Source: Flavobacterium psychrophilum
Lineage (GTDB): Bacteria; Bacteroidota; Bacteroidia; Flavobacteriales; Flavobacteriaceae
Assembly: GCA_945890865.1 (NCBI GenBank)
Contig: CAMDDB010000003.1
Location: forward strand, 62,001 to 126,000
DNA: 64,000 nucleotides
Reading direction: 5' to 3'
Below are positions 1-64,000 of this stretch, piece by piece. The notes below the pieces were generated by a model that did no database searches, was not told the origin of the DNA, and was given only the letters and a program-made list of their open reading frames with translations. The position numbers were made by a program, and so were the translations under genes. Numbering within the stretch: the stretch's first letter is position 1; every line of letters starts with the position of its first letter.

Positions 1-405
1 AACATCTTGAATAGTGCCGTTTTCATCAATAACAAAGGTAGTTCTGTGGATTCCGTCATATTCTTTGCCCATAAATTTTTTTGGTCCCCAAACCCCAAAA
101 GCTTGAATAACTGATTTTTCTTCATCGGCTAATAGAGGAAAAGGTAAATCATATTTTTCAACAAACTTTAATTGGGCTTTTTCACTATCGGCACTTACAC
201 CTAATAGGGCATAATTATTAGATTGAAAAGCAGCATAATTATCTCGTAAATCACAAGCTTCTGCCGTACAACCCGGTGTACTCGCTTTTGGATAAAAGAA
301 TACTACTAATTTTTTTCCTTTATAGTTTGCTAAAGAATGCATAGTCCCGTTTTGATCCACTCCAGAAAAATGGGGTGCCTTATTGCCTATTTTTAATGTT
401 GTCAT
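1..405 (-). CDS. bcp: Thioredoxin-dependent thiol peroxidase (Bcp family), 3' part cut off by the window
   Basis: The first 135 codons are present, starting at an ATG at 403-405; the C-terminus lies outside the window. The protein is an atypical 2-Cys/1-Cys peroxiredoxin of the Bcp/PrxQ type that reduces hydroperoxides using thioredoxin. The motif STPGCTAEACDLRD places the peroxidatic cysteine at residue 46 and the resolving cysteine five residues later at 51, the classical Bcp spacing. It has no signal peptide, so it is cytoplasmic. It is divergent from endonuclease III with only 64 bp between the starts. Full family length is about 150 residues, so only a short tail is missing. Confidence 0.93.
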   Translation of the reverse strand, partial: MTTLKIGNKAPHFSGVDQNGTMHSLANYKGKKLVVFFYPKASTPGCTAEACDLRDNYAAFQSNNYALLGVSADSEKAQLKFVEKYDLPFPLLADEEKSVIQAFGVWGPKKFMGKEYDGIHRTTFVIDENGTIQDV

Positions 406-433
406 TTTATTTTCAGTTTAAAAGTTTATAGTT

Positions 434-451
434 TAAATTTGTTCAAAGTTA
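434..451. promoter_or_regulatory. Back-to-back -7 elements of bcp and nth
   Basis: TAAATTTG at 434-441 reads toward nth and TAACTTTG at 444-451 reads on the minus strand toward bcp. Both fit the Bacteroidota -7 consensus TAnnTTTG and they are only 2 bp apart. I found no convincing -33 TTG for either, so this is a moderate call. Confidence 0.45.
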
Positions 452-469
452 AGCCGTAAAAGTATAAAA

Positions 470-1117
470 ATGACTAAGAGCGAAAAAGTAACATTTGTTA
501 TAAATACGTTAAATGAATTATATCCAACGATACCGATTCCTTTAGATCATAAAGATCCGTATACTTTATTGATTGCCGTGTTGCTTTCGGCACAATGTAC
601 TGATGTTCGCGTGAATCAAATTACACCACTCCTTTTTTCAAAAGCTGATAATCCCTATGATATGGTGAAAATGACGGTAGAAGAAATTAAAGAAATCATC
701 CGCCCGTGTGGTTTGTCACCCATGAAATCGAAAGGAATTCATGGGTTATCTGAAATCTTAATTGACAAATACAATGGAGAAGTACCTCAAAGTTTTGAAG
801 CACTAGAAGCCCTACCGGCAGTAGGACACAAAACCGCGAGTGTTGTTATGAGTCAGGCCTTTGGTGTGCCAGCATTCCCAGTGGATACTCACATACATAG
901 ATTGATGTATCGTTGGGGCTTTAGTAACGGTAAAAATGTACAACAAACCGAAAAAGATGCCAAACGACTTTTTCCTCAGAAATTTTGGAACGATTTACAT
1001 TTGCAAATCATTTGGTATGGAAGAGAATACTCACCTGCAAGAGGATGGAATATTGAACAAGATGTAATCACAAAAACAATTGGCCGAAAGAGTGTTTTGC
1101 AATTAGTATCAAAATAA
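470..1117 (+). CDS. nth: Endonuclease III (DNA glycosylase/AP lyase) without the iron-sulfur cluster cysteines
   Basis: Base-excision repair glycosylase of 215 residues that removes oxidised pyrimidines and cleaves the abasic site. The helix-hairpin-helix LPAVGHKTASVV carries the lyase lysine K121, and VDTHIHR carries the catalytic aspartate D139. In E. coli Nth the C-terminus holds a Cys-X6-Cys-X2-Cys-X5-Cys cluster loop; here the matching segment after HLQIIWYGREYSPARGW has no cysteine at all. The protein still has normal length, so it is not truncated. It ends in a shared terminator with the gene on the opposite strand. Confidence 0.95.
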   Translation: MTKSEKVTFVINTLNELYPTIPIPLDHKDPYTLLIAVLLSAQCTDVRVNQITPLLFSKADNPYDMVKMTVEEIKEIIRPCGLSPMKSKGIHGLSEILIDKYNGEVPQSFEALEALPAVGHKTASVVMSQAFGVPAFPVDTHIHRLMYRWGFSNGKNVQQTEKDAKRLFPQKFWNDLHLQIIWYGREYSPARGWNIEQDVITKTIGRKSVLQLVSK

Positions 1118-1130
1118 ATGAAGTGTATTA

Positions 1131-1168
1131 AAAAAAAAGCCTCAATTGTTATTGAGGCTTTTTTTTTA
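1131..1168. terminator. Bidirectional rho-independent terminator between nth and the small minus-strand gene
   Basis: The arms GCCTCAAT and ATTGAGGC (1139-1158) form an 8-bp stem around a TGTT loop. T-runs follow on both strands (T at 1159-1167; A at 1131-1138 read as T on the minus strand). It serves two convergent genes; the stop codon of the minus-strand gene lies inside the T-tract. Confidence 0.85.
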
Positions 1169-1309
1169 ATTTGCTATTATTTCAAAATTTGTATTTCCAA
1201 AGGAATATACTCGCAATGCTTTGGAATAATTAATAAGGAACGTAATGGTTTCTTTTTTTGGTTTCAAATTTTGAACAGCAACATTTTTTTTTGCGTAAAG
1301 TTTTGCCAT
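1166..1309 (-). CDS. Small basic protein of 47 residues downstream of the sigma factor
   Basis: An uninterrupted frame of 47 codons starts at an ATG at 1307-1309 and stops at 1166, directly at a terminator. The product begins MAKLYAKKNVAVQNLKPKKE and continues with a segment containing FLINYSKALRV. It has no signal peptide or membrane segment and is lysine-rich at the N-terminus. It lies 52 bp after the stop of the ECF sigma factor on the same strand, so it is likely co-transcribed. I know of similar very short proteins in flavobacteria built on a KPKKETI...LLNYSKAL pattern, but no function is established. Antisense frames here are low-complexity. Confidence 0.7.
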   Translation of the reverse strand: MAKLYAKKNVAVQNLKPKKETITFLINYSKALRVYSFGNTNFEIIAN

Positions 1310-1361
1310 TGATTAGTTTTTATAAATATACAATGAAAACGACAAAAAATTACTTTTAGTA

Positions 1362-1946
1362 TTAATTGGTCAAAATAATTTGATTTTTTTCAATAAGTTT
1401 TCTCAAGTTTAATACAGCATAACGCATTCTACCTAAAGCCGTGTTGATGCTAACTCCTGTCAATTCTGCAATTTCCTTGAAACTCAAATCTTGATACATT
1501 CTCATGATCAGCACTTCTTTTTGATCATTTGGCAATTCATCGAGCAAACGAGCTAAATCTACTTCAACTTGTTCTGTAATCATTTTACTTTCAATTGAAG
1601 GTGCATTATCGCTCATATAATTGAATATGGAGAACTCTTCAGTTTCACGATAAAAAGGCATTTTATTTGATTTACGATAATAATCCACAATCAAATTATG
1701 CGCAATGCGCATCACCCAGGGTAAAAATTTTCCTTCTTCGTTATACGCGTTAGATTTCAACGTCTTGATGACTTTAATAAAAGTATCTTGAAAAATATCA
1801 TCTGATAAGTCTCTATCATTTACTTTTGAATAAATAAAACCGTAGATTTTTGATTGATGTCTTTCTATTAATGAAGATATAGCAGATTCATCTCCGCTAA
1901 TATAATTCTTCACTAAAACTGCATCAGGAAATACAAGATTAGCCAT
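1362..1946 (-). CDS. ECF-type RNA polymerase sigma factor (sigma-70 family)
   Basis: A 194-residue sigma factor with region 2 at about residues 24-93 (DDIFQDTFIKVIKTL, core and -10 binding) and region 4 at about 138-186 (LPNDQKEVLIMRMYQDLSFK and the helix-turn-helix that follows, ending in GRMRYAVLNLRKL). It lacks region 3, as expected for group 4. No anti-sigma gene is adjacent: the neighbours are a 47-residue protein downstream and the glucan operon's last gene upstream, ending at 2107. There is therefore no sign that it is a SusCD-linked trans-envelope sigma factor. The regulon cannot be told from the sequence. Confidence 0.92.
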   Translation of the reverse strand: MANLVFPDAVLVKNYISGDESAISSLIERHQSKIYGFIYSKVNDRDLSDDIFQDTFIKVIKTLKSNAYNEEGKFLPWVMRIAHNLIVDYYRKSNKMPFYRETEEFSIFNYMSDNAPSIESKMITEQVEVDLARLLDELPNDQKEVLIMRMYQDLSFKEIAELTGVSINTALGRMRYAVLNLRKLIEKNQIILTN

Positions 1947-2106
1947 AACATTACTTTTTAAGTTACTAAATTTGGGACAGTATAAAAAAGTAATAGTATT
2001 AAATAGGCTTCTCTTTAAGATTAATTAGGACAAATTTAACATAAAAAAGAAATAAAATCCAAATTTAATTTAAAAATTTAACGTTTAAGATGCAATAATA
2101 AAACAA

Positions 2107-3810
2107 TTATTGTTCAATTATTAATTTTTCCTTATAAACTTGCTGATCAGTTTGAATAAGAACAACATAAACACCATTAGGTAATTTAGAAATATCCAAG
2201 TTACTTTTGGGATGAGGTAACTCAAGCATTATTTGGCCTAAAAGCGAAAATATTTTCACATTTTTAATGTCAATATTTTCATCAAAAGTTAGAACATCTC
2301 GCGCTGGGTTTCTTAAAATCACATTTTTATCATTAGAAAAATCATCTAAATTGAGATTACAATTGTTTCCTACAACATACTGATAATATTGCGTTACAGA
2401 CATACCGCCAGCATATGCAAATTTAACAGCATAGTTGATTGAAGCGCCGGGAGTTTGTCCAGTTAGTGTGTGGGTAAAAACTCGACCGGATACATTTGTC
2501 ATTTGAGTTTCTGCAAAAGGAGACTGACGCCACAAGTAAGCTATTAGACCCACTTTATCAGTATCTAATAACTCGTAGGTCACTTTAACACTATTTGTAC
2601 CTAAGGTTTCATAGGCATAATTATATCCCGAAGTAAATGAGCCTTGTTGTGCTAAAGAGCTAGTACCTGCGCAGCCCACAACTCCTGTTGTACTTGCATT
2701 TAAAATAATAGAATTATTAGCGGCGTTATTACCAGACAAATCACTGGCGTTAACTGAAAACGAATAACTTGTATTTGGGCTCAAACCTGATATTATCACC
2801 GATTTTTGTACTCCAGACGTACCAGCAGCAGAAGTAGAAGTAGTTCCATAAGTTACTCCATACACTAATGACCCCGAATTATCAACACCATTTAACAAAA
2901 GTTCTATTGAAGAACTGGTAATTGCCCCTATTGTAGCAGTAAAATTGGTGGGTATTTGTGTATCTGCTTGGATATTTTGATATACACGTACATAATCAAT
3001 TACCATAGAATCTTGACTAAAATTTGAATTTATAGTACCTGCCACACCTCCCATTGCTATGTTGAGTAATATATATTGATCTAAATTAAAGGGCCAGTTA
3101 CTTGGTGTTTTTACAGCAGGATTATAGGTGTAATAAGCAACGCCGTCTAATAAAAAAGTAATTTGAAAAGGTGACCAATTCATTGAATAAACATGGAAAT
3201 CAGTTCCTAAATTATTGGCAATAGTCCCTCCAATATTAACTGTACTTCCAGACGATGATGGCGTATGCAATGCACTTTGTACATAATTAATAGGTTGAGA
3301 AGGCGTTATTCCGTGTTCCATAATATCAATCTCACCACAAGCAGGCCAATTAGTAGTACCAAAAGCTGAATCAAAATAACCTCCATCTTCATTGATATTT
3401 TTGCCTAACATCCAAATAGCTGGCCAAGTCCCTTGTTGAATGGGCAACTTTGCTCTAACATCTATTCTTCCGTATCTGAAGGCAAACTTTGAATTCAAAC
3501 GTGCAGAAGTAAATTGTTTTGTAAAACCTTGTGAAGTATACGGTTGCCGAATGGCTACAATATTTAATGCCCCATTATTAACGGATGAATTGGCTAATTC
3601 ATTTGTGTAATGCTGTACTTCGCCATTGAACCAACTTCCTCCTGCTGGAATTTGTGTTTGATGATGCCATTTTAAAGAATTTACAGCACCATTAACATTA
3701 AATTCATCTGACCAAACTAAATCAGAATACACCACATCTACTTGGCTGTAGGAATAAGTTAACCCTAACCAAAAAATTGCGAGTAGTTGTTTTATACTTA
3801 ATTTAGACAT
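2107..3810 (-). CDS. Secreted GH16 beta-glucanase with FN3 domain and T9SS sorting domain
   Basis: A 567-residue enzyme likely to cleave beta-1,3-glucan (laminarin). The order is signal peptide (about 1-22), GH16 catalytic domain (about 28-280), fibronectin type III (about 286-376), an uncharacterised beta-rich module (about 377-480), and a type A T9SS C-terminal sorting domain (about 488-567, with LPNGVYVVLIQT near the end). The GH16 active site reads EIDIME, giving E160 (nucleophile), D162 and E165 (acid/base). The T9SS tail predicts export to the cell surface or medium. It is the last gene of the five-gene operon, 8 bp after the GH3 gene. Substrate specificity is inferred from family and neighbours. 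Confidence 0.93.
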   Translation of the reverse strand: MSKLSIKQLLAIFWLGLTYSYSQVDVVYSDLVWSDEFNVNGAVNSLKWHHQTQIPAGGSWFNGEVQHYTNELANSSVNNGALNIVAIRQPYTSQGFTKQFTSARLNSKFAFRYGRIDVRAKLPIQQGTWPAIWMLGKNINEDGGYFDSAFGTTNWPACGEIDIMEHGITPSQPINYVQSALHTPSSSGSTVNIGGTIANNLGTDFHVYSMNWSPFQITFLLDGVAYYTYNPAVKTPSNWPFNLDQYILLNIAMGGVAGTINSNFSQDSMVIDYVRVYQNIQADTQIPTNFTATIGAITSSSIELLLNGVDNSGSLVYGVTYGTTSTSAAGTSGVQKSVIISGLSPNTSYSFSVNASDLSGNNAANNSIILNASTTGVVGCAGTSSLAQQGSFTSGYNYAYETLGTNSVKVTYELLDTDKVGLIAYLWRQSPFAETQMTNVSGRVFTHTLTGQTPGASINYAVKFAYAGGMSVTQYYQYVVGNNCNLNLDDFSNDKNVILRNPARDVLTFDENIDIKNVKIFSLLGQIMLELPHPKSNLDISKLPNGVYVVLIQTDQQVYKEKLIIEQ

Positions 3811-3818
3811 TATATGTT

Positions 3819-6101
3819 TTATTTTAATTCAATTTCTGTTTCTAACAATTGCTCTGAACTACCGCCAACAAATACTTTAAAAATACCGGGTTCTGCCTCC
3901 CAAATTTTGTTTGCTGTGAAATAGGCTAACATATTTTGGTCGATAGAAAAGGATACCACTTTCGTTTCAAATGGTTTTAAGGTCACCATTTCAAATCCTT
4001 TTAACTCTTTAACCGGTCGAGTAAAACTTCCTACCATATCTCGAATGTACAATTGAACAACTTCTTTGCCTTCTACAGCGCTATTATTCTTAAGTTCCAC
4101 TTGAACTTGAATGGTTTCACCTTTTGAAAAAGTTGAACTTGAAACTTTCAATTGAGAATATTCAAATTTGGAGTAACTTAAACCGTGACCAAATGCGAAC
4201 AAAGGTGAATTTTTCTCATCAATATAATGCGACCAAAAGACAATTTCAGGTTCATTGGCAGCAGGTCGTCCTGTATTTTTATGATTGTAATAAATAGGTA
4301 ACTGTCCTACATGTCTCGGAAAAGTCATAGGCAACTTTCCACTCGGATTATAATCACCATAGAGCACTTGAGCGATTGCATTTCCGCTTTGAGTTCCTAA
4401 ATGCCATGTTTCAACAATTGCAGGGATATGTTGAGCAGCCCATGGAATGGCTAATGGTCTTCCATTTGTAAGAACCAAAACAATATTAGGATTGGCTTTG
4501 TAAACTGCTTCTAAAAGTTCTTGTTGTACACCAGGCAACCCAATATCGGCTCTACTTCTACCTTCTCCTGATTGCAATCCGTGCTCTCCTAACACCATGA
4601 CCACGACATCTGCTTTTTTTGCAGTTGCAATTGCTTCAGCAAAACCTGATGTATCGGTTGTATTAATTTTTGTTTCCCACATAAATTGTGTTCTCCCAAT
4701 GGCAACATCGGCACCTTTTGTATAGATCAATTCGTTGTTAGGATAATTTTTCATTCCTTCCAAAACAGATATTGCAGTATTGTCGTCGGCAGCTATTCGC
4801 CAACTTCCAAGTGGACTTGTTTTATCGTTAGCTAAAGCTCCAATTAAGGCTATTTTTTGCCCAGATTGCTTAATCGGTAGCAATTGATTTTCATTTTTAA
4901 GCAAAATAATTGACTTTTTAGCAATATCTAAAACACCTTCATGAAATTCATTTTTTCCAACGGTTGCTTTTTCAACGGATTCATCACAATATTTATAAGG
5001 ATTATCAAATAATCCTAATTCAAATTTTACTCGCAATACGCGACGCACTGCATCATTAATAATTGCAATATTAACAGTACCTGCTTCTATCAATGTTTTT
5101 AAATGGTCAACATAAGCATAGGATTCCATATCAATATCTGAACCTGCTTTAATTGCAATTTCGGCAGCATGTTTACTGTCTTGTGCATAACCGTGAGGAA
5201 TCATTTCATTAATTGATCCCCAGTCGGAAACTACAAAACCTTGAAAATTCCAGGATTTTTTTAAGAGATCACGTTGGAGATAAGTATTACCTGTAGCAGG
5301 AATTCCATTTAGATCATTAAAGGAATTCATAAATGTTTTTACACCCGCTTCGCTCGCTGCTTTAAATGGAGGTAATATAGCATTATGCAACACATCTTCA
5401 CTTACTACAACCGTATTATAATCACGACCCGCCTCGGCTAATCCATAACCTGCAAAGTGTTTGGCACAGGCAATAATGTTTTTATTGGAAAGGTTTCCTT
5501 GAAAACCTTGAATTCTTGCTTTTGCAATTAATGATCCTAGGTAAGGATCTTCACCAGCGCCTTCCATTACCCTACCCCAACGGGCGTCTCTGGAAATATC
5601 AACCATGGGAGCAAAAGTCCAATTGATCCCTACAGCTGCAGCTTCTTCAGCAGCAATTGCAGCAGATTTTTGTATGGCTTGGAGGTCCCAACTTGCAGCT
5701 TCTGCTAAAGGTATAGGACTTATAGTTTTATATCCATGAATGACATCAAATCCAAAAAGTAAAGGGATTCCTAGTCGGGTTTGCTCAACGGCAATTTTTT
5801 GCAAGGCTTTTACATCAGCGACACCTTTTACATTGAGCATAGAGCCAACAAGACCATTTTTTAAATCAGCATACTTTTTAGCGGCGTGTCCTTCTTTAGG
5901 TACTGGACCGGTAACATCCCAAAAACCATTATATTGATTGAGTTGTCCTACTTTCTCCTCTACAGTCATTAGACTCAAAATTGAATCTACACGCTTTTCG
6001 ATTGGGCTTGTAGCTTCTGTAAGACCCCGTTTTGGTGTCGCACAAGACAATACAAGTAAAAGAAGAACTGAAAATGAATATTTAATATTTTTATGTATCA
6101 T
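3819..6101 (-). CDS. bglX: GH3 beta-glucosidase, lipoprotein (BglX type)
   Basis: A 760-residue GH3 enzyme that should release glucose from the non-reducing end of beta-glucan oligosaccharides. The N-terminus ends in LVLSC with the lipid-anchor cysteine at residue 20. The (alpha/beta)8 domain carries KHFAGYG (K214-H215) and the nucleophile D293 in GFVVSDWGS. The alpha/beta sandwich and a C-terminal fibronectin III-like domain (about 650-755) follow, the usual BglX order and length. It lies 8 bp before the secreted GH16 and 51 bp after the GH16 lipoprotein in one operon, so it probably finishes degradation of their products in the periplasm. Confidence 0.94.
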   Translation of the reverse strand: MIHKNIKYSFSVLLLLVLSCATPKRGLTEATSPIEKRVDSILSLMTVEEKVGQLNQYNGFWDVTGPVPKEGHAAKKYADLKNGLVGSMLNVKGVADVKALQKIAVEQTRLGIPLLFGFDVIHGYKTISPIPLAEAASWDLQAIQKSAAIAAEEAAAVGINWTFAPMVDISRDARWGRVMEGAGEDPYLGSLIAKARIQGFQGNLSNKNIIACAKHFAGYGLAEAGRDYNTVVVSEDVLHNAILPPFKAASEAGVKTFMNSFNDLNGIPATGNTYLQRDLLKKSWNFQGFVVSDWGSINEMIPHGYAQDSKHAAEIAIKAGSDIDMESYAYVDHLKTLIEAGTVNIAIINDAVRRVLRVKFELGLFDNPYKYCDESVEKATVGKNEFHEGVLDIAKKSIILLKNENQLLPIKQSGQKIALIGALANDKTSPLGSWRIAADDNTAISVLEGMKNYPNNELIYTKGADVAIGRTQFMWETKINTTDTSGFAEAIATAKKADVVVMVLGEHGLQSGEGRSRADIGLPGVQQELLEAVYKANPNIVLVLTNGRPLAIPWAAQHIPAIVETWHLGTQSGNAIAQVLYGDYNPSGKLPMTFPRHVGQLPIYYNHKNTGRPAANEPEIVFWSHYIDEKNSPLFAFGHGLSYSKFEYSQLKVSSSTFSKGETIQVQVELKNNSAVEGKEVVQLYIRDMVGSFTRPVKELKGFEMVTLKPFETKVVSFSIDQNMLAYFTANKIWEAEPGIFKVFVGGSSEQLLETEIELK

Positions 6102-6152
6102 TCCGAAATTTGCAATATGGATAAGCTATTATTAATAGAAATCGTTTTAAGA

Positions 6153-6965
6153 TTACTCGTATATTCTGATATAATCTACTAACATGGTTTGAGGAAATGG
6201 TGTTTCACTATTTGGTGAACCTGGTAGGTTTCCTCCTACAGCAACATTTAAAATGATATAAAATGACTCATTAAATACCCATTCCCCTGGAACATTATCA
6301 GGAGTAATTTGATTATATAATTTATCATCTACATAAAAATTTATATAATTTTCATCCCATTCAATTCCAAAAACGTGAAAATCGGTATCAAATCTACTAT
6401 TAGGTAAAGTATAGGTTTTGCCTATTGAAGCCCCACCATAATAACCTGGACCATGAACCGTTCCAAAAAATTCTGTAGGTTTACTTCCTACATATTCCAT
6501 AATATCAATTTCTCCACATTGTGGCCAAATAACCGTGTCAGAATTAGCGCCCAACATCCAAAATGCTGGCCATAAACCTTTACCTCTGGGTAGCTTTATA
6601 CGCGCCTCAATGCGGCCATATTTTTTTTCAAATTTACCCTTTGTTAAAATACGAGCAGAAGTATACGATTTACCCATATATTGTTCATTTCTTGCTGTGA
6701 TATGTAGCATTCCATTTTCAACTTTAATATTGGATGGACGACTGGTATAATATTGTAGCTCATTATTTCCCCAACCATTAGAACCTGTGCCAATGTTGTA
6801 ACTCCATAAATTTGTATCTAGAGCACCATCCACATTAAATTCATCACTCATTACTAATTGTGTCTTTGTGACTACTGTTTGTTTTTCGTCTGTTGAACAA
6901 CCACTAACAAAGAAAGCCATGATTACTAAACAGATGAAACTATTTTTACTTATTAATACGTTCAT
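6153..6965 (-). CDS. GH16 beta-glucanase (laminarinase), lipoprotein
   Basis: A compact 270-residue GH16 enzyme, essentially only the catalytic domain. A lipobox ending in VSGC (C23) predicts an outer-membrane or periplasmic lipoprotein. The active site GEIDIMEYVG gives E152, D154 and E157; DEFNVDG, WPAFWMLGA and a final VDYIRIYE are further family hallmarks. It is a second GH16 next to the larger T9SS-exported enzyme, so the operon can attack glucan at two locations. It lies 11 bp downstream of the glycan-binding lipoprotein gene. The beta-1,3-glucanase call is from the family subgroup, not proven. Confidence 0.93.
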   Translation of the reverse strand: MNVLISKNSFICLVIMAFFVSGCSTDEKQTVVTKTQLVMSDEFNVDGALDTNLWSYNIGTGSNGWGNNELQYYTSRPSNIKVENGMLHITARNEQYMGKSYTSARILTKGKFEKKYGRIEARIKLPRGKGLWPAFWMLGANSDTVIWPQCGEIDIMEYVGSKPTEFFGTVHGPGYYGGASIGKTYTLPNSRFDTDFHVFGIEWDENYINFYVDDKLYNQITPDNVPGEWVFNESFYIILNVAVGGNLPGSPNSETPFPQTMLVDYIRIYE

Positions 6966-6976
6966 TTTACTTTATT

Positions 6977-8386
6977 TTAATTATGAAAATATATATTATC
7001 TACATATAATGTCGAGTTATCGCCACCTAAGAATATTATTTGAGCTAATTGAGATCTACTATTAAGACCCGTCTGTTGCGATAATGGAATTTCAAATGAC
7101 ATCCAACTTTGTGAAATTAAATTATTTGATGCTACATAGGGCAGACTTTGTGAATCATCAACTCCATATACTCCATTGGGTCCAAAATCAGTTAATCTTA
7201 TTTCTAATCGTCTTCCTGGCGAAATTGGACCAGGTATATAAACATCAAAATGAAGATGCGTCATAGAAGTTGCATTTACTGTTGGATTGCTAAATTCTAT
7301 TCCCACAAAATTGAAATTTGTATAATTCAAAACATTATCACCGGCAACTGAAAAATCATTAGATTGTGTAGTTTGCCACGGAGCCCAATAACCGTTATAA
7401 TAAGTTACAGGAATATTGGAGTAAGCATCTGAAAAAATTGAAATTACATTGGCAGGGTTAAGCGTTGGCCTTGGCGCATTTGTAAAAGTACCCGCACAAT
7501 TGATGGTTAAACTACCAGTTGCAGGCTGATTGTTGAATGTTGCAGTTATAACAGCTGTACCCGCTGCTAATGGGGTAACCACTCCTGCATCATTAACTGA
7601 TGCCACTGTTGGATTGGAAGAAGTAAAATTCAAAAATGCCGGACTAATAGCTACCGATTGATTACTACCATTTGGCATATTAAAAGTAGTAGTAACACCC
7701 GTAATTGGGGTTTGAACGCCTACAAAAGTAGTTCTTGCTACATTTGAACCATTCATAATAGAAGCCTGTAATGGAAGTATCGTTCCTAATTTTTCAAATT
7801 TTAATTCATCGATCCATATCGAATATCCTCTTCCATTCGTTCCTTGCGTACCTGCAGCATATCGAAACATTCCTCTTTCTTTTACTAATTTTGAAGCATC
7901 GGGAATAGGAATTATAAATTTGGTCCATGCAGTACCTACACTTACATCTTTAATCGTAGTAATGTATTTATTCGGGTAAAAATCTTCCCCAAAACCAAAT
8001 TCGCCGATGGTTACTCCTTGAGAAGCTTTAGCATAAAAGGTTAACGCATCAAACTCTGTCAAATTACGACCTGCACCATCCACTCTAAAAATTGCCCCAG
8101 CATAATTTCCCTCTGGATCATCATCATTAGGGATATCAAAACGCATGGAAGCAGAACCTTTAAAGCTGACTTGAGAATCTACAGACCAAGCTGATGGTTT
8201 TGAGCCACCATAAGGGAAGTAAAAATCGGAACCCATCGCTACTGGAGCGTCAATGAAAATTTCAGCTATTTTTGGAAAAGTAGCATCTTTTGCATCGTCA
8301 GAAATTTCTCTTTCGCAATTAACATTAGATAGAAAAACCAATACTAATAGCAAACTAATTTTTAATTTATTACTTATATTTTTCAT
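6977..8386 (-). CDS. Surface glycan-binding lipoprotein with two lectin-like domains and an Ig-like (BIG2) linker
   Basis: A 469-residue lipoprotein (FLSNVNC, lipid cysteine C24) with no catalytic motif. Three parts are visible: a CBM11/CIA30-like beta-sandwich (about 36-205, ending in WIDELKFEKLG), a bacterial Ig-like BIG2 domain (about 210-295, with ASVNDAGVVTPLAAGTAVIT), and a C-terminal domain (about 300-469) that opens NAPRPTLNPANVISIFSDAY and closes YVDNIYFHN. The last domain is the same type as the repeats in the secreted protein at 14658-17627. Its position between the barrel fusion and the GH16 lipoprotein suggests it captures glucan at the surface, filling the role of a SusD/SGBP. 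Binding itself is inferred. Confidence 0.8.
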   Translation of the reverse strand: MKNISNKLKISLLLVLVFLSNVNCEREISDDAKDATFPKIAEIFIDAPVAMGSDFYFPYGGSKPSAWSVDSQVSFKGSASMRFDIPNDDDPEGNYAGAIFRVDGAGRNLTEFDALTFYAKASQGVTIGEFGFGEDFYPNKYITTIKDVSVGTAWTKFIIPIPDASKLVKERGMFRYAAGTQGTNGRGYSIWIDELKFEKLGTILPLQASIMNGSNVARTTFVGVQTPITGVTTTFNMPNGSNQSVAISPAFLNFTSSNPTVASVNDAGVVTPLAAGTAVITATFNNQPATGSLTINCAGTFTNAPRPTLNPANVISIFSDAYSNIPVTYYNGYWAPWQTTQSNDFSVAGDNVLNYTNFNFVGIEFSNPTVNATSMTHLHFDVYIPGPISPGRRLEIRLTDFGPNGVYGVDDSQSLPYVASNNLISQSWMSFEIPLSQQTGLNSRSQLAQIIFLGGDNSTLYVDNIYFHN

Positions 8387-8401
8387 TTTATATACTTTTA
8401 A

Positions 8402-11400
8402 TTATTTACCAATGTTGATGTGAATATACGTTCTAATTTCCCATTCTGATCCATTATTGAAACCTACTGGACTTAATTCTGGTACAGGTGGATAGGTGTT
8501 TGCAGGAACATATGTAGGTGAATATCTTGGAGAATATTGATCTAAAGCTCTCCAAATACCCATAATACCAATTCTAGTATCCGGTAAAATAAACCAATTC
8601 GGTTTTCCTAATGATGTTGAAATATCAATAGCGGTTTGAACCGGAAAAGTTAAGTTAAAATCTTTATGGTAGTCATAAGGCCCCCAATCGTTAAATTTTA
8701 ATGAAGTGACTAATTTAACTTTATTATAAATCATACGTAAATCACCACCCATTCTATTAATAGTTCGTTCTGAATCTCCATTAGCTTGACCATTACCAAA
8801 ATATAAATTAGCAATAAGGCCCATATTTGAAGTTAATTTTGATACGATACGGGTATTGGATTCCCACAAATCTTGAGCAGGTGCCGATTTTTCAAAAGCA
8901 AAGGGCGTTCTGTTTTCTAAGAACCCAATGGCAGCATCCATAGTAGTAGGTAAATGGCGGTATACAAAACCTGTACTAAATGCAAATTTTGCATCTTCTA
9001 ACATGTCATTATTCCATTCATACATCCAGGTTCCTGGCGTTGGATCATAAGTAACTAAAAGTTCTCCTCCCACTGTTTCACGATTAGATCGTACAATAAA
9101 TGGATCATCTAGAATATTTCTTAATCTACCCGGAGCATCTACTCCATTTGGCATGGCATCTAGTAAAGGTTTTTGCCATAAGAAGTTAGGTGCAATTTGT
9201 AAATTGGAAGTAACATTATAGGTTAAACCTGCCAAAACATTCATTTGATTGCCACTTCCGCTTTCTTTTAGTTTCCAACCTGTATAGGTTTGAGTGTAAT
9301 CGCCACCTGGATTAGCAACTAAACCATATATTGCTCCTTGCGTATACACATTGAATTTTCCTTTTGAAAACGTAAATTTAGCTTTACCCCCCCAATTGTC
9401 TATGTTTTTTATTTTGTCGACCTTCACATTATCGCCATCCATCATTTGAAATTCTCTTCCAATGAGTGGCTGACCTCCCCAAATACCTCCAAATTCAATA
9501 CCTAAATTACCTAGTTTTGTTTGAAAGTAAACTGTTGCTCTTCTTGTTTTGGGTTGTGGAATAAATATAGATGTTACTGCTTGTGAAGCACTTGAAATAT
9601 CTTCATGATAAACTGCAGCTGTATTGAAAACCCCAATTTTTCTATTATATTTTAATAAATAAGCAGGATTGGCTCCCCACCAAAGTTGGGGTCCGAAAGC
9701 TGCTTTCAATCCATTCAAACTTCCTTTGCCATCAATTTCAAAACCTGAAGTCTCACCATTGTAAATATCTAAATTTGGACCGTAATTTGCTTCAGGATAT
9801 AAACCAAAGAAATCTCCTTCGTATCCCCAGTGGTAATGACCTGTTCTATAAAATCCTCGAATTTCAAAATCTTTTGAGGTCCATTTATAGGAAGCATTAT
9901 AAATTTGTACTCGGTTTACATCTGTAGTAAATACCTCTCCGTCAGTTGACATTAATCGTTGTGCTCTACCTCTATTTTCATAGAAAATTTCATTGATTGG
10001 ATTTTCAGCTACATTCCCTAAAATATTAAAATTTACATTGGCTTTCATGTTTGCAGATGGATTTCCTTCTACTCCAATGAAATAGGACTGCATCGTATCA
10101 AAACCGATTTTATTTGGATATTTATTGGTCTCCGGATCGTCTACGCTTGGCGTAGTTAATAAACTTCCCCCTGTGTTAAAAGTTGTAAATTCGGCTCTAA
10201 GATTACTGATTTTAATTTTGTCTCCTTCATTAGCTGCTAATGCTGCTTTATCACTGCGTGCACGCAGTGAAGCATCAATGATATCCGCTGTTTCAAAATG
10301 AGTTTTTAATCCTGTAGAACTATCACTAGACTGATATGGATTGAATTTGTGGATTTCTTTTAAAACATAATAAGCTGCTCTTGGATACAATTGATAATGT
10401 CCTAGTTCATTTGAAGGTCCTTTTGCACATATACCAAACCATTCTTCATTCATGTTATTTTGACCTTCAGTGTAGTCTTTTTGATAGCCACCATTTGACC
10501 ATGATGCGTTTGAATCATGAACATCTAAACCAGATGTTTGTCCGTATTTCCACCATCCATCACTAAATTGAAAGGTAAATCCTCCAATTGCAACACCAGA
10601 TTTACCAGCTCCTGATACATTTTCATATATTTCTTTCCAATTACTTTTCAAGTAAAAAGCTTGCGCATTCTGATCTTCACTGTTGGATAAAACATTGAAT
10701 ACATCTGCTCCAAATTCTGTAAACAACACCGGTTTTCCATATTCTTTTTTAACGCGATCAAATAAATCACCAAAAGAAGCACCACGGTATACATTTGTTC
10801 CATATATATCAATATCCTTACACTCTTCAGCTATAATATTCAAAAATAACAAGTCACCATTACAAATCGCCATTGGGTGATTCGTATCAATAGCTTTCAT
10901 TTTAAGAACTGCTTCATTAAATAATTTGTACATCGATCGAGCTCTTACCGTTGATTTACGATCTTTTACAGGAATGTTTTCTGTTTCAGCACCGTCCCAG
11001 AACAAACCATAATTATTTTCATTTCCTAACAAAAATAAAAGTAAACCTCTGGTGTCTTTATAGTCAGAAGCCATTTGCGTAACTTCTTTTAATAATAGCG
11101 CTTTAGTTTTTGAATCTGCATATTCAGTATTGGGTTTCCATACACCATCTATGGTTAATCCATATCTTCCAAAAGAATGGTTAAGCATGGTATAGATTCC
11201 AAAATTGTCATAAATATATTCAATCCATTTTTTAGGCATACCCGAATAGACCCTTATGGTATTTACACCCATGTTTTTCAAAAGTCCCATTTCACTTTCC
11301 AAAGCTATTTTGATAAAATCATCAGATTGATTCCATAAACTATAGGAATAATTAGTTCCGATTGGATAATAATCCCAATTCATTCCGTTAACCATAAAAT

Positions 11401-11518
11401 CTTTACCGTTAACCTTAAGTTTCATTTGTGAATTACTGTTTTCTACAACAACTTTATCTGCCTGGGCAAAGCCATTGCTGGAAAAAGAAAAAAGAAAAAA
11501 GAGAATAATTTTTTTCAT
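8402..11518 (-). CDS. Fusion of a clan GH-A glycosidase domain to a predicted outer-membrane beta-barrel
   Basis: A 1038-residue protein with a signal peptide (cut near residue 20). Residues about 25-395 form a TIM-barrel glycosidase: NWDYYPIG and NTIRVYSG are followed by the acid/base E167 in LGNEN and the nucleophile E268 in FTEFG, the clan GH-A arrangement (closest to GH2/GH5-like enzymes; the exact family is unclear). From about 430 to the end the sequence alternates polar and hydrophobic residues with many short aromatic-bounded strands and turns, like an outer-membrane beta-barrel, finishing IRTYIHINIGK. It is the first gene of the operon. A glycosidase tethered to its own barrel could cut and import oligosaccharides. 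The barrel is a reading of strand pattern only. Confidence 0.75.
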   Translation of the reverse strand: MKKIILFFLFSFSSNGFAQADKVVVENSNSQMKLKVNGKDFMVNGMNWDYYPIGTNYSYSLWNQSDDFIKIALESEMGLLKNMGVNTIRVYSGMPKKWIEYIYDNFGIYTMLNHSFGRYGLTIDGVWKPNTEYADSKTKALLLKEVTQMASDYKDTRGLLLFLLGNENNYGLFWDGAETENIPVKDRKSTVRARSMYKLFNEAVLKMKAIDTNHPMAICNGDLLFLNIIAEECKDIDIYGTNVYRGASFGDLFDRVKKEYGKPVLFTEFGADVFNVLSNSEDQNAQAFYLKSNWKEIYENVSGAGKSGVAIGGFTFQFSDGWWKYGQTSGLDVHDSNASWSNGGYQKDYTEGQNNMNEEWFGICAKGPSNELGHYQLYPRAAYYVLKEIHKFNPYQSSDSSTGLKTHFETADIIDASLRARSDKAALAANEGDKIKISNLRAEFTTFNTGGSLLTTPSVDDPETNKYPNKIGFDTMQSYFIGVEGNPSANMKANVNFNILGNVAENPINEIFYENRGRAQRLMSTDGEVFTTDVNRVQIYNASYKWTSKDFEIRGFYRTGHYHWGYEGDFFGLYPEANYGPNLDIYNGETSGFEIDGKGSLNGLKAAFGPQLWWGANPAYLLKYNRKIGVFNTAAVYHEDISSASQAVTSIFIPQPKTRRATVYFQTKLGNLGIEFGGIWGGQPLIGREFQMMDGDNVKVDKIKNIDNWGGKAKFTFSKGKFNVYTQGAIYGLVANPGGDYTQTYTGWKLKESGSGNQMNVLAGLTYNVTSNLQIAPNFLWQKPLLDAMPNGVDAPGRLRNILDDPFIVRSNRETVGGELLVTYDPTPGTWMYEWNNDMLEDAKFAFSTGFVYRHLPTTMDAAIGFLENRTPFAFEKSAPAQDLWESNTRIVSKLTSNMGLIANLYFGNGQANGDSERTINRMGGDLRMIYNKVKLVTSLKFNDWGPYDYHKDFNLTFPVQTAIDISTSLGKPNWFILPDTRIGIMGIWRALDQYSPRYSPTYVPANTYPPVPELSPVGFNNGSEWEIRTYIHINIGK
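10251..10270. repeat. Perfect 20-bp palindrome inside the glycosidase/barrel fusion gene
   Basis: The arm TCACTGCGTG is followed at once by its exact reverse complement. It lies in codons for residues about 417-423, at the join between the glycosidase and barrel parts, and is more GC-rich than its surroundings. No function is known to me. Confidence 0.6.
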
Positions 11519-11714
11519 TTGATTATTTAAAATTTGGTGGATACTTTTAATTAATTTATTAAGTTATAAAAATAGAATAATATCAATAGCGATAGCAATA
11601 ATTAACCTCTACAAAAATTTAACAACTACATAAGCCCGCTATCACTTAAAAACAAAGGGCTAATCGGTTAAATTGACATTATTTATTCAAAAAAAATAAT
11701 ACGTTGTTAAGGCA

Positions 11715-11725
11715 ATGTATAGTTT
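11715..11725 (+). promoter_or_regulatory. Candidate operator ATGTATAGTTT upstream of the glucan operon
   Basis: The 11-mer lies 197 bp upstream of the operon's first start codon. A weaker copy, TGTTAAG, sits exactly 11 bp earlier. The same 11-mer occurs twice in the control region of the secreted binding protein (17710-17720 inverted, 17829-17839 direct). Binding by the neighbouring LuxR-type regulator is an inference. Confidence 0.4.
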
Positions 11726-11746
11726 ATTCGATGAAAATTTACAGTA

Positions 11747-14560
11747 TTAAATAGCCAACAAATACTCAACTAAGCCCATTTCATGCGGAAGATTCATTTT
11801 CTTACGCAAACGATAGCGCTTTATTTCAATACTTCGAACAGAAATACTAAGTAAAGGAGCAATTTCTTTAGAGGATAAATTCAATCGAAGATAGGCACAT
11901 AGTCTTAAATCATTAGGCGTTAATGCAGGATGACTTTCTTTAACTTTTTTCAAGAAATTATTATCAGCACTATCAAAGGCTTCTTTAAAAACATTCCAAG
12001 TATTTTCTTCTTTTACATTTTTATTAATTGTGGATATGACAGATTTAATACTTCTATTTGTTGTACTATCGGTTGAGCTTTTTAAATCGCCTTTAATGAT
12101 ATTTAAAAGTTCTGTTTTCTTAATAAGATTCATCGTTGAAACTGCCAATTCTTTATTTTTCTTATCTACATCCTGAATCAACTGTTCATTCTTGATTTTC
12201 ATTATTTTTTGCTCATTTTCCAACTCTTTGAGCTCTAATAAAATATTATTTTCTGTTATAATTTTTTGATGTAATTTCTCATGATATTCAGTATATAATT
12301 TATGAATATAATAGCCTAATACGATCAATAGTAGAAAATAAAACAACTTTGCAAATGTGTTAGCATACCATGGTTTTCGAATAACGAATGAAAAAGTAGC
12401 TACATTATCAGTTATCGAATTAGCTACTTTTGCTCTCACACTAAAAGTGTAATTTCCTGCAGGTAAGTTTTCAAAAATGACTTGCGAATTAAATGACCAA
12501 TCGCTCCATTCATTATTCAAACCCTCTAATTTATATTGATATTCGGCATTGATGTATTTATCATATTCTGGCACAGTAAAATGAAAGGCGAGATTATTTT
12601 GATCGTGAGATAAAGTTACTTCGTCATCAATTGATAAATTATTAGGTTTTGAATTAACAACCGTATTAGTAATTCTAAAAATAGAAACTTTATTATTATT
12701 AAATTTAAAATCATCATTCTTCAAAATATAGTAGCCATCAGTAGTTCCTATTAAGTAGTTATTATCCTCAAGTTGAAGTATGTTTTCATAACCTGGCATA
12801 GAATTCGTTAAAGAAGACGGAATGGGCAAACTACTTTTCTTAAGCTCTGAAGATAGTTTTCCAGAAGAGTAATAATGGATATAATTTTTTGTAAAAAACC
12901 AAAGCTTGTTCGATTTATCAACGATCATTTTTCCAGTAACATACTCATCATTTTGAAAAATAGCACTTAACGATTCGTCTTTTATAAATTTTTTGGTTGG
13001 GGTATTAAGTTTAAAAACACCCTCTTTTGAAGCATAATAAATCGAATTATTATATTTCACTAAAGACGCATTTTTTCCTTTCTTAGGGCTTTTGTATTTA
13101 GTGATAGCCGAAGCATTCGAAATGGATGAATCAATTGTAAATTTATAAACTCCTTTGTATTCATGACTTACATAGATTTCGTTTTTTCCTAATATTTCAA
13201 AATGCTTAGACGAATAATCAAATCCCTTTATTTTATTTTTATATACCCAGTTATTACTCTGTTTTTCCAAGACTGAAATTCCATTATAATTACCTTGCAA
13301 AATAAAATTTGAATTGGCGCCATACGATTCAAAACTCCATGTACCAGAGCCCGAATAAATTAGATTTGCATTTGCACCATTAACAATATAAGTTCCCGAA
13401 TCATGACCGCAAAACAAGGTGTTTTGATAGGAAAAAAGCGACCAAACTTGACCTTTGGTATTCTGAACAAATTCAAACTTAGACATAGAATTCAAATCTT
13501 TAAAAAAGAGCCCTTGATTGGTTCCAATGTATAATTTATTGTTATGGGTAACCGAAGTATATATAGCGCCTAGAACTCCCGTGTTATCAAGATAACTGTT
13601 AATGGGTGATTTGATATTAAGACAATTGATCCCGTTATCCAATCCGATCCATAAATTTTTATCTAAATCTTCAAAAAGTGACAAAGCTGTATTATTACTT
13701 AACCCCGAATTTTGGGTAATGTGATACAACTTTTTGCCCTCTTTTGATATAATAAAAATGCCGTTAGAAATAGAACCTAACGCAATACTTTGATCCGATA
13801 ATAATTGACTACTATAAATGTTAGTTTGTTGAATTTGTGCATCAATATCGGTTACAAATTTTGTGAGTAACCCATTATTATACTTATAAATTCCTTGTTT
13901 TTGAGTTACTAATAATAAACCATTAGTTGTTTCAAAAATAGTTATCAATTTATTCTGATTGATTACTTGACTACTTAAAAATAATTTGCTTTTGCCTTGA
14001 TCGATTTCAAACAACCCATCCTTTGTTTGAAAATAAATACCATTAGTCGTTTTAAATGCTTTGATAATGGTGCTTTTAGGCTCAATAATTGTAAACAATT
14101 TTGATTTGGTGTTGTAGGCGTAGATTTTTTCTAACGATTGAAAAAGAATATAATTATCAAAAGGAAAAATACCCCAAAATTGTTCGTCGTCTTTAATTTT
14201 AGATTTTATAGAATTACTCAAAGACGTATAAATCAATTCCCCATTTTCAGCACGTTCCCAATACCCAAATTCCATGAAGGCACCGGTATAAATTTTATCA
14301 TTGATACATTTTACCGAGCGAATAATAGTTTCGTTGGGTGATGGATTCAATATCCATTTTGAACCATTAAATTCTAATAAGCCTTCATTATTTGCAAAAT
14401 ACATGAACCGTTGATTGTCTTGTGAAATCATCCAGTTTTGAATTCCTGCATTATATACTTCTTTAGAATATTTTACTATTGGCGGCAATTGTTGCGCCTG
14501 ATGAATAGCAATTGAAAATAATAGTAATAAACAACTATATTGGACTTTTAAAAAATGCAT
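11747..14560 (-). CDS. Membrane-bound sensor/regulator: beta-propeller, Y_Y_Y domain and LuxR-type helix-turn-helix
   Basis: A 937-residue one-component regulator. A signal peptide is followed by a long periplasmic region (about 25-650) of propeller-type repeats (for example DKNLWIGLDNGINCL), a Y_Y_Y domain (about 655-727), one membrane helix (about 738-752, LFYFLLLIVLGYYI), a coiled coil (about 758-800) and a C-terminal LuxR-like helix-turn-helix (about 878-925, LTPNDLRLCAYLRLNLSSKE). It resembles hybrid two-component sensors of polysaccharide loci but has no kinase or receiver domain, so signalling to DNA would be direct. It sits between the operon and the binding-protein gene, its probable targets. 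A -7-like TATCTTTA lies at 14579-14586. Confidence 0.88.
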   Translation of the reverse strand: MHFLKVQYSCLLLLFSIAIHQAQQLPPIVKYSKEVYNAGIQNWMISQDNQRFMYFANNEGLLEFNGSKWILNPSPNETIIRSVKCINDKIYTGAFMEFGYWERAENGELIYTSLSNSIKSKIKDDEQFWGIFPFDNYILFQSLEKIYAYNTKSKLFTIIEPKSTIIKAFKTTNGIYFQTKDGLFEIDQGKSKLFLSSQVINQNKLITIFETTNGLLLVTQKQGIYKYNNGLLTKFVTDIDAQIQQTNIYSSQLLSDQSIALGSISNGIFIISKEGKKLYHITQNSGLSNNTALSLFEDLDKNLWIGLDNGINCLNIKSPINSYLDNTGVLGAIYTSVTHNNKLYIGTNQGLFFKDLNSMSKFEFVQNTKGQVWSLFSYQNTLFCGHDSGTYIVNGANANLIYSGSGTWSFESYGANSNFILQGNYNGISVLEKQSNNWVYKNKIKGFDYSSKHFEILGKNEIYVSHEYKGVYKFTIDSSISNASAITKYKSPKKGKNASLVKYNNSIYYASKEGVFKLNTPTKKFIKDESLSAIFQNDEYVTGKMIVDKSNKLWFFTKNYIHYYSSGKLSSELKKSSLPIPSSLTNSMPGYENILQLEDNNYLIGTTDGYYILKNDDFKFNNNKVSIFRITNTVVNSKPNNLSIDDEVTLSHDQNNLAFHFTVPEYDKYINAEYQYKLEGLNNEWSDWSFNSQVIFENLPAGNYTFSVRAKVANSITDNVATFSFVIRKPWYANTFAKLFYFLLLIVLGYYIHKLYTEYHEKLHQKIITENNILLELKELENEQKIMKIKNEQLIQDVDKKNKELAVSTMNLIKKTELLNIIKGDLKSSTDSTTNRSIKSVISTINKNVKEENTWNVFKEAFDSADNNFLKKVKESHPALTPNDLRLCAYLRLNLSSKEIAPLLSISVRSIEIKRYRLRKKMNLPHEMGLVEYLLAI

Positions 14561-14604
14561 TGTAATAAAATTAGAAACTAAAGATATATATTTTTTTTAA
14601 TAAT

Positions 14605-14636
14605 AAAAAAAGACTGCCATTAATGACAGTCTTTTA
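14605..14636 (-). terminator. Rho-independent terminator of the tri-repeat binding protein gene
   Basis: AAAAGACTG pairs with CAGTCTTTT (14607-14635) with one mismatch near the TTAA loop. On the minus strand it is followed by a T-rich tract. It separates the binding-protein gene from the regulator gene downstream. Confidence 0.75.
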
Positions 14637-14657
14637 GAAAGATTATTTAAGAATAAA

Positions 14658-17627
14658 CTATTCTTTGATGAATTTTGTTGAAGAAGTTATCCCCTCTACA
14701 ACCGTTTTCACTACATAAATCCCTGAATTTAAACCAGAAACATCTAAGGCAACTGATGTATTATTCAATTCTCTGTTCATTACTTCTTGACCTAATACAT
14801 TATAAACCGTAATAGCTTGAATTGAAGCTGTACATTCTATGTTTAAAATATTAGACGTAGGATTTGGATATAACTTCACTTTTGCTACTTCAAAGTTAGA
14901 AGCACCTAGTGTAGTGTTTTTATGGAAATATACATTATCATAATAAACGATTCCTAAGTTGGTTGAAATAATAAATTCAGCTAAATTGTTTCTTGCAGCA
15001 CTACCACCACCTGCGATTGTAAAATCTGCTAATGGAATATCAAAAGACAACCAAGTTCCTGGATTTGGATCTGTAGCTGGTAATTGATTTGGTGATGGTG
15101 TAGCATTAGTAATATTTCGTTCAATAGCATTTAGCTCTGCATTTGAAGCATTATGATTCGATAATTTTAAACTAATGTTTCTCAATGCCATAGTTTGAAT
15201 TGGAGTCCAAATATCAATATGGAAATGCGTAAAAGATGTTGCATCAAAACTACCTGCTCGGAAATTAATTCCTTCACAACCTCCCACTAAATCAGATCCT
15301 TGGTAAGGTGGTACTGTTGTAGCATTTCCTGCAACGATTCCACTTCCAAGACCCGTAATTCTATTCATTGCAGTTGCTGCATTTCCTCCTATTAAAAATT
15401 GAGTTGTAACACCAGGACACCAAGAGGTATCATAAGAGTTTAAATCGCCACTAGCGGCAAAAGTTGTTAATGGAGTGTATGCATTACTGTAAATTGATTT
15501 TACGTCAGCTGCGGGTCTATTTGGAGGAGTTGGTGCAGCAACAGTTGGTGTTGGAATAACTGGTGGTGTACCTAACGGGCCTCTAATATTATCTACATAA
15601 AATGTTCTTGGTGATCTTGTTACAGTTGTAAATGCTGTAGCACCTTGAGCCCAATACGTATGAATTACAAAACCAGAATAGGTTCCATTTGCTAAAGCAG
15701 CTTGGCCATCAAGAGCGGTGTTGAACGTAAAGGATACTGTTTGCCATGTATTTCCTCCTGTATGAGTAGCAGAAGCTGCAACAATACCAGGACCACCCAC
15801 ACCTCCAGTAACTTTAACTAAGAATGTAATAGGATCAGCAGAAAGAACATCCATTGTCATGGTTTTTGAATCTGTTAAACTAACTAATGAAGTTAAATTT
15901 AAGTTGATACCTTGCCATACTTCTCCTGTAGTATTTCCTACTATTTTTAAAACTTTAGTAGTATTTGAACCTGTACCATTTTCAACAACTGGTGCAGCCA
16001 TTCCTCCGAAAGGAGCTCCATTAACACCACCACTTTCAGTTGTTTCAAAACCTAATACAAGTGGCAATTGCTGAGGAGTTTTCCAGAAATAAATATTATC
16101 TAAATAGATATTAACAGGAACAGTACTACCAGCTCCATTAGCTGCAAATTTCAATTGTATAATATTATTCCAAGTCATTCCTGTAAAAGAAGCTTTTGGA
16201 ATATCTACACTGTACCATTGTCCTTGAACGTGATTAATAGTTACCAAAACTTCTGCTGCTCCAGTGCCACTATTAATAGGACTTACTTGAACGATAGAAC
16301 TTGTTGGAGCTGCATTACACCAAATATCAACATGTAAATATTCCATAGTTGATAAGTTGGTAGCTGTTAATTCTGTACCTTGGTAATTAAAGTTGGTGTA
16401 TGCCAAAATATTATTACCCGTTGTTACAGAAAAAGTAGGATTAACCGTACCCGATTGACCCCAACCTGGATTTAAATTAGTTGCAATTGTTGGATACGCA
16501 TCACTAAATATTGAAGCTACATTAGCTGCTAAATGTGTTGGTGTTGGTGCGTTAGTAGGTGGCGATGTAGGGTTAGCTGGTGTTTTCCAAAAATAAATAT
16601 TATCTAAATAAATATCCACTGGAACAGTACTTCCTGCACCATTAGCCGCAAATTTTAATTGTATAATATTATTCCAAGTCATTCCAGTAAAAGAAGCTTT
16701 TGGAATATCAACACTATACCATTGTCCTTGAACGTGGTTGAGAGTTACCAAAACTTCAGCTGCTCCAGTACCACTATTAATAGGACCTACTTGAACAATA
16801 GAACTAGTTGGTGCTGAATTACACCAAATATCAACATGTAAATATTCCATAGCTGATAAATTGGTAGCAGTAACCTCTGTTCCTTGATAATTGAAATTGG
16901 TGTATGCTAAGATATTATTTCCAGTTGTTACTGTAAATGTAGGGTTAACACTACCTGACTGACCCCAACCTGGATTTAAATTAGTTGCAATTGTTGGGTA
17001 AGCATCACTAAAAACGGAAGCAACGTTTGCTGCTAAACGAGTTGGTGTAGGTGCATTTGTTGTTGGAACAGTTGATGGTGGAGTTTTCCAAAAATAAATA
17101 TTATCTAAATAAATATTTACAGGAACAGCACTTCCCGTGCCATTAGCCGCAAATTTTAATTGAATAATATTATTCCAAGTCATTCCTGTAAAAGAAGCTT
17201 TAGGAATATCAACACTATACCATTGGCCTTGAACGTGATTAATAGTTACCAAAACTTCTGCTGCTCCAGTACCACTATTAATAGGACTTACTTGAACAAT
17301 AGAACTTGTAGGAGCAGCACTACACCAAATATCAACGTGTAAAAATTCCATTGCTGATAAATTGGTTGCAGTAACCTCTGTTCCTTGATAATTGAAATTG
17401 GTGTACGCTAAAATGTTGTTTCCAGATGTTACTGTAAATGTTGGATTAACAGTTCCTGACTGACCCCAACCTGGATTCAAATTAGTTGCAATACTCGGAT
17501 AAGCATCACTAAAAACAGATACCACATTAGCAGCCAACCTTGTAGGTGTTGGAGCATTTGTAGTGGGTTGTGCAAAACCTAACGCACTAATGAGCAGGAA
17601 TGCAAACAAATGAGTAATTTTTTTCAT
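14658..17627 (-). CDS. T9SS-secreted multi-lectin protein with three near-identical glycan-binding repeats
   Basis: A 989-residue secreted protein (signal peptide cut after GFA, residue 19) with no recognisable catalytic site. Three tandem repeats of about 167 residues (25-191, 192-359, 360-518) each open NAPTPTR/HLAANV.SVFSDAY and end YLDNIYFWKTP. A different beta-sandwich of CBM4/9-like appearance follows (about 521-690), then a diverged fourth copy (about 700-903, YYDNVYFHKN), and a type A T9SS sorting domain (about 916-989, starting KLYPNPTSN). The repeats match the C-terminal domain of the lipoprotein at 6977-8386. It probably holds glucan at the cell surface or in the medium. It has its own promoter and terminator. 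Confidence 0.85.
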   Translation of the reverse strand: MKKITHLFAFLLISALGFAQPTTNAPTPTRLAANVVSVFSDAYPSIATNLNPGWGQSGTVNPTFTVTSGNNILAYTNFNYQGTEVTATNLSAMEFLHVDIWCSAAPTSSIVQVSPINSGTGAAEVLVTINHVQGQWYSVDIPKASFTGMTWNNIIQLKFAANGTGSAVPVNIYLDNIYFWKTPPSTVPTTNAPTPTRLAANVASVFSDAYPTIATNLNPGWGQSGSVNPTFTVTTGNNILAYTNFNYQGTEVTATNLSAMEYLHVDIWCNSAPTSSIVQVGPINSGTGAAEVLVTLNHVQGQWYSVDIPKASFTGMTWNNIIQLKFAANGAGSTVPVDIYLDNIYFWKTPANPTSPPTNAPTPTHLAANVASIFSDAYPTIATNLNPGWGQSGTVNPTFSVTTGNNILAYTNFNYQGTELTATNLSTMEYLHVDIWCNAAPTSSIVQVSPINSGTGAAEVLVTINHVQGQWYSVDIPKASFTGMTWNNIIQLKFAANGAGSTVPVNIYLDNIYFWKTPQQLPLVLGFETTESGGVNGAPFGGMAAPVVENGTGSNTTKVLKIVGNTTGEVWQGINLNLTSLVSLTDSKTMTMDVLSADPITFLVKVTGGVGGPGIVAASATHTGGNTWQTVSFTFNTALDGQAALANGTYSGFVIHTYWAQGATAFTTVTRSPRTFYVDNIRGPLGTPPVIPTPTVAAPTPPNRPAADVKSIYSNAYTPLTTFAASGDLNSYDTSWCPGVTTQFLIGGNAATAMNRITGLGSGIVAGNATTVPPYQGSDLVGGCEGINFRAGSFDATSFTHFHIDIWTPIQTMALRNISLKLSNHNASNAELNAIERNITNATPSPNQLPATDPNPGTWLSFDIPLADFTIAGGGSAARNNLAEFIISTNLGIVYYDNVYFHKNTTLGASNFEVAKVKLYPNPTSNILNIECTASIQAITVYNVLGQEVMNRELNNTSVALDVSGLNSGIYVVKTVVEGITSSTKFIKE
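16077..17555 (-). repeat. Three tandem coding repeats of about 502 bp
   Basis: Repeat 1 is about 17055-17555, repeat 2 about 16551-17054 and repeat 3 about 16077-16550. The encoded segments differ at only a few positions (for instance SVFSDAYPS/T, VSPINSG versus VGPINSG), and the DNA is also closely similar. Such similarity implies recent duplication or ongoing homogenisation, and makes the copy number prone to change. Confidence 0.92.
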
Positions 17628-17662
17628 AATATTTAATTTAATTAGTTAAATGTTAACAATTG

Positions 17663-17691
17663 TAAAATTAACTATTAGAAAAATTAAACAA
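17663..17691 (-). promoter_or_regulatory. Promoter of the tri-repeat binding protein gene
   Basis: Read on the minus strand: TTG at 17689-17691, an 18-bp spacer, then TAATTTTA at 17663-17670. This fits the Bacteroidota -33/-7 layout except for the last base of the -7 element. The start codon follows 35 bp later. Confidence 0.55.
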
Positions 17692-17697
17692 TTCGCA

Positions 17698-17720
17698 ATG
17701 TATATATACAAACTATACAT
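17698..17720. promoter_or_regulatory. Inverted repeat ATGTATA-N9-TATACAT just upstream of the -33 element
   Basis: The arms are 17698-17704 and 17714-17720, and the right half lies within AAACTATACAT, the exact reverse complement of the motif at 11715-11725 and 17829-17839. It ends 6 bp from the -33 element, a classical activator position. The regulator at 11747-14560 is the best candidate to bind it, by inference. Confidence 0.45.
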
Positions 17721-17818
17721 TCATATTCATAATTCAATGTGAAAAGAAAAAAACGATTAATTAATAAAATACTGAAAATCAATTATTTATAAATTATAAT
17801 CGGTAATTAATATAATTT

Positions 17819-17839
17819 TGTATAGGTTATGTATAGTTT
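17819..17839 (+). promoter_or_regulatory. Tandem TGTATAG copies with 11-bp period
   Basis: TGTATAGGTTA is followed directly by TGTATAGTTTA, so equal faces of the helix are presented one turn apart. It lies about 200 bp upstream of the binding-protein start, nearly the same distance and orientation as the motif at 11715 relative to its operon. Confidence 0.45.
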
Positions 17840-17968
17840 AAAAAAAATAAAAATATTGAACTACAACGTTTTCAAAGGCACTAATTTGATGCTGATTTTG
17901 TAATAATCAAAAGATTATAAATTTCTTGAATTAGAATAATTATATTTGCAGGTCAATTAAAATCAAGA

Positions 17969-20764
17969 ATGATACAAACCGATTTTTCAACTTTAGAACC
18001 CAAGAAAAACATTCTTATAAAAGGAGCGCAATTGCACAATCTAAAAAATTTAGATGTGGCTATTCCTAGAAATAAATTGGTGGTTATAACCGGACTTTCT
18101 GGTTCAGGAAAATCAAGCTTAGCATTTGATACATTGTATGCAGAGGGTCAACGAAGATATGTAGAAAGTCTATCGTCATATGCACGCCAGTTCCTAGGTC
18201 GATTAGACAAGCCTAAAGTAGAATATATTAAAGGAATTGCCCCAGCCATAGCCATTGAACAAAAAGTTAATACTAGCAATGCTCGTTCAACAGTGGGCAC
18301 TTCTACCGAAATATATGACTATCTCAAATTATTATTTGCACGAATTGGAAAAACCTATTCCCCTATTTCTGGTAAGGAAGTAAAGAAAGATACCATTATA
18401 GATGTAGTTACATCTGTCAAAAGTTTTGTTCTTGACAGCAATTGGCTACTCCTTTCTCCCATTCATCTGGAAGCCGGAAGAGCCTTAGAAGATAAACTTA
18501 AAGTACTATTACAGCAAGGTTTTGCGCGTATTTTAGTGAATAACGAAATGCTGCGTTTGGACGCACTAGAACCCCACAGCTTAGACAATAAAGACGTATT
18601 ATTAATTGTTGATCGAATTGTAGTTAAAGAAGAAGATGCGTTTTATAATCGTCTATCAGATGCTATACAAACCGCTTTTTACGAAGGCAAAGGCAAATGT
18701 TTTTTACAAGAGGTTGATACAAATAAACGTTTGGAATTTAGTGGCAATTTTGAATTGGACGGACTCACATTTTTGGAACCGAATATACATTTATTCAGCT
18801 TTAACAATCCTTATGGTGCTTGTCCTACTTGTGAGGGCTATGGAAGCATCATTGGAATTGATAGTGACTTAGTGGTTCCAAACACCGCATTATCTATTTA
18901 TGAAAATGGTATTTATCCTTGGAGAGGCGAAAGCATGAGTTGGTACAGAGACCAATTAGTTAATAACGCCTACAAATTTGATTTTCCTATTCATAAGCCA
19001 TTTTTCGAGCTTTCAGAAGAACAAAAACAATTAATTTGGGATGGAAACTCTTATTTTACGGGACTTCATGATTTCTTCTCCGAATTGGAAGAAAAAAACT
19101 ATAAGATTCAGAATAGGGTTATGCTCTCTAGATACCGTGGAAAAACCAAATGCCCCGTATGTAAAGGAAAAAGATTGCGACCTGAAGCAAACTTCATCAA
19201 AATAGCAGGACAAACTCTCTCCGATTTGGTGGATTTACCGCTTATTAATTTGATTGCCTTCTTTAAAAGTCTAACCTTAAATGAATACGATGCTAAAGTG
19301 GCCAAACGATTATTGATCGAAATTAACAATCGTCTGGATTTTTTGTCCAATGTAGGATTGAGTTATTTGACATTAAATCGGAATTCAAATTCACTTTCCG
19401 GTGGCGAGTCGCAACGCATCAACTTAGCTACCTCTTTAGGAAGTAGTTTAGTGGGTTCAATGTACATTTTAGACGAACCAAGTATTGGGCTGCATCCTAA
19501 AGATACCGAACGATTAATCGAGGTGTTAAAAAACCTAAGAGACTTAGGAAATACCGTTATTGTAGTAGAACACGATGAAGACATCATGAAAGCTGCCGAT
19601 ATGATCATTGATATAGGTCCTGAAGCTGGCACGCATGGTGGTGAATTAGTGGCACAAGGTACGTATCAGGAACTTTTGCTTGCCAATTCACTTACGGCAA
19701 ATTATTTAAATGGAACTGAAGTCATTGAAGTTCCTGCAACCCGACGTAGTTATAAAAATTATATCGAAATAATTGGAGCAAGGGAAAACAATTTAAAAAA
19801 CGAAAATTTCACCTTCCCTTTAGAGTGTTTAACAGTGATAACTGGGGTTTCAGGCAGTGGAAAGAGCACCTTAGTTAAAAAAATATTATTTCCGGCATTA
19901 CAAAAAAAATTAGAAGGTGTGGGTGAAAAAGCGGGGCAATTCACTACGTTAGAAGGAAGTTATTCTCACATTAAGCATATTGAATATGTGGATCAAAACC
20001 CTATTGGTAGAAGTTCTCGTTCCAATCCAGTTACCTATATTAAAGCCTACGATGACATCCGTGAATTATTTGCAAAACAAAGTGTTTCAAAATTAAGAAA
20101 TTACCAAGCCAAACATTTTTCATTCAACGTAGACGGGGGTAGATGTGAAATATGTAAAGGAGATGGAGAAGTTACTATTGAAATGCAATTTATGGCCGAT
20201 GTTCATTTAGAATGTGAAACATGTAACGGTAAACGATTTAAAAAAGAAGTTTTAGAAGTAACTTTTGAAGGCAAAAACATTGATGATATATTAACGATGA
20301 CCATTGATGAAGCACTCCTCTTTTTTACAGAGCAAAAGCAAACAAAAATTACTCAAAAATTACAACCATTACAAGATGTTGGTTTAGGTTATGTTCAATT
20401 GGGTCAGTCCTCTTCTACTCTTTCGGGAGGCGAAGCACAACGAATTAAATTAGCTTCATTTTTAGTAAAAGGAACCATCAAAGACAAAGCTTTGTTTGTT
20501 TTTGACGAACCCACAACTGGCTTACACTTTCATGACATCAAAAAATTACTGGCCTCTTTTGACGCTCTTCTAGAAAAAGGGCATTCTATCATTGTAATTG
20601 AACATAATTTGGACTTGATCAAATGTGCCGACTATATTCTCGATATTGGTCCAGAGGGCGGAGAAAACGGCGGACATTTGATGGCTTTTGGTACGCCAGA
20701 AGAAGTAATTAAAAATAAAAAATCAATTACAGGAATTTATTTAAAAGAAAAATTAAAGAGATGA
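17969..20764 (+). CDS. uvrA: Excinuclease ABC subunit A
   Basis: The 931-residue damage-recognition ATPase of nucleotide excision repair, of normal length. Walker A motifs are at residues 42-50 (GLSGSGKSS) and 626-633 (GVSGSGKS), with ABC signatures SLSGGESQRI and TLSGGEAQRI. The zinc-finger pairs CPTC/CPVC and CEIC/CETC are intact. The start is supported by a TATATTTG -7 element 20 bp upstream. The stop overlaps the start of the next gene in ATGA. A flavobacterial genome may carry more than one uvrA, so paralogue status is open. Confidence 0.96.
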   Translation: MIQTDFSTLEPKKNILIKGAQLHNLKNLDVAIPRNKLVVITGLSGSGKSSLAFDTLYAEGQRRYVESLSSYARQFLGRLDKPKVEYIKGIAPAIAIEQKVNTSNARSTVGTSTEIYDYLKLLFARIGKTYSPISGKEVKKDTIIDVVTSVKSFVLDSNWLLLSPIHLEAGRALEDKLKVLLQQGFARILVNNEMLRLDALEPHSLDNKDVLLIVDRIVVKEEDAFYNRLSDAIQTAFYEGKGKCFLQEVDTNKRLEFSGNFELDGLTFLEPNIHLFSFNNPYGACPTCEGYGSIIGIDSDLVVPNTALSIYENGIYPWRGESMSWYRDQLVNNAYKFDFPIHKPFFELSEEQKQLIWDGNSYFTGLHDFFSELEEKNYKIQNRVMLSRYRGKTKCPVCKGKRLRPEANFIKIAGQTLSDLVDLPLINLIAFFKSLTLNEYDAKVAKRLLIEINNRLDFLSNVGLSYLTLNRNSNSLSGGESQRINLATSLGSSLVGSMYILDEPSIGLHPKDTERLIEVLKNLRDLGNTVIVVEHDEDIMKAADMIIDIGPEAGTHGGELVAQGTYQELLLANSLTANYLNGTEVIEVPATRRSYKNYIEIIGARENNLKNENFTFPLECLTVITGVSGSGKSTLVKKILFPALQKKLEGVGEKAGQFTTLEGSYSHIKHIEYVDQNPIGRSSRSNPVTYIKAYDDIRELFAKQSVSKLRNYQAKHFSFNVDGGRCEICKGDGEVTIEMQFMADVHLECETCNGKRFKKEVLEVTFEGKNIDDILTMTIDEALLFFTEQKQTKITQKLQPLQDVGLGYVQLGQSSSTLSGGEAQRIKLASFLVKGTIKDKALFVFDEPTTGLHFHDIKKLLASFDALLEKGHSIIVIEHNLDLIKCADYILDIGPEGGENGGHLMAFGTPEEVIKNKKSITGIYLKEKLKR

Positions 20765-21957
20765 TCAACCCTTCAGCTAGTGGATGGATAGATAAATTTT
20801 TTCTAGAGAATCAGAGCCATTTTATTGATTTTCAAGGAAACCATTTGGACTTTTATGAAAGTTGTAGACAAACTGGTTTTATTTATGGCTATGTAGTTAA
20901 ATTTCAATTAAACAAAGCTATAGATGGAAAATGGTCGTATGATGAAATAACAAAAATTGGATTTTTGAACACCTTACATGCTGTTTATTCTTTAGAATAT
21001 AAGAATAGTTTACCGAATGATTTTTTAGTTTCTTTATATGAATTCTACAAGATTATTCAACCTGAAAATCTTAATTTCATCAAAAAAATGTTTCCCGAAA
21101 GTTCAAAAAGTGCTCGATTAGAGCAAATCCTTGATGAACGCATACAAACCAATCAAAACAGTTTAAGTAAAAACTTCTCTCATATTATTACCAATGCGCT
21201 ATTATTTATTGATGTGGTGGCTTTCCATTACTATATAAAAAATTCTACCTTACCCGATGACTATCTTAAAAAAATTGAAACCGATTGCATAAAGATCGTT
21301 TCCTTGGCTTTAAACATCAAGCAAAATAAGTCTAAATATGATGAATTAGTAATGAAGTTGTTTGAAAATTCTATTCGATATACAAAATTTTCAACTTTAG
21401 AATCTTTAGATTTTAGTGCGCTTAAGCTGAATAAATACTCCGAATTGCTAGAGCGATTGTACTTGTTGGATATTGCACAAATGGCTCTTTGGAGTGATCA
21501 ACTTCTAGAAGAAAACGAAGTATTGTTTTTAAAAGCTATTAATGCTGATTTGCAGCTCAATGATGAACTCCTGCAAAAAAGTATTGAAAGTATGGATCTA
21601 TTTATCAAGGAGTATAAAAATGAAATCCCATTTTTTAACTATTCTAATCCGATCAAGCATTTTTATGATCAAGCCAATAAAAACGTGACCAAACTGATCA
21701 TTCGTAATAAAGATCGATTGACCAAAGAAATCAAGGAAAGTGGCGAATTAATGCAATTATTAGCAAAATCAACTGCCAAAGATCTTTCAAAAGAAGAAAA
21801 AAAGAAAGTAAAAAAACAGCTACTCGACATCTGTAAATCCATACCGTCTTTGACTATTTTTTTACTTCCAGGAGGTAGTCTTTTACTACCAATATTGATT
21901 AAATTTATTCCGCAATTGTTGCCTTCTGCTTTTAATGAAAATTTAGAAGACGATTAA
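20761..21957 (+). CDS. LETM1-related (biofilm-associated type) protein
   Basis: A 398-residue, mostly helical protein without signal peptide. Its C-terminal stretch (about 345-390, beginning KDLSKEEKKKVKKQLLDICK and continuing with IPSLTIFLLPGGSLLLPIL) resembles the membrane-proximal core of LETM1 proteins; a flavobacterial family with this tail is called LETM1-related biofilm-associated protein. The hydrophobic part is one or two short segments. The start codon overlaps the uvrA stop by 4 bp, so translation is probably coupled, although no functional link to DNA repair is evident. The molecular role is unknown. Confidence 0.75.
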   Translation: MINPSASGWIDKFFLENQSHFIDFQGNHLDFYESCRQTGFIYGYVVKFQLNKAIDGKWSYDEITKIGFLNTLHAVYSLEYKNSLPNDFLVSLYEFYKIIQPENLNFIKKMFPESSKSARLEQILDERIQTNQNSLSKNFSHIITNALLFIDVVAFHYYIKNSTLPDDYLKKIETDCIKIVSLALNIKQNKSKYDELVMKLFENSIRYTKFSTLESLDFSALKLNKYSELLERLYLLDIAQMALWSDQLLEENEVLFLKAINADLQLNDELLQKSIESMDLFIKEYKNEIPFFNYSNPIKHFYDQANKNVTKLIIRNKDRLTKEIKESGELMQLLAKSTAKDLSKEEKKKVKKQLLDICKSIPSLTIFLLPGGSLLLPILIKFIPQLLPSAFNENLEDD

Positions 21958-22589
21958 AATTTTAATTGGTACACATCATCTAAATCTTTATCACAGCTAA
22001 AATTAACCCCTAAATCGGTTACATAACCATCATTGAGTCCATATACCCAGCCGTGTAATGATAATTTTTGACCATTTTTCCATGCGTTTTGCACAATAGA
22101 TGTTTTGGCTAAATCCATTACTTGTTCTTTAACATTGACCTCTACAAAAGTATTGAATCGTTCCTTTTCATCTTTAATGGCATCCAATTCGTCCTGATGA
22201 AAACGATACACATCTTTGATATGACGAATCCAGTTGTCGATGATTCCAATGGAACTGTTTCCCATAGCCGCTTTAACACCTCCACAACCATAATGACCAC
22301 AAACAATTACATGCTTCACTTTTAAAGCATTTACGGCATAATCTAATACACTTAGCATATTCATGTCCGAATGAACTACCATGTTTGCAATATTTCTATG
22401 AACAAAAACTTCGCCGGGTTCAGCACCAATAATCTCATTTGCAGGAACACGACTGTCAGAGCAGCCAATCCATAATAGTGGAGGGCTTTGTCCATCAACT
22501 AAATTCTTGAAATAATTTGGACTAATGGCTAATTTTTTCTCAACCCATTTTTTATTATTGTCTAATATTTTTTTATAAAAATCGCTCAT
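21954..22589 (-). CDS. can: Beta-class carbonic anhydrase
   Basis: A 211-residue cytoplasmic zinc enzyme interconverting CO2 and bicarbonate. Zinc ligands and the gate are C43, D45 and R47 in CSDSR, and H99 and C102 in CGHYGC, one residue off E. coli Can numbering. Length is typical. It lies 9 bp downstream of the SulP transporter gene on the same strand, so the pair probably imports bicarbonate or balances CO2 for carboxylating enzymes. It converges on the LETM1-related gene with a 4-bp overlap of the 3' ends. Confidence 0.96.
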   Translation of the reverse strand: MSDFYKKILDNNKKWVEKKLAISPNYFKNLVDGQSPPLLWIGCSDSRVPANEIIGAEPGEVFVHRNIANMVVHSDMNMLSVLDYAVNALKVKHVIVCGHYGCGGVKAAMGNSSIGIIDNWIRHIKDVYRFHQDELDAIKDEKERFNTFVEVNVKEQVMDLAKTSIVQNAWKNGQKLSLHGWVYGLNDGYVTDLGVNFSCDKDLDDVYQLKF

Positions 22590-22598
22590 AGGATACTA

Positions 22599-24185
22599 TT
22601 ATTTCTTTTGTTCTTTAATTTTTACGTGCTTAAACTCTGTATTATCAATATTATATTGTTCTTTAAAACCTTTCAAAGTTAATTTAATTTCTTTATCTAC
22701 TGCAGTAACATTTCGAAAATCTTTTAGCATTTCAACCACATCAAAATCAATATATTTTGTATTGGTAGCATCAATAATTAAATTTGAACCTTCTGGAATA
22801 TGAATTAACGTACTTTTTATAGCTGCTTTATTTAAAAAAGATACTTCTTGTGCTAGTTTAATAGTAATTACATCGCCATCATGAAAGGATTCCTTTTTAA
22901 AAGAATAGGCGATTTTTAAATTTTGGTGTAAAATAAATAAAATACTAACAGCAAGACCAATGGCAACTCCTTTTAATAAATCAATTCCTACAACTGCAAT
23001 AACTGTTATAATAAATGGAATAAATTGAGAAAAACCGTTCTTCCATAAATGAATAAAAACGCTAGGCTTAGCTAATTTATAGCCCACCATTAATAAAACA
23101 GCTGCCAATGCCGCAAGTGGAATCTTATTCAATAAAAAGGGAATAGATATTGCAAATACAAAAAGCAACAAACCATGAAAGATAGTGGATAATTTTGTTT
23201 TACCCCCCGAATTAATGTTAGCAGAAGAACGAACCACCACAGAAGTCATTGGCAATCCGCCTAACAAACCGCTTATAATATTTCCAACTCCTTGAGCTTT
23301 TAACTCTCTATTTGTATCTGTATACCGCTTGAAAGGGTCTAATTTATCAGTAGCTTCAATACATAATAAGGTTTCAATTGAAGCTACAGCAGCAATGGTT
23401 ACCGCTACAATCCATACTTTTGGGTTGGTTAAAGCGCTAAAATTTGGTAAAGAAAAACCCGCTTTAATTTCATCCAACGAAGGTAAATTAACCAAATGGT
23501 TTTTAGTTGTAATTGCTAAAACAGACTCTGATTTAATAAATATTTCATTCAAAATAATACTCAAAACTACTACAACTAAAGCTCCAGGAATCATTTTAAC
23601 TTTCTTTAAAGCCGGTACTTTTTCCCATATAATCAAAATCGCTATAGAAATTAATGCAATAATTATTGCTCCTCCATGAATGAAATTAATGGATTCTAAT
23701 AACGTATCAAAAGTGCTGTGTCCCGATTTTTCAATAAAAAAGAAATCGCCTTCGTTATCCACGTCATGTCCAAAAGCATGAGGTATTTGTTTTAAGATAA
23801 TAATGATTCCAATAGCAGCGAGCATTCCCTCAATTACACTTGTTGGAAAATAATTTGAAAAACTTCCAGCTCTCAAAAACCCCAAACCTATTTGAAGTAA
23901 ACCAGCTAGAATAACAGCTACTAAAAAAATATCAAAACCTCCTAAATCAGTTATGGCAGTTAAAACAATTGCCGTTAAACCTGCGGCGGGTCCGGTAACA
24001 CTCAACGCAGAGTTACTTAAAAATCCAACTATAATACCTCCAATTACTCCAGAAACTATTCCAGCAAACAATGGTGCACCAGAGGCTAAAGCTATCCCTA
24101 AACATAAAGGTAAAGCCACTAAAAAAACAACTAGACCCGATGCAAGATCTCCTCTTACATTGGAAAAAATGTGATGATTACTCAT
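22599..24185 (-). CDS. SulP family anion transporter (probable bicarbonate transporter)
   Basis: A 528-residue membrane protein with 10-12 hydrophobic segments (about 15-420) followed by a cytoplasmic STAS domain (about 435-520, with LIIDATNTKYIDFDVVEMLK). The SulP hallmark region is seen in LSVTGPAAGLTAIVLTAI near residue 60 and GGLPMTSVVVRSSANINSGG near 320. SulP proteins carry sulfate, bicarbonate or other anions; the downstream carbonic anhydrase makes bicarbonate the likeliest substrate. Sodium coupling, as in BicA, cannot be read from the sequence. Confidence 0.9.
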   Translation of the reverse strand: MSNHHIFSNVRGDLASGLVVFLVALPLCLGIALASGAPLFAGIVSGVIGGIIVGFLSNSALSVTGPAAGLTAIVLTAITDLGGFDIFLVAVILAGLLQIGLGFLRAGSFSNYFPTSVIEGMLAAIGIIIILKQIPHAFGHDVDNEGDFFFIEKSGHSTFDTLLESINFIHGGAIIIALISIAILIIWEKVPALKKVKMIPGALVVVVLSIILNEIFIKSESVLAITTKNHLVNLPSLDEIKAGFSLPNFSALTNPKVWIVAVTIAAVASIETLLCIEATDKLDPFKRYTDTNRELKAQGVGNIISGLLGGLPMTSVVVRSSANINSGGKTKLSTIFHGLLLFVFAISIPFLLNKIPLAALAAVLLMVGYKLAKPSVFIHLWKNGFSQFIPFIITVIAVVGIDLLKGVAIGLAVSILFILHQNLKIAYSFKKESFHDGDVITIKLAQEVSFLNKAAIKSTLIHIPEGSNLIIDATNTKYIDFDVVEMLKDFRNVTAVDKEIKLTLKGFKEQYNIDNTEFKHVKIKEQKK

Positions 24186-24240
24186 AAAAAATATAATACA
24201 TTAATAAATACGCTTGAAGTAGCAATTCCGTTTCAGTATA

Positions 24241-24531
24241 TTATATAAATTTTGGAGGTGGCGAAAAAATTTGATGGGCAAGATTAGTGAAATTTAAATT
24301 CGCTAATAAAGAAACATTTAATAATTGAGCCTTTTTTGGAGTTAAAAAGGTTAAATCAAAATCAATTAAAGCAACTGACTTTATTTCGTCAAAAGAAACT
24401 CTATTCTCTTCTTCTTCGGATACTGCATAAAAATAGGAAGTATCCGCATCTTTATCTATCAAACCAATAATAGTAGGCGTAGATAAAAAAGCTAAAAAAA
24501 GAAAAACCAATAGACTTATCAAAAATTTCAT
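24241..24531 (-). CDS. Small exported or membrane-anchored protein of unknown function
   Basis: The start at the ATG at 24529-24531 gives 96 residues opening MKFLISLLVFLFLAFLSTP, a signal peptide or anchor; an upstream in-frame codon (24567) would put charged residues before this segment and is less likely. The rest contains DKDADTSYFYAVSEEEE and a hydrophobic-polar C-terminus with proline-rich SPPPKF. It is divergent from oxyR with 115 bp between the starts, so both may be controlled from the same region. I do not recognise a family. Confidence 0.65.
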   Translation of the reverse strand: MKFLISLLVFLFLAFLSTPTIIGLIDKDADTSYFYAVSEEEENRVSFDEIKSVALIDFDLTFLTPKKAQLLNVSLLANLNFTNLAHQIFSPPPKFI

Positions 24532-24619
24532 GACGCAAAAATAGCAGTTTAAATGATCTATTCTCATAATATTTTATTAAAATTAACAACAACACTTATC
24601 AGCTTAATTGATAGTTTTT

Positions 24620-24627
24620 TATATTTG
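24620..24627 (+). promoter_or_regulatory. -7 element of oxyR
   Basis: TATATTTG ends 19 bp before the start codon and fits the TAnnTTTG consensus exactly. It supports the ATG at 24647 over an in-frame codon at 24608 that would lie upstream of the promoter. Confidence 0.6.
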
Positions 24628-24646
24628 CATCAAAATAAACAATACT

Positions 24647-25588
24647 ATGACCATTACCCAATTGCATTATGTATTAGCGGTTGCCGAATACAAAAACTTC
24701 ACATTGGCCGCCGAAAAATGCTTCGTAACACAACCTACTTTAAGCATGCAAATACAAAAATTAGAAGACGAATTAGATATTTTAATTTTTGATCGTAGTA
24801 AAAAACCCATTATACTTACTGAAGTTGGTGAAAAAATAGTCAATCAAGCCAAAAACATTGTCAATGAAGCTGGTCGCATAAAAGATATCGTGGATCAACA
24901 AAAAGGGTATATTGGTGGCGAATTTAAAATAGGAATAATTCCTACCATAATGCCTACTCTACTCCCCATGTTCCTAACCAACTTTATTAAGAAATATCCA
25001 AAAGTAAATCTAATAATTGAAGAACAAACAACCGAAGAAATCATCAAGAAATTAAAAAATGGTCATTTGGATTGTGCTATAGCTGCCACCCCTTTAGAAG
25101 AAGAACATTTGAAAGAAATTGTTCTCTATTTTGAGCCCTTTGTAGCCTATCTTCCCGATAACCATAGCAGTTTAAAAAACAAAAAAATTACAGTAGATGA
25201 ATTGGATTTTGATACCATTTTATTACTACAAGATGGACACTGCTTTAGAAACGGTATTTTAAATTTATGCAAGAATAATAACTACATCGTTGATAATCAT
25301 TTTCAATTAGAAAGCGGTAGTTTTGAAACATTAATAAAATTAGCAGATGAAGGATTAGGCACTACATTATTACCTTACTTGCATACTTTAGATTTGAATG
25401 ATAAAAACAAAGCCAAACTAAGAGATTTTAAAGATCCAAAACCAGCGAGAGAAGTTAGTTTGATTTATCCAAAAAACGAATTAAAATTACACATTATAAA
25501 TGCGTTACGAGACGTAATCTCTGGAGTTGTTCGCGGTGCCATTGCCTTTAGTGATGTTGAAATCATTAGCCCTAAGCCCAATAAATAA
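24647..25588 (+). CDS. oxyR: Hydrogen peroxide-sensing LysR-type regulator OxyR
   Basis: A 313-residue LysR regulator. The N-terminal winged helix (about 1-60) reads MTITQLHYVLAVAEYKNFTL, and the redox pair is C199 and C208 in GHCFRNGILNLC, identical in number and spacing to E. coli OxyR. Peroxide oxidises these to a disulfide and the tetramer then activates catalase and peroxidase genes. The start is fixed by the -7 element just upstream. A weak terminator follows at 25590. No catalase gene is in this window. Confidence 0.95.
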   Translation: MTITQLHYVLAVAEYKNFTLAAEKCFVTQPTLSMQIQKLEDELDILIFDRSKKPIILTEVGEKIVNQAKNIVNEAGRIKDIVDQQKGYIGGEFKIGIIPTIMPTLLPMFLTNFIKKYPKVNLIIEEQTTEEIIKKLKNGHLDCAIAATPLEEEHLKEIVLYFEPFVAYLPDNHSSLKNKKITVDELDFDTILLLQDGHCFRNGILNLCKNNNYIVDNHFQLESGSFETLIKLADEGLGTTLLPYLHTLDLNDKNKAKLRDFKDPKPAREVSLIYPKNELKLHIINALRDVISGVVRGAIAFSDVEIISPKPNK

Positions 25589-25589
25589 T

Positions 25590-25615
25590 AAAAGTTCCTA
25601 TTAACGGGACTTTTA
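25590..25615 (+). terminator. Probable terminator after oxyR
   Basis: AAAAGTTCC pairs with GGGACTTTT with one G-T wobble around a short loop. It lies between oxyR and the convergent small gene whose stop codon is at 25619. Confidence 0.6.
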
Positions 25616-25618
25616 AAA

Positions 25619-25813
25619 CTAATTCATATAAATCAAACATTGTCTTAATTCAGGTCGTTCTGCGGTGAACTGTATGAGCCAATCGCGGAGCAATTCAATT
25701 TCGTAGGGCAATAAATTATTGAGTGCTTTTTCTAATTCTTTTCGAAATAGTTTTTTATCAAAACTAACGCGTTCTAAAATAGATTTGGTGTAGGCAAAAA
25801 CGGTTCGAGGCAT
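25619..25813 (-). CDS. Small conserved-looking protein of 64 residues, unknown function
   Basis: The product is charged and amphipathic, opening MPRTVFAYTKSILERVSFDK and containing LPYEIELLRDWLIQFTAE; it is probably all helical, with no signal peptide. Amino-acid use is that of a real protein rather than a random frame, and it ends beside the oxyR terminator. It lies 110 bp beyond the start side of mnmD on the same strand, so it may be in that gene's neighbourhood only by chance. No family is recognised with certainty. Confidence 0.7.
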   Translation of the reverse strand: MPRTVFAYTKSILERVSFDKKLFRKELEKALNNLLPYEIELLRDWLIQFTAERPELRQCLIYMN

Positions 25814-25923
25814 AATCGTTTAATTTGATGGGTTATTATTATAAAATAAGAACTTTTGTAAAATTAATGAAAAAAAACATCTTAGATACAAACACTATTG
25901 CCAAAATAATTGTTAAATTTTTA

Positions 25924-26595
25924 CTAAATTTTTAAAACCTTGGTAGCTCTAAGCATTTCCCGTTTACCGGGAGCCCCTGGTAATTTTTCTATTGAAAAAC
26001 CGGCTGCCAACATTGCATTTTTTATAACTGATCTGCAGGCATATGTTACAAGAACACCTCCGGGCAACAATGCTTCATACATTTTGACAAAAATGGCTTC
26101 ACTCCATAATTCGGGTTGCAAAGGATATCCAAATGCGTCAAAATAGATTAAATGGTATTGATTTTTGTCGTTTATATCTTGAAAAAATTGTTTCCGCTTG
26201 GTTAAATTAAATTGAGTCGTAATTGCAATTTCATGTTCCCAATCAGAGGCATGCATTTTTTCAAAATTAGTAGCGTATGGCGCTGCTTTTAATTCTGATA
26301 CATAATTCATTTGTACTACTTCTGCTGCAGAAATGGGATACGCTTCTACCCCAACATAATTTACCTTGTCTTTAGTAAGGGTTTCTAAAAAAGTAATAAA
26401 GGCATTTAAACCCGTACCAAAACCAATTTCTAAAATTGAAATTTCGTCTTGATTTTGAAATACATCTAAACCATGAGTAACAAACACATGTTTGGCTTCT
26501 TGAATGGCTCCATGACTTGAATGATAATTCTCATTCCAATCCGGAATTCTAATGGTAGTAGAACCATCACCGGTAATTACTATTTCTCTTTTCAT
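25924..26595 (-). CDS. mnmD: tRNA 5-methylaminomethyl-2-thiouridine methyltransferase MnmD
   Basis: A 223-residue SAM-dependent methyltransferase that completes mnm5s2U at the tRNA wobble position. The SAM loop is EIGFGTGLNAFITFLE (about residues 56-71), and the family signature IYFDAFGYPLQPELWSE is present. It corresponds to the methyltransferase half of E. coli MnmC; the FAD oxidase half is missing, as is usual for Bacteroidota. Length matches stand-alone MnmD proteins. It precedes no obvious partner gene in the operon. Confidence 0.93.
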   Translation of the reverse strand: MKREIVITGDGSTTIRIPDWNENYHSSHGAIQEAKHVFVTHGLDVFQNQDEISILEIGFGTGLNAFITFLETLTKDKVNYVGVEAYPISAAEVVQMNYVSELKAAPYATNFEKMHASDWEHEIAITTQFNLTKRKQFFQDINDKNQYHLIYFDAFGYPLQPELWSEAIFVKMYEALLPGGVLVTYACRSVIKNAMLAAGFSIEKLPGAPGKREMLRATKVLKI

Positions 26596-26651
26596 TTAGT
26601 GTACAAAAAAAGGTTTTAGTATGTGCTCAAACCCTTTGCCATTTTATTGTA

Positions 26652-27125
26652 TTATTTTATATACAACTTCTTAATTTTAGGAATTGGACCTCCGCATTTC
26701 ACTTGGTGACACTGAATACAAGCATATATACCATTATTAAAATGTGTTTTGGCATTCTTTGGATCTTGATATATCAATTCTTGAGCTTTGATAAATTGAG
26801 TTGCTTGTTCATCAAAAAACGAGTCTCTATCTGCATCATCGGTCATTACCGCTTGATGAATTTTAATAAAATGTTGCGGAAATTTACCGATTGTATCGCC
26901 ATTAATAATTCGCTCTTTTAAACGTTGATTATCAACGTACATTTGCTCCATAAGAGCCGCCATTTCAGACATTTCATACATTTCAAATCCATTTTCTTTC
27001 TTTGAAAGCGAATCTTTTTTTATTATTTCAATACCGAAAATTTCAACTGAATCATTGCTTTTTACATTTTCACAGGAAAGAAATACAACCGAAAAAACAA
27101 AAATAAAAAGTAACTTATTCATCAT
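26652..27125 (-). CDS. Lipoprotein with C-terminal CxxCH motif (cytochrome c'-like)
   Basis: A 157-residue protein with a lipobox ending VFLSC (C18). The central part is helical and acidic, and a single CIQCH motif lies near the C-terminus (C136-H140), the place where four-helix cytochromes c' bind heme. An extra cysteine follows in QVKCGG. It could be a periplasmic monoheme protein, but heme attachment is inferred only from the motif. The start overlaps the stop of the DUF4920 gene by 4 bp, so the two are translated together. A second ATG follows the first directly. Confidence 0.72.
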   Translation of the reverse strand: MMNKLLFIFVFSVVFLSCENVKSNDSVEIFGIEIIKKDSLSKKENGFEMYEMSEMAALMEQMYVDNQRLKERIINGDTIGKFPQHFIKIHQAVMTDDADRDSFFDEQATQFIKAQELIYQDPKNAKTHFNNGIYACIQCHQVKCGGPIPKIKKLYIK

Positions 27126-27610
27126 TTTGCAATTAATACACCATTTGCAACGAAAGAATAGGTTGTTTTAGGGGCAATTATACTATCTATTGCCGCTTGA
27201 GATTTTCCAGCATCTTTTGCATAATGTTTTAATTCGTCAACACTTTCAATACTTATAAAAGCTTTTCCTTGAACGACTACTTCTTTCTTTTGTGCATTCA
27301 TTGGAACAAAAAAACCATAGTCTTTGAATTTGACAAAAGCCTCATTATCTTCTGGTAGTGCAAGGGTCATCCAACATCCTTTTTTCTTACAAACTTCATT
27401 TATTGTAGATGTAAAGGCAATGTCTAGAGTATCTCCTTCTTTTAAGGAAGTGTACTTGCGCATCATTTCAGAAGTTGATAGGGCATTTTCTGCTGAAATT
27501 GAATCGCCAAATTTTGCAAATGTTACTTCATCATGAGCAACTTCCTTCTTTTTTTCACAACTTAAAAAAAAAGTTGTTACTGCAATTGCTAGGGCAATAT
27601 TTTTTATCAT
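27122..27610 (-). CDS. DUF4920 lipoprotein
   Basis: A 162-residue lipoprotein (TTFFLSC, C18) matching the DUF4920 family: an OB-like beta-barrel core with VCKKKGCWMTLALPEDNEAF and VKFKDYGFFVPMNA. The conserved KKGCWM segment suggests metal or redox binding, but no activity is known for the family. It is the first gene of a two-gene operon with the CxxCH lipoprotein. TATTTTTG at 27629-27636, with TTTG 22 bp upstream (27659-27662), is a plausible promoter. Confidence 0.87.
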   Translation of the reverse strand: MIKNIALAIAVTTFFLSCEKKKEVAHDEVTFAKFGDSISAENALSTSEMMRKYTSLKEGDTLDIAFTSTINEVCKKKGCWMTLALPEDNEAFVKFKDYGFFVPMNAQKKEVVVQGKAFISIESVDELKHYAKDAGKSQAAIDSIIAPKTTYSFVANGVLIAK

Positions 27611-27807
27611 TTTGATTTAATTTATAGACAAAAATACCATTATTTTTGAAATGAAAATCAAAATTATTGCAAATATCGATCAACTTAAATAATAGCTAAT
27701 TAATAATTCTATACCTAAAGTATCATTAACCATTCATTTTTTAGTAAGTTTGCAAAATATTTATCAAAAATCAGTTTTGGGCTGGTAATTTAAACTACTT
27801 TTTTGCA

Positions 27808-28875
27808 ATGGAAGTAACCACTTTTAATGATATTGAAATTATTTCAGCTTCAAATTCTAAAATTAACAGTGTTGATTTTGAAAACCTAACTTTTGGAAAC
27901 GTCTTTACAGACCACATGTTAATTTGTGATTTTAAAGAAGGTACTTGGCAAAAACCATTCATTCAACCCTATGCGCCTTTTACCATTGATCCTTCGGCTA
28001 AGGTATTTCATTATGGTCAAGCCATTTTTGAAGGTATGAAAGCTTACAAAGATCAAGAAGATGCTGTTTGGTTATTTCGCCCAGAGGAAAATTTTCTCAG
28101 ATTTAACAAAAGTGCTACCCGTATGGCAATGCCTGAGGTTCCAGAATCCATTTTTATGGGAGGGTTAAAAAAATTACTACAATTAGATGAACAATGGGTA
28201 AAAAAAGGAATTGAAAATACCTTATATATTAGACCATTTATGATTGCTACTGGTCATGGTGTTATTGCTGCTCCTTCACAAGAATATCGTTTTATGATTA
28301 TTTTATCTCCTGCCCGTTCCTATTATTCGGGAGAAGTTAAAGTTATTATTGCCGAACATTACAGCCGCGCGGCTAATGGAGGCATTGGGGCTGCTAAAGC
28401 AGCGGGTAATTACTCCGCACAATTTTATCCCACTAAATTAGCCAACGAAAAAGGTTTCCAACAAATCATTTGGACGGATGATGCTACGCATACCAAGCTA
28501 GAAGAAGCTGGAACTATGAATGTGTTTTTCAGAATAAACGATACATTATACACCGCACCAACTAGCGAACGCATATTAGATGGCGTTACCCGTAAAAGTG
28601 TGATTGAATTAGCTAAAAGAGAAAATATTACTGTTGAAGTTCGCCCGGTATTAGTCGAAGAATTACTGGCTTCTGCCAAAAACGGAACACTTAAAGAGAT
28701 TTTTGGAGCAGGTACCGCCGCTGTAATAAATCCTATTGTAGGATTTTCATACCAAGACAACTATTTTGAATTACCTAAGCAAGAACATTCTATGGCACTA
28801 GAAATCAAAGAAAAACTAACCAATATCCAACATAAATTAGCAGAAGATACTTTTGGTTGGACTGTAAAAGTATAA
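27808..28875 (+). CDS. ilvE: Branched-chain amino acid aminotransferase
   Basis: A 355-residue fold-type IV PLP enzyme that makes or breaks down leucine, isoleucine and valine using glutamate/2-oxoglutarate. The PLP lysine is K197 in GAAKAAGNYSAQ, and LEEAGTMNVFF together with FGAGTAAVINPI are further signatures. Length matches the longer (about 355 residue) BCAT class. It is followed by a strong bidirectional terminator. A -7-like TAAGTTTG lies at 27745-27752. Confidence 0.96.
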   Translation: MEVTTFNDIEIISASNSKINSVDFENLTFGNVFTDHMLICDFKEGTWQKPFIQPYAPFTIDPSAKVFHYGQAIFEGMKAYKDQEDAVWLFRPEENFLRFNKSATRMAMPEVPESIFMGGLKKLLQLDEQWVKKGIENTLYIRPFMIATGHGVIAAPSQEYRFMIILSPARSYYSGEVKVIIAEHYSRAANGGIGAAKAAGNYSAQFYPTKLANEKGFQQIIWTDDATHTKLEEAGTMNVFFRINDTLYTAPTSERILDGVTRKSVIELAKRENITVEVRPVLVEELLASAKNGTLKEIFGAGTAAVINPIVGFSYQDNYFELPKQEHSMALEIKEKLTNIQHKLAEDTFGWTVKV

Positions 28876-28893
28876 TTTATTTAATAAAATATT

Positions 28894-28926
28894 AAAAAGG
28901 GCGATACTAGTTTATCGCCCTTTTTT
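28894..28926. terminator. Bidirectional terminator between ilvE and the MazG-like gene
   Basis: GGGCGATA pairs with TATCGCCC around a CTAGTT loop, flanked by A-run and T-run, so it works for both convergent genes. Confidence 0.88.
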
Positions 28927-29308
28927 ATTTCAGTATGGCCTCAAAATTGGGTTTAAAATAATTAGGCCCTTTCATTACTTTACCATCTTCACGGTAGATG
29001 GGTTTTCCATCGGAACCCAATTTACTCATATTTGAGCGTTGAATTTCATCAAATACTTCTTCTATTTTATGTTGCAAACCATGTTCTAAAATGGTACCAC
29101 ACAAAATGTATAACATATCGCCCAGCGCATCCGCTATTTCAACAATATCATTGTTTTCTACTGCTTCAAGATATTCTTCGTTTTCTTCTTTCATTAAATT
29201 GAAACGTAGTTCGTTTTTGAGTTTTCCTAAATCGGCTTTAATTTCAGTGCTAATCCCTAAACCATAGGTTTCATGAAATAATTTTACTGCGTTCAGTTGT
29301 TTTTGCAT
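28925..29308 (-). CDS. MazG-like nucleoside triphosphate pyrophosphohydrolase
   Basis: A 127-residue all-alpha NTP pyrophosphohydrolase of the PRA-PH/MazG superfamily. The metal-binding pattern is seen in KEENEEYLEAVENND and EIADALGDMLYILCG (about residues 41-93). It probably hydrolyses non-canonical or excess nucleotides to monophosphates; the exact substrate is unknown. It stands alone, convergent with ilvE and divergent from the small membrane protein at 29382. Confidence 0.85.
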   Translation of the reverse strand: MQKQLNAVKLFHETYGLGISTEIKADLGKLKNELRFNLMKEENEEYLEAVENNDIVEIADALGDMLYILCGTILEHGLQHKIEEVFDEIQRSNMSKLGSDGKPIYREDGKVMKGPNYFKPNFEAILK

Positions 29309-29381
29309 ATTCTAATTTTATTTAACGAAAAATAGAAATTTAGAACCTAATTAATCCTTATTTTTGTAAAAATTTTTCAAT

Positions 29382-29570
29382 ATGTTTTCAACAGGCCAAA
29401 TTTATTTTGCGATTTTTTTTATTATAATCTTTGTAATTACAATGATTGCGGTGTATCGAAAAGATTTACAAGTAATAAAACCCGTTTATAAAGGAACCTA
29501 TTGGGTATTGATCGGTTTTTTAATTTTTATAGGATTCCTCTTTTTAATCAAATTCGTAATGAAAGAATAA
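29382..29570 (+). CDS. Small membrane protein with two transmembrane helices
   Basis: A 62-residue protein with hydrophobic helices at about residues 7-24 (FAIFFIIIFVITMIAVY) and 42-60 (YWVLIGFLIFIGFLFLIKF), separated by a basic loop (RKDLQVIKPVYKG). It has no enzymatic motif. It lies 33 bp upstream of the SRPBCC/GyrI-like gene in the same direction and may be co-transcribed. Function unknown. Confidence 0.72.
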   Translation: MFSTGQIYFAIFFIIIFVITMIAVYRKDLQVIKPVYKGTYWVLIGFLIFIGFLFLIKFVMKE

Positions 29571-29603
29571 TTTTCATTACATTTGTAAAACAAATTCTAA
29601 ATA

Positions 29604-30617
29604 ATGAGAATTCTTAAGTATTTATTTTTATTATTTCTATTACTCTTCATCGCTTTTGTGGTCTTTGTGGCTTCACAACCCGGTGATTATAAAATTATGC
29701 AAACCAAAGAAATTGCAGCTCCTAAAGAAAAATTATTTCAATTTATTGCCAATACTAATTCATTCCAGGAATGGAGTCCGTGGGAAGAAGATGAAGCCCT
29801 CATTGCTACTGTAAAGAATTCCTCGAAAGATTCTCTATTTCATAAAATAACGATTAATGAAGAACCAAGCAATTCTTCGTTTCATTTTCAATCCACTAAA
29901 AAAGGAACTCTTGTTACTTGGCAAATGGAAGGAACTTTAGATTTGAAATCCAAAATAATGAGTGTATTAAATGGGGGTGCTAACCCTGTCATCGGTTCAC
30001 AATTACTTAAAGGTTTAGAAAACATAAATTATTATTTGGTAAATGAAATTGGAAATTTTTCTATTAAAACCAATGGTTTAGTAACGAAACAAGCCGCCAA
30101 TTACCTCCAACAAGTAGCTACATGTGCTGTTAGCGATTTTGAAACAAAATCGAAAGCTATGTTGCAAAATATGATATCTTTTGTAACCAAAAACAACATT
30201 ACAACTACTGGACTCCCATTCATTCGCTATACAACAAAAAAATCTCCCGATCAAAAAACAACTTTTGCTATTTGTATTCCAATAAAAGAACGCATTTTCA
30301 CTTTGGAGGGCAGTCAAATTTCTGGTGGACATTTTGAGGCTTTTGATGCTGTTAAAACAACCCTAACCGGAGATTATTCGCACAAAGAGAAAGCATGGAA
30401 AGCAGCCCGCCGTTATATGAATAAAAATAAAATAACAGAAGATACTGCAGAAAAGGCAATTGAAATATACCAAATTAGTTTACCAAAAGAACGTAAACCT
30501 TCAAAATGGGTAACCGAAATCTATATTCCAGTACAAAAAAAACGCCAGGAACCTCAGCCTGAAACTGTAGAAACTATAGAACCTACTCCAGAAGTAAAAG
30601 AAAATTCGGTGCAATAA
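29604..30617 (+). CDS. Membrane-anchored SRPBCC domain fused to a GyrI-like effector-binding domain
   Basis: A 337-residue protein with an N-terminal membrane anchor (about 4-25, LKYLFLLFLLLFIAFVVFV). An SRPBCC/polyketide cyclase-like hydrophobic-pocket domain covers about 33-160 (KEIAAPKEKLFQFIANTNSF and EWSPW). A GyrI-like/AraC effector-binding fold covers about 180-305 (ends in WVTEIYIPVQKK), then a proline/glutamate-rich tail. Both domains bind small hydrophobic ligands in known families. The ligand and role here are unknown. It converges on tcdA. Confidence 0.8.
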   Translation: MRILKYLFLLFLLLFIAFVVFVASQPGDYKIMQTKEIAAPKEKLFQFIANTNSFQEWSPWEEDEALIATVKNSSKDSLFHKITINEEPSNSSFHFQSTKKGTLVTWQMEGTLDLKSKIMSVLNGGANPVIGSQLLKGLENINYYLVNEIGNFSIKTNGLVTKQAANYLQQVATCAVSDFETKSKAMLQNMISFVTKNNITTTGLPFIRYTTKKSPDQKTTFAICIPIKERIFTLEGSQISGGHFEAFDAVKTTLTGDYSHKEKAWKAARRYMNKNKITEDTAEKAIEIYQISLPKERKPSKWVTEIYIPVQKKRQEPQPETVETIEPTPEVKENSVQ

Positions 30618-30621
30618 CCTT

Positions 30622-31344
30622 TTATTTTACTTTCCCAATCAAATGTTTTACAACCGTTTCAGCGGCATGCAAACCAAATAAAGCTGGCATCCAACTGTTG
30701 GTTCCGTAAAATGACTTCTTAAAATTAGTACCATCCGTGGTTTTAATACTGGTATAATCTGGACGTTCATAAGAAAATACAACCTTTACCCCTTTTGATA
30801 TTCCTTCTATTTTTAAACGCTTTCTCACGTTTTTAGCTAAGGGACAATATTCGGTTTTACTAATATCGCGCACTTTTACTTTTTCGGCTTCAAACTTACC
30901 GCCGGCGCCCATATTGCTAATTACTTTTACTTTTTTGCGTTTACAAGCAACAATTAAATTGATTTTTGGCGTCACACTATCGATACAATCCAGTACATAA
31001 TCAAATTCTGGCGAAACCAATTCGAAAGCACGTTCTGGAGATAAAAATTCTTCAATTCGGGTGAGTTTTAATTCGGGATTAATATCCAATAACCGATCGC
31101 CTACAATGGCAACTTTGGGAGCTCCCACGGTACTGTGCAAAGCCGGCAATTGACGGTTGATATTGGTAATATCCACTACATCTCCATCTACAATGGTCAT
31201 GTTTCCTACACCCGCTCGGGCTAAAAATTCGGCAGCAAAACTTCCTACACCACCCAAACCAACTACCAACACATTGGCTTTTTCTAACTTTTGAATACCC
31301 TCTTCTTTAAATAACAAAACTGCACGTTCTTTCCACTTTGCCAT
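30622..31344 (-). CDS. tcdA: tRNA threonylcarbamoyladenosine dehydratase TcdA
   Basis: A 240-residue E1-like ThiF-fold enzyme that cyclises t6A to ct6A in tRNA using ATP. The nucleotide loop is GLGGVGSFAAEFLARAGVG (about 29-47), followed by DGDVVDITNINRQ. The catalytic-type cysteines sit in DCIDSVTPK and CPLAKNVRKRL. Length agrees with the family (240-270). It probably shares a transcript with the tatD-like gene upstream (31 bp away). Confidence 0.92.
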   Translation of the reverse strand: MAKWKERAVLLFKEEGIQKLEKANVLVVGLGGVGSFAAEFLARAGVGNMTIVDGDVVDITNINRQLPALHSTVGAPKVAIVGDRLLDINPELKLTRIEEFLSPERAFELVSPEFDYVLDCIDSVTPKINLIVACKRKKVKVISNMGAGGKFEAEKVKVRDISKTEYCPLAKNVRKRLKIEGISKGVKVVFSYERPDYTSIKTTDGTNFKKSFYGTNSWMPALFGLHAAETVVKHLIGKVK

Positions 31345-31375
31345 ACTACTGTTGAATCATAAATTTTTTAATTGA

Positions 31376-32023
31376 TTAATTGAAAATTCTTGAAAAATTA
31401 TCAAAAACTATAGCTTTCATCTTCGCTAACGAAATTCCTTTAACGGCTGCCGCTTTTTCATACACCTCATAGATTGATTCTTCGATGGTATCCGTTTCTA
31501 ATAAAATTTGATTTTCGGATGCAAATTTAACTACTTTTTCCATTTCTGGGTTACGCAATAAATATTTCCCAAAAGAAAGATAAAATCCATTGTTCAAAAG
31601 TAATTGGGCCACCTGCTCATTTTTTGAAAATCCATGAATAATCATGGGATTCTCTAATTTCATTTCTTTCTTAATGGCAATCATTTCATCGAATGCTGCG
31701 ACACAATGCAATACAATAGGCTTTTTAGTCTGTTTTACGATATCTAATTGCTTTTTAAATACCGAAATTTGCAATGCCATGGGAATGTCAATTCGCTTAT
31801 CAAGACCACATTCTCCTAATGCTAAACAAGGTGCCAACTGTAATTTTTCTGTGATACAAGCCAAATCGGATTCCAACCTTTTTTCATCAATATACCACGG
31901 ATGAATACCAATAGAATAGTTTGGTATCAAAGCATCAAATTCCCACGGATATTGGTTAACTACTTCAATCACCTCGGAATCATTTGAAAATCGATGGGTA
32001 TGCAAATTGATAAATTGACTCAT
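31376..32023 (-). CDS. TatD family metal-dependent hydrolase
   Basis: A 215-residue TIM-barrel hydrolase. The metal motif NLHTHRF is at the N-terminus, ALGECGLDKR carries the bridging glutamate, and LHCVAAF, IHGFS and LETD match further metal or phosphate ligands. At 215 residues it is shorter than E. coli TatD (260), typical of the compact Bacteroidota variant. Family members act as 3'-5' DNases or D-aminoacyl-tRNA deacylases; which applies here is not known. It lies upstream of tcdA, and divergent from the MFS gene with 84 bp between starts. Confidence 0.88.
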   Translation of the reverse strand: MSQFINLHTHRFSNDSEVIEVVNQYPWEFDALIPNYSIGIHPWYIDEKRLESDLACITEKLQLAPCLALGECGLDKRIDIPMALQISVFKKQLDIVKQTKKPIVLHCVAAFDEMIAIKKEMKLENPMIIHGFSKNEQVAQLLLNNGFYLSFGKYLLRNPEMEKVVKFASENQILLETDTIEESIYEVYEKAAAVKGISLAKMKAIVFDNFSRIFN

Positions 32024-32083
32024 GGTTTTTTATTTTTACAAAAATATATAAATTAGTTCACAATGTAATTGGTTCTGCTTTCG

Positions 32084-32091
32084 TAAATTTG
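32084..32091 (+). promoter_or_regulatory. -7 element of the MFS transporter gene
   Basis: TAAATTTG lies 16 bp before the start codon and matches TAnnTTTG. No clear -33 partner was found at the usual spacing. Confidence 0.5.
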
Positions 32092-32107
32092 CCACTCAAA
32101 CAGCAAT

Positions 32108-33322
32108 ATGTTACAACGCGCCCTTCAAAAATACTTCAACAACTTTAAAGGATTTTCGAGAGAAATTTGGATTCTAGCTTTGATTACTTTTATCAATCGT
32201 GCGGGAACCATGGTACTCCCCTTTTTATCAAAGTACTTAAAGGAAGATTTGCATTTTTCTTACAGTCAAGTAGGCTGGATTATGGTAAGTTTCGGAATTG
32301 GCTCCATGCTAGGATCTTGGTTAGGTGGTAAATTATCTGACAAGATCGGATTTTATAAAATCATGATTTTTAGCTTACTGACCAGCGGAATTGGCTTCTT
32401 TATTTTGCAAAAAATAACCAGCTATCAGGGTTTATTAATCGCCATTTTCTTCATCATGGTTATCGCCGATATGTTTAGACCTGCCATGTTTGTTTCACTT
32501 GGCGCTTATGCAAAACCCGAAAATAGAACCAGAGCTTTAACACTGGTGCGTTTGGCCATCAATTTAGGGTTTGCCGCCGGACCAGCTCTAGGCGGTCTAT
32601 TAATTATGAGCGTAGGTTATAAAGGTTTGTTTTGGGTAGATGGTGCAACTTGCATAGTTGCTATTTTAATTTTTTGGTTAAAAGTAAAAGAAAAGAAAAA
32701 ATCGGCATACATCGATAAAGAACATCCGGGAGAAGTATTGACCCATTCTGTATTTAAAGATCGCCCGTTTTGGATTTTTCTACTGATTTGTTTGATTTCT
32801 GGAATAATGTTTTTCCAATTATTCACAACTATTCCACTGTATCATAAAGAACAATTTAACTTATCTGAACTTCAAACCGGACTCTTACTCACCTTTAACG
32901 GAGTTCTCGTTTTCTTTGTCGAAATGCCTTTAGTAAATTATATCGAAAGAAATAAAATTAATAAGCTTCGCGCCATTAACTTGGGCGGATTGCTAATGAC
33001 TATTAGTATGTTTCTGTTACTCATAAATAATTGGGTAGGCATTTTAATCGTTATGATGCTATTCATGACCTTCGCCGAAATGTTTGCTTTCCCATTTTCC
33101 AATTCCTTCGCAATGAGCCGCGCGCCTAAAGGACACGAAGGCCGCTATATGGCTATTTTTACCATGACCTATAGTATGGCGCATATTATAAGTGCAAAAA
33201 CAGGCATGACGATTATTGATCATTTTGGGTACCAAGCCAATTGGTTCTTTATGGGAACTCTAGGCTTTATTAGCGTATTATTAGGATTGTGGGTTATAAA
33301 ATTAGTTCATCCAAATAAATAG
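32108..33322 (+). CDS. MFS transporter (drug/sugar efflux-like)
   Basis: A 404-residue inner-membrane protein with 12 predicted helices. The loop 2-3 signature is GSWLGGKLSDKIGFYK (about 74-89), and a second conserved motif is RLAINLGFAAGPALGGLL in helix 5, resembling the antiporter motif C of drug exporters. Loop 6-7 is basic. Substrate is unknown. A very short gene follows 10 bp downstream in the same direction. Confidence 0.87.
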   Translation: MLQRALQKYFNNFKGFSREIWILALITFINRAGTMVLPFLSKYLKEDLHFSYSQVGWIMVSFGIGSMLGSWLGGKLSDKIGFYKIMIFSLLTSGIGFFILQKITSYQGLLIAIFFIMVIADMFRPAMFVSLGAYAKPENRTRALTLVRLAINLGFAAGPALGGLLIMSVGYKGLFWVDGATCIVAILIFWLKVKEKKKSAYIDKEHPGEVLTHSVFKDRPFWIFLLICLISGIMFFQLFTTIPLYHKEQFNLSELQTGLLLTFNGVLVFFVEMPLVNYIERNKINKLRAINLGGLLMTISMFLLLINNWVGILIVMMLFMTFAEMFAFPFSNSFAMSRAPKGHEGRYMAIFTMTYSMAHIISAKTGMTIIDHFGYQANWFFMGTLGFISVLLGLWVIKLVHPNK

Positions 33323-33332
33323 TTTCAAAATC

Positions 33333-33476
33333 ATGTTTCAATTACTCGCCCATCTAAACAAACTAATCCTACCCAGTTTTACCAAACAAGGATTAGATCC
33401 TCTCAAAGCAAAAAAATGGCAAATGGTATTGATAGCCTATCGCTATTACATAACCTGTAGAGCTTTAGATAATTAA
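33333..33476 (+). CDS. Small protein of 47 residues downstream of the MFS gene
   Basis: An intact ATG-to-TAA frame of 47 codons starts 10 bp after the MFS stop. The product opens MFQLLAHLNKLILPSFTKQG, is followed by LDPLKAKKWQMVLIAYRYY, and is basic and amphipathic, with no signal peptide. I recall flavobacterial micro-proteins with an LLPSFTKQGLD motif (sometimes mislabelled as SsrA-binding protein), which supports this being real; function is unknown. It is followed by the promoter of the tRNA gene. Confidence 0.72.
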   Translation: MFQLLAHLNKLILPSFTKQGLDPLKAKKWQMVLIAYRYYITCRALDN

Positions 33477-33527
33477 ATCCTATAGAAATAACTTATCCCA
33501 TAAAAGCAGTTATTTTTTAAATTTCAA

Positions 33528-33558
33528 TTTGGATATCTACTAAAATTATCTATATTTG
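33528..33558 (+). promoter_or_regulatory. Promoter of the tRNA-Arg gene
   Basis: TTTG at 33528-33531, a 19-bp spacer, and TATATTTG at 33551-33558: a textbook Bacteroidota sigma-A promoter. The mature tRNA begins 14 bp later. Confidence 0.85.
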
Positions 33559-33572
33559 CACTCACAAAAAAT

Positions 33573-33646
33573 GGCCTCGTGGCGCAACTGAATAGCGCAT
33601 CTGATTACGGCTCAGAAGGTTACTGGTTTGAATCCAGTCGAGGTCA
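33573..33646 (+). tRNA. tRNA-Arg, anticodon ACG
   Basis: A complete 74-nt cloverleaf. The acceptor GGCCTCG pairs with CGAGGTC (one G-T), followed by discriminator A; no CCA is encoded. The D stem is GCGC/GCGC with loop AACTGAATA. The anticodon stem TCTGA/TCAGA encloses TTACGGC, giving ACG, whose A34 needs deamination to inosine by TadA to read CGU/CGC/CGA. The T stem is ACTGG/CCAGT with loop TTTGAAT. Position 19 is A and position 56 is T, in place of the near-universal G19 and C56. A promoter precedes it and a terminator follows. Confidence 0.97.
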
Positions 33647-33647
33647 C

Positions 33648-33677
33648 AAAAGCTCTGCATAGCAGGGCTTTTTTTTA
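33648..33677 (+). terminator. Terminator of the tRNA-Arg gene
   Basis: AAAAGC-CTGC pairs with GCAG-GCTTTT with one mismatch around an ATA loop, followed by a T-run. It closes a single-gene tRNA transcript. Confidence 0.8.
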
Positions 33678-33731
33678 TTTTTTTTAATTCTTTTTTTGAA
33701 ATCCTTTATATTCGCTATCTTCGAAAAAAAA

Positions 33732-34343
33732 ATGTCAATAACAGAACGAGTTCAATTATTAGAAGCGTTATACAGTAAACTTGAACTTGAAATAACAGCG
33801 TTTCAAGAACAAACAAAACTAGGTTGTGTTTCGGGCTGTGGCAAATGTTGCAACAATCCCGACATTGATGCTTCGCCACTCGAATTTTTACCATGGGCTT
33901 ATCATTTGTATTTAAAAGGTAAAGCTGAAGCAATACTAGATCAACTAATCGCAACTACTGAAATGACTAAGTGCTATATCTACCAACCTTTTTCAGAATT
34001 TGAAGGCGACAAAGGAAGTTGTTCTGACTACAAACATCGTGGTTTAATTTGCCGCCTATTTGGTTTTGGAGCTACAAAGGACAAATACGGAAAACTTCGA
34101 TTAGCTACCTGTAAAATTATCAAAGAAGGTCAGAAAGTAAATTTTGATCAATCGACAATTTTAATAAATGAAGGACTTCCGGTACCCATATTTACTGACT
34201 ATTACATGAATTTATCGCAAATCGATTTTCAATTGGGAAATGTTGTGGTTCCCATTAATAAAGCGTTAAAGTTAGCCTTAGAAGAAGTTCTCCAATATTA
34301 TGCCTATCGCCCACTCCCAGAAGGACATATAGATATTGTCTAA
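33732..34343 (+). CDS. YkgJ-family cysteine cluster (zinc/iron-binding) protein
   Basis: A 203-residue protein with the CxxCxxCC cluster CVSGCGKCCNNPDID near the N-terminus and further cysteines in CSDYKHRGLICRLFGFG and ATCKII, the YkgJ/Fli B-type pattern that probably binds a zinc or Fe-S centre. The start at 33732 is preferred over an in-frame ATG at 33696, because a -7-like TATATTCG lies at 33707-33714, inside the longer version. Its function in the cell is not established. Confidence 0.83.
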   Translation: MSITERVQLLEALYSKLELEITAFQEQTKLGCVSGCGKCCNNPDIDASPLEFLPWAYHLYLKGKAEAILDQLIATTEMTKCYIYQPFSEFEGDKGSCSDYKHRGLICRLFGFGATKDKYGKLRLATCKIIKEGQKVNFDQSTILINEGLPVPIFTDYYMNLSQIDFQLGNVVVPINKALKLALEEVLQYYAYRPLPEGHIDIV

Positions 34344-34369
34344 AAGCCACATTTTATTACTTTTGCAGC

Positions 34370-35584
34370 ATGAAACAATTAGTAATCATAGGAAGCGTTT
34401 GGCCAGAACCTCAATCAACAGCTGCTGGAAGTAGAATGCTGCAACTTATTTCGTTGTTTCAAGAGCAAGGCTATGATGTGACCTTTATGTGTTCGGCCTC
34501 TCAGTCGGATTATTCCTATGATTTGTCTCAAATTTCGGTACGAACTCAATCTATAAAACTCAACAATGTAAGTTTTGATTTAGAAATTGCAAAAACTAAC
34601 TCTTCTATTGTGCTTTTTGATCGCTTTATGATTGAAGAACAATATGGTTGGCGCGTTGCTGAACAATGTCCGAATGCCCTTCGAATTTTAGATACCGAAG
34701 ATTTACACTTTTTGCGAAAAGCCAGAGAAACAGCATACAAGCAAAAACGAACCTTGGTTTTTGAAGATTATATTTCGGATACCTTTAAACGCGAAATGGC
34801 CTCAATTTACCGATGTGATTTGACATTATTAATTTCGGAATACGAAATGCAATTGGCTACCGAAATATTCAAAATGGATGCTTCTATTTTATATTACTTA
34901 CCTTTTTTATCAGAAGAAGTTAACATAAAAGTTCCGAAATTTGAAGACCGAAAACATTTTGTAAGTATTGGAAACTTTCTACACGAACCCAATTGGCAAA
35001 CCGTATTATTACTAAAAAAATACTGGAGTACAATTAAAAAACAGCTACCAGAAGCACAACTATTGGTATACGGTGCTTATGTTACAGAAAAAGCAAAACA
35101 ATTACACGACGAAAAAGAAGACTTCTTAATTCAAGGACGAGCAGACAATGTTGTCACTGTTTTTAAAAATGCTAGAGTATTGTTGGCTCCCATTCCTTAT
35201 GGAGCAGGCTTAAAAGGAAAACTATTTGAAGCCATGCAGCATGGATTGCCTTCCGTTACAACTGCAATGGGTGCAGAAGGTATGCATGGAAATTTAGAAT
35301 GGAATGGAGCAATTGCAACCCATGAATCCGATTTTATAAATCATGCGATCCAACTGTATACTGAAGAAAATCAGTGGAAAACTGCTCAAAAAAAGGGTTA
35401 TGAAATCATTGAAAAGCGATTTAAAACAAGTTTATTTGCCGCTGATTTTATGAATAAAGTGTATTATCTTCAAGAAAATTTAAATACACATCGCAATAAA
35501 AATTTCTTAGGACAAATAGTACAACACCAAAGCCTTCAAAGCACCAAATATATGAGTAAGTGGATTGAGGCCAAAAATAAATAG
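34370..35584 (+). CDS. Glycosyltransferase (GT4-like, GT-B fold)
   Basis: A 404-residue cytoplasmic enzyme. The C-terminal nucleotide-sugar domain has SIGNFLHEPNW (about 199-209), and PIPYGAGLKGKLFEAMQHGL with the EX-type donor-binding region (about 273-292). The N-terminal acceptor domain begins VIIGSVWPEPQSTAAGSRM. Donor and acceptor are unknown; it is not in a capsule or LPS cluster, standing alone between the cysteine-cluster gene (26 bp upstream) and pheT. Confidence 0.85.
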   Translation: MKQLVIIGSVWPEPQSTAAGSRMLQLISLFQEQGYDVTFMCSASQSDYSYDLSQISVRTQSIKLNNVSFDLEIAKTNSSIVLFDRFMIEEQYGWRVAEQCPNALRILDTEDLHFLRKARETAYKQKRTLVFEDYISDTFKREMASIYRCDLTLLISEYEMQLATEIFKMDASILYYLPFLSEEVNIKVPKFEDRKHFVSIGNFLHEPNWQTVLLLKKYWSTIKKQLPEAQLLVYGAYVTEKAKQLHDEKEDFLIQGRADNVVTVFKNARVLLAPIPYGAGLKGKLFEAMQHGLPSVTTAMGAEGMHGNLEWNGAIATHESDFINHAIQLYTEENQWKTAQKKGYEIIEKRFKTSLFAADFMNKVYYLQENLNTHRNKNFLGQIVQHQSLQSTKYMSKWIEAKNK

Positions 35585-35739
35585 TCGTTTATTTAGTACT
35601 TTATTGATCATTATTCCATAAATTGTATCCACAAATGAGTCCATTTATAATTTAATGAATCAGGATAAAATTTCTAAATTCATATTTCTAAATTCTAAAT
35701 TTAAAAAGTATCTTTGCTTCTTTAAAATTCGATACAAAA

Positions 35740-38169
35740 ATGCGTATATCTTACAATTGGTTAAAACAGTTTATTAAAACCGATTTACAATCTAATGAAA
35801 TTGCAGACATACTAACCGATTTAGGTTTGGAAGTTGAAGGTGTTGATACATTTGAAAGTCTAAAAGGTGGACTACAAGGTGTAGTAGTAGGTCATGTAAT
35901 TACCTGTGAAAAACACCCAGATGCCGATAAATTAAAAATTACAACTGTAGATATAGGCGACGGAAAAACACCACTACAAATTGTTTGTGGCGCACCAAAT
36001 GTAGCTGTCGGTCAAAAAGTTCCCGTAGCAACCATAGGCACAAAATTGTATGATAAAGAAGGTAACGCATTCGAAATAAAAAAAGGCAAAATACGGGGCC
36101 AAGAAAGCCACGGTATGATATGTGCCGAGGATGAATTAGGATTGGGTGAAAGTCATGATGGTATTTTAATTTTAGACGCTTCGCTAATTCCAGGAACACC
36201 TGCAGCACGAATTTTTAATATTGAGTGCGACGAAGTTTTTGAAATTGGCCTCACGCCTAACCGTGCCGATGCCATGTCGCATATGGGAGTTGCTCGTGAT
36301 CTTCGTGCTGGTTTATTACAACGTGGCACAACGTCAGAATTGATTACACCTTCTGTAAGTAATTTCAAAGTTGAAAAACGTACTTTGAAAATTGATATAA
36401 AAGTTGAAGATAGCAAATTAGTACCACGCTATTGTGGGGTTACTATTTCTGGAGTTACCGTAAAATCCTCTCCCAATTGGTTGCAAAATAGATTAAAAGC
36501 CATTGGGTTAACCCCAAAAAATAATATTGTCGATGTAACCAATTATGTGTTGCATGAATTAGGACAACCGCTTCACGCATTTGATGCCGCTCAAATTCAA
36601 GGCAGCAAAGTAAATATCAAAACACTTCCAACTGGAACAAAATTTATTACGTTGGATGACATTGAACGCAGCCTTCATGAAGAAGATTTAGTGATTTGTG
36701 ATGAATCAGGACCCTTGTGTTTGGCAGGTGTATTTGGAGGCAAAACTTCTGGGGTATCCAATGAAACCACGACCATTTTCTTAGAAAGCGCTTACTTTAA
36801 TCCGGTGTCTGTTCGCAAAACAGCTAAAAGACATACTTTAAGCACGGATGCGTCTTTCCGTTTTGAACGCGGAATTGATCCATCCATTACAGAATACGCT
36901 TTAAAAAGAGCAGCACTTTTGATTCAAGAAGTTGCCGGTGGGGAAATCACTTCTGATATTATTGATGTGTATCCAAAACGCATTGAAGACTTTAGTGTTT
37001 TTATTCATTTTCAAAAAGTAAACCGCATTATTGGGGAAGAAATCAAACCCGAAACCATCAAAAAAATATTGGCGTCACTTGACATCAAAGTCAACTCTAT
37101 TTCAGACGCTGGTTTGGGATTACTAATTCCATCCTATCGTGTTGATGTAACAAGGGAAATTGATGTCATTGAAGAAATTTTAAGAGTATACGGCTATAAC
37201 AATGTTACAATTCCTGGAAAATTGAATGCAACCGTATCCAATTCGCCCCGTACAGAAGAATATCATATTCAAAATACCATCGCCAATCAATTATGTGGAC
37301 TTGGTTTTAATGAGATGATGGCCAATTCATTAACTACTCCAGATTACATTGGGTTATCCCAACAGTTAGAAGCGGAGCAAAACGTCATAATGCTGAATCC
37401 ATTGAGCAATGATTTATCTGCCATGCGCCAATCGCTATTATTTTCGGCACTTGAAGCTGTAGCTTTTAATAACAACCGAAGAAGAAGTGATTTGAAATTG
37501 TTTGAATTTGGAAAAACTTATCATAAAACAGCAGAAGGCCACTTAGAAGAAAAACATCTAACCTTAACTCTTACGGGAAATAGAAGTAATGAAAGCTGGA
37601 TAAAAGCGCAAGAAAAATCAGATTTCTTTTTAATCAAAGGCTATGTAATGGCCATCTTGAACCGATTAGGGATAGAACAAAAAACAGTAGCTATACCTGT
37701 TGTTAATGATATTTTTGCTGAAGGATTAGCACTAGCCATTGGAAAAGAAATTATTGTCGAATTTGGTTCGATCAAAAAAACTGTTGTAAAACATTTTGAT
37801 ATCAAACAAGAAGTAGTTTATGCAGATTTCAATTGGGGGAAACTTCAAAAATATATTTCAAACAAAATCAAATACACCGATATTCCAAAATATCCCGAAG
37901 TGCGTCGTGATTTTGCTTTATTAGTTGATGAAACTATTCAATTTGAGCAAATTTTTAACCTTGCCAAGCAAACTGAAAAAAGTGTATTGAAACAAGTAAA
38001 ATTATTTGATGTGTACCAAGGTAAAAACTTACCCGAAGGTAAAAAATCGTATGCTGTTAGTTTCATTTTACAAGACGATTCAAAAACACTTACCGATTCA
38101 CAAATTGATAAAATCATGGGCAAATTGCAAAGTCAGTTTGAAAGTCAGTTAGGTGCGAGCTTGAGATAA
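35740..38169 (+). CDS. pheT: Phenylalanyl-tRNA synthetase beta subunit
   Basis: An 809-residue subunit of the (alpha beta)2 enzyme. The domains are an N-terminal tRNA-binding OB fold (about 40-150), B3/B4 editing (about 215-395), B5 (about 405-475), the catalytic-like core (about 490-690) and the C-terminal anticodon-binding FDX-ACB (about 715-808). Length is normal. pheS is not adjacent, as is common in Bacteroidota. A -7 element TATCTTTG is at 35709-35716, and a strong terminator lies 28 bp after the stop. Confidence 0.97.
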   Translation: MRISYNWLKQFIKTDLQSNEIADILTDLGLEVEGVDTFESLKGGLQGVVVGHVITCEKHPDADKLKITTVDIGDGKTPLQIVCGAPNVAVGQKVPVATIGTKLYDKEGNAFEIKKGKIRGQESHGMICAEDELGLGESHDGILILDASLIPGTPAARIFNIECDEVFEIGLTPNRADAMSHMGVARDLRAGLLQRGTTSELITPSVSNFKVEKRTLKIDIKVEDSKLVPRYCGVTISGVTVKSSPNWLQNRLKAIGLTPKNNIVDVTNYVLHELGQPLHAFDAAQIQGSKVNIKTLPTGTKFITLDDIERSLHEEDLVICDESGPLCLAGVFGGKTSGVSNETTTIFLESAYFNPVSVRKTAKRHTLSTDASFRFERGIDPSITEYALKRAALLIQEVAGGEITSDIIDVYPKRIEDFSVFIHFQKVNRIIGEEIKPETIKKILASLDIKVNSISDAGLGLLIPSYRVDVTREIDVIEEILRVYGYNNVTIPGKLNATVSNSPRTEEYHIQNTIANQLCGLGFNEMMANSLTTPDYIGLSQQLEAEQNVIMLNPLSNDLSAMRQSLLFSALEAVAFNNNRRRSDLKLFEFGKTYHKTAEGHLEEKHLTLTLTGNRSNESWIKAQEKSDFFLIKGYVMAILNRLGIEQKTVAIPVVNDIFAEGLALAIGKEIIVEFGSIKKTVVKHFDIKQEVVYADFNWGKLQKYISNKIKYTDIPKYPEVRRDFALLVDETIQFEQIFNLAKQTEKSVLKQVKLFDVYQGKNLPEGKKSYAVSFILQDDSKTLTDSQIDKIMGKLQSQFESQLGASLR

Positions 38170-38197
38170 TAAAAAAACCTATTAGGACATCCCAAAT

Positions 38198-38231
38198 AAA
38201 AACGCCCAATTCAAATGAATTGGGCGTTTTT
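38198..38231 (+). terminator. Terminator after pheT
   Basis: A 15-bp perfect stem, AAAAACGCCCAATTC with its complement, around an AAAT loop and ending in T-run. It is among the strongest hairpins in the window. Confidence 0.9.
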
Positions 38232-38266
38232 AATTCTATTTTCACAAAATTCACTATTTTAGCCAC

Positions 38267-39025
38267 ATGATTAAAGTAGTAGTAATAGGTTCGGGTAATG
38301 TAGCACAACACTTGATTGAAGTTTTGTTACAAACAGAGGAAGTAGCATTAGTTCAAGCTTTTGCACGCACTCCAAGTCATCTTGCCTCACTTTTAACTAT
38401 CACAACAATAACTTCAGATTATCAAGAAATTATTGATGCCGATGTGTATATTGTTTCGGTTTCAGACGATGCAATAGCAGAAGTAACCGCACAACTTCCA
38501 TTTGAAAATCGTTTGGTTGTTCACACGTCAGGTTCCTCCACTCTTTCTGTAGTACACTCAAAAAACAGAGCTGGGGTTTTTTACCCCTTACAAACATTTA
38601 CCAAAGGAAAATCAATTGACTTTACTACTATTCCCATTTGTTTAGAAGCTGAAAACGAATTAGATTATGCCTTACTTACTACTCTGGGAAGTGCTCTATC
38701 GCAAACAGTACTTACTGTTGATTCAGAGCAACGAAAAAGTTTGCATGTAACTGCAGTATTTGTATGCAATTTTGTAAATCATTTGTATGAAATAGGTGCA
38801 GAAATTTGTGAGAAAAATGACGTTCCGTTTGAAATATTACACCCTTTAATCCAAGAAACAGCGCATAAAATTACAGAACGATCCCCGAGAGAAGCCCAAA
38901 CAGGTCCGGCATTGCGGAACGATACCAAAACGATTACTAAACATTTAGATTTTTTAGAAAACTCAACATATAAAAACATTTATCAAATACTCACACAATC
39001 GATTCAACATGTCAAAAAGTTATAA
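38267..39025 (+). CDS. Rossmann-fold DUF2520 protein (NADP-binding, F420-type oxidoreductase-like)
   Basis: A 252-residue protein. The nucleotide loop is VVVIGSGNVAQHLIEVL (about 4-20), and VHTSGSS around residues 88-94 and a C-terminal helical DUF2520 domain (about 125-245, ending near FLENSTYKNIYQIL) complete the layout. It resembles 6-phosphogluconate/ketopantoate reductase-like enzymes; substrate unknown. It overlaps the downstream phosphatase gene by 17 bp, starting a tightly packed cluster that runs to PIG-L. Confidence 0.85.
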   Translation: MIKVVVIGSGNVAQHLIEVLLQTEEVALVQAFARTPSHLASLLTITTITSDYQEIIDADVYIVSVSDDAIAEVTAQLPFENRLVVHTSGSSTLSVVHSKNRAGVFYPLQTFTKGKSIDFTTIPICLEAENELDYALLTTLGSALSQTVLTVDSEQRKSLHVTAVFVCNFVNHLYEIGAEICEKNDVPFEILHPLIQETAHKITERSPREAQTGPALRNDTKTITKHLDFLENSTYKNIYQILTQSIQHVKKL

Positions 39026-39536
39026 AGAAATCATGAACCAAATCACTACTTTCATTTTTGATGTAGATGGTGTATTAACTGACGGGAGCATACATGTAAC
39101 ACCTACAGGGGAAATGTTGCGAAATATGAACATTAGAGATGGCTATGCCATGAAAGCAGCACTTGAAAATGGTTATACTGTATGCATCATTTCGGGCGGA
39201 AGTAATGAGGGTGTTCGCGTGCGTTTGCGCAACCTAGGAATCACCGATATTTATTTAGGAGTACCTAATAAAGTAGAAACTTTTAAAGAATTCACAGACA
39301 TTTATACTATTCAACCTGAAAACGTGTTATACATGGGAGATGATATCCCTGATTTTCATGTGATGCAATTGGTAGGATTACCTACATGTCCTCAAGATGC
39401 GGTTCCTGAAATCAAAAAAATTTCAAAATATATTTCACATGTTGAAGGAGGAAAAGGAGCGGTAAGAGATGTCATTGAGCAAGTCATGAAAGTCCAAGGA
39501 AAATGGATGGAACATTTTGATGCAAAGTTTGATTAA
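39009..39536 (+). CDS. KdsC-like HAD phosphatase (3-deoxy-manno-octulosonate 8-phosphate phosphatase type)
   Basis: A 175-residue C0-type HAD phosphatase without cap. Motif I is DVDGVLTDG (nucleophile D), motif II is ISGGSNEG, and GDDIPDFH is motif III/IV. It matches KdsC, which removes phosphate from KDO-8-P for LPS inner core. Related sequences can act on other sugar phosphates, so the exact substrate is unproven. The start at 39009 overlaps the DUF2520 frame; an alternative ATG is at 39033, just before the core. Confidence 0.85.
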   Translation: MSKSYKEIMNQITTFIFDVDGVLTDGSIHVTPTGEMLRNMNIRDGYAMKAALENGYTVCIISGGSNEGVRVRLRNLGITDIYLGVPNKVETFKEFTDIYTIQPENVLYMGDDIPDFHVMQLVGLPTCPQDAVPEIKKISKYISHVEGGKGAVRDVIEQVMKVQGKWMEHFDAKFD

Positions 39537-39557
39537 TTACTGAAGTTTTTCTAGACT

Positions 39558-40475
39558 ATGAAATACTTACAACTTATTCGATTTCAAAACCTACTTCTTC
39601 TTGCTTTTATGCAATGGGTCATGCGCTATTTGTTTTTAACGCAATCGTATATCGATTTAGCGCTAACTGATATTAATTATCTATTATTAGTAGTGTCTAC
39701 TGTTTGTATTGCTGCAGGTGGTGCTGTAATGCAACACATTGTAAATCAAGAAGAAGATGAAATGATTCAGCCACAAAAAAGAGTTGTAGGAAACACTATT
39801 TCAGAAGCCGCAGCTTATAATTGGTATATCGGATTAACAATCATTGGCGTTGGCGTTGGCTTTTATCTGTCCAATGTAATATACAAACCTACTTTTGCTT
39901 CCTTATTCATTTTGGCGGCTACCCTACTCTACGTTAAAGCTACCAACTTAAACCGCATTCCACTAGTAGGCACAATTATTTCGGCACTATTAGTAGCCAT
40001 AAGTATACTAGTCATTGCGTTATTTGATGTATTTCCAGCGACAGATACGGTAAATAAAATTCGAATGGGAGAAGCATTTGGCATCCTTGTAGATTATGCT
40101 GTTTTTGGTTTTTTACTCGTGCTGGTATTCGAGTTATTTAGTACGCTAAAAAACAAAGAAAACGACGACAGGTTAGGTAATGCAACGGTAGCCACTCGAC
40201 TAGGAAATACTAAAACAAAAATAATTATTGGTGTTATTACACTATTTTTGATTGTTTTGATACTATATTATAGTAAAGTATTTTTATTTGAATTAAAGCT
40301 GGTGCTTTGTTACTTGTTGCTGGCACTGGTAGGCCCACTTTTGTTTTTTGCTATAAAATTAATAGGATGCAACACTACCAAAGAATTCAAAATTTTGGAA
40401 CGCACACTTTATTTTGTCGTATTATTCAGTATTTTGTCCATAGCTGTAATTGTTTATAACTTAAAAAATGCTTAA
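39558..40475 (+). CDS. UbiA-family prenyltransferase with eroded aspartate motifs
   Basis: A 305-residue membrane protein with about nine helices, of the family annotated in flavobacteria as geranylgeranylglycerol-phosphate geranylgeranyltransferase. Normal members have two magnesium motifs, NDxxDxxxD and KDxxDxxGD. Here the first reads QHIVNQEED (59-67), keeping only the last Asp, and the second reads STLKNKEND (195-203), again lacking the leading Asp residues. Flanking sequence (VVGNTISEAAAYNWYIG) is well conserved. Loss of prenyltransferase activity or a new role is inferred. It overlaps maf by 8 bp. Confidence 0.8.
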   Translation: MKYLQLIRFQNLLLLAFMQWVMRYLFLTQSYIDLALTDINYLLLVVSTVCIAAGGAVMQHIVNQEEDEMIQPQKRVVGNTISEAAAYNWYIGLTIIGVGVGFYLSNVIYKPTFASLFILAATLLYVKATNLNRIPLVGTIISALLVAISILVIALFDVFPATDTVNKIRMGEAFGILVDYAVFGFLLVLVFELFSTLKNKENDDRLGNATVATRLGNTKTKIIIGVITLFLIVLILYYSKVFLFELKLVLCYLLLALVGPLLFFAIKLIGCNTTKEFKILERTLYFVVLFSILSIAVIVYNLKNA

Positions 40476-41052
40476 AGAATTATTACAACATAAAAATATC
40501 ATTCTAGCTTCGGGTTCACCAAGAAGACAGCAGTTTTTTAAAGATATGAACATTCCGTTTTCCATTCAATTAAAAGAAATCGAAGAAGTGTATCCAAATC
40601 ATTTGAAAGCGGAAGAAATTACCAATTACTTGGCCGAATTAAAAGCCAAAGCATTTGAAGACTTGCTTGAAGAGAACGATATTTTAGTTACTTCCGATAC
40701 CCTAGTTTGGCTAGATGAAATAGCACTAGGTAAACCCAAAGACGCAACAGATGCCTTTGCAATGCTCCAAAAATTATCTAACCAAACCCACGAAGTAATC
40801 ACTTCCGTTTGTTTAAAATCAATGGCAAAAACCGAAGTATTTCATTGCATTACGAAAGTAACATTCAATTCCCTATCAGAAAACGCGATTTACTATTATC
40901 TTGAGAATTATGAACCCTTTGACAAAGCTGGAAGTTATGGCATTCAAGATTGGATTGGATTAATAGGAATTTCAAAAATTGAAGGTTCTTATACCAATGT
41001 GGTAGGATTACCCACTGAATTATTATTTCAAAAACTAATTACCTATGTTTAA
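40468..41052 (+). CDS. maf: Maf-type nucleotide pyrophosphatase
   Basis: A 194-residue house-cleaning enzyme that hydrolyses dTTP/UTP or modified nucleotides to monophosphates. The signature ASGSPRRQQFFKD is at the N-terminus, SDTLVWLDEIALGKP carries the catalytic aspartate, and EPFDKAGSYGIQDW is the third motif. Length is typical. It overlaps the prenyltransferase (8 bp) and mechanosensitive-channel (8 bp) genes, so it is part of one operon. Confidence 0.94.
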   Translation: MLKELLQHKNIILASGSPRRQQFFKDMNIPFSIQLKEIEEVYPNHLKAEEITNYLAELKAKAFEDLLEENDILVTSDTLVWLDEIALGKPKDATDAFAMLQKLSNQTHEVITSVCLKSMAKTEVFHCITKVTFNSLSENAIYYYLENYEPFDKAGSYGIQDWIGLIGISKIEGSYTNVVGLPTELLFQKLITYV

Positions 41053-41581
41053 ACTAATAGAAAATCCGTATTTGCATCAAGAAATTGGGACGATCATCGT
41101 ACTTGTGCTTTATTTTATTTTTAGAATTAGTAGCACAAAATTGGTGCGCAAATATGCCAAAATAAATTCGATATTAGAACATCGGGCTAATTTGGTTATT
41201 AAATACATTCATCTACTCCTTAATATTTTAGCATTTATATCAATCATCATCATTTGGGGGGTAAAAAAAGACCAAATTCTTCTCATTACTTCTTCTATGT
41301 TTGCAGTGATAGGAGTAGCAGCCTTTGCACAATGGTCAATTTTGAGTAACATTTCTGCAGGCATAATTATCTTTTTCTCCTATCCATTTAAAATTGGAGA
41401 TAAAATAAAAATACACGACAAAGATTTTCCAGTTGAAGGCGAAATTTTAGATGTTAAAGCTTTTTATATTATTTTACAATCTAGTGATGGAGAATTGATC
41501 ACCTATCCCAATAATCTATTAATGCAAAAAGGGATTTCGGTAGTTTATAGAATTACCGAAGAGAAAGAATTTTTTGACTAA
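41045..41581 (+). CDS. Small-conductance mechanosensitive channel-like protein (MscS family)
   Basis: A 178-residue short MscS-type protein with three hydrophobic helices: about 13-30, 60-80 and the pore-lining stretch (about 82-105, SMFAVIGVAAFAQWSILSNI). The beta domain (PFKIGDKIKIHD... and LITYPNNLLMQKG) follows. The large C-terminal vestibule of E. coli MscS is missing, which is common in this size class. It protects against osmotic downshift or conducts ions. It lies in the maf operon and 15 bp before the PIG-L gene. Confidence 0.86.
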   Translation: MFKLIENPYLHQEIGTIIVLVLYFIFRISSTKLVRKYAKINSILEHRANLVIKYIHLLLNILAFISIIIIWGVKKDQILLITSSMFAVIGVAAFAQWSILSNISAGIIIFFSYPFKIGDKIKIHDKDFPVEGEILDVKAFYIILQSSDGELITYPNNLLMQKGISVVYRITEEKEFFD

Positions 41582-41596
41582 TACTATAATTTCATT

Positions 41597-44038
41597 ATGA
41601 AAAAATTTATACTATTCCAACTGTTTTTAATATCGAGTGCTCTATGGTCACAGGCGCCACAAAAACTAAATTCGGTAGAAATTTATGAGCAATTGCAAAA
41701 ATTAAATTTCCTTGGAAAAGTATTGTATGTAGCTGCACATCCCGATGATGAGAACACAAAACTAATCACTTTTTTTTCCAATCAATATCATGCCCAAACT
41801 GCCTATTTATCTTTAACTAGAGGAGATGGTGGACAAAATTTAATTGGGACAGAATTACGCGAAAAATTAGGAGCCATTCGGACCCAAGAATTACTGTCGG
41901 CACGAAGAATTGATGGAGGTGAACAATATTTTACTCGAGCCTATGATTTTGGCTATTCTAAAGAACCGAATGAAACCTATGCCATTTGGAACAAACAAGA
42001 AGTATGCGACGATATTATTCAAGTACTTAATACATTTCAACCCGATATCGTAATACATCGTTTTGCGCACAATACTCCAGGTACAACACACGGTCATCAT
42101 ACGGCATCTGCACAATTAAGTCTTGAGGTCATTAGCTTAATCAAAAATCAACCCAAGCGCGTGTTCTTTAATACATCATGGTGGTTTTATGGTAGCCAAG
42201 AAGCTTTTGAATCGGCAGATAAATCAAATTTAATTGCTCTTTCGACCAATGTATTTTATCCTCTAAAAGGCAAAAGCAATAACGAAATTGCTGCATTGAG
42301 TAGGAGCCAACACAAATGCCAAGGTTTTGGTACACTCGGTACTCGTGGAGAAGAAACCGAATACTTGGAACTATTAAAAGGAGATCTTCCAAAATCAAGC
42401 AACTTGTTTGAAGGAATTGATACTACATGGAGTCGCGTGCAAGGAGGACAAGCCATTGGAGCTCTTTTGAGCGAAGTTGAAAAAAACTTCAATTTCAATA
42501 ACCCATCAGTGCATCTTCCAGATCTGATGAAAGCCTACCAATTAATCGAGCAACTGGACGACGCCCATTGGAAAGCCATAAAAAACAAGCAATTATTAAA
42601 AATTATAGAAGCTTGTAGCGGTTTATTTATGGAAGCCGTAGCCGATACTGAATCTACCACGCCATCAAATACTTTCAATCTCAATATAGAAGTCATTAAT
42701 CGGAGCACAACTAAAGCAAAACTTGTGTCGGTAAAAGTGCTAGAACTGCCCGATGAAACAAAAAATATCGAACTCAAAAACAATATAAAAAATAGTTTCT
42801 CCTTTAAAAACATCAGGTGTAATCCAGATGCTGATTACTCCAACTTATTTTGGCTAAAAGAAGCCAAGACGGAAGGAATGTATCGCATCAGTAATCCCGT
42901 ATTGCGCATTTTACCGGAAGTTACAACAGCTTTTCCAGTAGTTTTCACACTAGAAATAGAAGGCAATACCCTTGAAATTGTAAAAAATATTTGTTATAAA
43001 TTCAATAATCCAGATGACGGAGAGACCTATATTCCCTTTACTGTTTTACCCGAAGCAACAACAGCTATTTCACCAGAAGTATTGCTTTTTAATGGAGTAG
43101 ATCCAAAAACCGTAACGGTAACCGTTACCGCTCACAAGGCAGACATAAAAGGAACTGTATCCTTATGTTATCCGTCCGATTGGAGAGTAGAACCTAAAGA
43201 AATTCCAATTGCAATAGCTTCAAAAAATGAAACACAAAATGTAACTTTTACTGTATACCCTTCAAAAAGCATCACTACTACTACCTTAATCTCGCTTGTA
43301 CAAATTGAGGGACAACTATTGGATCGTAAATTAATAACATTAGGCTACCCTCACATCCCTAAACAAACCCTCTTGCTCCCTTCCGAATCAAAAGCGGTTA
43401 TATTAGATCTAAAAATTAAAGGTAAAAACATAGGATATATTATGGGAGCTGGAGATGAAATTCCAGATAATTTATCGCAAGTTGGTTATCAAGTTACAGT
43501 ATTACAACCCGATGCAATTACACTAGAAAAAATTCAAAATTTTGACGCTATCATTTTAGGAATTAGAGCTTTTAATGTCGTCGACGAATTGAAGTACAAA
43601 AACAAAATTTTGTTTGACTACGTAAATAATGGAGGTAATTTAATTGTTCAATACAATACATCTAACAACCTTATAACAAATGAAATAGCACCATACAAAT
43701 TAAAAATAGCTAATGATCGTGTTACCAACGAAAATGCAGCCGTAATCCTTCTTACGCCCCAACATAGCGTATTACACTACCCCAATAAAATTACTGAAAA
43801 AGATTTTACGGGTTGGAAACAAGAACAAGGGCTGTATTATCCCAACCTATGGGGCGCTGAATTTACACCAATTATAAGTTCTAGTGATCCGGGCGAAACT
43901 CCAAAAAAAGGGAGTCTTCTCATTGCTAAATATGGGAAAGGAAACTATATCTACACCGGTTTAAGTTTCTTTAGAGAGCTTCCAGAAGGAGTTAGTGGCG
44001 CCTATCGTTTATTGGCAAATCTAATTGCTTTGGAATAA
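41597..44038 (+). CDS. Secreted PIG-L family deacetylase, large form
   Basis: An 813-residue protein with a signal peptide (LISSALWSQA, about 1-20) and a PIG-L/LmbE zinc deacetylase domain (about 40-300). The zinc motif AAHPDDEN gives H48, D50 (catalytic) and D51, and HGHHTAS has the further ligands. The remaining about 500 residues contain beta-sandwich regions and a C-terminal glutamine amidotransferase-like domain (about 615-810, GFGKGNYIYTGLSFFREL region). It may de-N-acetylate a surface sugar; substrate unknown. It precedes the symporter genes. Confidence 0.86.
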   Translation: MKKFILFQLFLISSALWSQAPQKLNSVEIYEQLQKLNFLGKVLYVAAHPDDENTKLITFFSNQYHAQTAYLSLTRGDGGQNLIGTELREKLGAIRTQELLSARRIDGGEQYFTRAYDFGYSKEPNETYAIWNKQEVCDDIIQVLNTFQPDIVIHRFAHNTPGTTHGHHTASAQLSLEVISLIKNQPKRVFFNTSWWFYGSQEAFESADKSNLIALSTNVFYPLKGKSNNEIAALSRSQHKCQGFGTLGTRGEETEYLELLKGDLPKSSNLFEGIDTTWSRVQGGQAIGALLSEVEKNFNFNNPSVHLPDLMKAYQLIEQLDDAHWKAIKNKQLLKIIEACSGLFMEAVADTESTTPSNTFNLNIEVINRSTTKAKLVSVKVLELPDETKNIELKNNIKNSFSFKNIRCNPDADYSNLFWLKEAKTEGMYRISNPVLRILPEVTTAFPVVFTLEIEGNTLEIVKNICYKFNNPDDGETYIPFTVLPEATTAISPEVLLFNGVDPKTVTVTVTAHKADIKGTVSLCYPSDWRVEPKEIPIAIASKNETQNVTFTVYPSKSITTTTLISLVQIEGQLLDRKLITLGYPHIPKQTLLLPSESKAVILDLKIKGKNIGYIMGAGDEIPDNLSQVGYQVTVLQPDAITLEKIQNFDAIILGIRAFNVVDELKYKNKILFDYVNNGGNLIVQYNTSNNLITNEIAPYKLKIANDRVTNENAAVILLTPQHSVLHYPNKITEKDFTGWKQEQGLYYPNLWGAEFTPIISSSDPGETPKKGSLLIAKYGKGNYIYTGLSFFRELPEGVSGAYRLLANLIALE

Positions 44039-44062
44039 TTCAACAAGACAATATTATAAACT

Positions 44063-44161
44063 ATGGAAAAACCCAAATGGAAAAAAAGCTATAGCCTTGT
44101 GCTACTCTTAAATGCTATTTATATATTGCTTTTCTATTTACTAATGGAAATTTATAACTAG
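44063..44161 (+). CDS. 32-residue membrane micro-protein upstream of the symporter
   Basis: A complete frame of 32 codons between PIG-L and the symporter. The product has a charged N-terminus (MEKPKWKKSYS) and one hydrophobic helix (LVLLLNAIYILLFYLLMEI). The stop is 1 bp before the symporter ATG, so translation is likely coupled. It could be a small accessory subunit. The same arrangement is, I believe, common before sodium/solute symporters in flavobacteria, but I cannot prove it here. Confidence 0.65.
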   Translation: MEKPKWKKSYSLVLLLNAIYILLFYLLMEIYN

Positions 44162-44162
44162 T

Positions 44163-45872
44163 ATGGAAATTTTAGATTGGATTGTATTAACATTTACCCT
44201 ATTTTTCATAGTGGTTTATGGTGTCGTGAAAACCAAAGGAAGTGCTACAGTTAAAGATTATTTGTTAGACAATAACGAAACACCTTGGTTTACCATTGGA
44301 GTTTCTGTAATGGCTACACAGGCAAGTGCTATTACATTTCTTTCAACTCCAGGCCAAGCCTATCATGACGGTATGGGGTTTGTACAGTTTTATTTTGGAT
44401 TGCCCCTAGCCATGATTGTCATTGCCTATACCTTTATTCCCATTTATCATCGGCTCAAAGTTTTTACAGCTTACGAATATTTAGAACAACGATTTAATGT
44501 GCAAACACGCACATTGGCTTCCATTTTATTTCTAATTCAAAGAGGTTTAGGCACAGGAATTACCATCTATGCCCCATCTATCATACTGTCTGCAGTATTA
44601 GGCTGGAATTTAACCTTATTAAATATTATCATTGGAATTTTAGTCATTATTTATACCGTATCCGGTGGCACAAAAGCAGTGAATGTTACCCAAAAACAAC
44701 AAATGTTTGTCATTATGTCGGGAATGTTTATTACCTTTTTTGTCATTTTAGCGCATTTACCTGAAGATGTGGATTTTTCAAATGTTTTACATATAGCCGG
44801 TGCCAATGGCAAAATGGATATTTTAGACTTCTCCTATAATCCTGAGACGCGTTATACCTTTTGGAGCGGAATTACCGGAGGCTTTTTTCTAATGCTTTCT
44901 TATTTTGGTACCGATCAATCACAAGTAGGACGCTATCTATCAGGTAAATCCATAAAAGAAAGCCAAATGGGATTGATCATGAATGGCATATTGAAAGTTC
45001 CAATGCAATTTTTTATTTTATTGACCGGAGTACTAGTCTTTGTTTTTTTTCAATTTAACGATGCGCCGCTGCATTTCAACCCTATTAATGTTGAAAAAGT
45101 TACCCACTCTAACCAAAAAGATAACTATGCGAATTTAGAAGAAAAGCTAAACCAAATTAATATTGATAAAAAAGTTGTCAATCAAATCTATATTGAACAA
45201 CTCAAACACAATGCCTACGACAACCCTACGTTGCGAAGCAAAATGATTGCTTTATCGCAAGAAGAAAAAGAACTTAGAACCACTGCTAAAGAACTCATTT
45301 CAAAAGCAGACCAAAGTGCCGAAACCAATGATAAGGATTATGTGTTTTTGTATTTTATAATAAATTACCTTCCCAAAGGCTTATTAGGGTTGCTCTTAGC
45401 GGTAATAATAAGTGCAGCTATGTCATCGAGTGCTTCTGGACTCAATTCCTTAGCTGCAACAACTGCAATTGATTTATATAAAAGAAATACTATTGTCCGT
45501 TCAGAGAAACACTACGTAGTGGCGACCCAGTATTTTACTCTTTTTTGGGGAATGATAGCCATTGGCTTTGCATGTGTGTGTTCGCTATTTGAAAACTTAA
45601 TTCAACTAGTAAACATTATTGGATCCATATTTTACGGAACTGTTTTAGGAATCTTTCTAATCGGATTTTATTTCAGATTTATAAAAGGAAAGGCGGTTTT
45701 TTACAGCGGTTTAATCAGCCAAATTATCGTGATTGTGATATTTATGAACTATATTTTTCTAGAAACCAATGAAAATGAAAAATTAGGCTATTTGTGGCTA
45801 AACCTTATTGGTGTATTACTTACCATCACAATATCTTTCATAGTTCAAAAATTTAGCAACTCAAAAACATAA
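44163..45872 (+). CDS. Sodium/solute symporter (SSS family)
   Basis: A 569-residue membrane protein with about 13 helices. The SSS core shows GVSVMATQASAITFLSTPGQ (about 47-66, unwound helix 1 and sodium site), IYTVSGGTKAVNVTQKQQ (about 170) and AVIISAAMSSSASGLNSLAA (about 418, second sodium site). A polar loop of about 100 residues lies between helices 8 and 9 (about 300-390). Substrate could be a sugar, sialic acid-like sugar or other nutrient; neighbouring PIG-L hints at amino sugars, but this is speculative. A strong terminator follows. Confidence 0.9.
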   Translation: MEILDWIVLTFTLFFIVVYGVVKTKGSATVKDYLLDNNETPWFTIGVSVMATQASAITFLSTPGQAYHDGMGFVQFYFGLPLAMIVIAYTFIPIYHRLKVFTAYEYLEQRFNVQTRTLASILFLIQRGLGTGITIYAPSIILSAVLGWNLTLLNIIIGILVIIYTVSGGTKAVNVTQKQQMFVIMSGMFITFFVILAHLPEDVDFSNVLHIAGANGKMDILDFSYNPETRYTFWSGITGGFFLMLSYFGTDQSQVGRYLSGKSIKESQMGLIMNGILKVPMQFFILLTGVLVFVFFQFNDAPLHFNPINVEKVTHSNQKDNYANLEEKLNQINIDKKVVNQIYIEQLKHNAYDNPTLRSKMIALSQEEKELRTTAKELISKADQSAETNDKDYVFLYFIINYLPKGLLGLLLAVIISAAMSSSASGLNSLAATTAIDLYKRNTIVRSEKHYVVATQYFTLFWGMIAIGFACVCSLFENLIQLVNIIGSIFYGTVLGIFLIGFYFRFIKGKAVFYSGLISQIIVIVIFMNYIFLETNENEKLGYLWLNLIGVLLTITISFIVQKFSNSKT

Positions 45873-45909
45873 AAAAAAAGCGTTTCAAAATTGAAACGCT
45901 TTTTTTTTG
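45871..45909. terminator. Bidirectional terminator between the symporter and the DUF2911 gene
   Basis: AGCGTTTCAA pairs with TTGAAACGCT around a two-base gap, flanked by A-run and T-run; serves both convergent genes. Confidence 0.9.
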
Positions 45910-45917
45910 CTTAGTAT

Positions 45918-46769
45918 TTATTTTGACCATTCAGCAATGCTGTCTTTATTCATTTTTTCATAATCCCCATTACCCGCTTTTACCGCTAGATCTAAAGATT
46001 CTTTTGCAGTAGCAATAGCGCCTTTTTTGTCTCCTAATTTTGCTTGTATCAATGATTTCAATCGCAAGTACCAATATGGAACATCTGCACTTTTAGGCGT
46101 TAAACTAAGTGCGCTATTTACCCAAGCTAAAGCTTTATTTAAATCATTACTAGTCTGATAAAAATATTGTGCTGCTGCAAAATAATCACCCGCTGCTGGA
46201 CCTGCTAATGTTTTTTCTATGCTTTTCATTGCGGCTTCTTGCGTTGGAACAGTAAACGGTATCGCAACCATGGTTCGCTCCCATGAAAGTTCTATCACCC
46301 CTGAATCAATAGTCAAGTTATTTAAAAATATTGAAAAAGACTCCACCGGTTTCGTTGTTGTTTCCGGCTTAACCGAAACTCTTACGGCTACTTTTGATTC
46401 ATTCCATTCCTCTGGTAATCCCCAATTATTCGTGTCAGTATATAAAATAATATCCCAACTATCTGCTTTTGGAGTCGTATACAAAGCATATTTACCTTTT
46501 TTTAACTCTTTACCTGCTATTTTCACGTCTTCACTAAAAGAAATAGTAGTGTTTGCATTAGCTCCCGTTCTCCAATGTTTTCCAAATGGAACTAGATCTC
46601 CATAAACTGTTCTCCCTTTTGCGCTAGGTCTAGAATATTCTATAAGAATATTGGTTAGTCCTACAACTTGATCAACTTTTGCTAACGGACTTGCTTGTGG
46701 CGTTTTTACTTGTGCTACAACATAAAAATTGGCAAGAATGAGTGCCAATAACATAATTATTTTTTTCAT
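45918..46769 (-). CDS. DUF2911 exported protein with TPR-like C-terminus
   Basis: A 283-residue protein with a signal peptide (ALILANFYVVAQ). A DUF2911 beta domain is present (about 25-175, with IEYSRPSAKGRTVYGDLVPF and GKHWRTGANANTTISFSEDV). The C-terminal part is helical with TPR-like pattern (about 185-280, YFAAAQYFYQTSNDLNKALA). The family is widespread in Bacteroidota and has no known activity. TAATTTTG at 46789-46796 with TTTG 16 bp upstream is a plausible promoter. Confidence 0.88.
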   Translation of the reverse strand: MKKIIMLLALILANFYVVAQVKTPQASPLAKVDQVVGLTNILIEYSRPSAKGRTVYGDLVPFGKHWRTGANANTTISFSEDVKIAGKELKKGKYALYTTPKADSWDIILYTDTNNWGLPEEWNESKVAVRVSVKPETTTKPVESFSIFLNNLTIDSGVIELSWERTMVAIPFTVPTQEAAMKSIEKTLAGPAAGDYFAAAQYFYQTSNDLNKALAWVNSALSLTPKSADVPYWYLRLKSLIQAKLGDKKGAIATAKESLDLAVKAGNGDYEKMNKDSIAEWSK

Positions 46770-46905
46770 GATTTTTGGTTTTAGATTCCAAAATTACAAA
46801 TAGTATTGCTACCAAATGTTAATAATTAATTAAATCCTATGTTTTGTCTAATCTTTTATTCAAATTATTAAACAATTCACTAACTTTACACAAAATATTA
46901 AATTC

Positions 46906-47373
46906 ATGAAGATTTATCGATTACATACAAAACAAAATTTACCAATAACCCTAGACCAAGCTTGGGATTTATTATCGGATCCAAAAAATTTACAAAAAAT
47001 TACACCAAAATACATGGGATTTAAAATACTTTCGGGAGCCGATCGCCCTATGTATCCAGGACAAATTATACAATATATAGTGACACCCGTATTAGGAATA
47101 CCTACAAAATGGGTTACAGAAATTACTCATGTGGTTGACAAACAGTATTTTGTAGACGAACAACGATTTGGCCCCTATGCGTTATGGCATCACAAGCATT
47201 TTATCAAAGAAATTCCTGGCGGAGTAGAAATGGAAGATATTGTCGATTATAAAATCCCAATGGGAATTATTGGACAAATGGTGCATCCGTTTATAGTGCG
47301 TCCAAAATTGAATGAAATATTTGAATACAGAAGAAAAAAATTAATCGAACTATTTGGAGAATTTAAAGGATAA
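46906..47373 (+). CDS. SRPBCC-family ligand-binding protein of the photolyase cluster
   Basis: A 155-residue START-like protein opening KIYRLHTKQNLPITLDQAW and continuing into DLLSDPKNLQKITPKYMGF, the pattern of the cell-division-inhibitor/SRPBCC subgroup often encoded beside photolyases. It has a single hydrophobic pocket fold and no signal peptide. It starts the operon SRPBCC-SDR-photolyase (gaps of 4 and 35 bp). A -7-like TAACTTTA is at 46881-46888. The bound ligand is unknown. Confidence 0.85.
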   Translation: MKIYRLHTKQNLPITLDQAWDLLSDPKNLQKITPKYMGFKILSGADRPMYPGQIIQYIVTPVLGIPTKWVTEITHVVDKQYFVDEQRFGPYALWHHKHFIKEIPGGVEMEDIVDYKIPMGIIGQMVHPFIVRPKLNEIFEYRRKKLIELFGEFKG

Positions 47374-47377
47374 TTTT

Positions 47378-48076
47378 ATGAAAAACATTTTATTAATTGG
47401 AGGTTCGTATGGAATAGGCTTAGCCATTGCTACAGAACTTCAGCATGAAAACAATATCTTTATTGCCTCTAGAAGCAATGAGAATTTAGCCGGTTTAAAA
47501 GTTACGCATATTCCGTTTGATGCAGCTACTGAGACATTAGATATTTCAAAGTTACCCTCTGTTATTGACGGTTTAGTGTATTGCCCCGGAAGTATTAATT
47601 TACGTCCCTTTAAAGGTTTAAAAATTGAAGCATTTGAATCCGACTTACAAATAAACTTCATCAGTTTAGTAAAGGTTATACAAACCGTTTTACCTAACTT
47701 AGTTGCATCGGAACAATCAAGTATTGTATTATTTAGTAGTGTGGCCGCTTCTATGGGAATGCCATTTCATACAAGTGTTGCGGCATCAAAAGGGGCTATT
47801 GAAGGGTTTGCTAAAGCATTAGCAGCAGAATATGCTCCTAAGATAAGAGTTAACGTAATTGCACCTTCTTTAACCAACACACCCTTGGCAGATAAATTTT
47901 TAAACAATGAAACAAAACAAGAAAAATCTGCGGAGCGGCATCCTTTAAAACGCTTTGGAAAACCCGAAGACAGTGCGCAAATGGCTTGCTTTTTATTAGG
48001 AGAAAAAAGTAGTTGGATATCGGGTCAAGTTTTTCACGTAGATGGAGGTATGTCGACTTTACTGGTAAACGGATAA
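47378..48076 (+). CDS. Short-chain dehydrogenase-like protein lacking the catalytic tyrosine
   Basis: A 232-residue SDR from the ATG at 47378 (an in-frame codon 24 bp earlier lies inside the preceding gene). The cofactor loop GGSYGIGLAIATEL is intact, and S121 is retained. Where the catalytic YxxxK should be, the sequence reads VAASK (134-138), so Lys138 is kept but the tyrosine is replaced by valine. It may bind NAD(P)H without normal SDR catalysis. It sits between the SRPBCC gene and photolyase and probably works with them. Confidence 0.85.
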   Translation: MKNILLIGGSYGIGLAIATELQHENNIFIASRSNENLAGLKVTHIPFDAATETLDISKLPSVIDGLVYCPGSINLRPFKGLKIEAFESDLQINFISLVKVIQTVLPNLVASEQSSIVLFSSVAASMGMPFHTSVAASKGAIEGFAKALAAEYAPKIRVNVIAPSLTNTPLADKFLNNETKQEKSAERHPLKRFGKPEDSAQMACFLLGEKSSWISGQVFHVDGGMSTLLVNG

Positions 48077-48111
48077 AAAAACTGAAACTTGAAATAAAAA
48101 TTAAGCATAAA

Positions 48112-49398
48112 ATGAACATTTTTTGGTTTCGACGTGATTTAAGATTAGAGGATAATGTTGGCCTTTTTCATGCTTTGAACAGTACTGAAGAGGTATTACC
48201 TATCTTTATTTTTGACGAATCCATTCTATCCCAACTTCCAAAAGAAGATGCACGAGTATCCTTTATTCATGAGCAATTAGAGAAAATTAACTCGAAATTG
48301 AATCAATATGGAAAATCATTAGCCGTTTTTTATGGAAGCCCTCTTGAAGTTTTTACTAAGCTACTTTCGGAAAACAAAATTTCGGCTGTTTATACCAATA
48401 ACGATTACGAACCTTATGCCCGCAAGCGTGATAAGGAACTCAATCAACTATTTATTTCAACAGGAATTTCATTTTTAACATCTAAAGACCAAGTTATTTT
48501 TGAAAAGAGTGAAGTGGTTAAAGACGATCAAACTCCTTATGTAGTTTATACTCCCTATTCTAAAAAATGGAAAGAGAACTTCAAAAAAATTCAATTAATT
48601 CATTATTCTTCCGAAGATAAATTAGAAAACATCATAGAGCACTCCTACCCTTTTCTTTCATTGTCTGATATTGGATTTAAAAAATCGGCAATTAATATTT
48701 CACCTTTTGATGTTTCCGAAAAATTAATTCAAAATTACGAAGCTACTCGAAATTTTCCCGCGCTAAACAAAACTTCTTATTTAGGAATTTACTTACGTTT
48801 TGGAGCGGTTTCCATTCGAAAAATGATTGCAAAAGCTATTGCAGAAAAAAATGAAACGTTTTGGAACGAATTGATTTGGCGCGAATTTTTCATGCAAATC
48901 TTGTGGCATTTTCCACATACTAAAGACGCAAGTTTTAGACCAAAATATGACGCGATACATTGGGACAACAACGAAGAACTATTTGAAAAATGGTGCCAAG
49001 GGAACACAGGTTATCCCTTTGTAGACGCTGGAATGCGAGAATTGAATGCAACCGGACATATGCATAATCGAGTGCGGATGATTGTGGCCAGTTTTTTATG
49101 TAAACATTTGCTTATAGATTGGCGTTGGGGAGAAACTTATTTTGCACAAAAACTTTTAGATTATGAAATGGCGAGTAATGTTGGAAATTGGCAATGGGCT
49201 GCAGGATCGGGGGTAGATGCCGCACCTTATTTTCGTATTTTCAATCCGAGCGAACAAATCAAAAAGTTTGACAAAGACTTACTTTACATCAAAAAATGGA
49301 TTCCAGAACTAGAAACTTCCTCCTATCCAAAACCCATTGTAGACCATAAAGAAGCTCGTGAACGTTGCTTAAAAACGTATAAAGACGCTGTAGGTTAA
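48112..49398 (+). CDS. phrB: Deoxyribodipyrimidine photolyase (cryptochrome/photolyase family)
   Basis: A 428-residue flavoprotein that splits UV-induced pyrimidine dimers with blue light. The N-terminal alpha/beta domain starts NIFWFRRDLRLEDNVGLFHA, and the FAD domain contains WNELIWREFFMQ, the TGYPFVDAGMREL motif and WQWAAGSG. The start at 48112 is chosen because the domain begins there and longer frames run through the upstream SDR gene. It is the last gene of the light-linked cluster. Class (CPD or 6-4) is not certain, CPD class I more likely. Confidence 0.93.
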   Translation: MNIFWFRRDLRLEDNVGLFHALNSTEEVLPIFIFDESILSQLPKEDARVSFIHEQLEKINSKLNQYGKSLAVFYGSPLEVFTKLLSENKISAVYTNNDYEPYARKRDKELNQLFISTGISFLTSKDQVIFEKSEVVKDDQTPYVVYTPYSKKWKENFKKIQLIHYSSEDKLENIIEHSYPFLSLSDIGFKKSAINISPFDVSEKLIQNYEATRNFPALNKTSYLGIYLRFGAVSIRKMIAKAIAEKNETFWNELIWREFFMQILWHFPHTKDASFRPKYDAIHWDNNEELFEKWCQGNTGYPFVDAGMRELNATGHMHNRVRMIVASFLCKHLLIDWRWGETYFAQKLLDYEMASNVGNWQWAAGSGVDAAPYFRIFNPSEQIKKFDKDLLYIKKWIPELETSSYPKPIVDHKEARERCLKTYKDAVG

Positions 49399-49402
49399 AA
49401 GA

Positions 49403-50089
49403 TTAGTCCTTTAATAGGCGTACTTTTTCAAGATTCAATTCGTTAAAATGATGAATGATGATATTTGCTTTTGATAAATCTTGGTCTTTTGAATTAATAC
49501 TATCGTACCCCACACAAAAAATTCCGGCTGCAACCGCGGCTTCAATTCCGTTAGCACTATCTTCAATTACAATACAATTTGTTATTGGAGCAACTGACAA
49601 ACTAGCCGCATACTCAAAAATAGCAGGATGGGGCTTCGATTTTGGAAAATCCTCACCAGAAACAATATGTGAAAAATAGCGATGTAAATTAAATCGGTTA
49701 AATACACGATGAATCGTTACATGAGAGGCCGAAGAAGCTACAATCAATTGAATTCCATTGGCATGTAAATCCTGAATTAATTCAGCTACTCCATCAATTA
49801 AATACAAATCTTCTTTTAGATCAAAAGCTTCGTTGAACAACTGTCTTTTGCGCAAAATTAAATCCTCCACTTCTTCGAGTAAATTAAATTTATCTTTTAA
49901 TTTCTGAAAAATGTTTCGGGTTGAATTTCCTGTAAATGACCGATATAACTCGTCTGAAACTTCAATATTCAATTCTTTAAAGTGCTGGTAATAGGCAAAA
50001 TGATGAACAGGTTCAGTATCGACAATGACACCATCCATATCAAAAATTACGGTTTGTATCCTATTAAAATTCAAAGTCATTACCATCAT
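49403..50089 (-). CDS. HAD hydrolase, beta-phosphoglucomutase-like subfamily
   Basis: A 228-residue HAD enzyme with motif I DMDGVIVDTEPVHH (nucleophile and general acid D), a helical C1 cap (about 25-90), motif II ASSASH, the lysine of SKPHPAIF and motif IV EDSANGIEAA. It probably dephosphorylates a sugar phosphate; substrate unknown. Three closely spaced ATG codons (50089, 50086, 50080) could start it, all overlapping the 3' end of the ribonuclease Z gene, so translation is coupled. It is the last gene of the pyrR operon. Confidence 0.86.
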   Translation of the reverse strand: MMVMTLNFNRIQTVIFDMDGVIVDTEPVHHFAYYQHFKELNIEVSDELYRSFTGNSTRNIFQKLKDKFNLLEEVEDLILRKRQLFNEAFDLKEDLYLIDGVAELIQDLHANGIQLIVASSASHVTIHRVFNRFNLHRYFSHIVSGEDFPKSKPHPAIFEYAASLSVAPITNCIVIEDSANGIEAAVAAGIFCVGYDSINSKDQDLSKANIIIHHFNELNLEKVRLLKD

Positions 50090-50969
50090 CGGCTAAAAGT
50101 ACGTTTTCGAAGATTGTTTGCGCTTCTGTTTTAAACAACTCAATGGAACCATATCGAGTAGAATAATGACCTAATATTAACTGTTTTACGTTGGCTAACT
50201 TGGCAATTTGCGCTGCTTCTTTAGCAGTAGCATGTTTTGTTTTTTGGGTAAAATGGGCTTCTGATTCCAAAAACGTAGCTTCATGATACAACACATCTAC
50301 CCCTTTTATATACGGAATAATTGACTCGTCATACAATGTGTCACTACAAAAAGCATAACTTTTAGGCGCATCGGGCGGTAATGAAAGTAAGTTATTTCCA
50401 ATTACTTCGCCAGAATCTAACGTTACACTACCTCCGGATTTTATTTTATCAAAATATACTTTTTCAATTTTGTATTTCGCTACAGCTTCACTATTCAAAT
50501 GACGTTTGCCTACTTTTTCTTGAAACAAAAAGCCATTGGTGTATATTCGGTGATTGAGTGGAATAGTTTTCACAACAACCGTATCATCTTCATAGATCAC
50601 TTCACTTTCGAGAGACGCTAATTCATGGAAAAATAAATTATAGCCCGTATACGAACCCGAAGCACGCAATTGCAATAATATAATTTCTTTGATACCGACG
50701 GGACCATATATATGCAAATCATTCTCTCGATTGAGCAACATGAATGTCGAAATTAATCCAATCAATCCATAAAAATGATCGCCGTGTAAATGTGATATAA
50801 AAATGTGATTGATGCGGGAAAATTTGATTTTGTGCTTGCGCAATTGCACTTGTGTTCCTTCTCCGCAGTCTATTAGAAAGAAATGGTTTTTAATTTCTAA
50901 TACTTGTGCAGTAGGATTTGATAGGGTTCTTGGTGTGGCAGCATAACAGCCAAGTATTTTTAGTTTCAT
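50064..50969 (-). CDS. rnz: Ribonuclease Z
   Basis: A 301-residue metallo-beta-lactamase-fold endonuclease that trims the 3' end of tRNA precursors. The zinc motif is FISHLHGDHFYGL (H60, H62, D64, H65), and further ligands lie in HEATF and LILGHYSTRY. Length fits the short bacterial form. It is needed here because tRNA-Arg at 33573 lacks an encoded CCA. It is in the operon with a small membrane protein and the STAS-like gene. Confidence 0.95.
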   Translation of the reverse strand: MKLKILGCYAATPRTLSNPTAQVLEIKNHFFLIDCGEGTQVQLRKHKIKFSRINHIFISHLHGDHFYGLIGLISTFMLLNRENDLHIYGPVGIKEIILLQLRASGSYTGYNLFFHELASLESEVIYEDDTVVVKTIPLNHRIYTNGFLFQEKVGKRHLNSEAVAKYKIEKVYFDKIKSGGSVTLDSGEVIGNNLLSLPPDAPKSYAFCSDTLYDESIIPYIKGVDVLYHEATFLESEAHFTQKTKHATAKEAAQIAKLANVKQLILGHYSTRYGSIELFKTEAQTIFENVLLADDGNDFEF

Positions 50970-50993
50970 CTTAGTTATGGTAACTGCTATCTG

Positions 50994-51206
50994 TTATAAT
51001 GATGAACTATCTTGGTTATTTTGTTCCTTCCCTAATTTGATTATTTTAATAATAAAATAAATTATTATTAGACCATTTGCGATCAGCTTAAAATAGTCAT
51101 AATCATTTGTTTTAAAAGATAGTATGAACCTTTTTGCCAATAAAAATGTGGCCACACATAAAGCAAGGGCATACAAATAAATAAGAGTTGTTTTTGATAT
51201 TTTCAT
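50994..51206 (-). CDS. Small membrane protein with two transmembrane helices
   Basis: A 70-residue protein with helices at about residues 6-30 (TLIYLYALALCVATFLLAKRF) and 39-57 (FKLIANGLIIIYFIIKIIK), and a polar tail rich in Gln, Asn and Ser. It lies 4 bp after the STAS-like gene and 24 bp before rnz in the same operon. I do not recognise a family. Confidence 0.72.
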   Translation of the reverse strand: MKISKTTLIYLYALALCVATFLLAKRFILSFKTNDYDYFKLIANGLIIIYFIIKIIKLGKEQNNQDSSSL

Positions 51207-51210
51207 AGAA

Positions 51211-51543
51211 TTAAAATCCTAAATCACGTTCAATTTCGTCCATTTCAATCATATCGTTTGCTTCTAGCACCGAAGGAACCACGAGTAATGAATTGGGAAC
51301 CTTATTGAAATCAATTACATCCGATACAATAATAATCGATTTTTTTTCAATTTTATGACTTTTAACCAAATCTTTAAAAAGATCTAATTCGGCGATGGTT
51401 AATGATTTAGTATGAGAAAGATCTAAAATAATATTTTGATTTTGAAATACGTGATAATCCTTTGTAATTTTATGTACAAAAGCCCCCAAATCATTTTGAG
51501 TATCTTTAATAATTGTCGTATTTCCTTTATGATCTACTTTCAT
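51211..51543 (-). CDS. STAS-like single-domain protein of the rnz operon
   Basis: A 110-residue protein resembling anti-sigma-factor antagonist (STAS) folds: beta strand NIILDLSHTKSLTIAELDLF is followed by IIIVSDVIDFNKV, and the acidic end is MDEIERDLGF. A serine for phosphorylation is not clear. Database entries of this type are sometimes named ribonuclease Z because of the gene next door, but no nuclease motif is visible. It lies 25 bp after pyrB. Confidence 0.72.
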   Translation of the reverse strand: MKVDHKGNTTIIKDTQNDLGAFVHKITKDYHVFQNQNIILDLSHTKSLTIAELDLFKDLVKSHKIEKKSIIIVSDVIDFNKVPNSLLVVPSVLEANDMIEMDEIERDLGF

Positions 51544-51568
51544 AATTTTTCCATTAAAATGGGTTCAA

Positions 51569-52498
51569 TTAATTTTTTATTTTACTCGCTAATAAATAGA
51601 TTACTGCCATTCGAACCGCTACACCATTTTCCACTTGATTTAAAATCACAGACTGATGTGAATCGGCAACATCCGAAGTAATTTCAACACCTCTATTAAT
51701 AGGCCCAGGGTGCATGATTATAATTTCTTTATTTAATGAATCGAGTAATTCTTTGGTTACCCCATATTGTTGTGAATATTCTCTAGTGGTAGGAAAATAA
51801 CTTACATCTAGTCGTTCATTTTGAACTCGTAGCATATTGGCTACATCACACCATTCTAGTGCTTTACGTAAATTTTGCTCAACTGTTACTCCAAGTGATT
51901 CAATATATTTAGGTAGTAATGTTTTGGGGCCACATACTTTTACTTCTGCTCCCTGCATTTGCAAGGCAAAAATATTAGATAAGGCAACTCTAGAATGCAA
52001 AATGTCGCCTACAATTACAATTTTCTTTCCGCCTACATCTCCTAATTTTTCTCTAATCGTAAAACTGTCTAATAACGCTTGAGTAGGGTGTTCATGAGCT
52101 CCATCCCCAGCATTTATTATACTTGCCTTTACATTTTGAGACAAAAAATGAGAAGCTCCAGGACTACTGTGTCGCATCACCACCATATCTACTTTCATTG
52201 ATAAGATATTATTTACTGTATCAATTAATGTTTCGCCTTTTTTAACTGAAGACTGCGCTGCAGAAAAACTAATAACATCCGCGGATAATCGTTTTTGTGC
52301 TAATTCAAAAGAAAGTTTTGTGCGCGTACTATTTTCAAAGAATACATTTGCAATAGTTATATCGCGTAGAGAAGGCACTTTTTTGATTGGTCGATTGATT
52401 ACCTCTTTAAACTGATCGGCAGTTTCAAAGATTAAATCAATATCTTGCTTAGTAATGTTTTTTATCCCGATTAAATGATTTACTGATAATTCTTTCAT
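51569..52498 (-). CDS. pyrB: Aspartate carbamoyltransferase catalytic subunit
   Basis: A 309-residue enzyme making carbamoyl-aspartate in pyrimidine synthesis. The carbamoyl-phosphate loop is ENSTRTKLSFELAQKR (about 54-69), and the aspartate-binding motif lies in MHPGPINRGVEI. DGAHEHPTQALLD is also characteristic. No pyrI regulatory subunit follows. It lies 28 bp after pyrR in the same operon, so expression is likely linked to uridine nucleotide levels. Confidence 0.96.
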   Translation of the reverse strand: MKELSVNHLIGIKNITKQDIDLIFETADQFKEVINRPIKKVPSLRDITIANVFFENSTRTKLSFELAQKRLSADVISFSAAQSSVKKGETLIDTVNNILSMKVDMVVMRHSSPGASHFLSQNVKASIINAGDGAHEHPTQALLDSFTIREKLGDVGGKKIVIVGDILHSRVALSNIFALQMQGAEVKVCGPKTLLPKYIESLGVTVEQNLRKALEWCDVANMLRVQNERLDVSYFPTTREYSQQYGVTKELLDSLNKEIIIMHPGPINRGVEITSDVADSHQSVILNQVENGVAVRMAVIYLLASKIKN

Positions 52499-52526
52499 TT
52501 ATTTGTAATTGTGAGTTGTAGTTCTA

Positions 52527-53066
52527 TTATTTTGTAATAAGATAAACAGCGTCTTCACCATCGTTTTCAAGCCATTTCACTAATACTTTTTCATTATTTA
52601 TGGCATCTACTTGTCTGCCACGATAATCGGGCTGAATGGGCAAATGTCTACTGAATCTTCTGTCAATCAACGTGAGTAATTCTACTTCTGAGGGCCTTCC
52701 AAAAGATTGAATGGCCGTTAGTGCTGCATTAATACTTCTTCCGGTATATAATACATCATCAATGAAAACCACTTTTTTGTTTTCAACTAAAAAATCGATT
52801 TGGGTTTTATTTGCTTCTAACGGTTTTTCACTTCTTCTAAAGTCATCACGAAAGAAGGTAATATCTAAAAAACCTAATTGAATGTTAGCTACTTTATATT
52901 CTGCTTCTAAAATTTGCTTGATTCGTTCTGCTAAGAACCGACCTCTTGGTTGCAATCCAATTAATATAGTATTTGAGAAATCGAGGTGATTTTCAATTAG
53001 TTGGCACGCTAATCGATGCAAGATAATGTGTACTTCTTTTGAAGTGAGCAAAACTTTTTGACTCAT
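52527..53066 (-). CDS. pyrR: PyrR: pyrimidine operon regulator / uracil phosphoribosyltransferase
   Basis: A 179-residue PRTase-fold protein. The PRPP loop is VVFIDDVLYTGRSINAAL. In Firmicutes PyrR binds RNA to attenuate pyr transcription; in Bacteroidota its regulatory role is less certain and it may act mainly as uracil PRTase. The ATG at 53066 is chosen because the -7 element TAAATTTG (53082-53089) overlaps an upstream TTG frame start. It heads the operon pyrR-pyrB-STAS-membrane protein-rnz-HAD. No attenuator leader is visible between promoter and gene (15 bp). Confidence 0.93.
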   Translation of the reverse strand: MSQKVLLTSKEVHIILHRLACQLIENHLDFSNTILIGLQPRGRFLAERIKQILEAEYKVANIQLGFLDITFFRDDFRRSEKPLEANKTQIDFLVENKKVVFIDDVLYTGRSINAALTAIQSFGRPSEVELLTLIDRRFSRHLPIQPDYRGRQVDAINNEKVLVKWLENDGEDAVYLITK

Positions 53067-53081
53067 AATGTGTTGTTTGTA

Positions 53082-53112
53082 CAAATTTAGAATTTATATT
53101 TCTAATAGCAAT
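53082..53112 (-). promoter_or_regulatory. Promoter of the pyrR operon
   Basis: ATTG at 53109-53112, a 19-bp spacer, then TAAATTTG at 53082-53089, on the minus strand. This leaves a 15-bp leader at most, too short for a PyrR-type attenuator. Confidence 0.75.
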
Positions 53113-53126
53113 CGTAAAGCAAAAAA

Positions 53127-53156
53127 AATCCCGAAACTAAAATTAGAAACGGGATT
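53127..53156 (-). terminator. Terminator of the ABC-F gene
   Basis: AATCCCG pairs with CGGGATT around a 16-base loop that can itself fold; a run of T follows on the minus strand. It separates the ABC-F gene from the pyrR promoter. Confidence 0.75.
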
Positions 53157-53161
53157 ACTAT

Positions 53162-54838
<1,677 letters not shown>

Positions 54839-54934
54839 TTATTTGTAATTAATATGGCTTATTTTAACTGAATGTTAACAAGAAGGTTGGAATAATACCA
54901 ATACATTTGTTTTCAGAAATTAATAATCTATTGC

Positions 54935-56338
54935 ATGATTAAAAATTACATTAAATACTCTTTACCCCTATGCTTATTGATTTTTTCTTGTTTTACATCC
55001 TGTAAAAAAGGATTTGAAGCAGACGATTTTGTGGCCTATTTTGGTGGTGAAGTACAAAATCCACAATCAAACTATGTAATTTTTATGAAAGATAATGAGG
55101 TAATTGACACCCTTTATCTAGACAAACAGAATCGATTCATGCATAAATTTGATTCGTTAGCACCCGGATTATATACTTTTAAACACGAACCCGAATACCA
55201 ATACGTTTATTTTGACAAAAATGATAGTTTAATGGTACGTTTAAATGCCTTTGATTTTGACAATTCTATCGTTTTTTGTGGTCGTGGAGATGAAAAAAAC
55301 AATTTCTTAATGGAAATGTATCTCAAGAATGAAGAAGATAAAACAACAATGTACAATGTATTTGATCGTAATGTTGCCTCTTTTATGAAAAATATTGATT
55401 CTAGTTTTTCTGTTCGAAAATCATTTTATTTAAAACGCAAAGCTGAAATTGGTTGGGATGTATCTTTTGATGCTGTTGCAAAAGCTAGCTTAGAATTTCA
55501 TCATATTACAAAAAAAGAAATTTACCCCTATGCACATCAATTTAGAACCGGTGAAAACATAAGAAAATCTTTGCCTTCTAATTATTATGCTCATAGAAAT
55601 GACGTTAATTATGAAACCCCAAAACTAAACAACTACTCGCCATTTATAAAATATGTAAGTATGATGTTAAACAATATGGCTTATGAAAAGAATAAAGGAA
55701 ATCTGTCTGAAAATTCGATTGAAAACAATATTGAAAAATTAAACCTCACAAAGCAACTTATCAGAAATGAAAAAACTAGAAATATAATTCTTAATAATGT
55801 GGCACTAATGTACTTGTTGGAAGACCAAAATATGTACAATAATACCAAATTTATAGAACGTTATTTAGAAATATCAACCGATGCTTCTCTTGAAAAAGAA
55901 ATTAGAACAATTTATACTTCTGTTCAGAATTTAAAAGTTGGCAACACGTTACCCAAAATTGATTTGGTCAACGCAAACAATGAATTGGTAAATTTAAAAT
56001 CACTTATAACTAAACCAACCGTTCTCTATTTTTGGACTACACATGCAGAATCGCACCTGGTAATAGCACACCAAAAAATAAATGCCTTGCAAGAGAAACA
56101 TCCCAACTATAATTTCATTGCTATCAATATAGATGATACACAACCCCATTGGAAAGACGCCTTAAAAAAATATCAATTAACGAGTCCGTTTGAGTTACAT
56201 GCTACAAATTTTGAAGCCATTCGAAATAAATGGGTAATCACCAAAATTCATAGAATTATCATCTTAAATGCTGATGGAACTATAAAAAACGGATTTGCTA
56301 ATTTGTTTGATGTGAATTTTGACAACAACCTAAAATAA
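54935..56338 (+). CDS. TlpA-like lipoprotein with thioredoxin fold lacking the CxxC pair
   Basis: A 467-residue lipoprotein (cysteines at 19 and 23, FSCFTSC, either could be lipidated). An N-terminal DUF4369-like beta region and a long helical middle part precede a C-terminal thioredoxin fold (about 335-467). In TlpA/AhpC-type proteins the active site is WxxxCxPC; here the place reads WTTHAESH (367-374), with no cysteine. It therefore cannot act as a standard disulfide reductase. A -7 element TACATTTG is at 54902-54909. It stands alone, with a terminator after it. Confidence 0.82.
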   Translation: MIKNYIKYSLPLCLLIFSCFTSCKKGFEADDFVAYFGGEVQNPQSNYVIFMKDNEVIDTLYLDKQNRFMHKFDSLAPGLYTFKHEPEYQYVYFDKNDSLMVRLNAFDFDNSIVFCGRGDEKNNFLMEMYLKNEEDKTTMYNVFDRNVASFMKNIDSSFSVRKSFYLKRKAEIGWDVSFDAVAKASLEFHHITKKEIYPYAHQFRTGENIRKSLPSNYYAHRNDVNYETPKLNNYSPFIKYVSMMLNNMAYEKNKGNLSENSIENNIEKLNLTKQLIRNEKTRNIILNNVALMYLLEDQNMYNNTKFIERYLEISTDASLEKEIRTIYTSVQNLKVGNTLPKIDLVNANNELVNLKSLITKPTVLYFWTTHAESHLVIAHQKINALQEKHPNYNFIAINIDDTQPHWKDALKKYQLTSPFELHATNFEAIRNKWVITKIHRIIILNADGTIKNGFANLFDVNFDNNLK

Positions 56339-56370
56339 AAAAAAACGTTCTATTAGGAACGTTTTTTTTT
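56339..56370. terminator. Bidirectional terminator between the TlpA-like gene and transaldolase
   Basis: AAAAACGTTC pairs with GAACGTTTTT around a short TATTAG loop, with A- and T-runs on both sides. Confidence 0.87.
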
Positions 56371-56388
56371 AAACTATCTTCATGGAAA

Positions 56389-57045
56389 TTACTTGTTCCC
56401 CTTTTCGTAATCTGCAATAAATTGAGCTATACCAATATCGGTTAATGGATGCTTCAACAATCCTGTAATCGAAGATAAAGGTCCGGTCATTACGTCGGCA
56501 CCAATTTTAGCACAATTAATTACATGCATCGTATGACGCACAGAAGCGGCTAAAATTTGCGTTTCAAAACCATAGTTATCATAAATTTGACGAATCTCGT
56601 CGATTAAATTTAATCCATCCGTTGAAACATCATCTAATCTCCCTAAGAAAGGCGAACAATATGTTGCTCCCGCTTTTGCCGCCAATAATGCTTGCCCAGC
56701 AGAGAAAATCAAAGTAACATTTGTTTTAATTCCTTTATCAGAGAAATATTTACATGCTTTTACACCTTCTTTAGTCATCGGTAATTTAACAACGATTTGC
56801 TCATGCAATTCTGCTAATTCTTCCCCTTCTCTAATCATGCCCTCTAGATCCATTGCATTAACTTCAGCACTTACATCACCGTCGACAATGTTACAAATAG
56901 CAACATAATGTTTAAGGATATTATTTTTACCCGTAATACCTTCTTTGGCCATCAATGACGGATTGGTAGTTACTCCATCTAAAATACCTAATTCTTGTGC
57001 TTCTTTAATTTGCTCTAAATTAGCAGTGTCAATAAAAAATTTCAT
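56389..57045 (-). CDS. tal: Transaldolase, short fructose-6-phosphate aldolase-like type
   Basis: A 218-residue TIM barrel of the short (FSA/TalC) subfamily. The Schiff-base lysine lies in [14 protein letters not shown], and [20 protein letters not shown] and [20 protein letters not shown] are family hallmarks. It links the pentose phosphate pathway with glycolysis; whether it is a true transaldolase or F6P aldolase cannot be told from sequence. The start at 57045 is chosen by the domain start and by the promoter at 57084-57112; the longer in-frame reading would run into that promoter. Confidence 0.94.
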
Positions 57046-57083
57046 CTTGATAAATTTAAGGTGTTGTTTGTATTTTTGATTTA

Positions 57084-57112
57084 CAAAAGTAAGAAATATG
57101 ATCAGAATACAA
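57084..57112 (-). promoter_or_regulatory. Promoter of transaldolase
   Basis: TTG at 57110-57112, 18-bp spacer, TACTTTTG at 57084-57091 on the minus strand. The -33 element lies only 6 bp beyond the stem of the rhodopsin terminator. Confidence 0.72.
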
Positions 57113-57142
57113 TAAAAAAACCGCTCCAAAAATGGAGCGGTT
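57113..57142 (-). terminator. Terminator of the proteorhodopsin gene
   Basis: AACCGCTCC pairs with GGAGCGGTT around AAAAAT (57119-57142); a T-run follows on the minus strand. GC-rich for this genome, hence stable. Confidence 0.85.
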
Positions 57143-57169
57143 AATTAAAAACTAAAAATTGAACCGTAC

Positions 57170-57898
57170 TTAGTCTTTAGAAGTTGATTTAACTGCTAAG
57201 TTATAAATAACCAATCCAAATCCAATTTTGTTAATTGCATCAGCAATGTTGTAAGCAACGTCTACACTTCCTTTTCCTAAGAAATCAGTGTACCATCCGT
57301 CAGTTCCTAACATATATCCTAAAGGATATATAGCCCAACCTACTAATACAAACCAACATAAAATTTTGTGAGATGCTAATACATTACCACCAGCTGCTGC
57401 TGCTAATTTAGAAGCTTCTCCAAACCAAATTTCATAAACAATTACAAAATAAGCTAAACCTGAGATGAATCCCCAAAGCGCAGCTTGATCACTAAAAATT
57501 GTTTCTCCAAAGTAACCAGTTACTAACATTACTATCGATAGAAAAATCATTTTCCACAATAAGTTTTGTTTAGCACCTGCAACTTTAAGAATTAAATAAA
57601 ACTCTAAACACATTAATGGCACAGTTAATGCCCAATCAACGTATCTAAAGAAAGTTGGTGATTCTTGAAACGCATTCCAATAATCACGCATGTAAAAATA
57701 ATGTACAGCAGCAATAAAAGTAATCAAACCTGAAACCAATACTGATGTACGCCACTTTTTATCAAATTGACTCAATGATAAAAAGAAAAATGCAGAAGCA
57801 GCCATCATAGCCATACTTCCAATAAAAAAGGTAAACCCAACATAATCATTAGGTAACATTTTTGTTACACTAGATGAAAGAAACATTAAATTTGTCAT
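57170..57898 (-). CDS. Proteorhodopsin (light-driven proton pump, green type)
   Basis: A 242-residue seven-helix retinal protein. Helix C reads RYVDWALTVPLMCLEFYLIL: proton acceptor D88, T92 and donor E99 give the DTE set of outward proton pumps. The spectral-tuning residue (position 105 in proteorhodopsin) is M96, predicting green absorption. The retinal lysine is K224 in IADAINKIGFGLV, with D220 as second counter-ion part, and H66 is the conserved helix-B histidine. The start at 57898 is chosen since the domain begins there; longer frames add an improbable AT-coded leader. It is divergent from blh, which makes the retinal. Confidence 0.95.
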   Translation of the reverse strand: MTNLMFLSSSVTKMLPNDYVGFTFFIGSMAMMAASAFFFLSLSQFDKKWRTSVLVSGLITFIAAVHYFYMRDYWNAFQESPTFFRYVDWALTVPLMCLEFYLILKVAGAKQNLLWKMIFLSIVMLVTGYFGETIFSDQAALWGFISGLAYFVIVYEIWFGEASKLAAAAGGNVLASHKILCWFVLVGWAIYPLGYMLGTDGWYTDFLGKGSVDVAYNIADAINKIGFGLVIYNLAVKSTSKD

Positions 57899-58019
57899 AA
57901 TAAAATAGTTTAAATTAGTTTGTTTGAGTAAATTTATAAAAATAAAATTTAAAATAAAAATTTTTTTGTTCATTTCTTTTATGAAACAGTTAAACAAGAA
58001 TTATAAAATTTAATTAAAA

Positions 58020-58886
58020 ATGAATAAATTATCAATAATAACAAGCTTTGCGGGACTTTGGCTAACTTCTTATTTATCAGATACAAATCAATTAATTTTT
58101 GGTTTTTTTTTAATATTTACCTTCGGAATTTTGCATGGAGCGAATGATTTGGTCCTAATTAATCAATTTGAAAGCAAAAAAAAGACAACTTTTATTAAAA
58201 TTATTGTGTCCTATGTCGTAATTGTAATTGGTTCTGTAATTTTATTTACGGTTTTACCCGTTTTAGCCTTAATAATGTTCCTTCTTGTGAGTGGATATCA
58301 TTTTGGAGAACAGCATTGGGCCTCCCTTATAGAAACTAAATCCAACTTTAGAAAATTGTTTGAACTTATTTATGGTCTATTTATTATTATAGTCCTATTA
58401 TATATAAATGCAGCAGAAGTAAGCAAAATAATTTTCGAAATTACAAACTTCAATTTTCCTTATTCTTATTTTTCAATAGCAGCAATAGCAATTAGTATAC
58501 TATTATTCATTGCTTCTTATGTTATGACGCTAAAAGAAAGAGATTTTAAAAATAATATTTTAGAGCAATTATTTTATTTAGTTGTACTGATAGTAATTTT
58601 TAAAAGCTCCAGTTTGATTTGGGGATTCACTATTTACTTTATTTTTTGGCACAGCATCCCTTCTTTAAATGATCAAATCATTTTCTTATATGGAAAATAC
58701 AATCTAAATCATTTTAAAGAATATGTCAAAACGGCCTTTTGGTATTGGATTATTTCGATAATAGGTATTACTGTATTGTACTTCCTTGCAAAAGATCTTA
58801 TTATTTTTGACGCTTTATTTTTCTCTTTTTTAGCGTCAATTACGTTTCCACATGCAATCGTAATATTAAATATGTTTAAAAAGTAA
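58020..58886 (+). CDS. blh: Brp/Blh family beta-carotene 15,15'-dioxygenase
   Basis: A 288-residue membrane protein with about seven helices that cleaves beta-carotene to two retinals, the cofactor of the divergent proteorhodopsin. Candidate iron-binding histidines are H39 (LHGANDLVL), H94 and H99 (GYHFGEQHW), H211 (FWHSIPSLNDQ) and H278 (FPHAIVI). Length and motif order fit the family. The carotenoid (crt) genes that provide the substrate are not in this window. The stop is adjacent to that of the convergent SDR gene, leaving no room for a terminator. Confidence 0.93.
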   Translation: MNKLSIITSFAGLWLTSYLSDTNQLIFGFFLIFTFGILHGANDLVLINQFESKKKTTFIKIIVSYVVIVIGSVILFTVLPVLALIMFLLVSGYHFGEQHWASLIETKSNFRKLFELIYGLFIIIVLLYINAAEVSKIIFEITNFNFPYSYFSIAAIAISILLFIASYVMTLKERDFKNNILEQLFYLVVLIVIFKSSSLIWGFTIYFIFWHSIPSLNDQIIFLYGKYNLNHFKEYVKTAFWYWIISIIGITVLYFLAKDLIIFDALFFSFLASITFPHAIVILNMFKK

Positions 58887-58887
58887 G

Positions 58888-59691
58888 TTACAATTTGTAA
58901 TGTTTCATCACTATTTTTTCGAAAACATTATCAGGTAAAATGCGTTTTAATACAATTGAAAACTTTTGCATGAAGACGCCTACTTTATAATGTATTTTAG
59001 GATGTTTTGTATTGATAATGGCATAAATTGCTTCCGCCATTTCATTAGGATTACTGCCACTATCGACATGTAAATTCATTTCTTTTAACGTATTCCCATA
59101 AGAAACCTCGTAGGCCGATCCTTCAACAACCGGTGCATGATATCGACCTGCTGCAATATTTGTAGCAAAATCACCTGGCGCAACATTCGTAATTTGAATT
59201 CCATGGGCTCTCACTTCCATACGAAGGGCTTCCGTAATTAATTCTAACGCTCCTTTGGAAGCCGAATAAATTCCTCGGTAAGGCAATCCCATATACCCTG
59301 CAATAGAGGTAATATTTATAATCAATCCGCATTTTTGCTCGCGCATAGCCGGTAAAACAGCCTTCATAACTTCGATGGGGCCAAATAAATTAGTCTCAAA
59401 ATTATTTCGAATTTCTTCCGACGGAATTTCTTCAATAGGACCCGTGATACCCACTCCTGCATTATTAATCACTACATCAATTTGTCCTTCCTTTTGTATG
59501 ATTTGTGCTACACAATTTAAAATACTTTGCGTATTACGAACATCCAATTGTAATAATGGAAATAAGGATTGGGTTATTGCATCCGGATTTCTACTGGTAC
59601 CATATACTACAAAATCCTTATGATGTAGAAATTCGCCAATTGATTTTCCAATTCCAGAAGATGCACCTGTAATGAAGACAACTTTTTTCAT
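58888..59691 (-). CDS. SDR family oxidoreductase
   Basis: A 267-residue classical short-chain dehydrogenase. The cofactor loop is GASSGIGKSIGEFL (about 8-21), NNAGVG follows at about 89-94, and the catalytic YxxxK is in YRGIYSASKGALE. Residues after the active site lead into a C-terminal extension (about 230-267) ending MQKFSIVLKRILPDNVFEKI, common in the DHRS7-like or retinol-dehydrogenase-like SDR subgroup. Location next to blh makes a role in retinal/retinol conversion conceivable but unproven. It ends 1 bp from the blh stop. Confidence 0.88.
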   Translation of the reverse strand: MKKVVFITGASSGIGKSIGEFLHHKDFVVYGTSRNPDAITQSLFPLLQLDVRNTQSILNCVAQIIQKEGQIDVVINNAGVGITGPIEEIPSEEIRNNFETNLFGPIEVMKAVLPAMREQKCGLIINITSIAGYMGLPYRGIYSASKGALELITEALRMEVRAHGIQITNVAPGDFATNIAAGRYHAPVVEGSAYEVSYGNTLKEMNLHVDSGSNPNEMAEAIYAIINTKHPKIHYKVGVFMQKFSIVLKRILPDNVFEKIVMKHYKL

Positions 59692-59731
59692 GTTATATGA
59701 ATATGATACGAAGATAAGAAACTTTTAGGCA

Positions 59732-59754
59732 TAAAAAAATCTCCCAAAGGAGAT
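59732..59754 (-). terminator. Terminator of the SRP RNA gene
   Basis: ATCTCC pairs with GGAGAT around a four-base loop, followed on the minus strand by a T-run. It lies 12 bp after the mature RNA end. Confidence 0.75.
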
Positions 59755-59766
59755 CAAATAAAAAAT

Positions 59767-59860
59767 GGCAAGCGACCTACATCGCACCGCTACAACCACA
59801 TACCTTTGCTGTGTTCCCACCCTGGAGGAGTCTGCAGGAGCTGGTCGTGTAGGACTTGCC
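59767..59860 (-). ncRNA. ffs: Signal recognition particle RNA, small bacterial type (4.5S)
   Basis: About 94 nt forming one long hairpin: the 5' end GGCAAG pairs with the 3' end CTTGCC. The apex contains the SRP54(Ffh)-binding pattern: CAGG, then GTG-GGAA-CAC with the GGAA tetraloop, then AGCA, matching E. coli CAGG-UCC-GGAA-GGA-AGCA. It delivers ribosomes translating membrane proteins to FtsY. Ends are estimated from pairing. It has its own promoter (59865-59894) and terminator. Confidence 0.93.
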
Positions 59861-59864
59861 GGTG

Positions 59865-59894
59865 CAAATATACAATCTTTTTATATTTTCACAA
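59865..59894 (-). promoter_or_regulatory. Promoter of the SRP RNA gene
   Basis: TTG at 59892-59894, 19-bp spacer, TATATTTG at 59865-59872 on the minus strand. The RNA starts about 5 bp after. Confidence 0.82.
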
Positions 59895-59900
59895 GTAGAA

Positions 59901-59930
59901 TTGCACGTATAAAAAATCATTGTATATTTA
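59901..59930 (+). promoter_or_regulatory. Promoter of the glutaminyl-peptide cyclotransferase gene
   Basis: TTG at 59901-59903, 19-bp spacer, TATATTTA at 59923-59930. Its -33 element is only 6 bp from that of the divergent SRP RNA promoter. Confidence 0.68.
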
Positions 59931-59950
59931 CGGTATTAAATATCTATAAC

Positions 59951-60994
59951 ATGTTAAATGGTAAGCTATTCGCTATCATCTTATTAGGCATTATTGCATG
60001 GGGTTGTAAAGATGATGAAAACGAATTAAAAAAATTATTTTCGATTGAAAATCCTACCTTAAAACCGATACTTAAATTAGAAGAAAGTATTGATTTAGCA
60101 GTACTTAATAAAGAGAATAAAATAATTGATTCCGTAGTATATTTTATTAACGATATAAAAATTACTACAGTAAAAGGAAATGAAAAAACCCCTTTTGCAT
60201 TAAAAAATCAAAAATTAGGAAATCAAACACTCACAGCTTCCATCTATTTTGAAGGCAAATTTACAGACATTAGCACGAGTTTTTCAATTTATGCAAGTCG
60301 GGAACCACAAATATTAAATTACAAAATTATCAATACCTATCCTCACGATATCAATGCTTATACCCAAGGTTTTGAATTTTATAACGGAATACTGCTAGAA
60401 GGCACTGGGCAATATAAAGAATCTACCTTGCGAAAAACCGATTATAAAACGGGTAAAATTAGCCAACAAATCAAATTAGACGATACCTATTTTGGTGAAG
60501 GAATTACAGTTTTAAACGGGAAAATTTTTCAACTGACCTGGAAAGAAAAAACTGGTTTTATCTATGATGCCAATACACTTGCCTTAGAAAAAAAGTTCAG
60601 TTTTGAAACCGACGGCTGGGGTCTCACTAATGATGGTAAAAAATTATACATGAGTGATGGTTCTGAAAAAATTTACATCTTAGATCCTACTACTCTTAAA
60701 GTTATTGATTTTATTTGTGTTTACACTGCAGGATCCAAAATTGAGTCTATCAATGAAATGGAATGGATCAATGGGAAAATTTGGGCTAACATTTACCAAA
60801 AAGATGTGATTGCAGTAATTGATCCAATAACGGGTTCTGTTGAAAACGTTATTAATTGTGTAGATTTAAAAAACAAAGTAACTCAACATCCTGAAGTGGA
60901 TTACTTTAACGGAATTGCCTACAACCCCGCCACAAAAACCTATTTTGTTACTGGAAAAAATTGGGACAAAACATTTGAGCTAATAATCAAATAG
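59951..60994 (+). CDS. Glutaminyl-peptide cyclotransferase (beta-propeller type), lipoprotein
   Basis: A 347-residue protein from the ATG at 59951, with lipobox IIAWGC. After a short N-terminal Ig-like region (about 35-115) comes the five-bladed propeller of plant-type glutaminyl cyclases, recognisable by YPHDINAYTQGFEFYNGILL, ESTLRKTDYKTGKI, FGEGITVLNGKIFQLTWKE and NEMEWINGKIWANIY. It converts N-terminal Gln to pyroglutamate on exported proteins. Longer in-frame readings run backwards through the SRP RNA gene and are rejected. Confidence 0.92.
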   Translation: MLNGKLFAIILLGIIAWGCKDDENELKKLFSIENPTLKPILKLEESIDLAVLNKENKIIDSVVYFINDIKITTVKGNEKTPFALKNQKLGNQTLTASIYFEGKFTDISTSFSIYASREPQILNYKIINTYPHDINAYTQGFEFYNGILLEGTGQYKESTLRKTDYKTGKISQQIKLDDTYFGEGITVLNGKIFQLTWKEKTGFIYDANTLALEKKFSFETDGWGLTNDGKKLYMSDGSEKIYILDPTTLKVIDFICVYTAGSKIESINEMEWINGKIWANIYQKDVIAVIDPITGSVENVINCVDLKNKVTQHPEVDYFNGIAYNPATKTYFVTGKNWDKTFELIIK

Positions 60995-61945
60995 TTAAGC
61001 TACTAATTGTTCTACAATTTTTGCAACTGGCAAAATTGCTTTGGTATTTTCAATACTAGGCCCTGCAACCCAAACGTTTTTGTAGGTAACTTGAGTCGCT
61101 GCTTTTTCAGTAGCTTTCATTCCTATATAAAAACGAATCATTTTAACCCATTTTTTAAAGATTTTATTCTTATTTAAAAAGGTTTCTAAACCCGTTTGTT
61201 TTGTTCCAACTTTTTGAACATATGGAGTATTGATAACTGTACAAGGTGTTCCCGAGATGCGCTCAGTCATCACAATATCTTTAGCAGTGTAATCGACACA
61301 AGCTTGTTTGTACTCTTGAGAAACTCCCGATTCGATGGAAGCAATAAAAGGACTTCCCACAGAAACTCCAACGGCACCATAGTTTAGCATTGCGACTAAA
61401 TCGGCCTTACATCCTACTCCACCAGCGGAAATTACCGGTAACGAAGTATGCGCATTAATCGCTTTGATTAAGGTATCTGGATCCAAATTTCCTCGGTGAC
61501 CACCTGCCAAATTATTCACCGCAATGATGGCATCAGCTCCCAATTGTTCCACTTTTTGAGCAAATGCTACATCGGTTACATCACAAAAGACTTTTATGCC
61601 AACTTTATGTGCTTCTCGAATGGTTTCTTCGGGCGAACCCAATGATGTGATAATAAAATCAACGCCTTCTTCACACAAAATACGAAGTTGCTCTTTGTAT
61701 TTAACATTAGATTTATTGACGATTAAATTGTATCCAAAACTTCCTCCCGCGACTTTTGCAGCTTTTAAAGTTTGAATGGAAGCTTGTAGTTCGGCTAATG
61801 TGCGATAATTTAAGGCTGGGATGCAACCTGCTACACCACTTTTCATTCCTTCAATTACCATTTGTGTGTTGGATACTAAAAACATTGGAGCCATAATTAC
61901 AGGATGCGTAATTTGTAAAAGCGAAGTAAGGGTTTGTTTTTCCAT
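60995..61945 (-). CDS. Nitronate monooxygenase-like flavoprotein (NAD(P)H-dependent flavin oxidoreductase)
   Basis: A 316-residue FMN-binding TIM barrel of the 2-nitropropane dioxygenase/FabK superfamily. FMN-binding is suggested by APMFLVSNTQMVIEGMKSGV near the N-terminus, VISAGGVGCKADLVAMLNYG and GAVGVSVGSPFIAS. The loop NNLAGGHRG holds the conserved catalytic-type histidine. Whether it oxidises nitronates or reduces quinones or enoyl groups is not known. It ends 1 bp from the cyclotransferase stop on the other strand. Confidence 0.88.
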   Translation of the reverse strand: MEKQTLTSLLQITHPVIMAPMFLVSNTQMVIEGMKSGVAGCIPALNYRTLAELQASIQTLKAAKVAGGSFGYNLIVNKSNVKYKEQLRILCEEGVDFIITSLGSPEETIREAHKVGIKVFCDVTDVAFAQKVEQLGADAIIAVNNLAGGHRGNLDPDTLIKAINAHTSLPVISAGGVGCKADLVAMLNYGAVGVSVGSPFIASIESGVSQEYKQACVDYTAKDIVMTERISGTPCTVINTPYVQKVGTKQTGLETFLNKNKIFKKWVKMIRFYIGMKATEKAATQVTYKNVWVAGPSIENTKAILPVAKIVEQLVA

Positions 61946-62077
61946 TTGGTCATCAATTTCAAATCAAATATACTAAAAAATAAAAGGCTAATTGATTTAT
62001 CTAGCCGCTTTAATAGTTTAGGCATTCAGCAAATCATAATTATTTCTTAAAATTACACATGGCTGCGAAAAATAAAA

Positions 62078-62085
62078 TAAATTTG
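62078..62085 (+). promoter_or_regulatory. -7 element of the metalloprotease gene
   Basis: TAAATTTG, 22 bp before the start codon, matches TAnnTTTG; no -33 element found at the usual distance. Confidence 0.5.
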
Positions 62086-62107
62086 AAATTCAACTAACCT
62101 TAAAATA

Positions 62108-64000
62108 ATGATAAAAAAATTAACCTTTCTGAGTTGTTTATTAGCGCTGCTAATTTCAACCGATGCCTTGGCACAAAAAAAACCACAAGACAAAAACAAA
62201 CCTAAGTTAGATGTTCCTACTTCGGATGGAAAAAAACCTGAGGTAAAAAAAGAACCCAAACCGTATAAAAAAGTAATTGATTCTACAGCAATTACTCAAA
62301 AAGGACTGATTGATGTTCATAAAGTAGCTGAAAAATATTTATTTGAAATTTCAGATTCATTAATTGGCAAGGAGATCATGACGATAACTCGGTATTCAAA
62401 AACACCCGCTGGAGGGGGAATATTTGGAGGTGAAGAAATCAATCGCCAAGTAGTACGCTTTGAAAAAGGGCAAAACCATACTATTATTCTTCGATCGATT
62501 ACCTATGTAATTACAACACCTAATGAAGATAAGCCAATCACACAATCTGTAAAAAACTCAAGTGCAGATCCAATAATTGGTATTTTTGATATTTTAGCCT
62601 ATAAAAAAGATCCTACAGGAAAGATTAATATGTCTAGTGTTATTGATATGACCCCTACTTTTGAATCGGATACTCAGATTTTTTCATTAAACTCAATTAG
62701 TAAACAAATGTTGAGTATTCAATCTTTTCAAAAGGATAAATCATTTATTCAATTTGTGAAAAGTTTTCCGATAAATACCGAAATCAGATCTACTAAAACT
62801 TTTTCAACTACTGCCCCACAAATTTCAAGAACACCTGCACCTAAAATTGGTATCGATTTTCCTGCTGGTTTAGATGCTGGTGTTGTAACTATGGAAATTA
62901 ATACTTCATTTATTTTACTTCCAGAAAACCCAATGCGGAAAAGAGCATTTGATAAAAGAGTGGGATATTTTGCAAACGGATATGATGTTTTTGAAGAGGA
63001 TTCACAAAAATCAGACACAGAAATTTTTGCAGTTAGATGGCGATTAGAGCCTAAAAATCAAGAAGATGCTGAAAAACAAAAAAGAGGCGAACTCATAGAG
63101 CCTAAAAAGCCAATTGTCTATTATTTAGATCCAGCCACTCCAGACAAATGGAAACCATTTATCAAACAAGGTATTAATGATTGGCAAGAAGCGTTTGAAT
63201 TTGCAGGTTGGAAAAATGCTATTCGTGGAGAATATTGGCCAGAGAATGATCCAACTATGAGTTTAGAAGACGCTCGATTTTCGGTATTGCGCTATTTTGC
63301 AGCTGAAATCCAAAACGCCTACGGACCAAATGTTCACGACCCAAGAACGGGAGAAATAATGGAAAGTCACATTGGTTGGTACCACAACATCATGAGCTTA
63401 TTACGCGATTGGTATTTAATTCAAACCGCAGCAGTAGATCCTCAAGCTAGAAATAAAAAATTTGACGACAAATTAATGGGTGAATTAATTCGATTTGTTG
63501 CAGCACACGAAGTAGGACACACATTAGGACTTCGCCACAATATGGGAGCTAGTAATGCAACTCCAGTAGAAATGTTAAGAAATGCTGAGTTTCAAAAGAA
63601 AAACGGTCATACTTCTTCGATTATGGATTATGCACGATTCAATTATGTAGCACAACCCGAAGATAATGTAAAAGATTTGTTTCCTAGAATTGGAGATTAT
63701 GACAAATGGGCGATCAAATGGGGTTACTCCTATTTTAATGGTGCTAAAGATGATAAAGAGGAAAAAGCTTTACTCAACGAAATGACCAAAGACGCATATA
63801 AAAATCGTCGTTTATGGTTTGGTACCGAAACCAATCCTTTTGATCCGAGATATCAAACTGAAGATCTTGGTGATAATGCTATGAAAGCTTCTAATTATGG
63901 TATTAAGAATTTAAAACGAATTCTTCCCAACTTAATTGAATGGAGTAAAGAAAGTGGAGAAGATTATGAAGAATTGAATGGTTTATATAACTCACTAACC
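62108..64000 (+). CDS. Large exported zinc metalloprotease (DUF5117/DUF4953 type), 3' part cut off by the window
   Basis: 631 codons are present from an ATG at 62108 after a TAAATTTG; the C-terminus lies outside. A signal peptide (LISTDALAQ) precedes a lysine/proline-rich linker, a DUF5118-like segment and DUF5117 (about 90-330), and then the metzincin-like catalytic domain with HEVGHTLGLRHN (H467, E468, H471, H477). A Met-turn-like SIMDY (M506) follows. These large (about 800-850 residue) Bacteroidota proteins are exported and presumably degrade proteins; the target is unknown. Confidence 0.93.
   Translation, partial: MIKKLTFLSCLLALLISTDALAQKKPQDKNKPKLDVPTSDGKKPEVKKEPKPYKKVIDSTAITQKGLIDVHKVAEKYLFEISDSLIGKEIMTITRYSKTPAGGGIFGGEEINRQVVRFEKGQNHTIILRSITYVITTPNEDKPITQSVKNSSADPIIGIFDILAYKKDPTGKINMSSVIDMTPTFESDTQIFSLNSISKQMLSIQSFQKDKSFIQFVKSFPINTEIRSTKTFSTTAPQISRTPAPKIGIDFPAGLDAGVVTMEINTSFILLPENPMRKRAFDKRVGYFANGYDVFEEDSQKSDTEIFAVRWRLEPKNQEDAEKQKRGELIEPKKPIVYYLDPATPDKWKPFIKQGINDWQEAFEFAGWKNAIRGEYWPENDPTMSLEDARFSVLRYFAAEIQNAYGPNVHDPRTGEIMESHIGWYHNIMSLLRDWYLIQTAAVDPQARNKKFDDKLMGELIRFVAAHEVGHTLGLRHNMGASNATPVEMLRNAEFQKKNGHTSSIMDYARFNYVAQPEDNVKDLFPRIGDYDKWAIKWGYSYFNGAKDDKEEKALLNEMTKDAYKNRRLWFGTETNPFDPRYQTEDLGDNAMKASNYGIKNLKRILPNLIEWSKESGEDYEELNGLYNSLT

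Follow-up and report, generated by a model that had tools for sequence, protein, structure and literature searches.

The locus described here raises the question of why a glycosidase should be built into the same chain as a predicted outer-membrane β-barrel within a β-glucan gene cluster, and of what the barrel does there. The gene lies in the window, by which we mean the whole 64 kb stretch of DNA that was analyzed. Its open reading frame encodes 1038 residues, starting with MKKIILFFLFSFSSNGFAQ and ending with the C-terminal IRTYIHINIGK given in the original prediction. The parts of the gene are as follows.

8402..11518, minus strand: fused gene for a signal peptide, GH-A glycosidase and predicted outer-membrane β-barrel, 1038 amino acids (open reading frame, homologues, models)
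11462..11518, minus strand: signal peptide, residues 1–19 (MKK...FAQ), without a lipobox (sequence)
10334..11452, minus strand: glycosidase TIM-barrel domain, residues 23–395
11018..11020, minus strand: E167 (GNEN), predicted acid/base glutamate, invariant, aligned with GNE of 6pal
10715..10717, minus strand: E268 (TEFG), predicted nucleophile glutamate, invariant, aligned with TE of 6pal
10217..10333, minus strand: connector, helical and poorly conserved, residues 396–434 (modal identity, pLDDT)
8405..10216, minus strand: predicted outer-membrane β-barrel, residues 435–1038, about 24 strands (AlphaFold, fold matches, connections, hydrophobicity)

A lipobox was scored in just one of 83 fused homologues. 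The connector has a mean modal identity of 0.55, compared with 0.77 and 0.73 in the two domains, and a pLDDT of 51–59. The gene had also been called the first of its operon; the gene order holds, but a Bacteroidota promoter consensus matched nowhere in 11519–11746, so the term describes gene order alone.

The N-terminal domain belongs to clan GH-A and its catalytic residues are intact: it has a TIM barrel, an acid/base glutamate after asparagine (xNE) and a second glutamate downstream. Neither of the two glutamates, already recognized in the original prediction, varies among 46 fused homologues or among 27 glycosidase domains, eight of them stand-alone. The Pfam GH2 TIM-barrel model matches 36 of the 46 members (best E 3.7e-10), and the window protein itself matches no Pfam model at E ≤ 0.01. 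The nearest solved relatives by sequence are GH158 and GH157 β-1,3-glucanases; the profile matches (6pal, E 1.1e-7; 9oro, E 1.2e-4) denote remote similarity. When only the fold is compared, GH5 and GH2 enzymes are as close as GH158/GH157.

The C-terminal part had been read as a barrel by eye. The full-length AlphaFold model has a pTM of only 0.55, and its VIA-align matches cover the glycosidase alone; therefore, residues 396–1038 were modeled separately from 101 sequences. In this structure prediction, which the original note had proposed as a check, a barrel of about 24 long strands is formed with a pLDDT of 81.6 and a pTM of 0.77. Its fold matches are outer-membrane barrels (AlgE, FimD, SusC and chitoporin, among the best 50 of each program), with low Foldseek TM-scores of 0.2–0.4. 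Long and short connections alternate, with means of 22.3 and 5.3 residues (Mann–Whitney p 1.4e-4). Hydrophobicity with a two-residue period occurs in 25% of the scoring windows in the barrel versus 7% of those in the glycosidase; strand 1 shows no such alternation. The barrel is devoid of cysteine, no Pfam model matches it, and a sequence search of it against solved structures returned nothing below E 1. The signal peptide, antiparallel strands, short periplasmic turns, long external loops and OMP fold are those of an outer-membrane β-barrel, and residues 435–1038 are assigned to this class on the strength of the model. The reading by eye is thus backed by the AlphaFold model, the fold matches, the alternating connections and the periodic hydrophobicity in a cysteine-free chain. 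Soluble β-sandwich domains in residues 430–1038, named beforehand as the outcome that would speak against a barrel, are contradicted by the model and its fold matches.

This predicted barrel differs from several familiar classes. TonB plug or receptor Pfam models matched none of the 46 members at E ≤ 0.01, and the glycosidase occupies the plug position; a TonB-dependent transporter with the glycosidase as its plug was rejected, since no plug model matched. Nor is the protein a fimbrial usher, a class that combines usher family sequence with a 24-strand pore. The barrel is conserved almost as well as the enzyme, with mean pairwise identities of 0.643 and 0.681, respectively, and 89 positions, many of them W, Y, R, D or E, do not vary across 101 sequences. 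The external loops of outer-membrane barrel proteins are usually variable. Among the 12 predicted here, four are conserved at 0.89–0.96 and are rich in aromatic and acidic residues, and the remaining eight range from 0.54 to 0.77. The four conserved loops are the following.

9749..9832, minus strand: predicted external loop 3, residues 563–590, aromatic and acidic, mean modal identity 0.90 in 101 sequences
9665..9691, minus strand: predicted external loop 4, residues 610–618 (PQLWWGANP), mean modal identity 0.96
9248..9325, minus strand: predicted external loop 7, residues 732–757, mean modal identity 0.89
8648..8686, minus strand: predicted external loop 11, residues 945–957 (WGPYDYHKDFNLT), mean modal identity 0.95

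The fusion is a conserved family that is widespread in Bacteroidota and not a local oddity. A scan of one genome per species returned at least 591 stretches, all of them relatives, and the best 80 of these share 62–87% identity across most or all of the length. In the protein database, 5400 matches were found among 7998 candidates scored, and the records of the family are named 'glycosidase' or 'glycoside hydrolase 5 family protein'. Of 17 chosen genomes, 16 carry a single copy and one carries two. Homologues across many species genomes rule out a one-off or artefactual fusion. Some match is present in 48 of 395 sampled Bacteroidota genomes: the barrel extends over most or all of its length in 33, inside frames of at least 1028 amino acids, and the others comprise nine stand-alone glycosidases, one broken gene (G252) and five weak or distant matches. 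There is no clear stand-alone barrel in the 395 genomes, the exceptions being pieces in G252, G221 and G136. The large database holds 751 short barrel-bearing proteins, of which 120 were listed; only one of these has a signal-like start (P0136, beginning inside the barrel), whereas 88 of 101 full-length fused proteins pass the same simple hydrophobicity test, so the 120 look like fragments. The homologue search suggested with the original prediction therefore found the two-part layout to be widespread and yielded stand-alone glycosidases, with no clear stand-alone barrel. Nine enzyme-bearing genomes manage without the barrel, an observation that counts against the mechanism proposed below.

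In a tree of 66 glycosidase domains (53 fused, nine stand-alone and four outgroup), the stand-alone label needs five changes, each forced by well supported branches, and seven of the nine stand-alone rows fall among fused ones. This scatter of the stand-alone forms over the tree makes several losses of the barrel probable; the stand-alone pair L134/L135, by contrast, may predate the fusion. In genome G136 (locus L137), about 89 positions of the barrel profile can still be aligned with sequence that spans and follows the stop of the stand-alone gene. There are 55 codons from this stop at 3462 to the next in-frame stop at 3630, and the GH149 gene starts at 3736. Judged from the sequence, this match is the remnant of a lost barrel.

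The neighbors of the fused gene in the window are as follows.

2107..3810, minus strand: GH16 protein with a T9SS type A tail (Pfam, NCBIfam)
3819..6101, minus strand: GH3 β-glucosidase (BglX type), in place of GH149/GH17 (Pfam, NCBIfam)
6153..6965, minus strand: GH16 endo-glucanase lipoprotein with a surface-type signal, CSTDEK (Pfam, signal comparison)
6977..8386, minus strand: partner lipoprotein, here CBMa, directly downstream of the fused gene (Pfam Big_2, invariant cysteine, adjacency, co-occurrence)
11747..14560, minus strand: regulator with Y_Y_Y and sub-threshold LuxR-type HTH matches, upstream on the same strand (Pfam)
14658..17627, minus strand: T9SS-secreted protein with tandem carbohydrate-binding-like modules (T9SS tail from Pfam, repeats read from the translation)

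In the 83 fused loci, whose flanks span up to 10 kb and are frequently shorter, GH16 is found in 76, the Y_Y_Y/LuxR regulator in 65, GH149 in 55, GH17 in 50, an MFS carrier in 43, a homologue of the T9SS-secreted protein in 42, GH3 in 11, SusC in nine and SusD in eight. The GH149 assignment rests on a match to 6hq6 (E 0), and this family comprises β-1,3-glucan or oligoglucan phosphorylases. The GH149, GH17 and GH16 neighbors point to β-1,3-glucan of the laminarin type as the probable substrate. The window locus is a variant with two GH16 genes and GH3 instead of GH149/GH17; according to the available part of PMC13188888, GH3 likewise replaces GH149 in some Muricauda clusters. The original placing of a cutter and an outer-membrane barrel in one chain of a β-glucan locus is confirmed by the domains and these neighbors. 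In the 64 kb window, tblastn with two SusC and two SusD queries gave no match at E ≤ 0.01, so this is not a SusCD-defined polysaccharide utilization locus. SusC or SusD is nearby in seven of the 51 loci whose two flanks both exceed 9 kb, and the barrel therefore does not strictly take the place of SusCD; none of the 29 unlabeled open reading frames of at least 850 amino acids in these 51 loci is SusC-like by eye. SusC/SusD also occur in two of the eight stand-alone glycosidase loci inspected. The best reading of the loci is that the fused protein would act as a pore largely independently of SusCD.

Behind its lipobox cysteine and EREISDD, CBMa has an N-terminal and a Big_2 domain as well as a C-terminal module similar to carbohydrate-binding modules; that it binds glucan is a guess. 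The lipid cysteine is invariant in 24 sequences. CBMa has no SusD Pfam match and no informative match in the PDB. A homologue is the next open reading frame (at least 100 amino acids, same strand, within 200 bp) in all 82 testable loci of the 83. Among the 395 Bacteroidota genomes, the profile of the CBMa N-terminal domain (E ≤ 1e-40) is matched in all 33 barrel genomes and in one of the 362 without the barrel, and two further genomes have weaker matches. The two genes adjoin in 32 of the 33 genomes, the exception being G161 with a distance of 11 kb. The Fisher value of 2e-47 for this co-occurrence overstates independence because the counts share ancestry. A better argument comes from the tree, on which the barrel has probably been lost repeatedly, and together with CBMa. 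In a hand-picked set, full-length CBMa homologues are present in nine of nine fused genomes and in none of nine stand-alone genomes, two of which retain C-terminal parts only. The module had been described as self-contained, which does not hold, as this surface-type lipoprotein accompanies the barrel in 33 of 33 genomes.

In Bacteroidota, two or more acidic residues after the lipid cysteine mark surface lipoproteins. Among the lipoboxes recognized, this mark is found in 42 of 43 CBMa partners, 10 of 10 SusD and 52 of 61 GH16 proteins, compared with two of 39 GH17, none of three GH3 and one of five stand-alone glycosidases; the simple pattern used missed many lipoboxes, for example in 39 of 82 partner proteins. 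Thus, CBMa is a probable surface lipoprotein. Against this trend, two of three recognized lipoboxes in distant stand-alone relatives are followed by at least two acidic residues, which counts against placing the enzyme in the periplasm.

With the fusion, the barrel, the GH-A fold with its intact catalytic residues, the conserved locus and the CBMa pairing computed, we consider it reasonably probable that the protein is an outer-membrane entry pore specific for laminarin-type β-1,3-glucan oligosaccharides, with a fused periplasmic β-1,3-glucan hydrolase and CBMa as its partner. We infer the periplasmic side, the transport, its direction and the exact substrate of the fused protein. By strand/loop parity, the chain leaves the glycosidase domain and enters strand 1 on the periplasmic side; with this barrel topology, the enzyme would lie beneath the pore in the periplasm. 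The original term 'cut-and-import' would then have its order reversed, the predicted topology suggesting import and then cutting, with import itself put forward conditionally. The connector (residues 396–434) could in principle thread the pore and place the enzyme outside. In the proposed mechanism, a surface GH16 would first cut the glucan polymer, and CBMa would capture the fragments and hand them over to, or cap, the conserved external loops. The fragments would then traverse a large channel without a TonB-type plug; since no plug was recognized, any uptake would be passive. At the inner mouth of the pore, the fused glycosidase would cut the arriving fragments, which would keep the gradient inward and stop back-flow. 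Finally, GH17 or GH3 in the periplasm, the MFS carrier and the GH149 phosphorylase would complete the degradation.

The alternative that survives best, although we regard it as unlikely, is an autotransporter-like display, in which the C-terminal barrel would translocate the glycosidase or hold it at the surface, so that glucan is cut outside for SusCD or other systems. The enzyme-then-barrel order is that of classical autotransporters, and strand 1 is preceded by about 39 residues of helical connector with weak conservation. However, the classical autotransporter barrel has 12 strands and the present one about 24, which sets it apart from type Va autotransporters, and the Autotransporter Pfam domain matches none of the 46 members. 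The SusC/SusD genes near seven of the 51 well flanked loci and the surface-like signals in two of three distant stand-alone relatives would fit display, whereas the acidic surface signal in only one of five close stand-alone relatives with a lipobox would not. BuGH158, the nearest characterized relative, also favors it by making products for TonB-dependent import, as given in the available text of PMC7157763. Four external loops are unusually conserved for a mere translocator, and display leaves the strict CBMa pairing unexplained. A second alternative, still less probable, is that the barrel serves as a mere outer-membrane anchor of the glycosidase and transports nothing. A lipobox is present in five of eight stand-alone relatives, as if anchors were exchanged; however, 604 residues are a costly anchor, the barrel, with its 89 invariant positions, has an identity near that of the enzyme, and it is lost together with CBMa. 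This conservation, the conserved external loops and the strict CBMa pairing speak for a pore that is specific and has a partner for capture, and not for an anchor. Export of cell-made glucan through the barrel with trimming by the glycosidase, as in PgaB/PgaA and PelA/PelB for exopolysaccharides, is already disfavored and highly improbable, as the conserved neighbors are catabolic (GH149 phosphorylase, GH17, GH3, GH16 and MFS carrier) and no glycan synthase was recognized by eye among the window open reading frames.

Few pools of algal sugar are larger than laminarin, and glycan uptake in Bacteroidota is usually explained by SusCD, with loci called by these two genes. Diatom laminarin is put at 5–15 Gt a year in the source text available. 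We suggest tentatively, at somewhat short of an even chance, that the proposed entry pore represents a second, SusCD-independent class of outer-membrane glycan uptake in Bacteroidota, an enzyme–pore fusion with a non-SusD surface lipoprotein as its capture lid in hundreds of species. It would have been overlooked because locus finders seek susC/susD and annotation stops at 'glycosidase'. If true, there would be a second uptake route, many β-glucan loci would have been missed, and the fusion would be unusual in having an enzyme as part of an outer-membrane pore; laminarin entry without SusCD would become testable through one gene pair. No description of a glycosidase–barrel fusion was found among the open-access papers listed and no Pfam model covers the barrel, which agrees with the initial view that no such family has been described. 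PMC6298971 defines four laminarin locus variants, and the fused gene is unmentioned in its available text; PMC11005184 provides background only. The laminarin loci of Muricauda contain a conserved 'GH2 β-glycosidase' with GH16, GH149 or GH3 and a LuxR regulator (PMC13188888, available part). This gene is probably the fused gene, since the gene content is the same; the main text describes it as a GH2 enzyme only, and the terms 'outer membrane', 'beta-barrel' and 'porin' are absent from it.

Finally, we compared the fused protein with known systems. SusC has a barrel of 22 strands and the fused protein about 24; unlike SusC/SusD, the fused protein lacks a plug or receptor domain and has a catalytic N-terminal domain, and its partner lipoprotein has no SusD Pfam match. 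Maltoporin, chitoporin, OprD/Occ porins and AlgE are also outer-membrane barrels that pass sugars or small substrates, and are among the listed structural matches; however, they have fewer strands and no fused enzyme, and no sequence relation to them was found. The GH158/GH157 endo-β-1,3-glucanases (BuGH158, 6pal; GH158(Pro), 9oro; LaGH157, 9fz9) share the TIM barrel and the aligned catalytic glutamates with the fused family, and both occur in β-1,3-glucan loci, although the similarity is remote (best profile E 1.1e-7). According to the available part of PMC7157763, where BuGH158 is characterized, it is an endo-glucanase whose products are imported by a TonB-dependent transporter and whose own location was not predictable, and it has a C-terminal Ig-like domain where the fused proteins have the predicted outer-membrane barrel. 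A parallel in design is the GH17–MFS fusion FORMB_24740 of Formosa, which serves laminarin use; the text available of PMC6246565 states that no transporter–CAZyme fusion of that sort had previously been described for other bacteria. Both proteins would combine a glucanase and a transporter in one chain; however, FORMB_24740 joins GH17 to an inner-membrane MFS carrier, whereas the fused protein joins a different enzyme to a predicted outer-membrane barrel.

The glycosidase family of the fused gene also includes members with other layouts:

2037–3629 of locus L137 (genome G136), stand-alone glycosidase with a short barrel remnant
7631–9028 of locus L139 and 7213–8634 of locus L141, and similar, distant glycosidases

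Past the stop codon of the stand-alone glycosidase in L137 lies a short leftover of the barrel start, which is a trace of barrel loss in the G136 lineage. The distant glycosidases are ∼24–33% identical, and several of them sit in GH3/GH16 loci. The L139 enzyme carries a carboxypeptidase-regulatory-like domain at its N-terminus, a further two-part arrangement within the family. The record L016, titled Bifidobacterium breve, holds a Flavobacterium-type locus that is 78% identical to the window gene, and is apparently a mislabelled bin.

Three further genes of the window were recorded:

14658–17627, minus strand, T9SS-secreted protein with tandem modules
57170–57904, minus strand, rhodopsin (Bac_rhodopsin match, E = 1.9e-39)
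58020–58886, plus strand, beta-carotene 15,15′-dioxygenase (match E = 1.9e-42)

The first product contains three very similar carbohydrate-binding-like modules in tandem, together with further modules; the partner lipoprotein ends in a C-terminal module that is also found, as tandem copies, in T9SS-secreted neighbours of this kind. The dioxygenase and rhodopsin genes adjoin, and the pair probably encodes a light-driven pump with its own retinal enzyme.

Finally, the fused gene and SusC/SusD lie close together in L037, L039, L044, L053, L059, L066, L071 and L080, making these loci good sites for comparing the two uptake routes.
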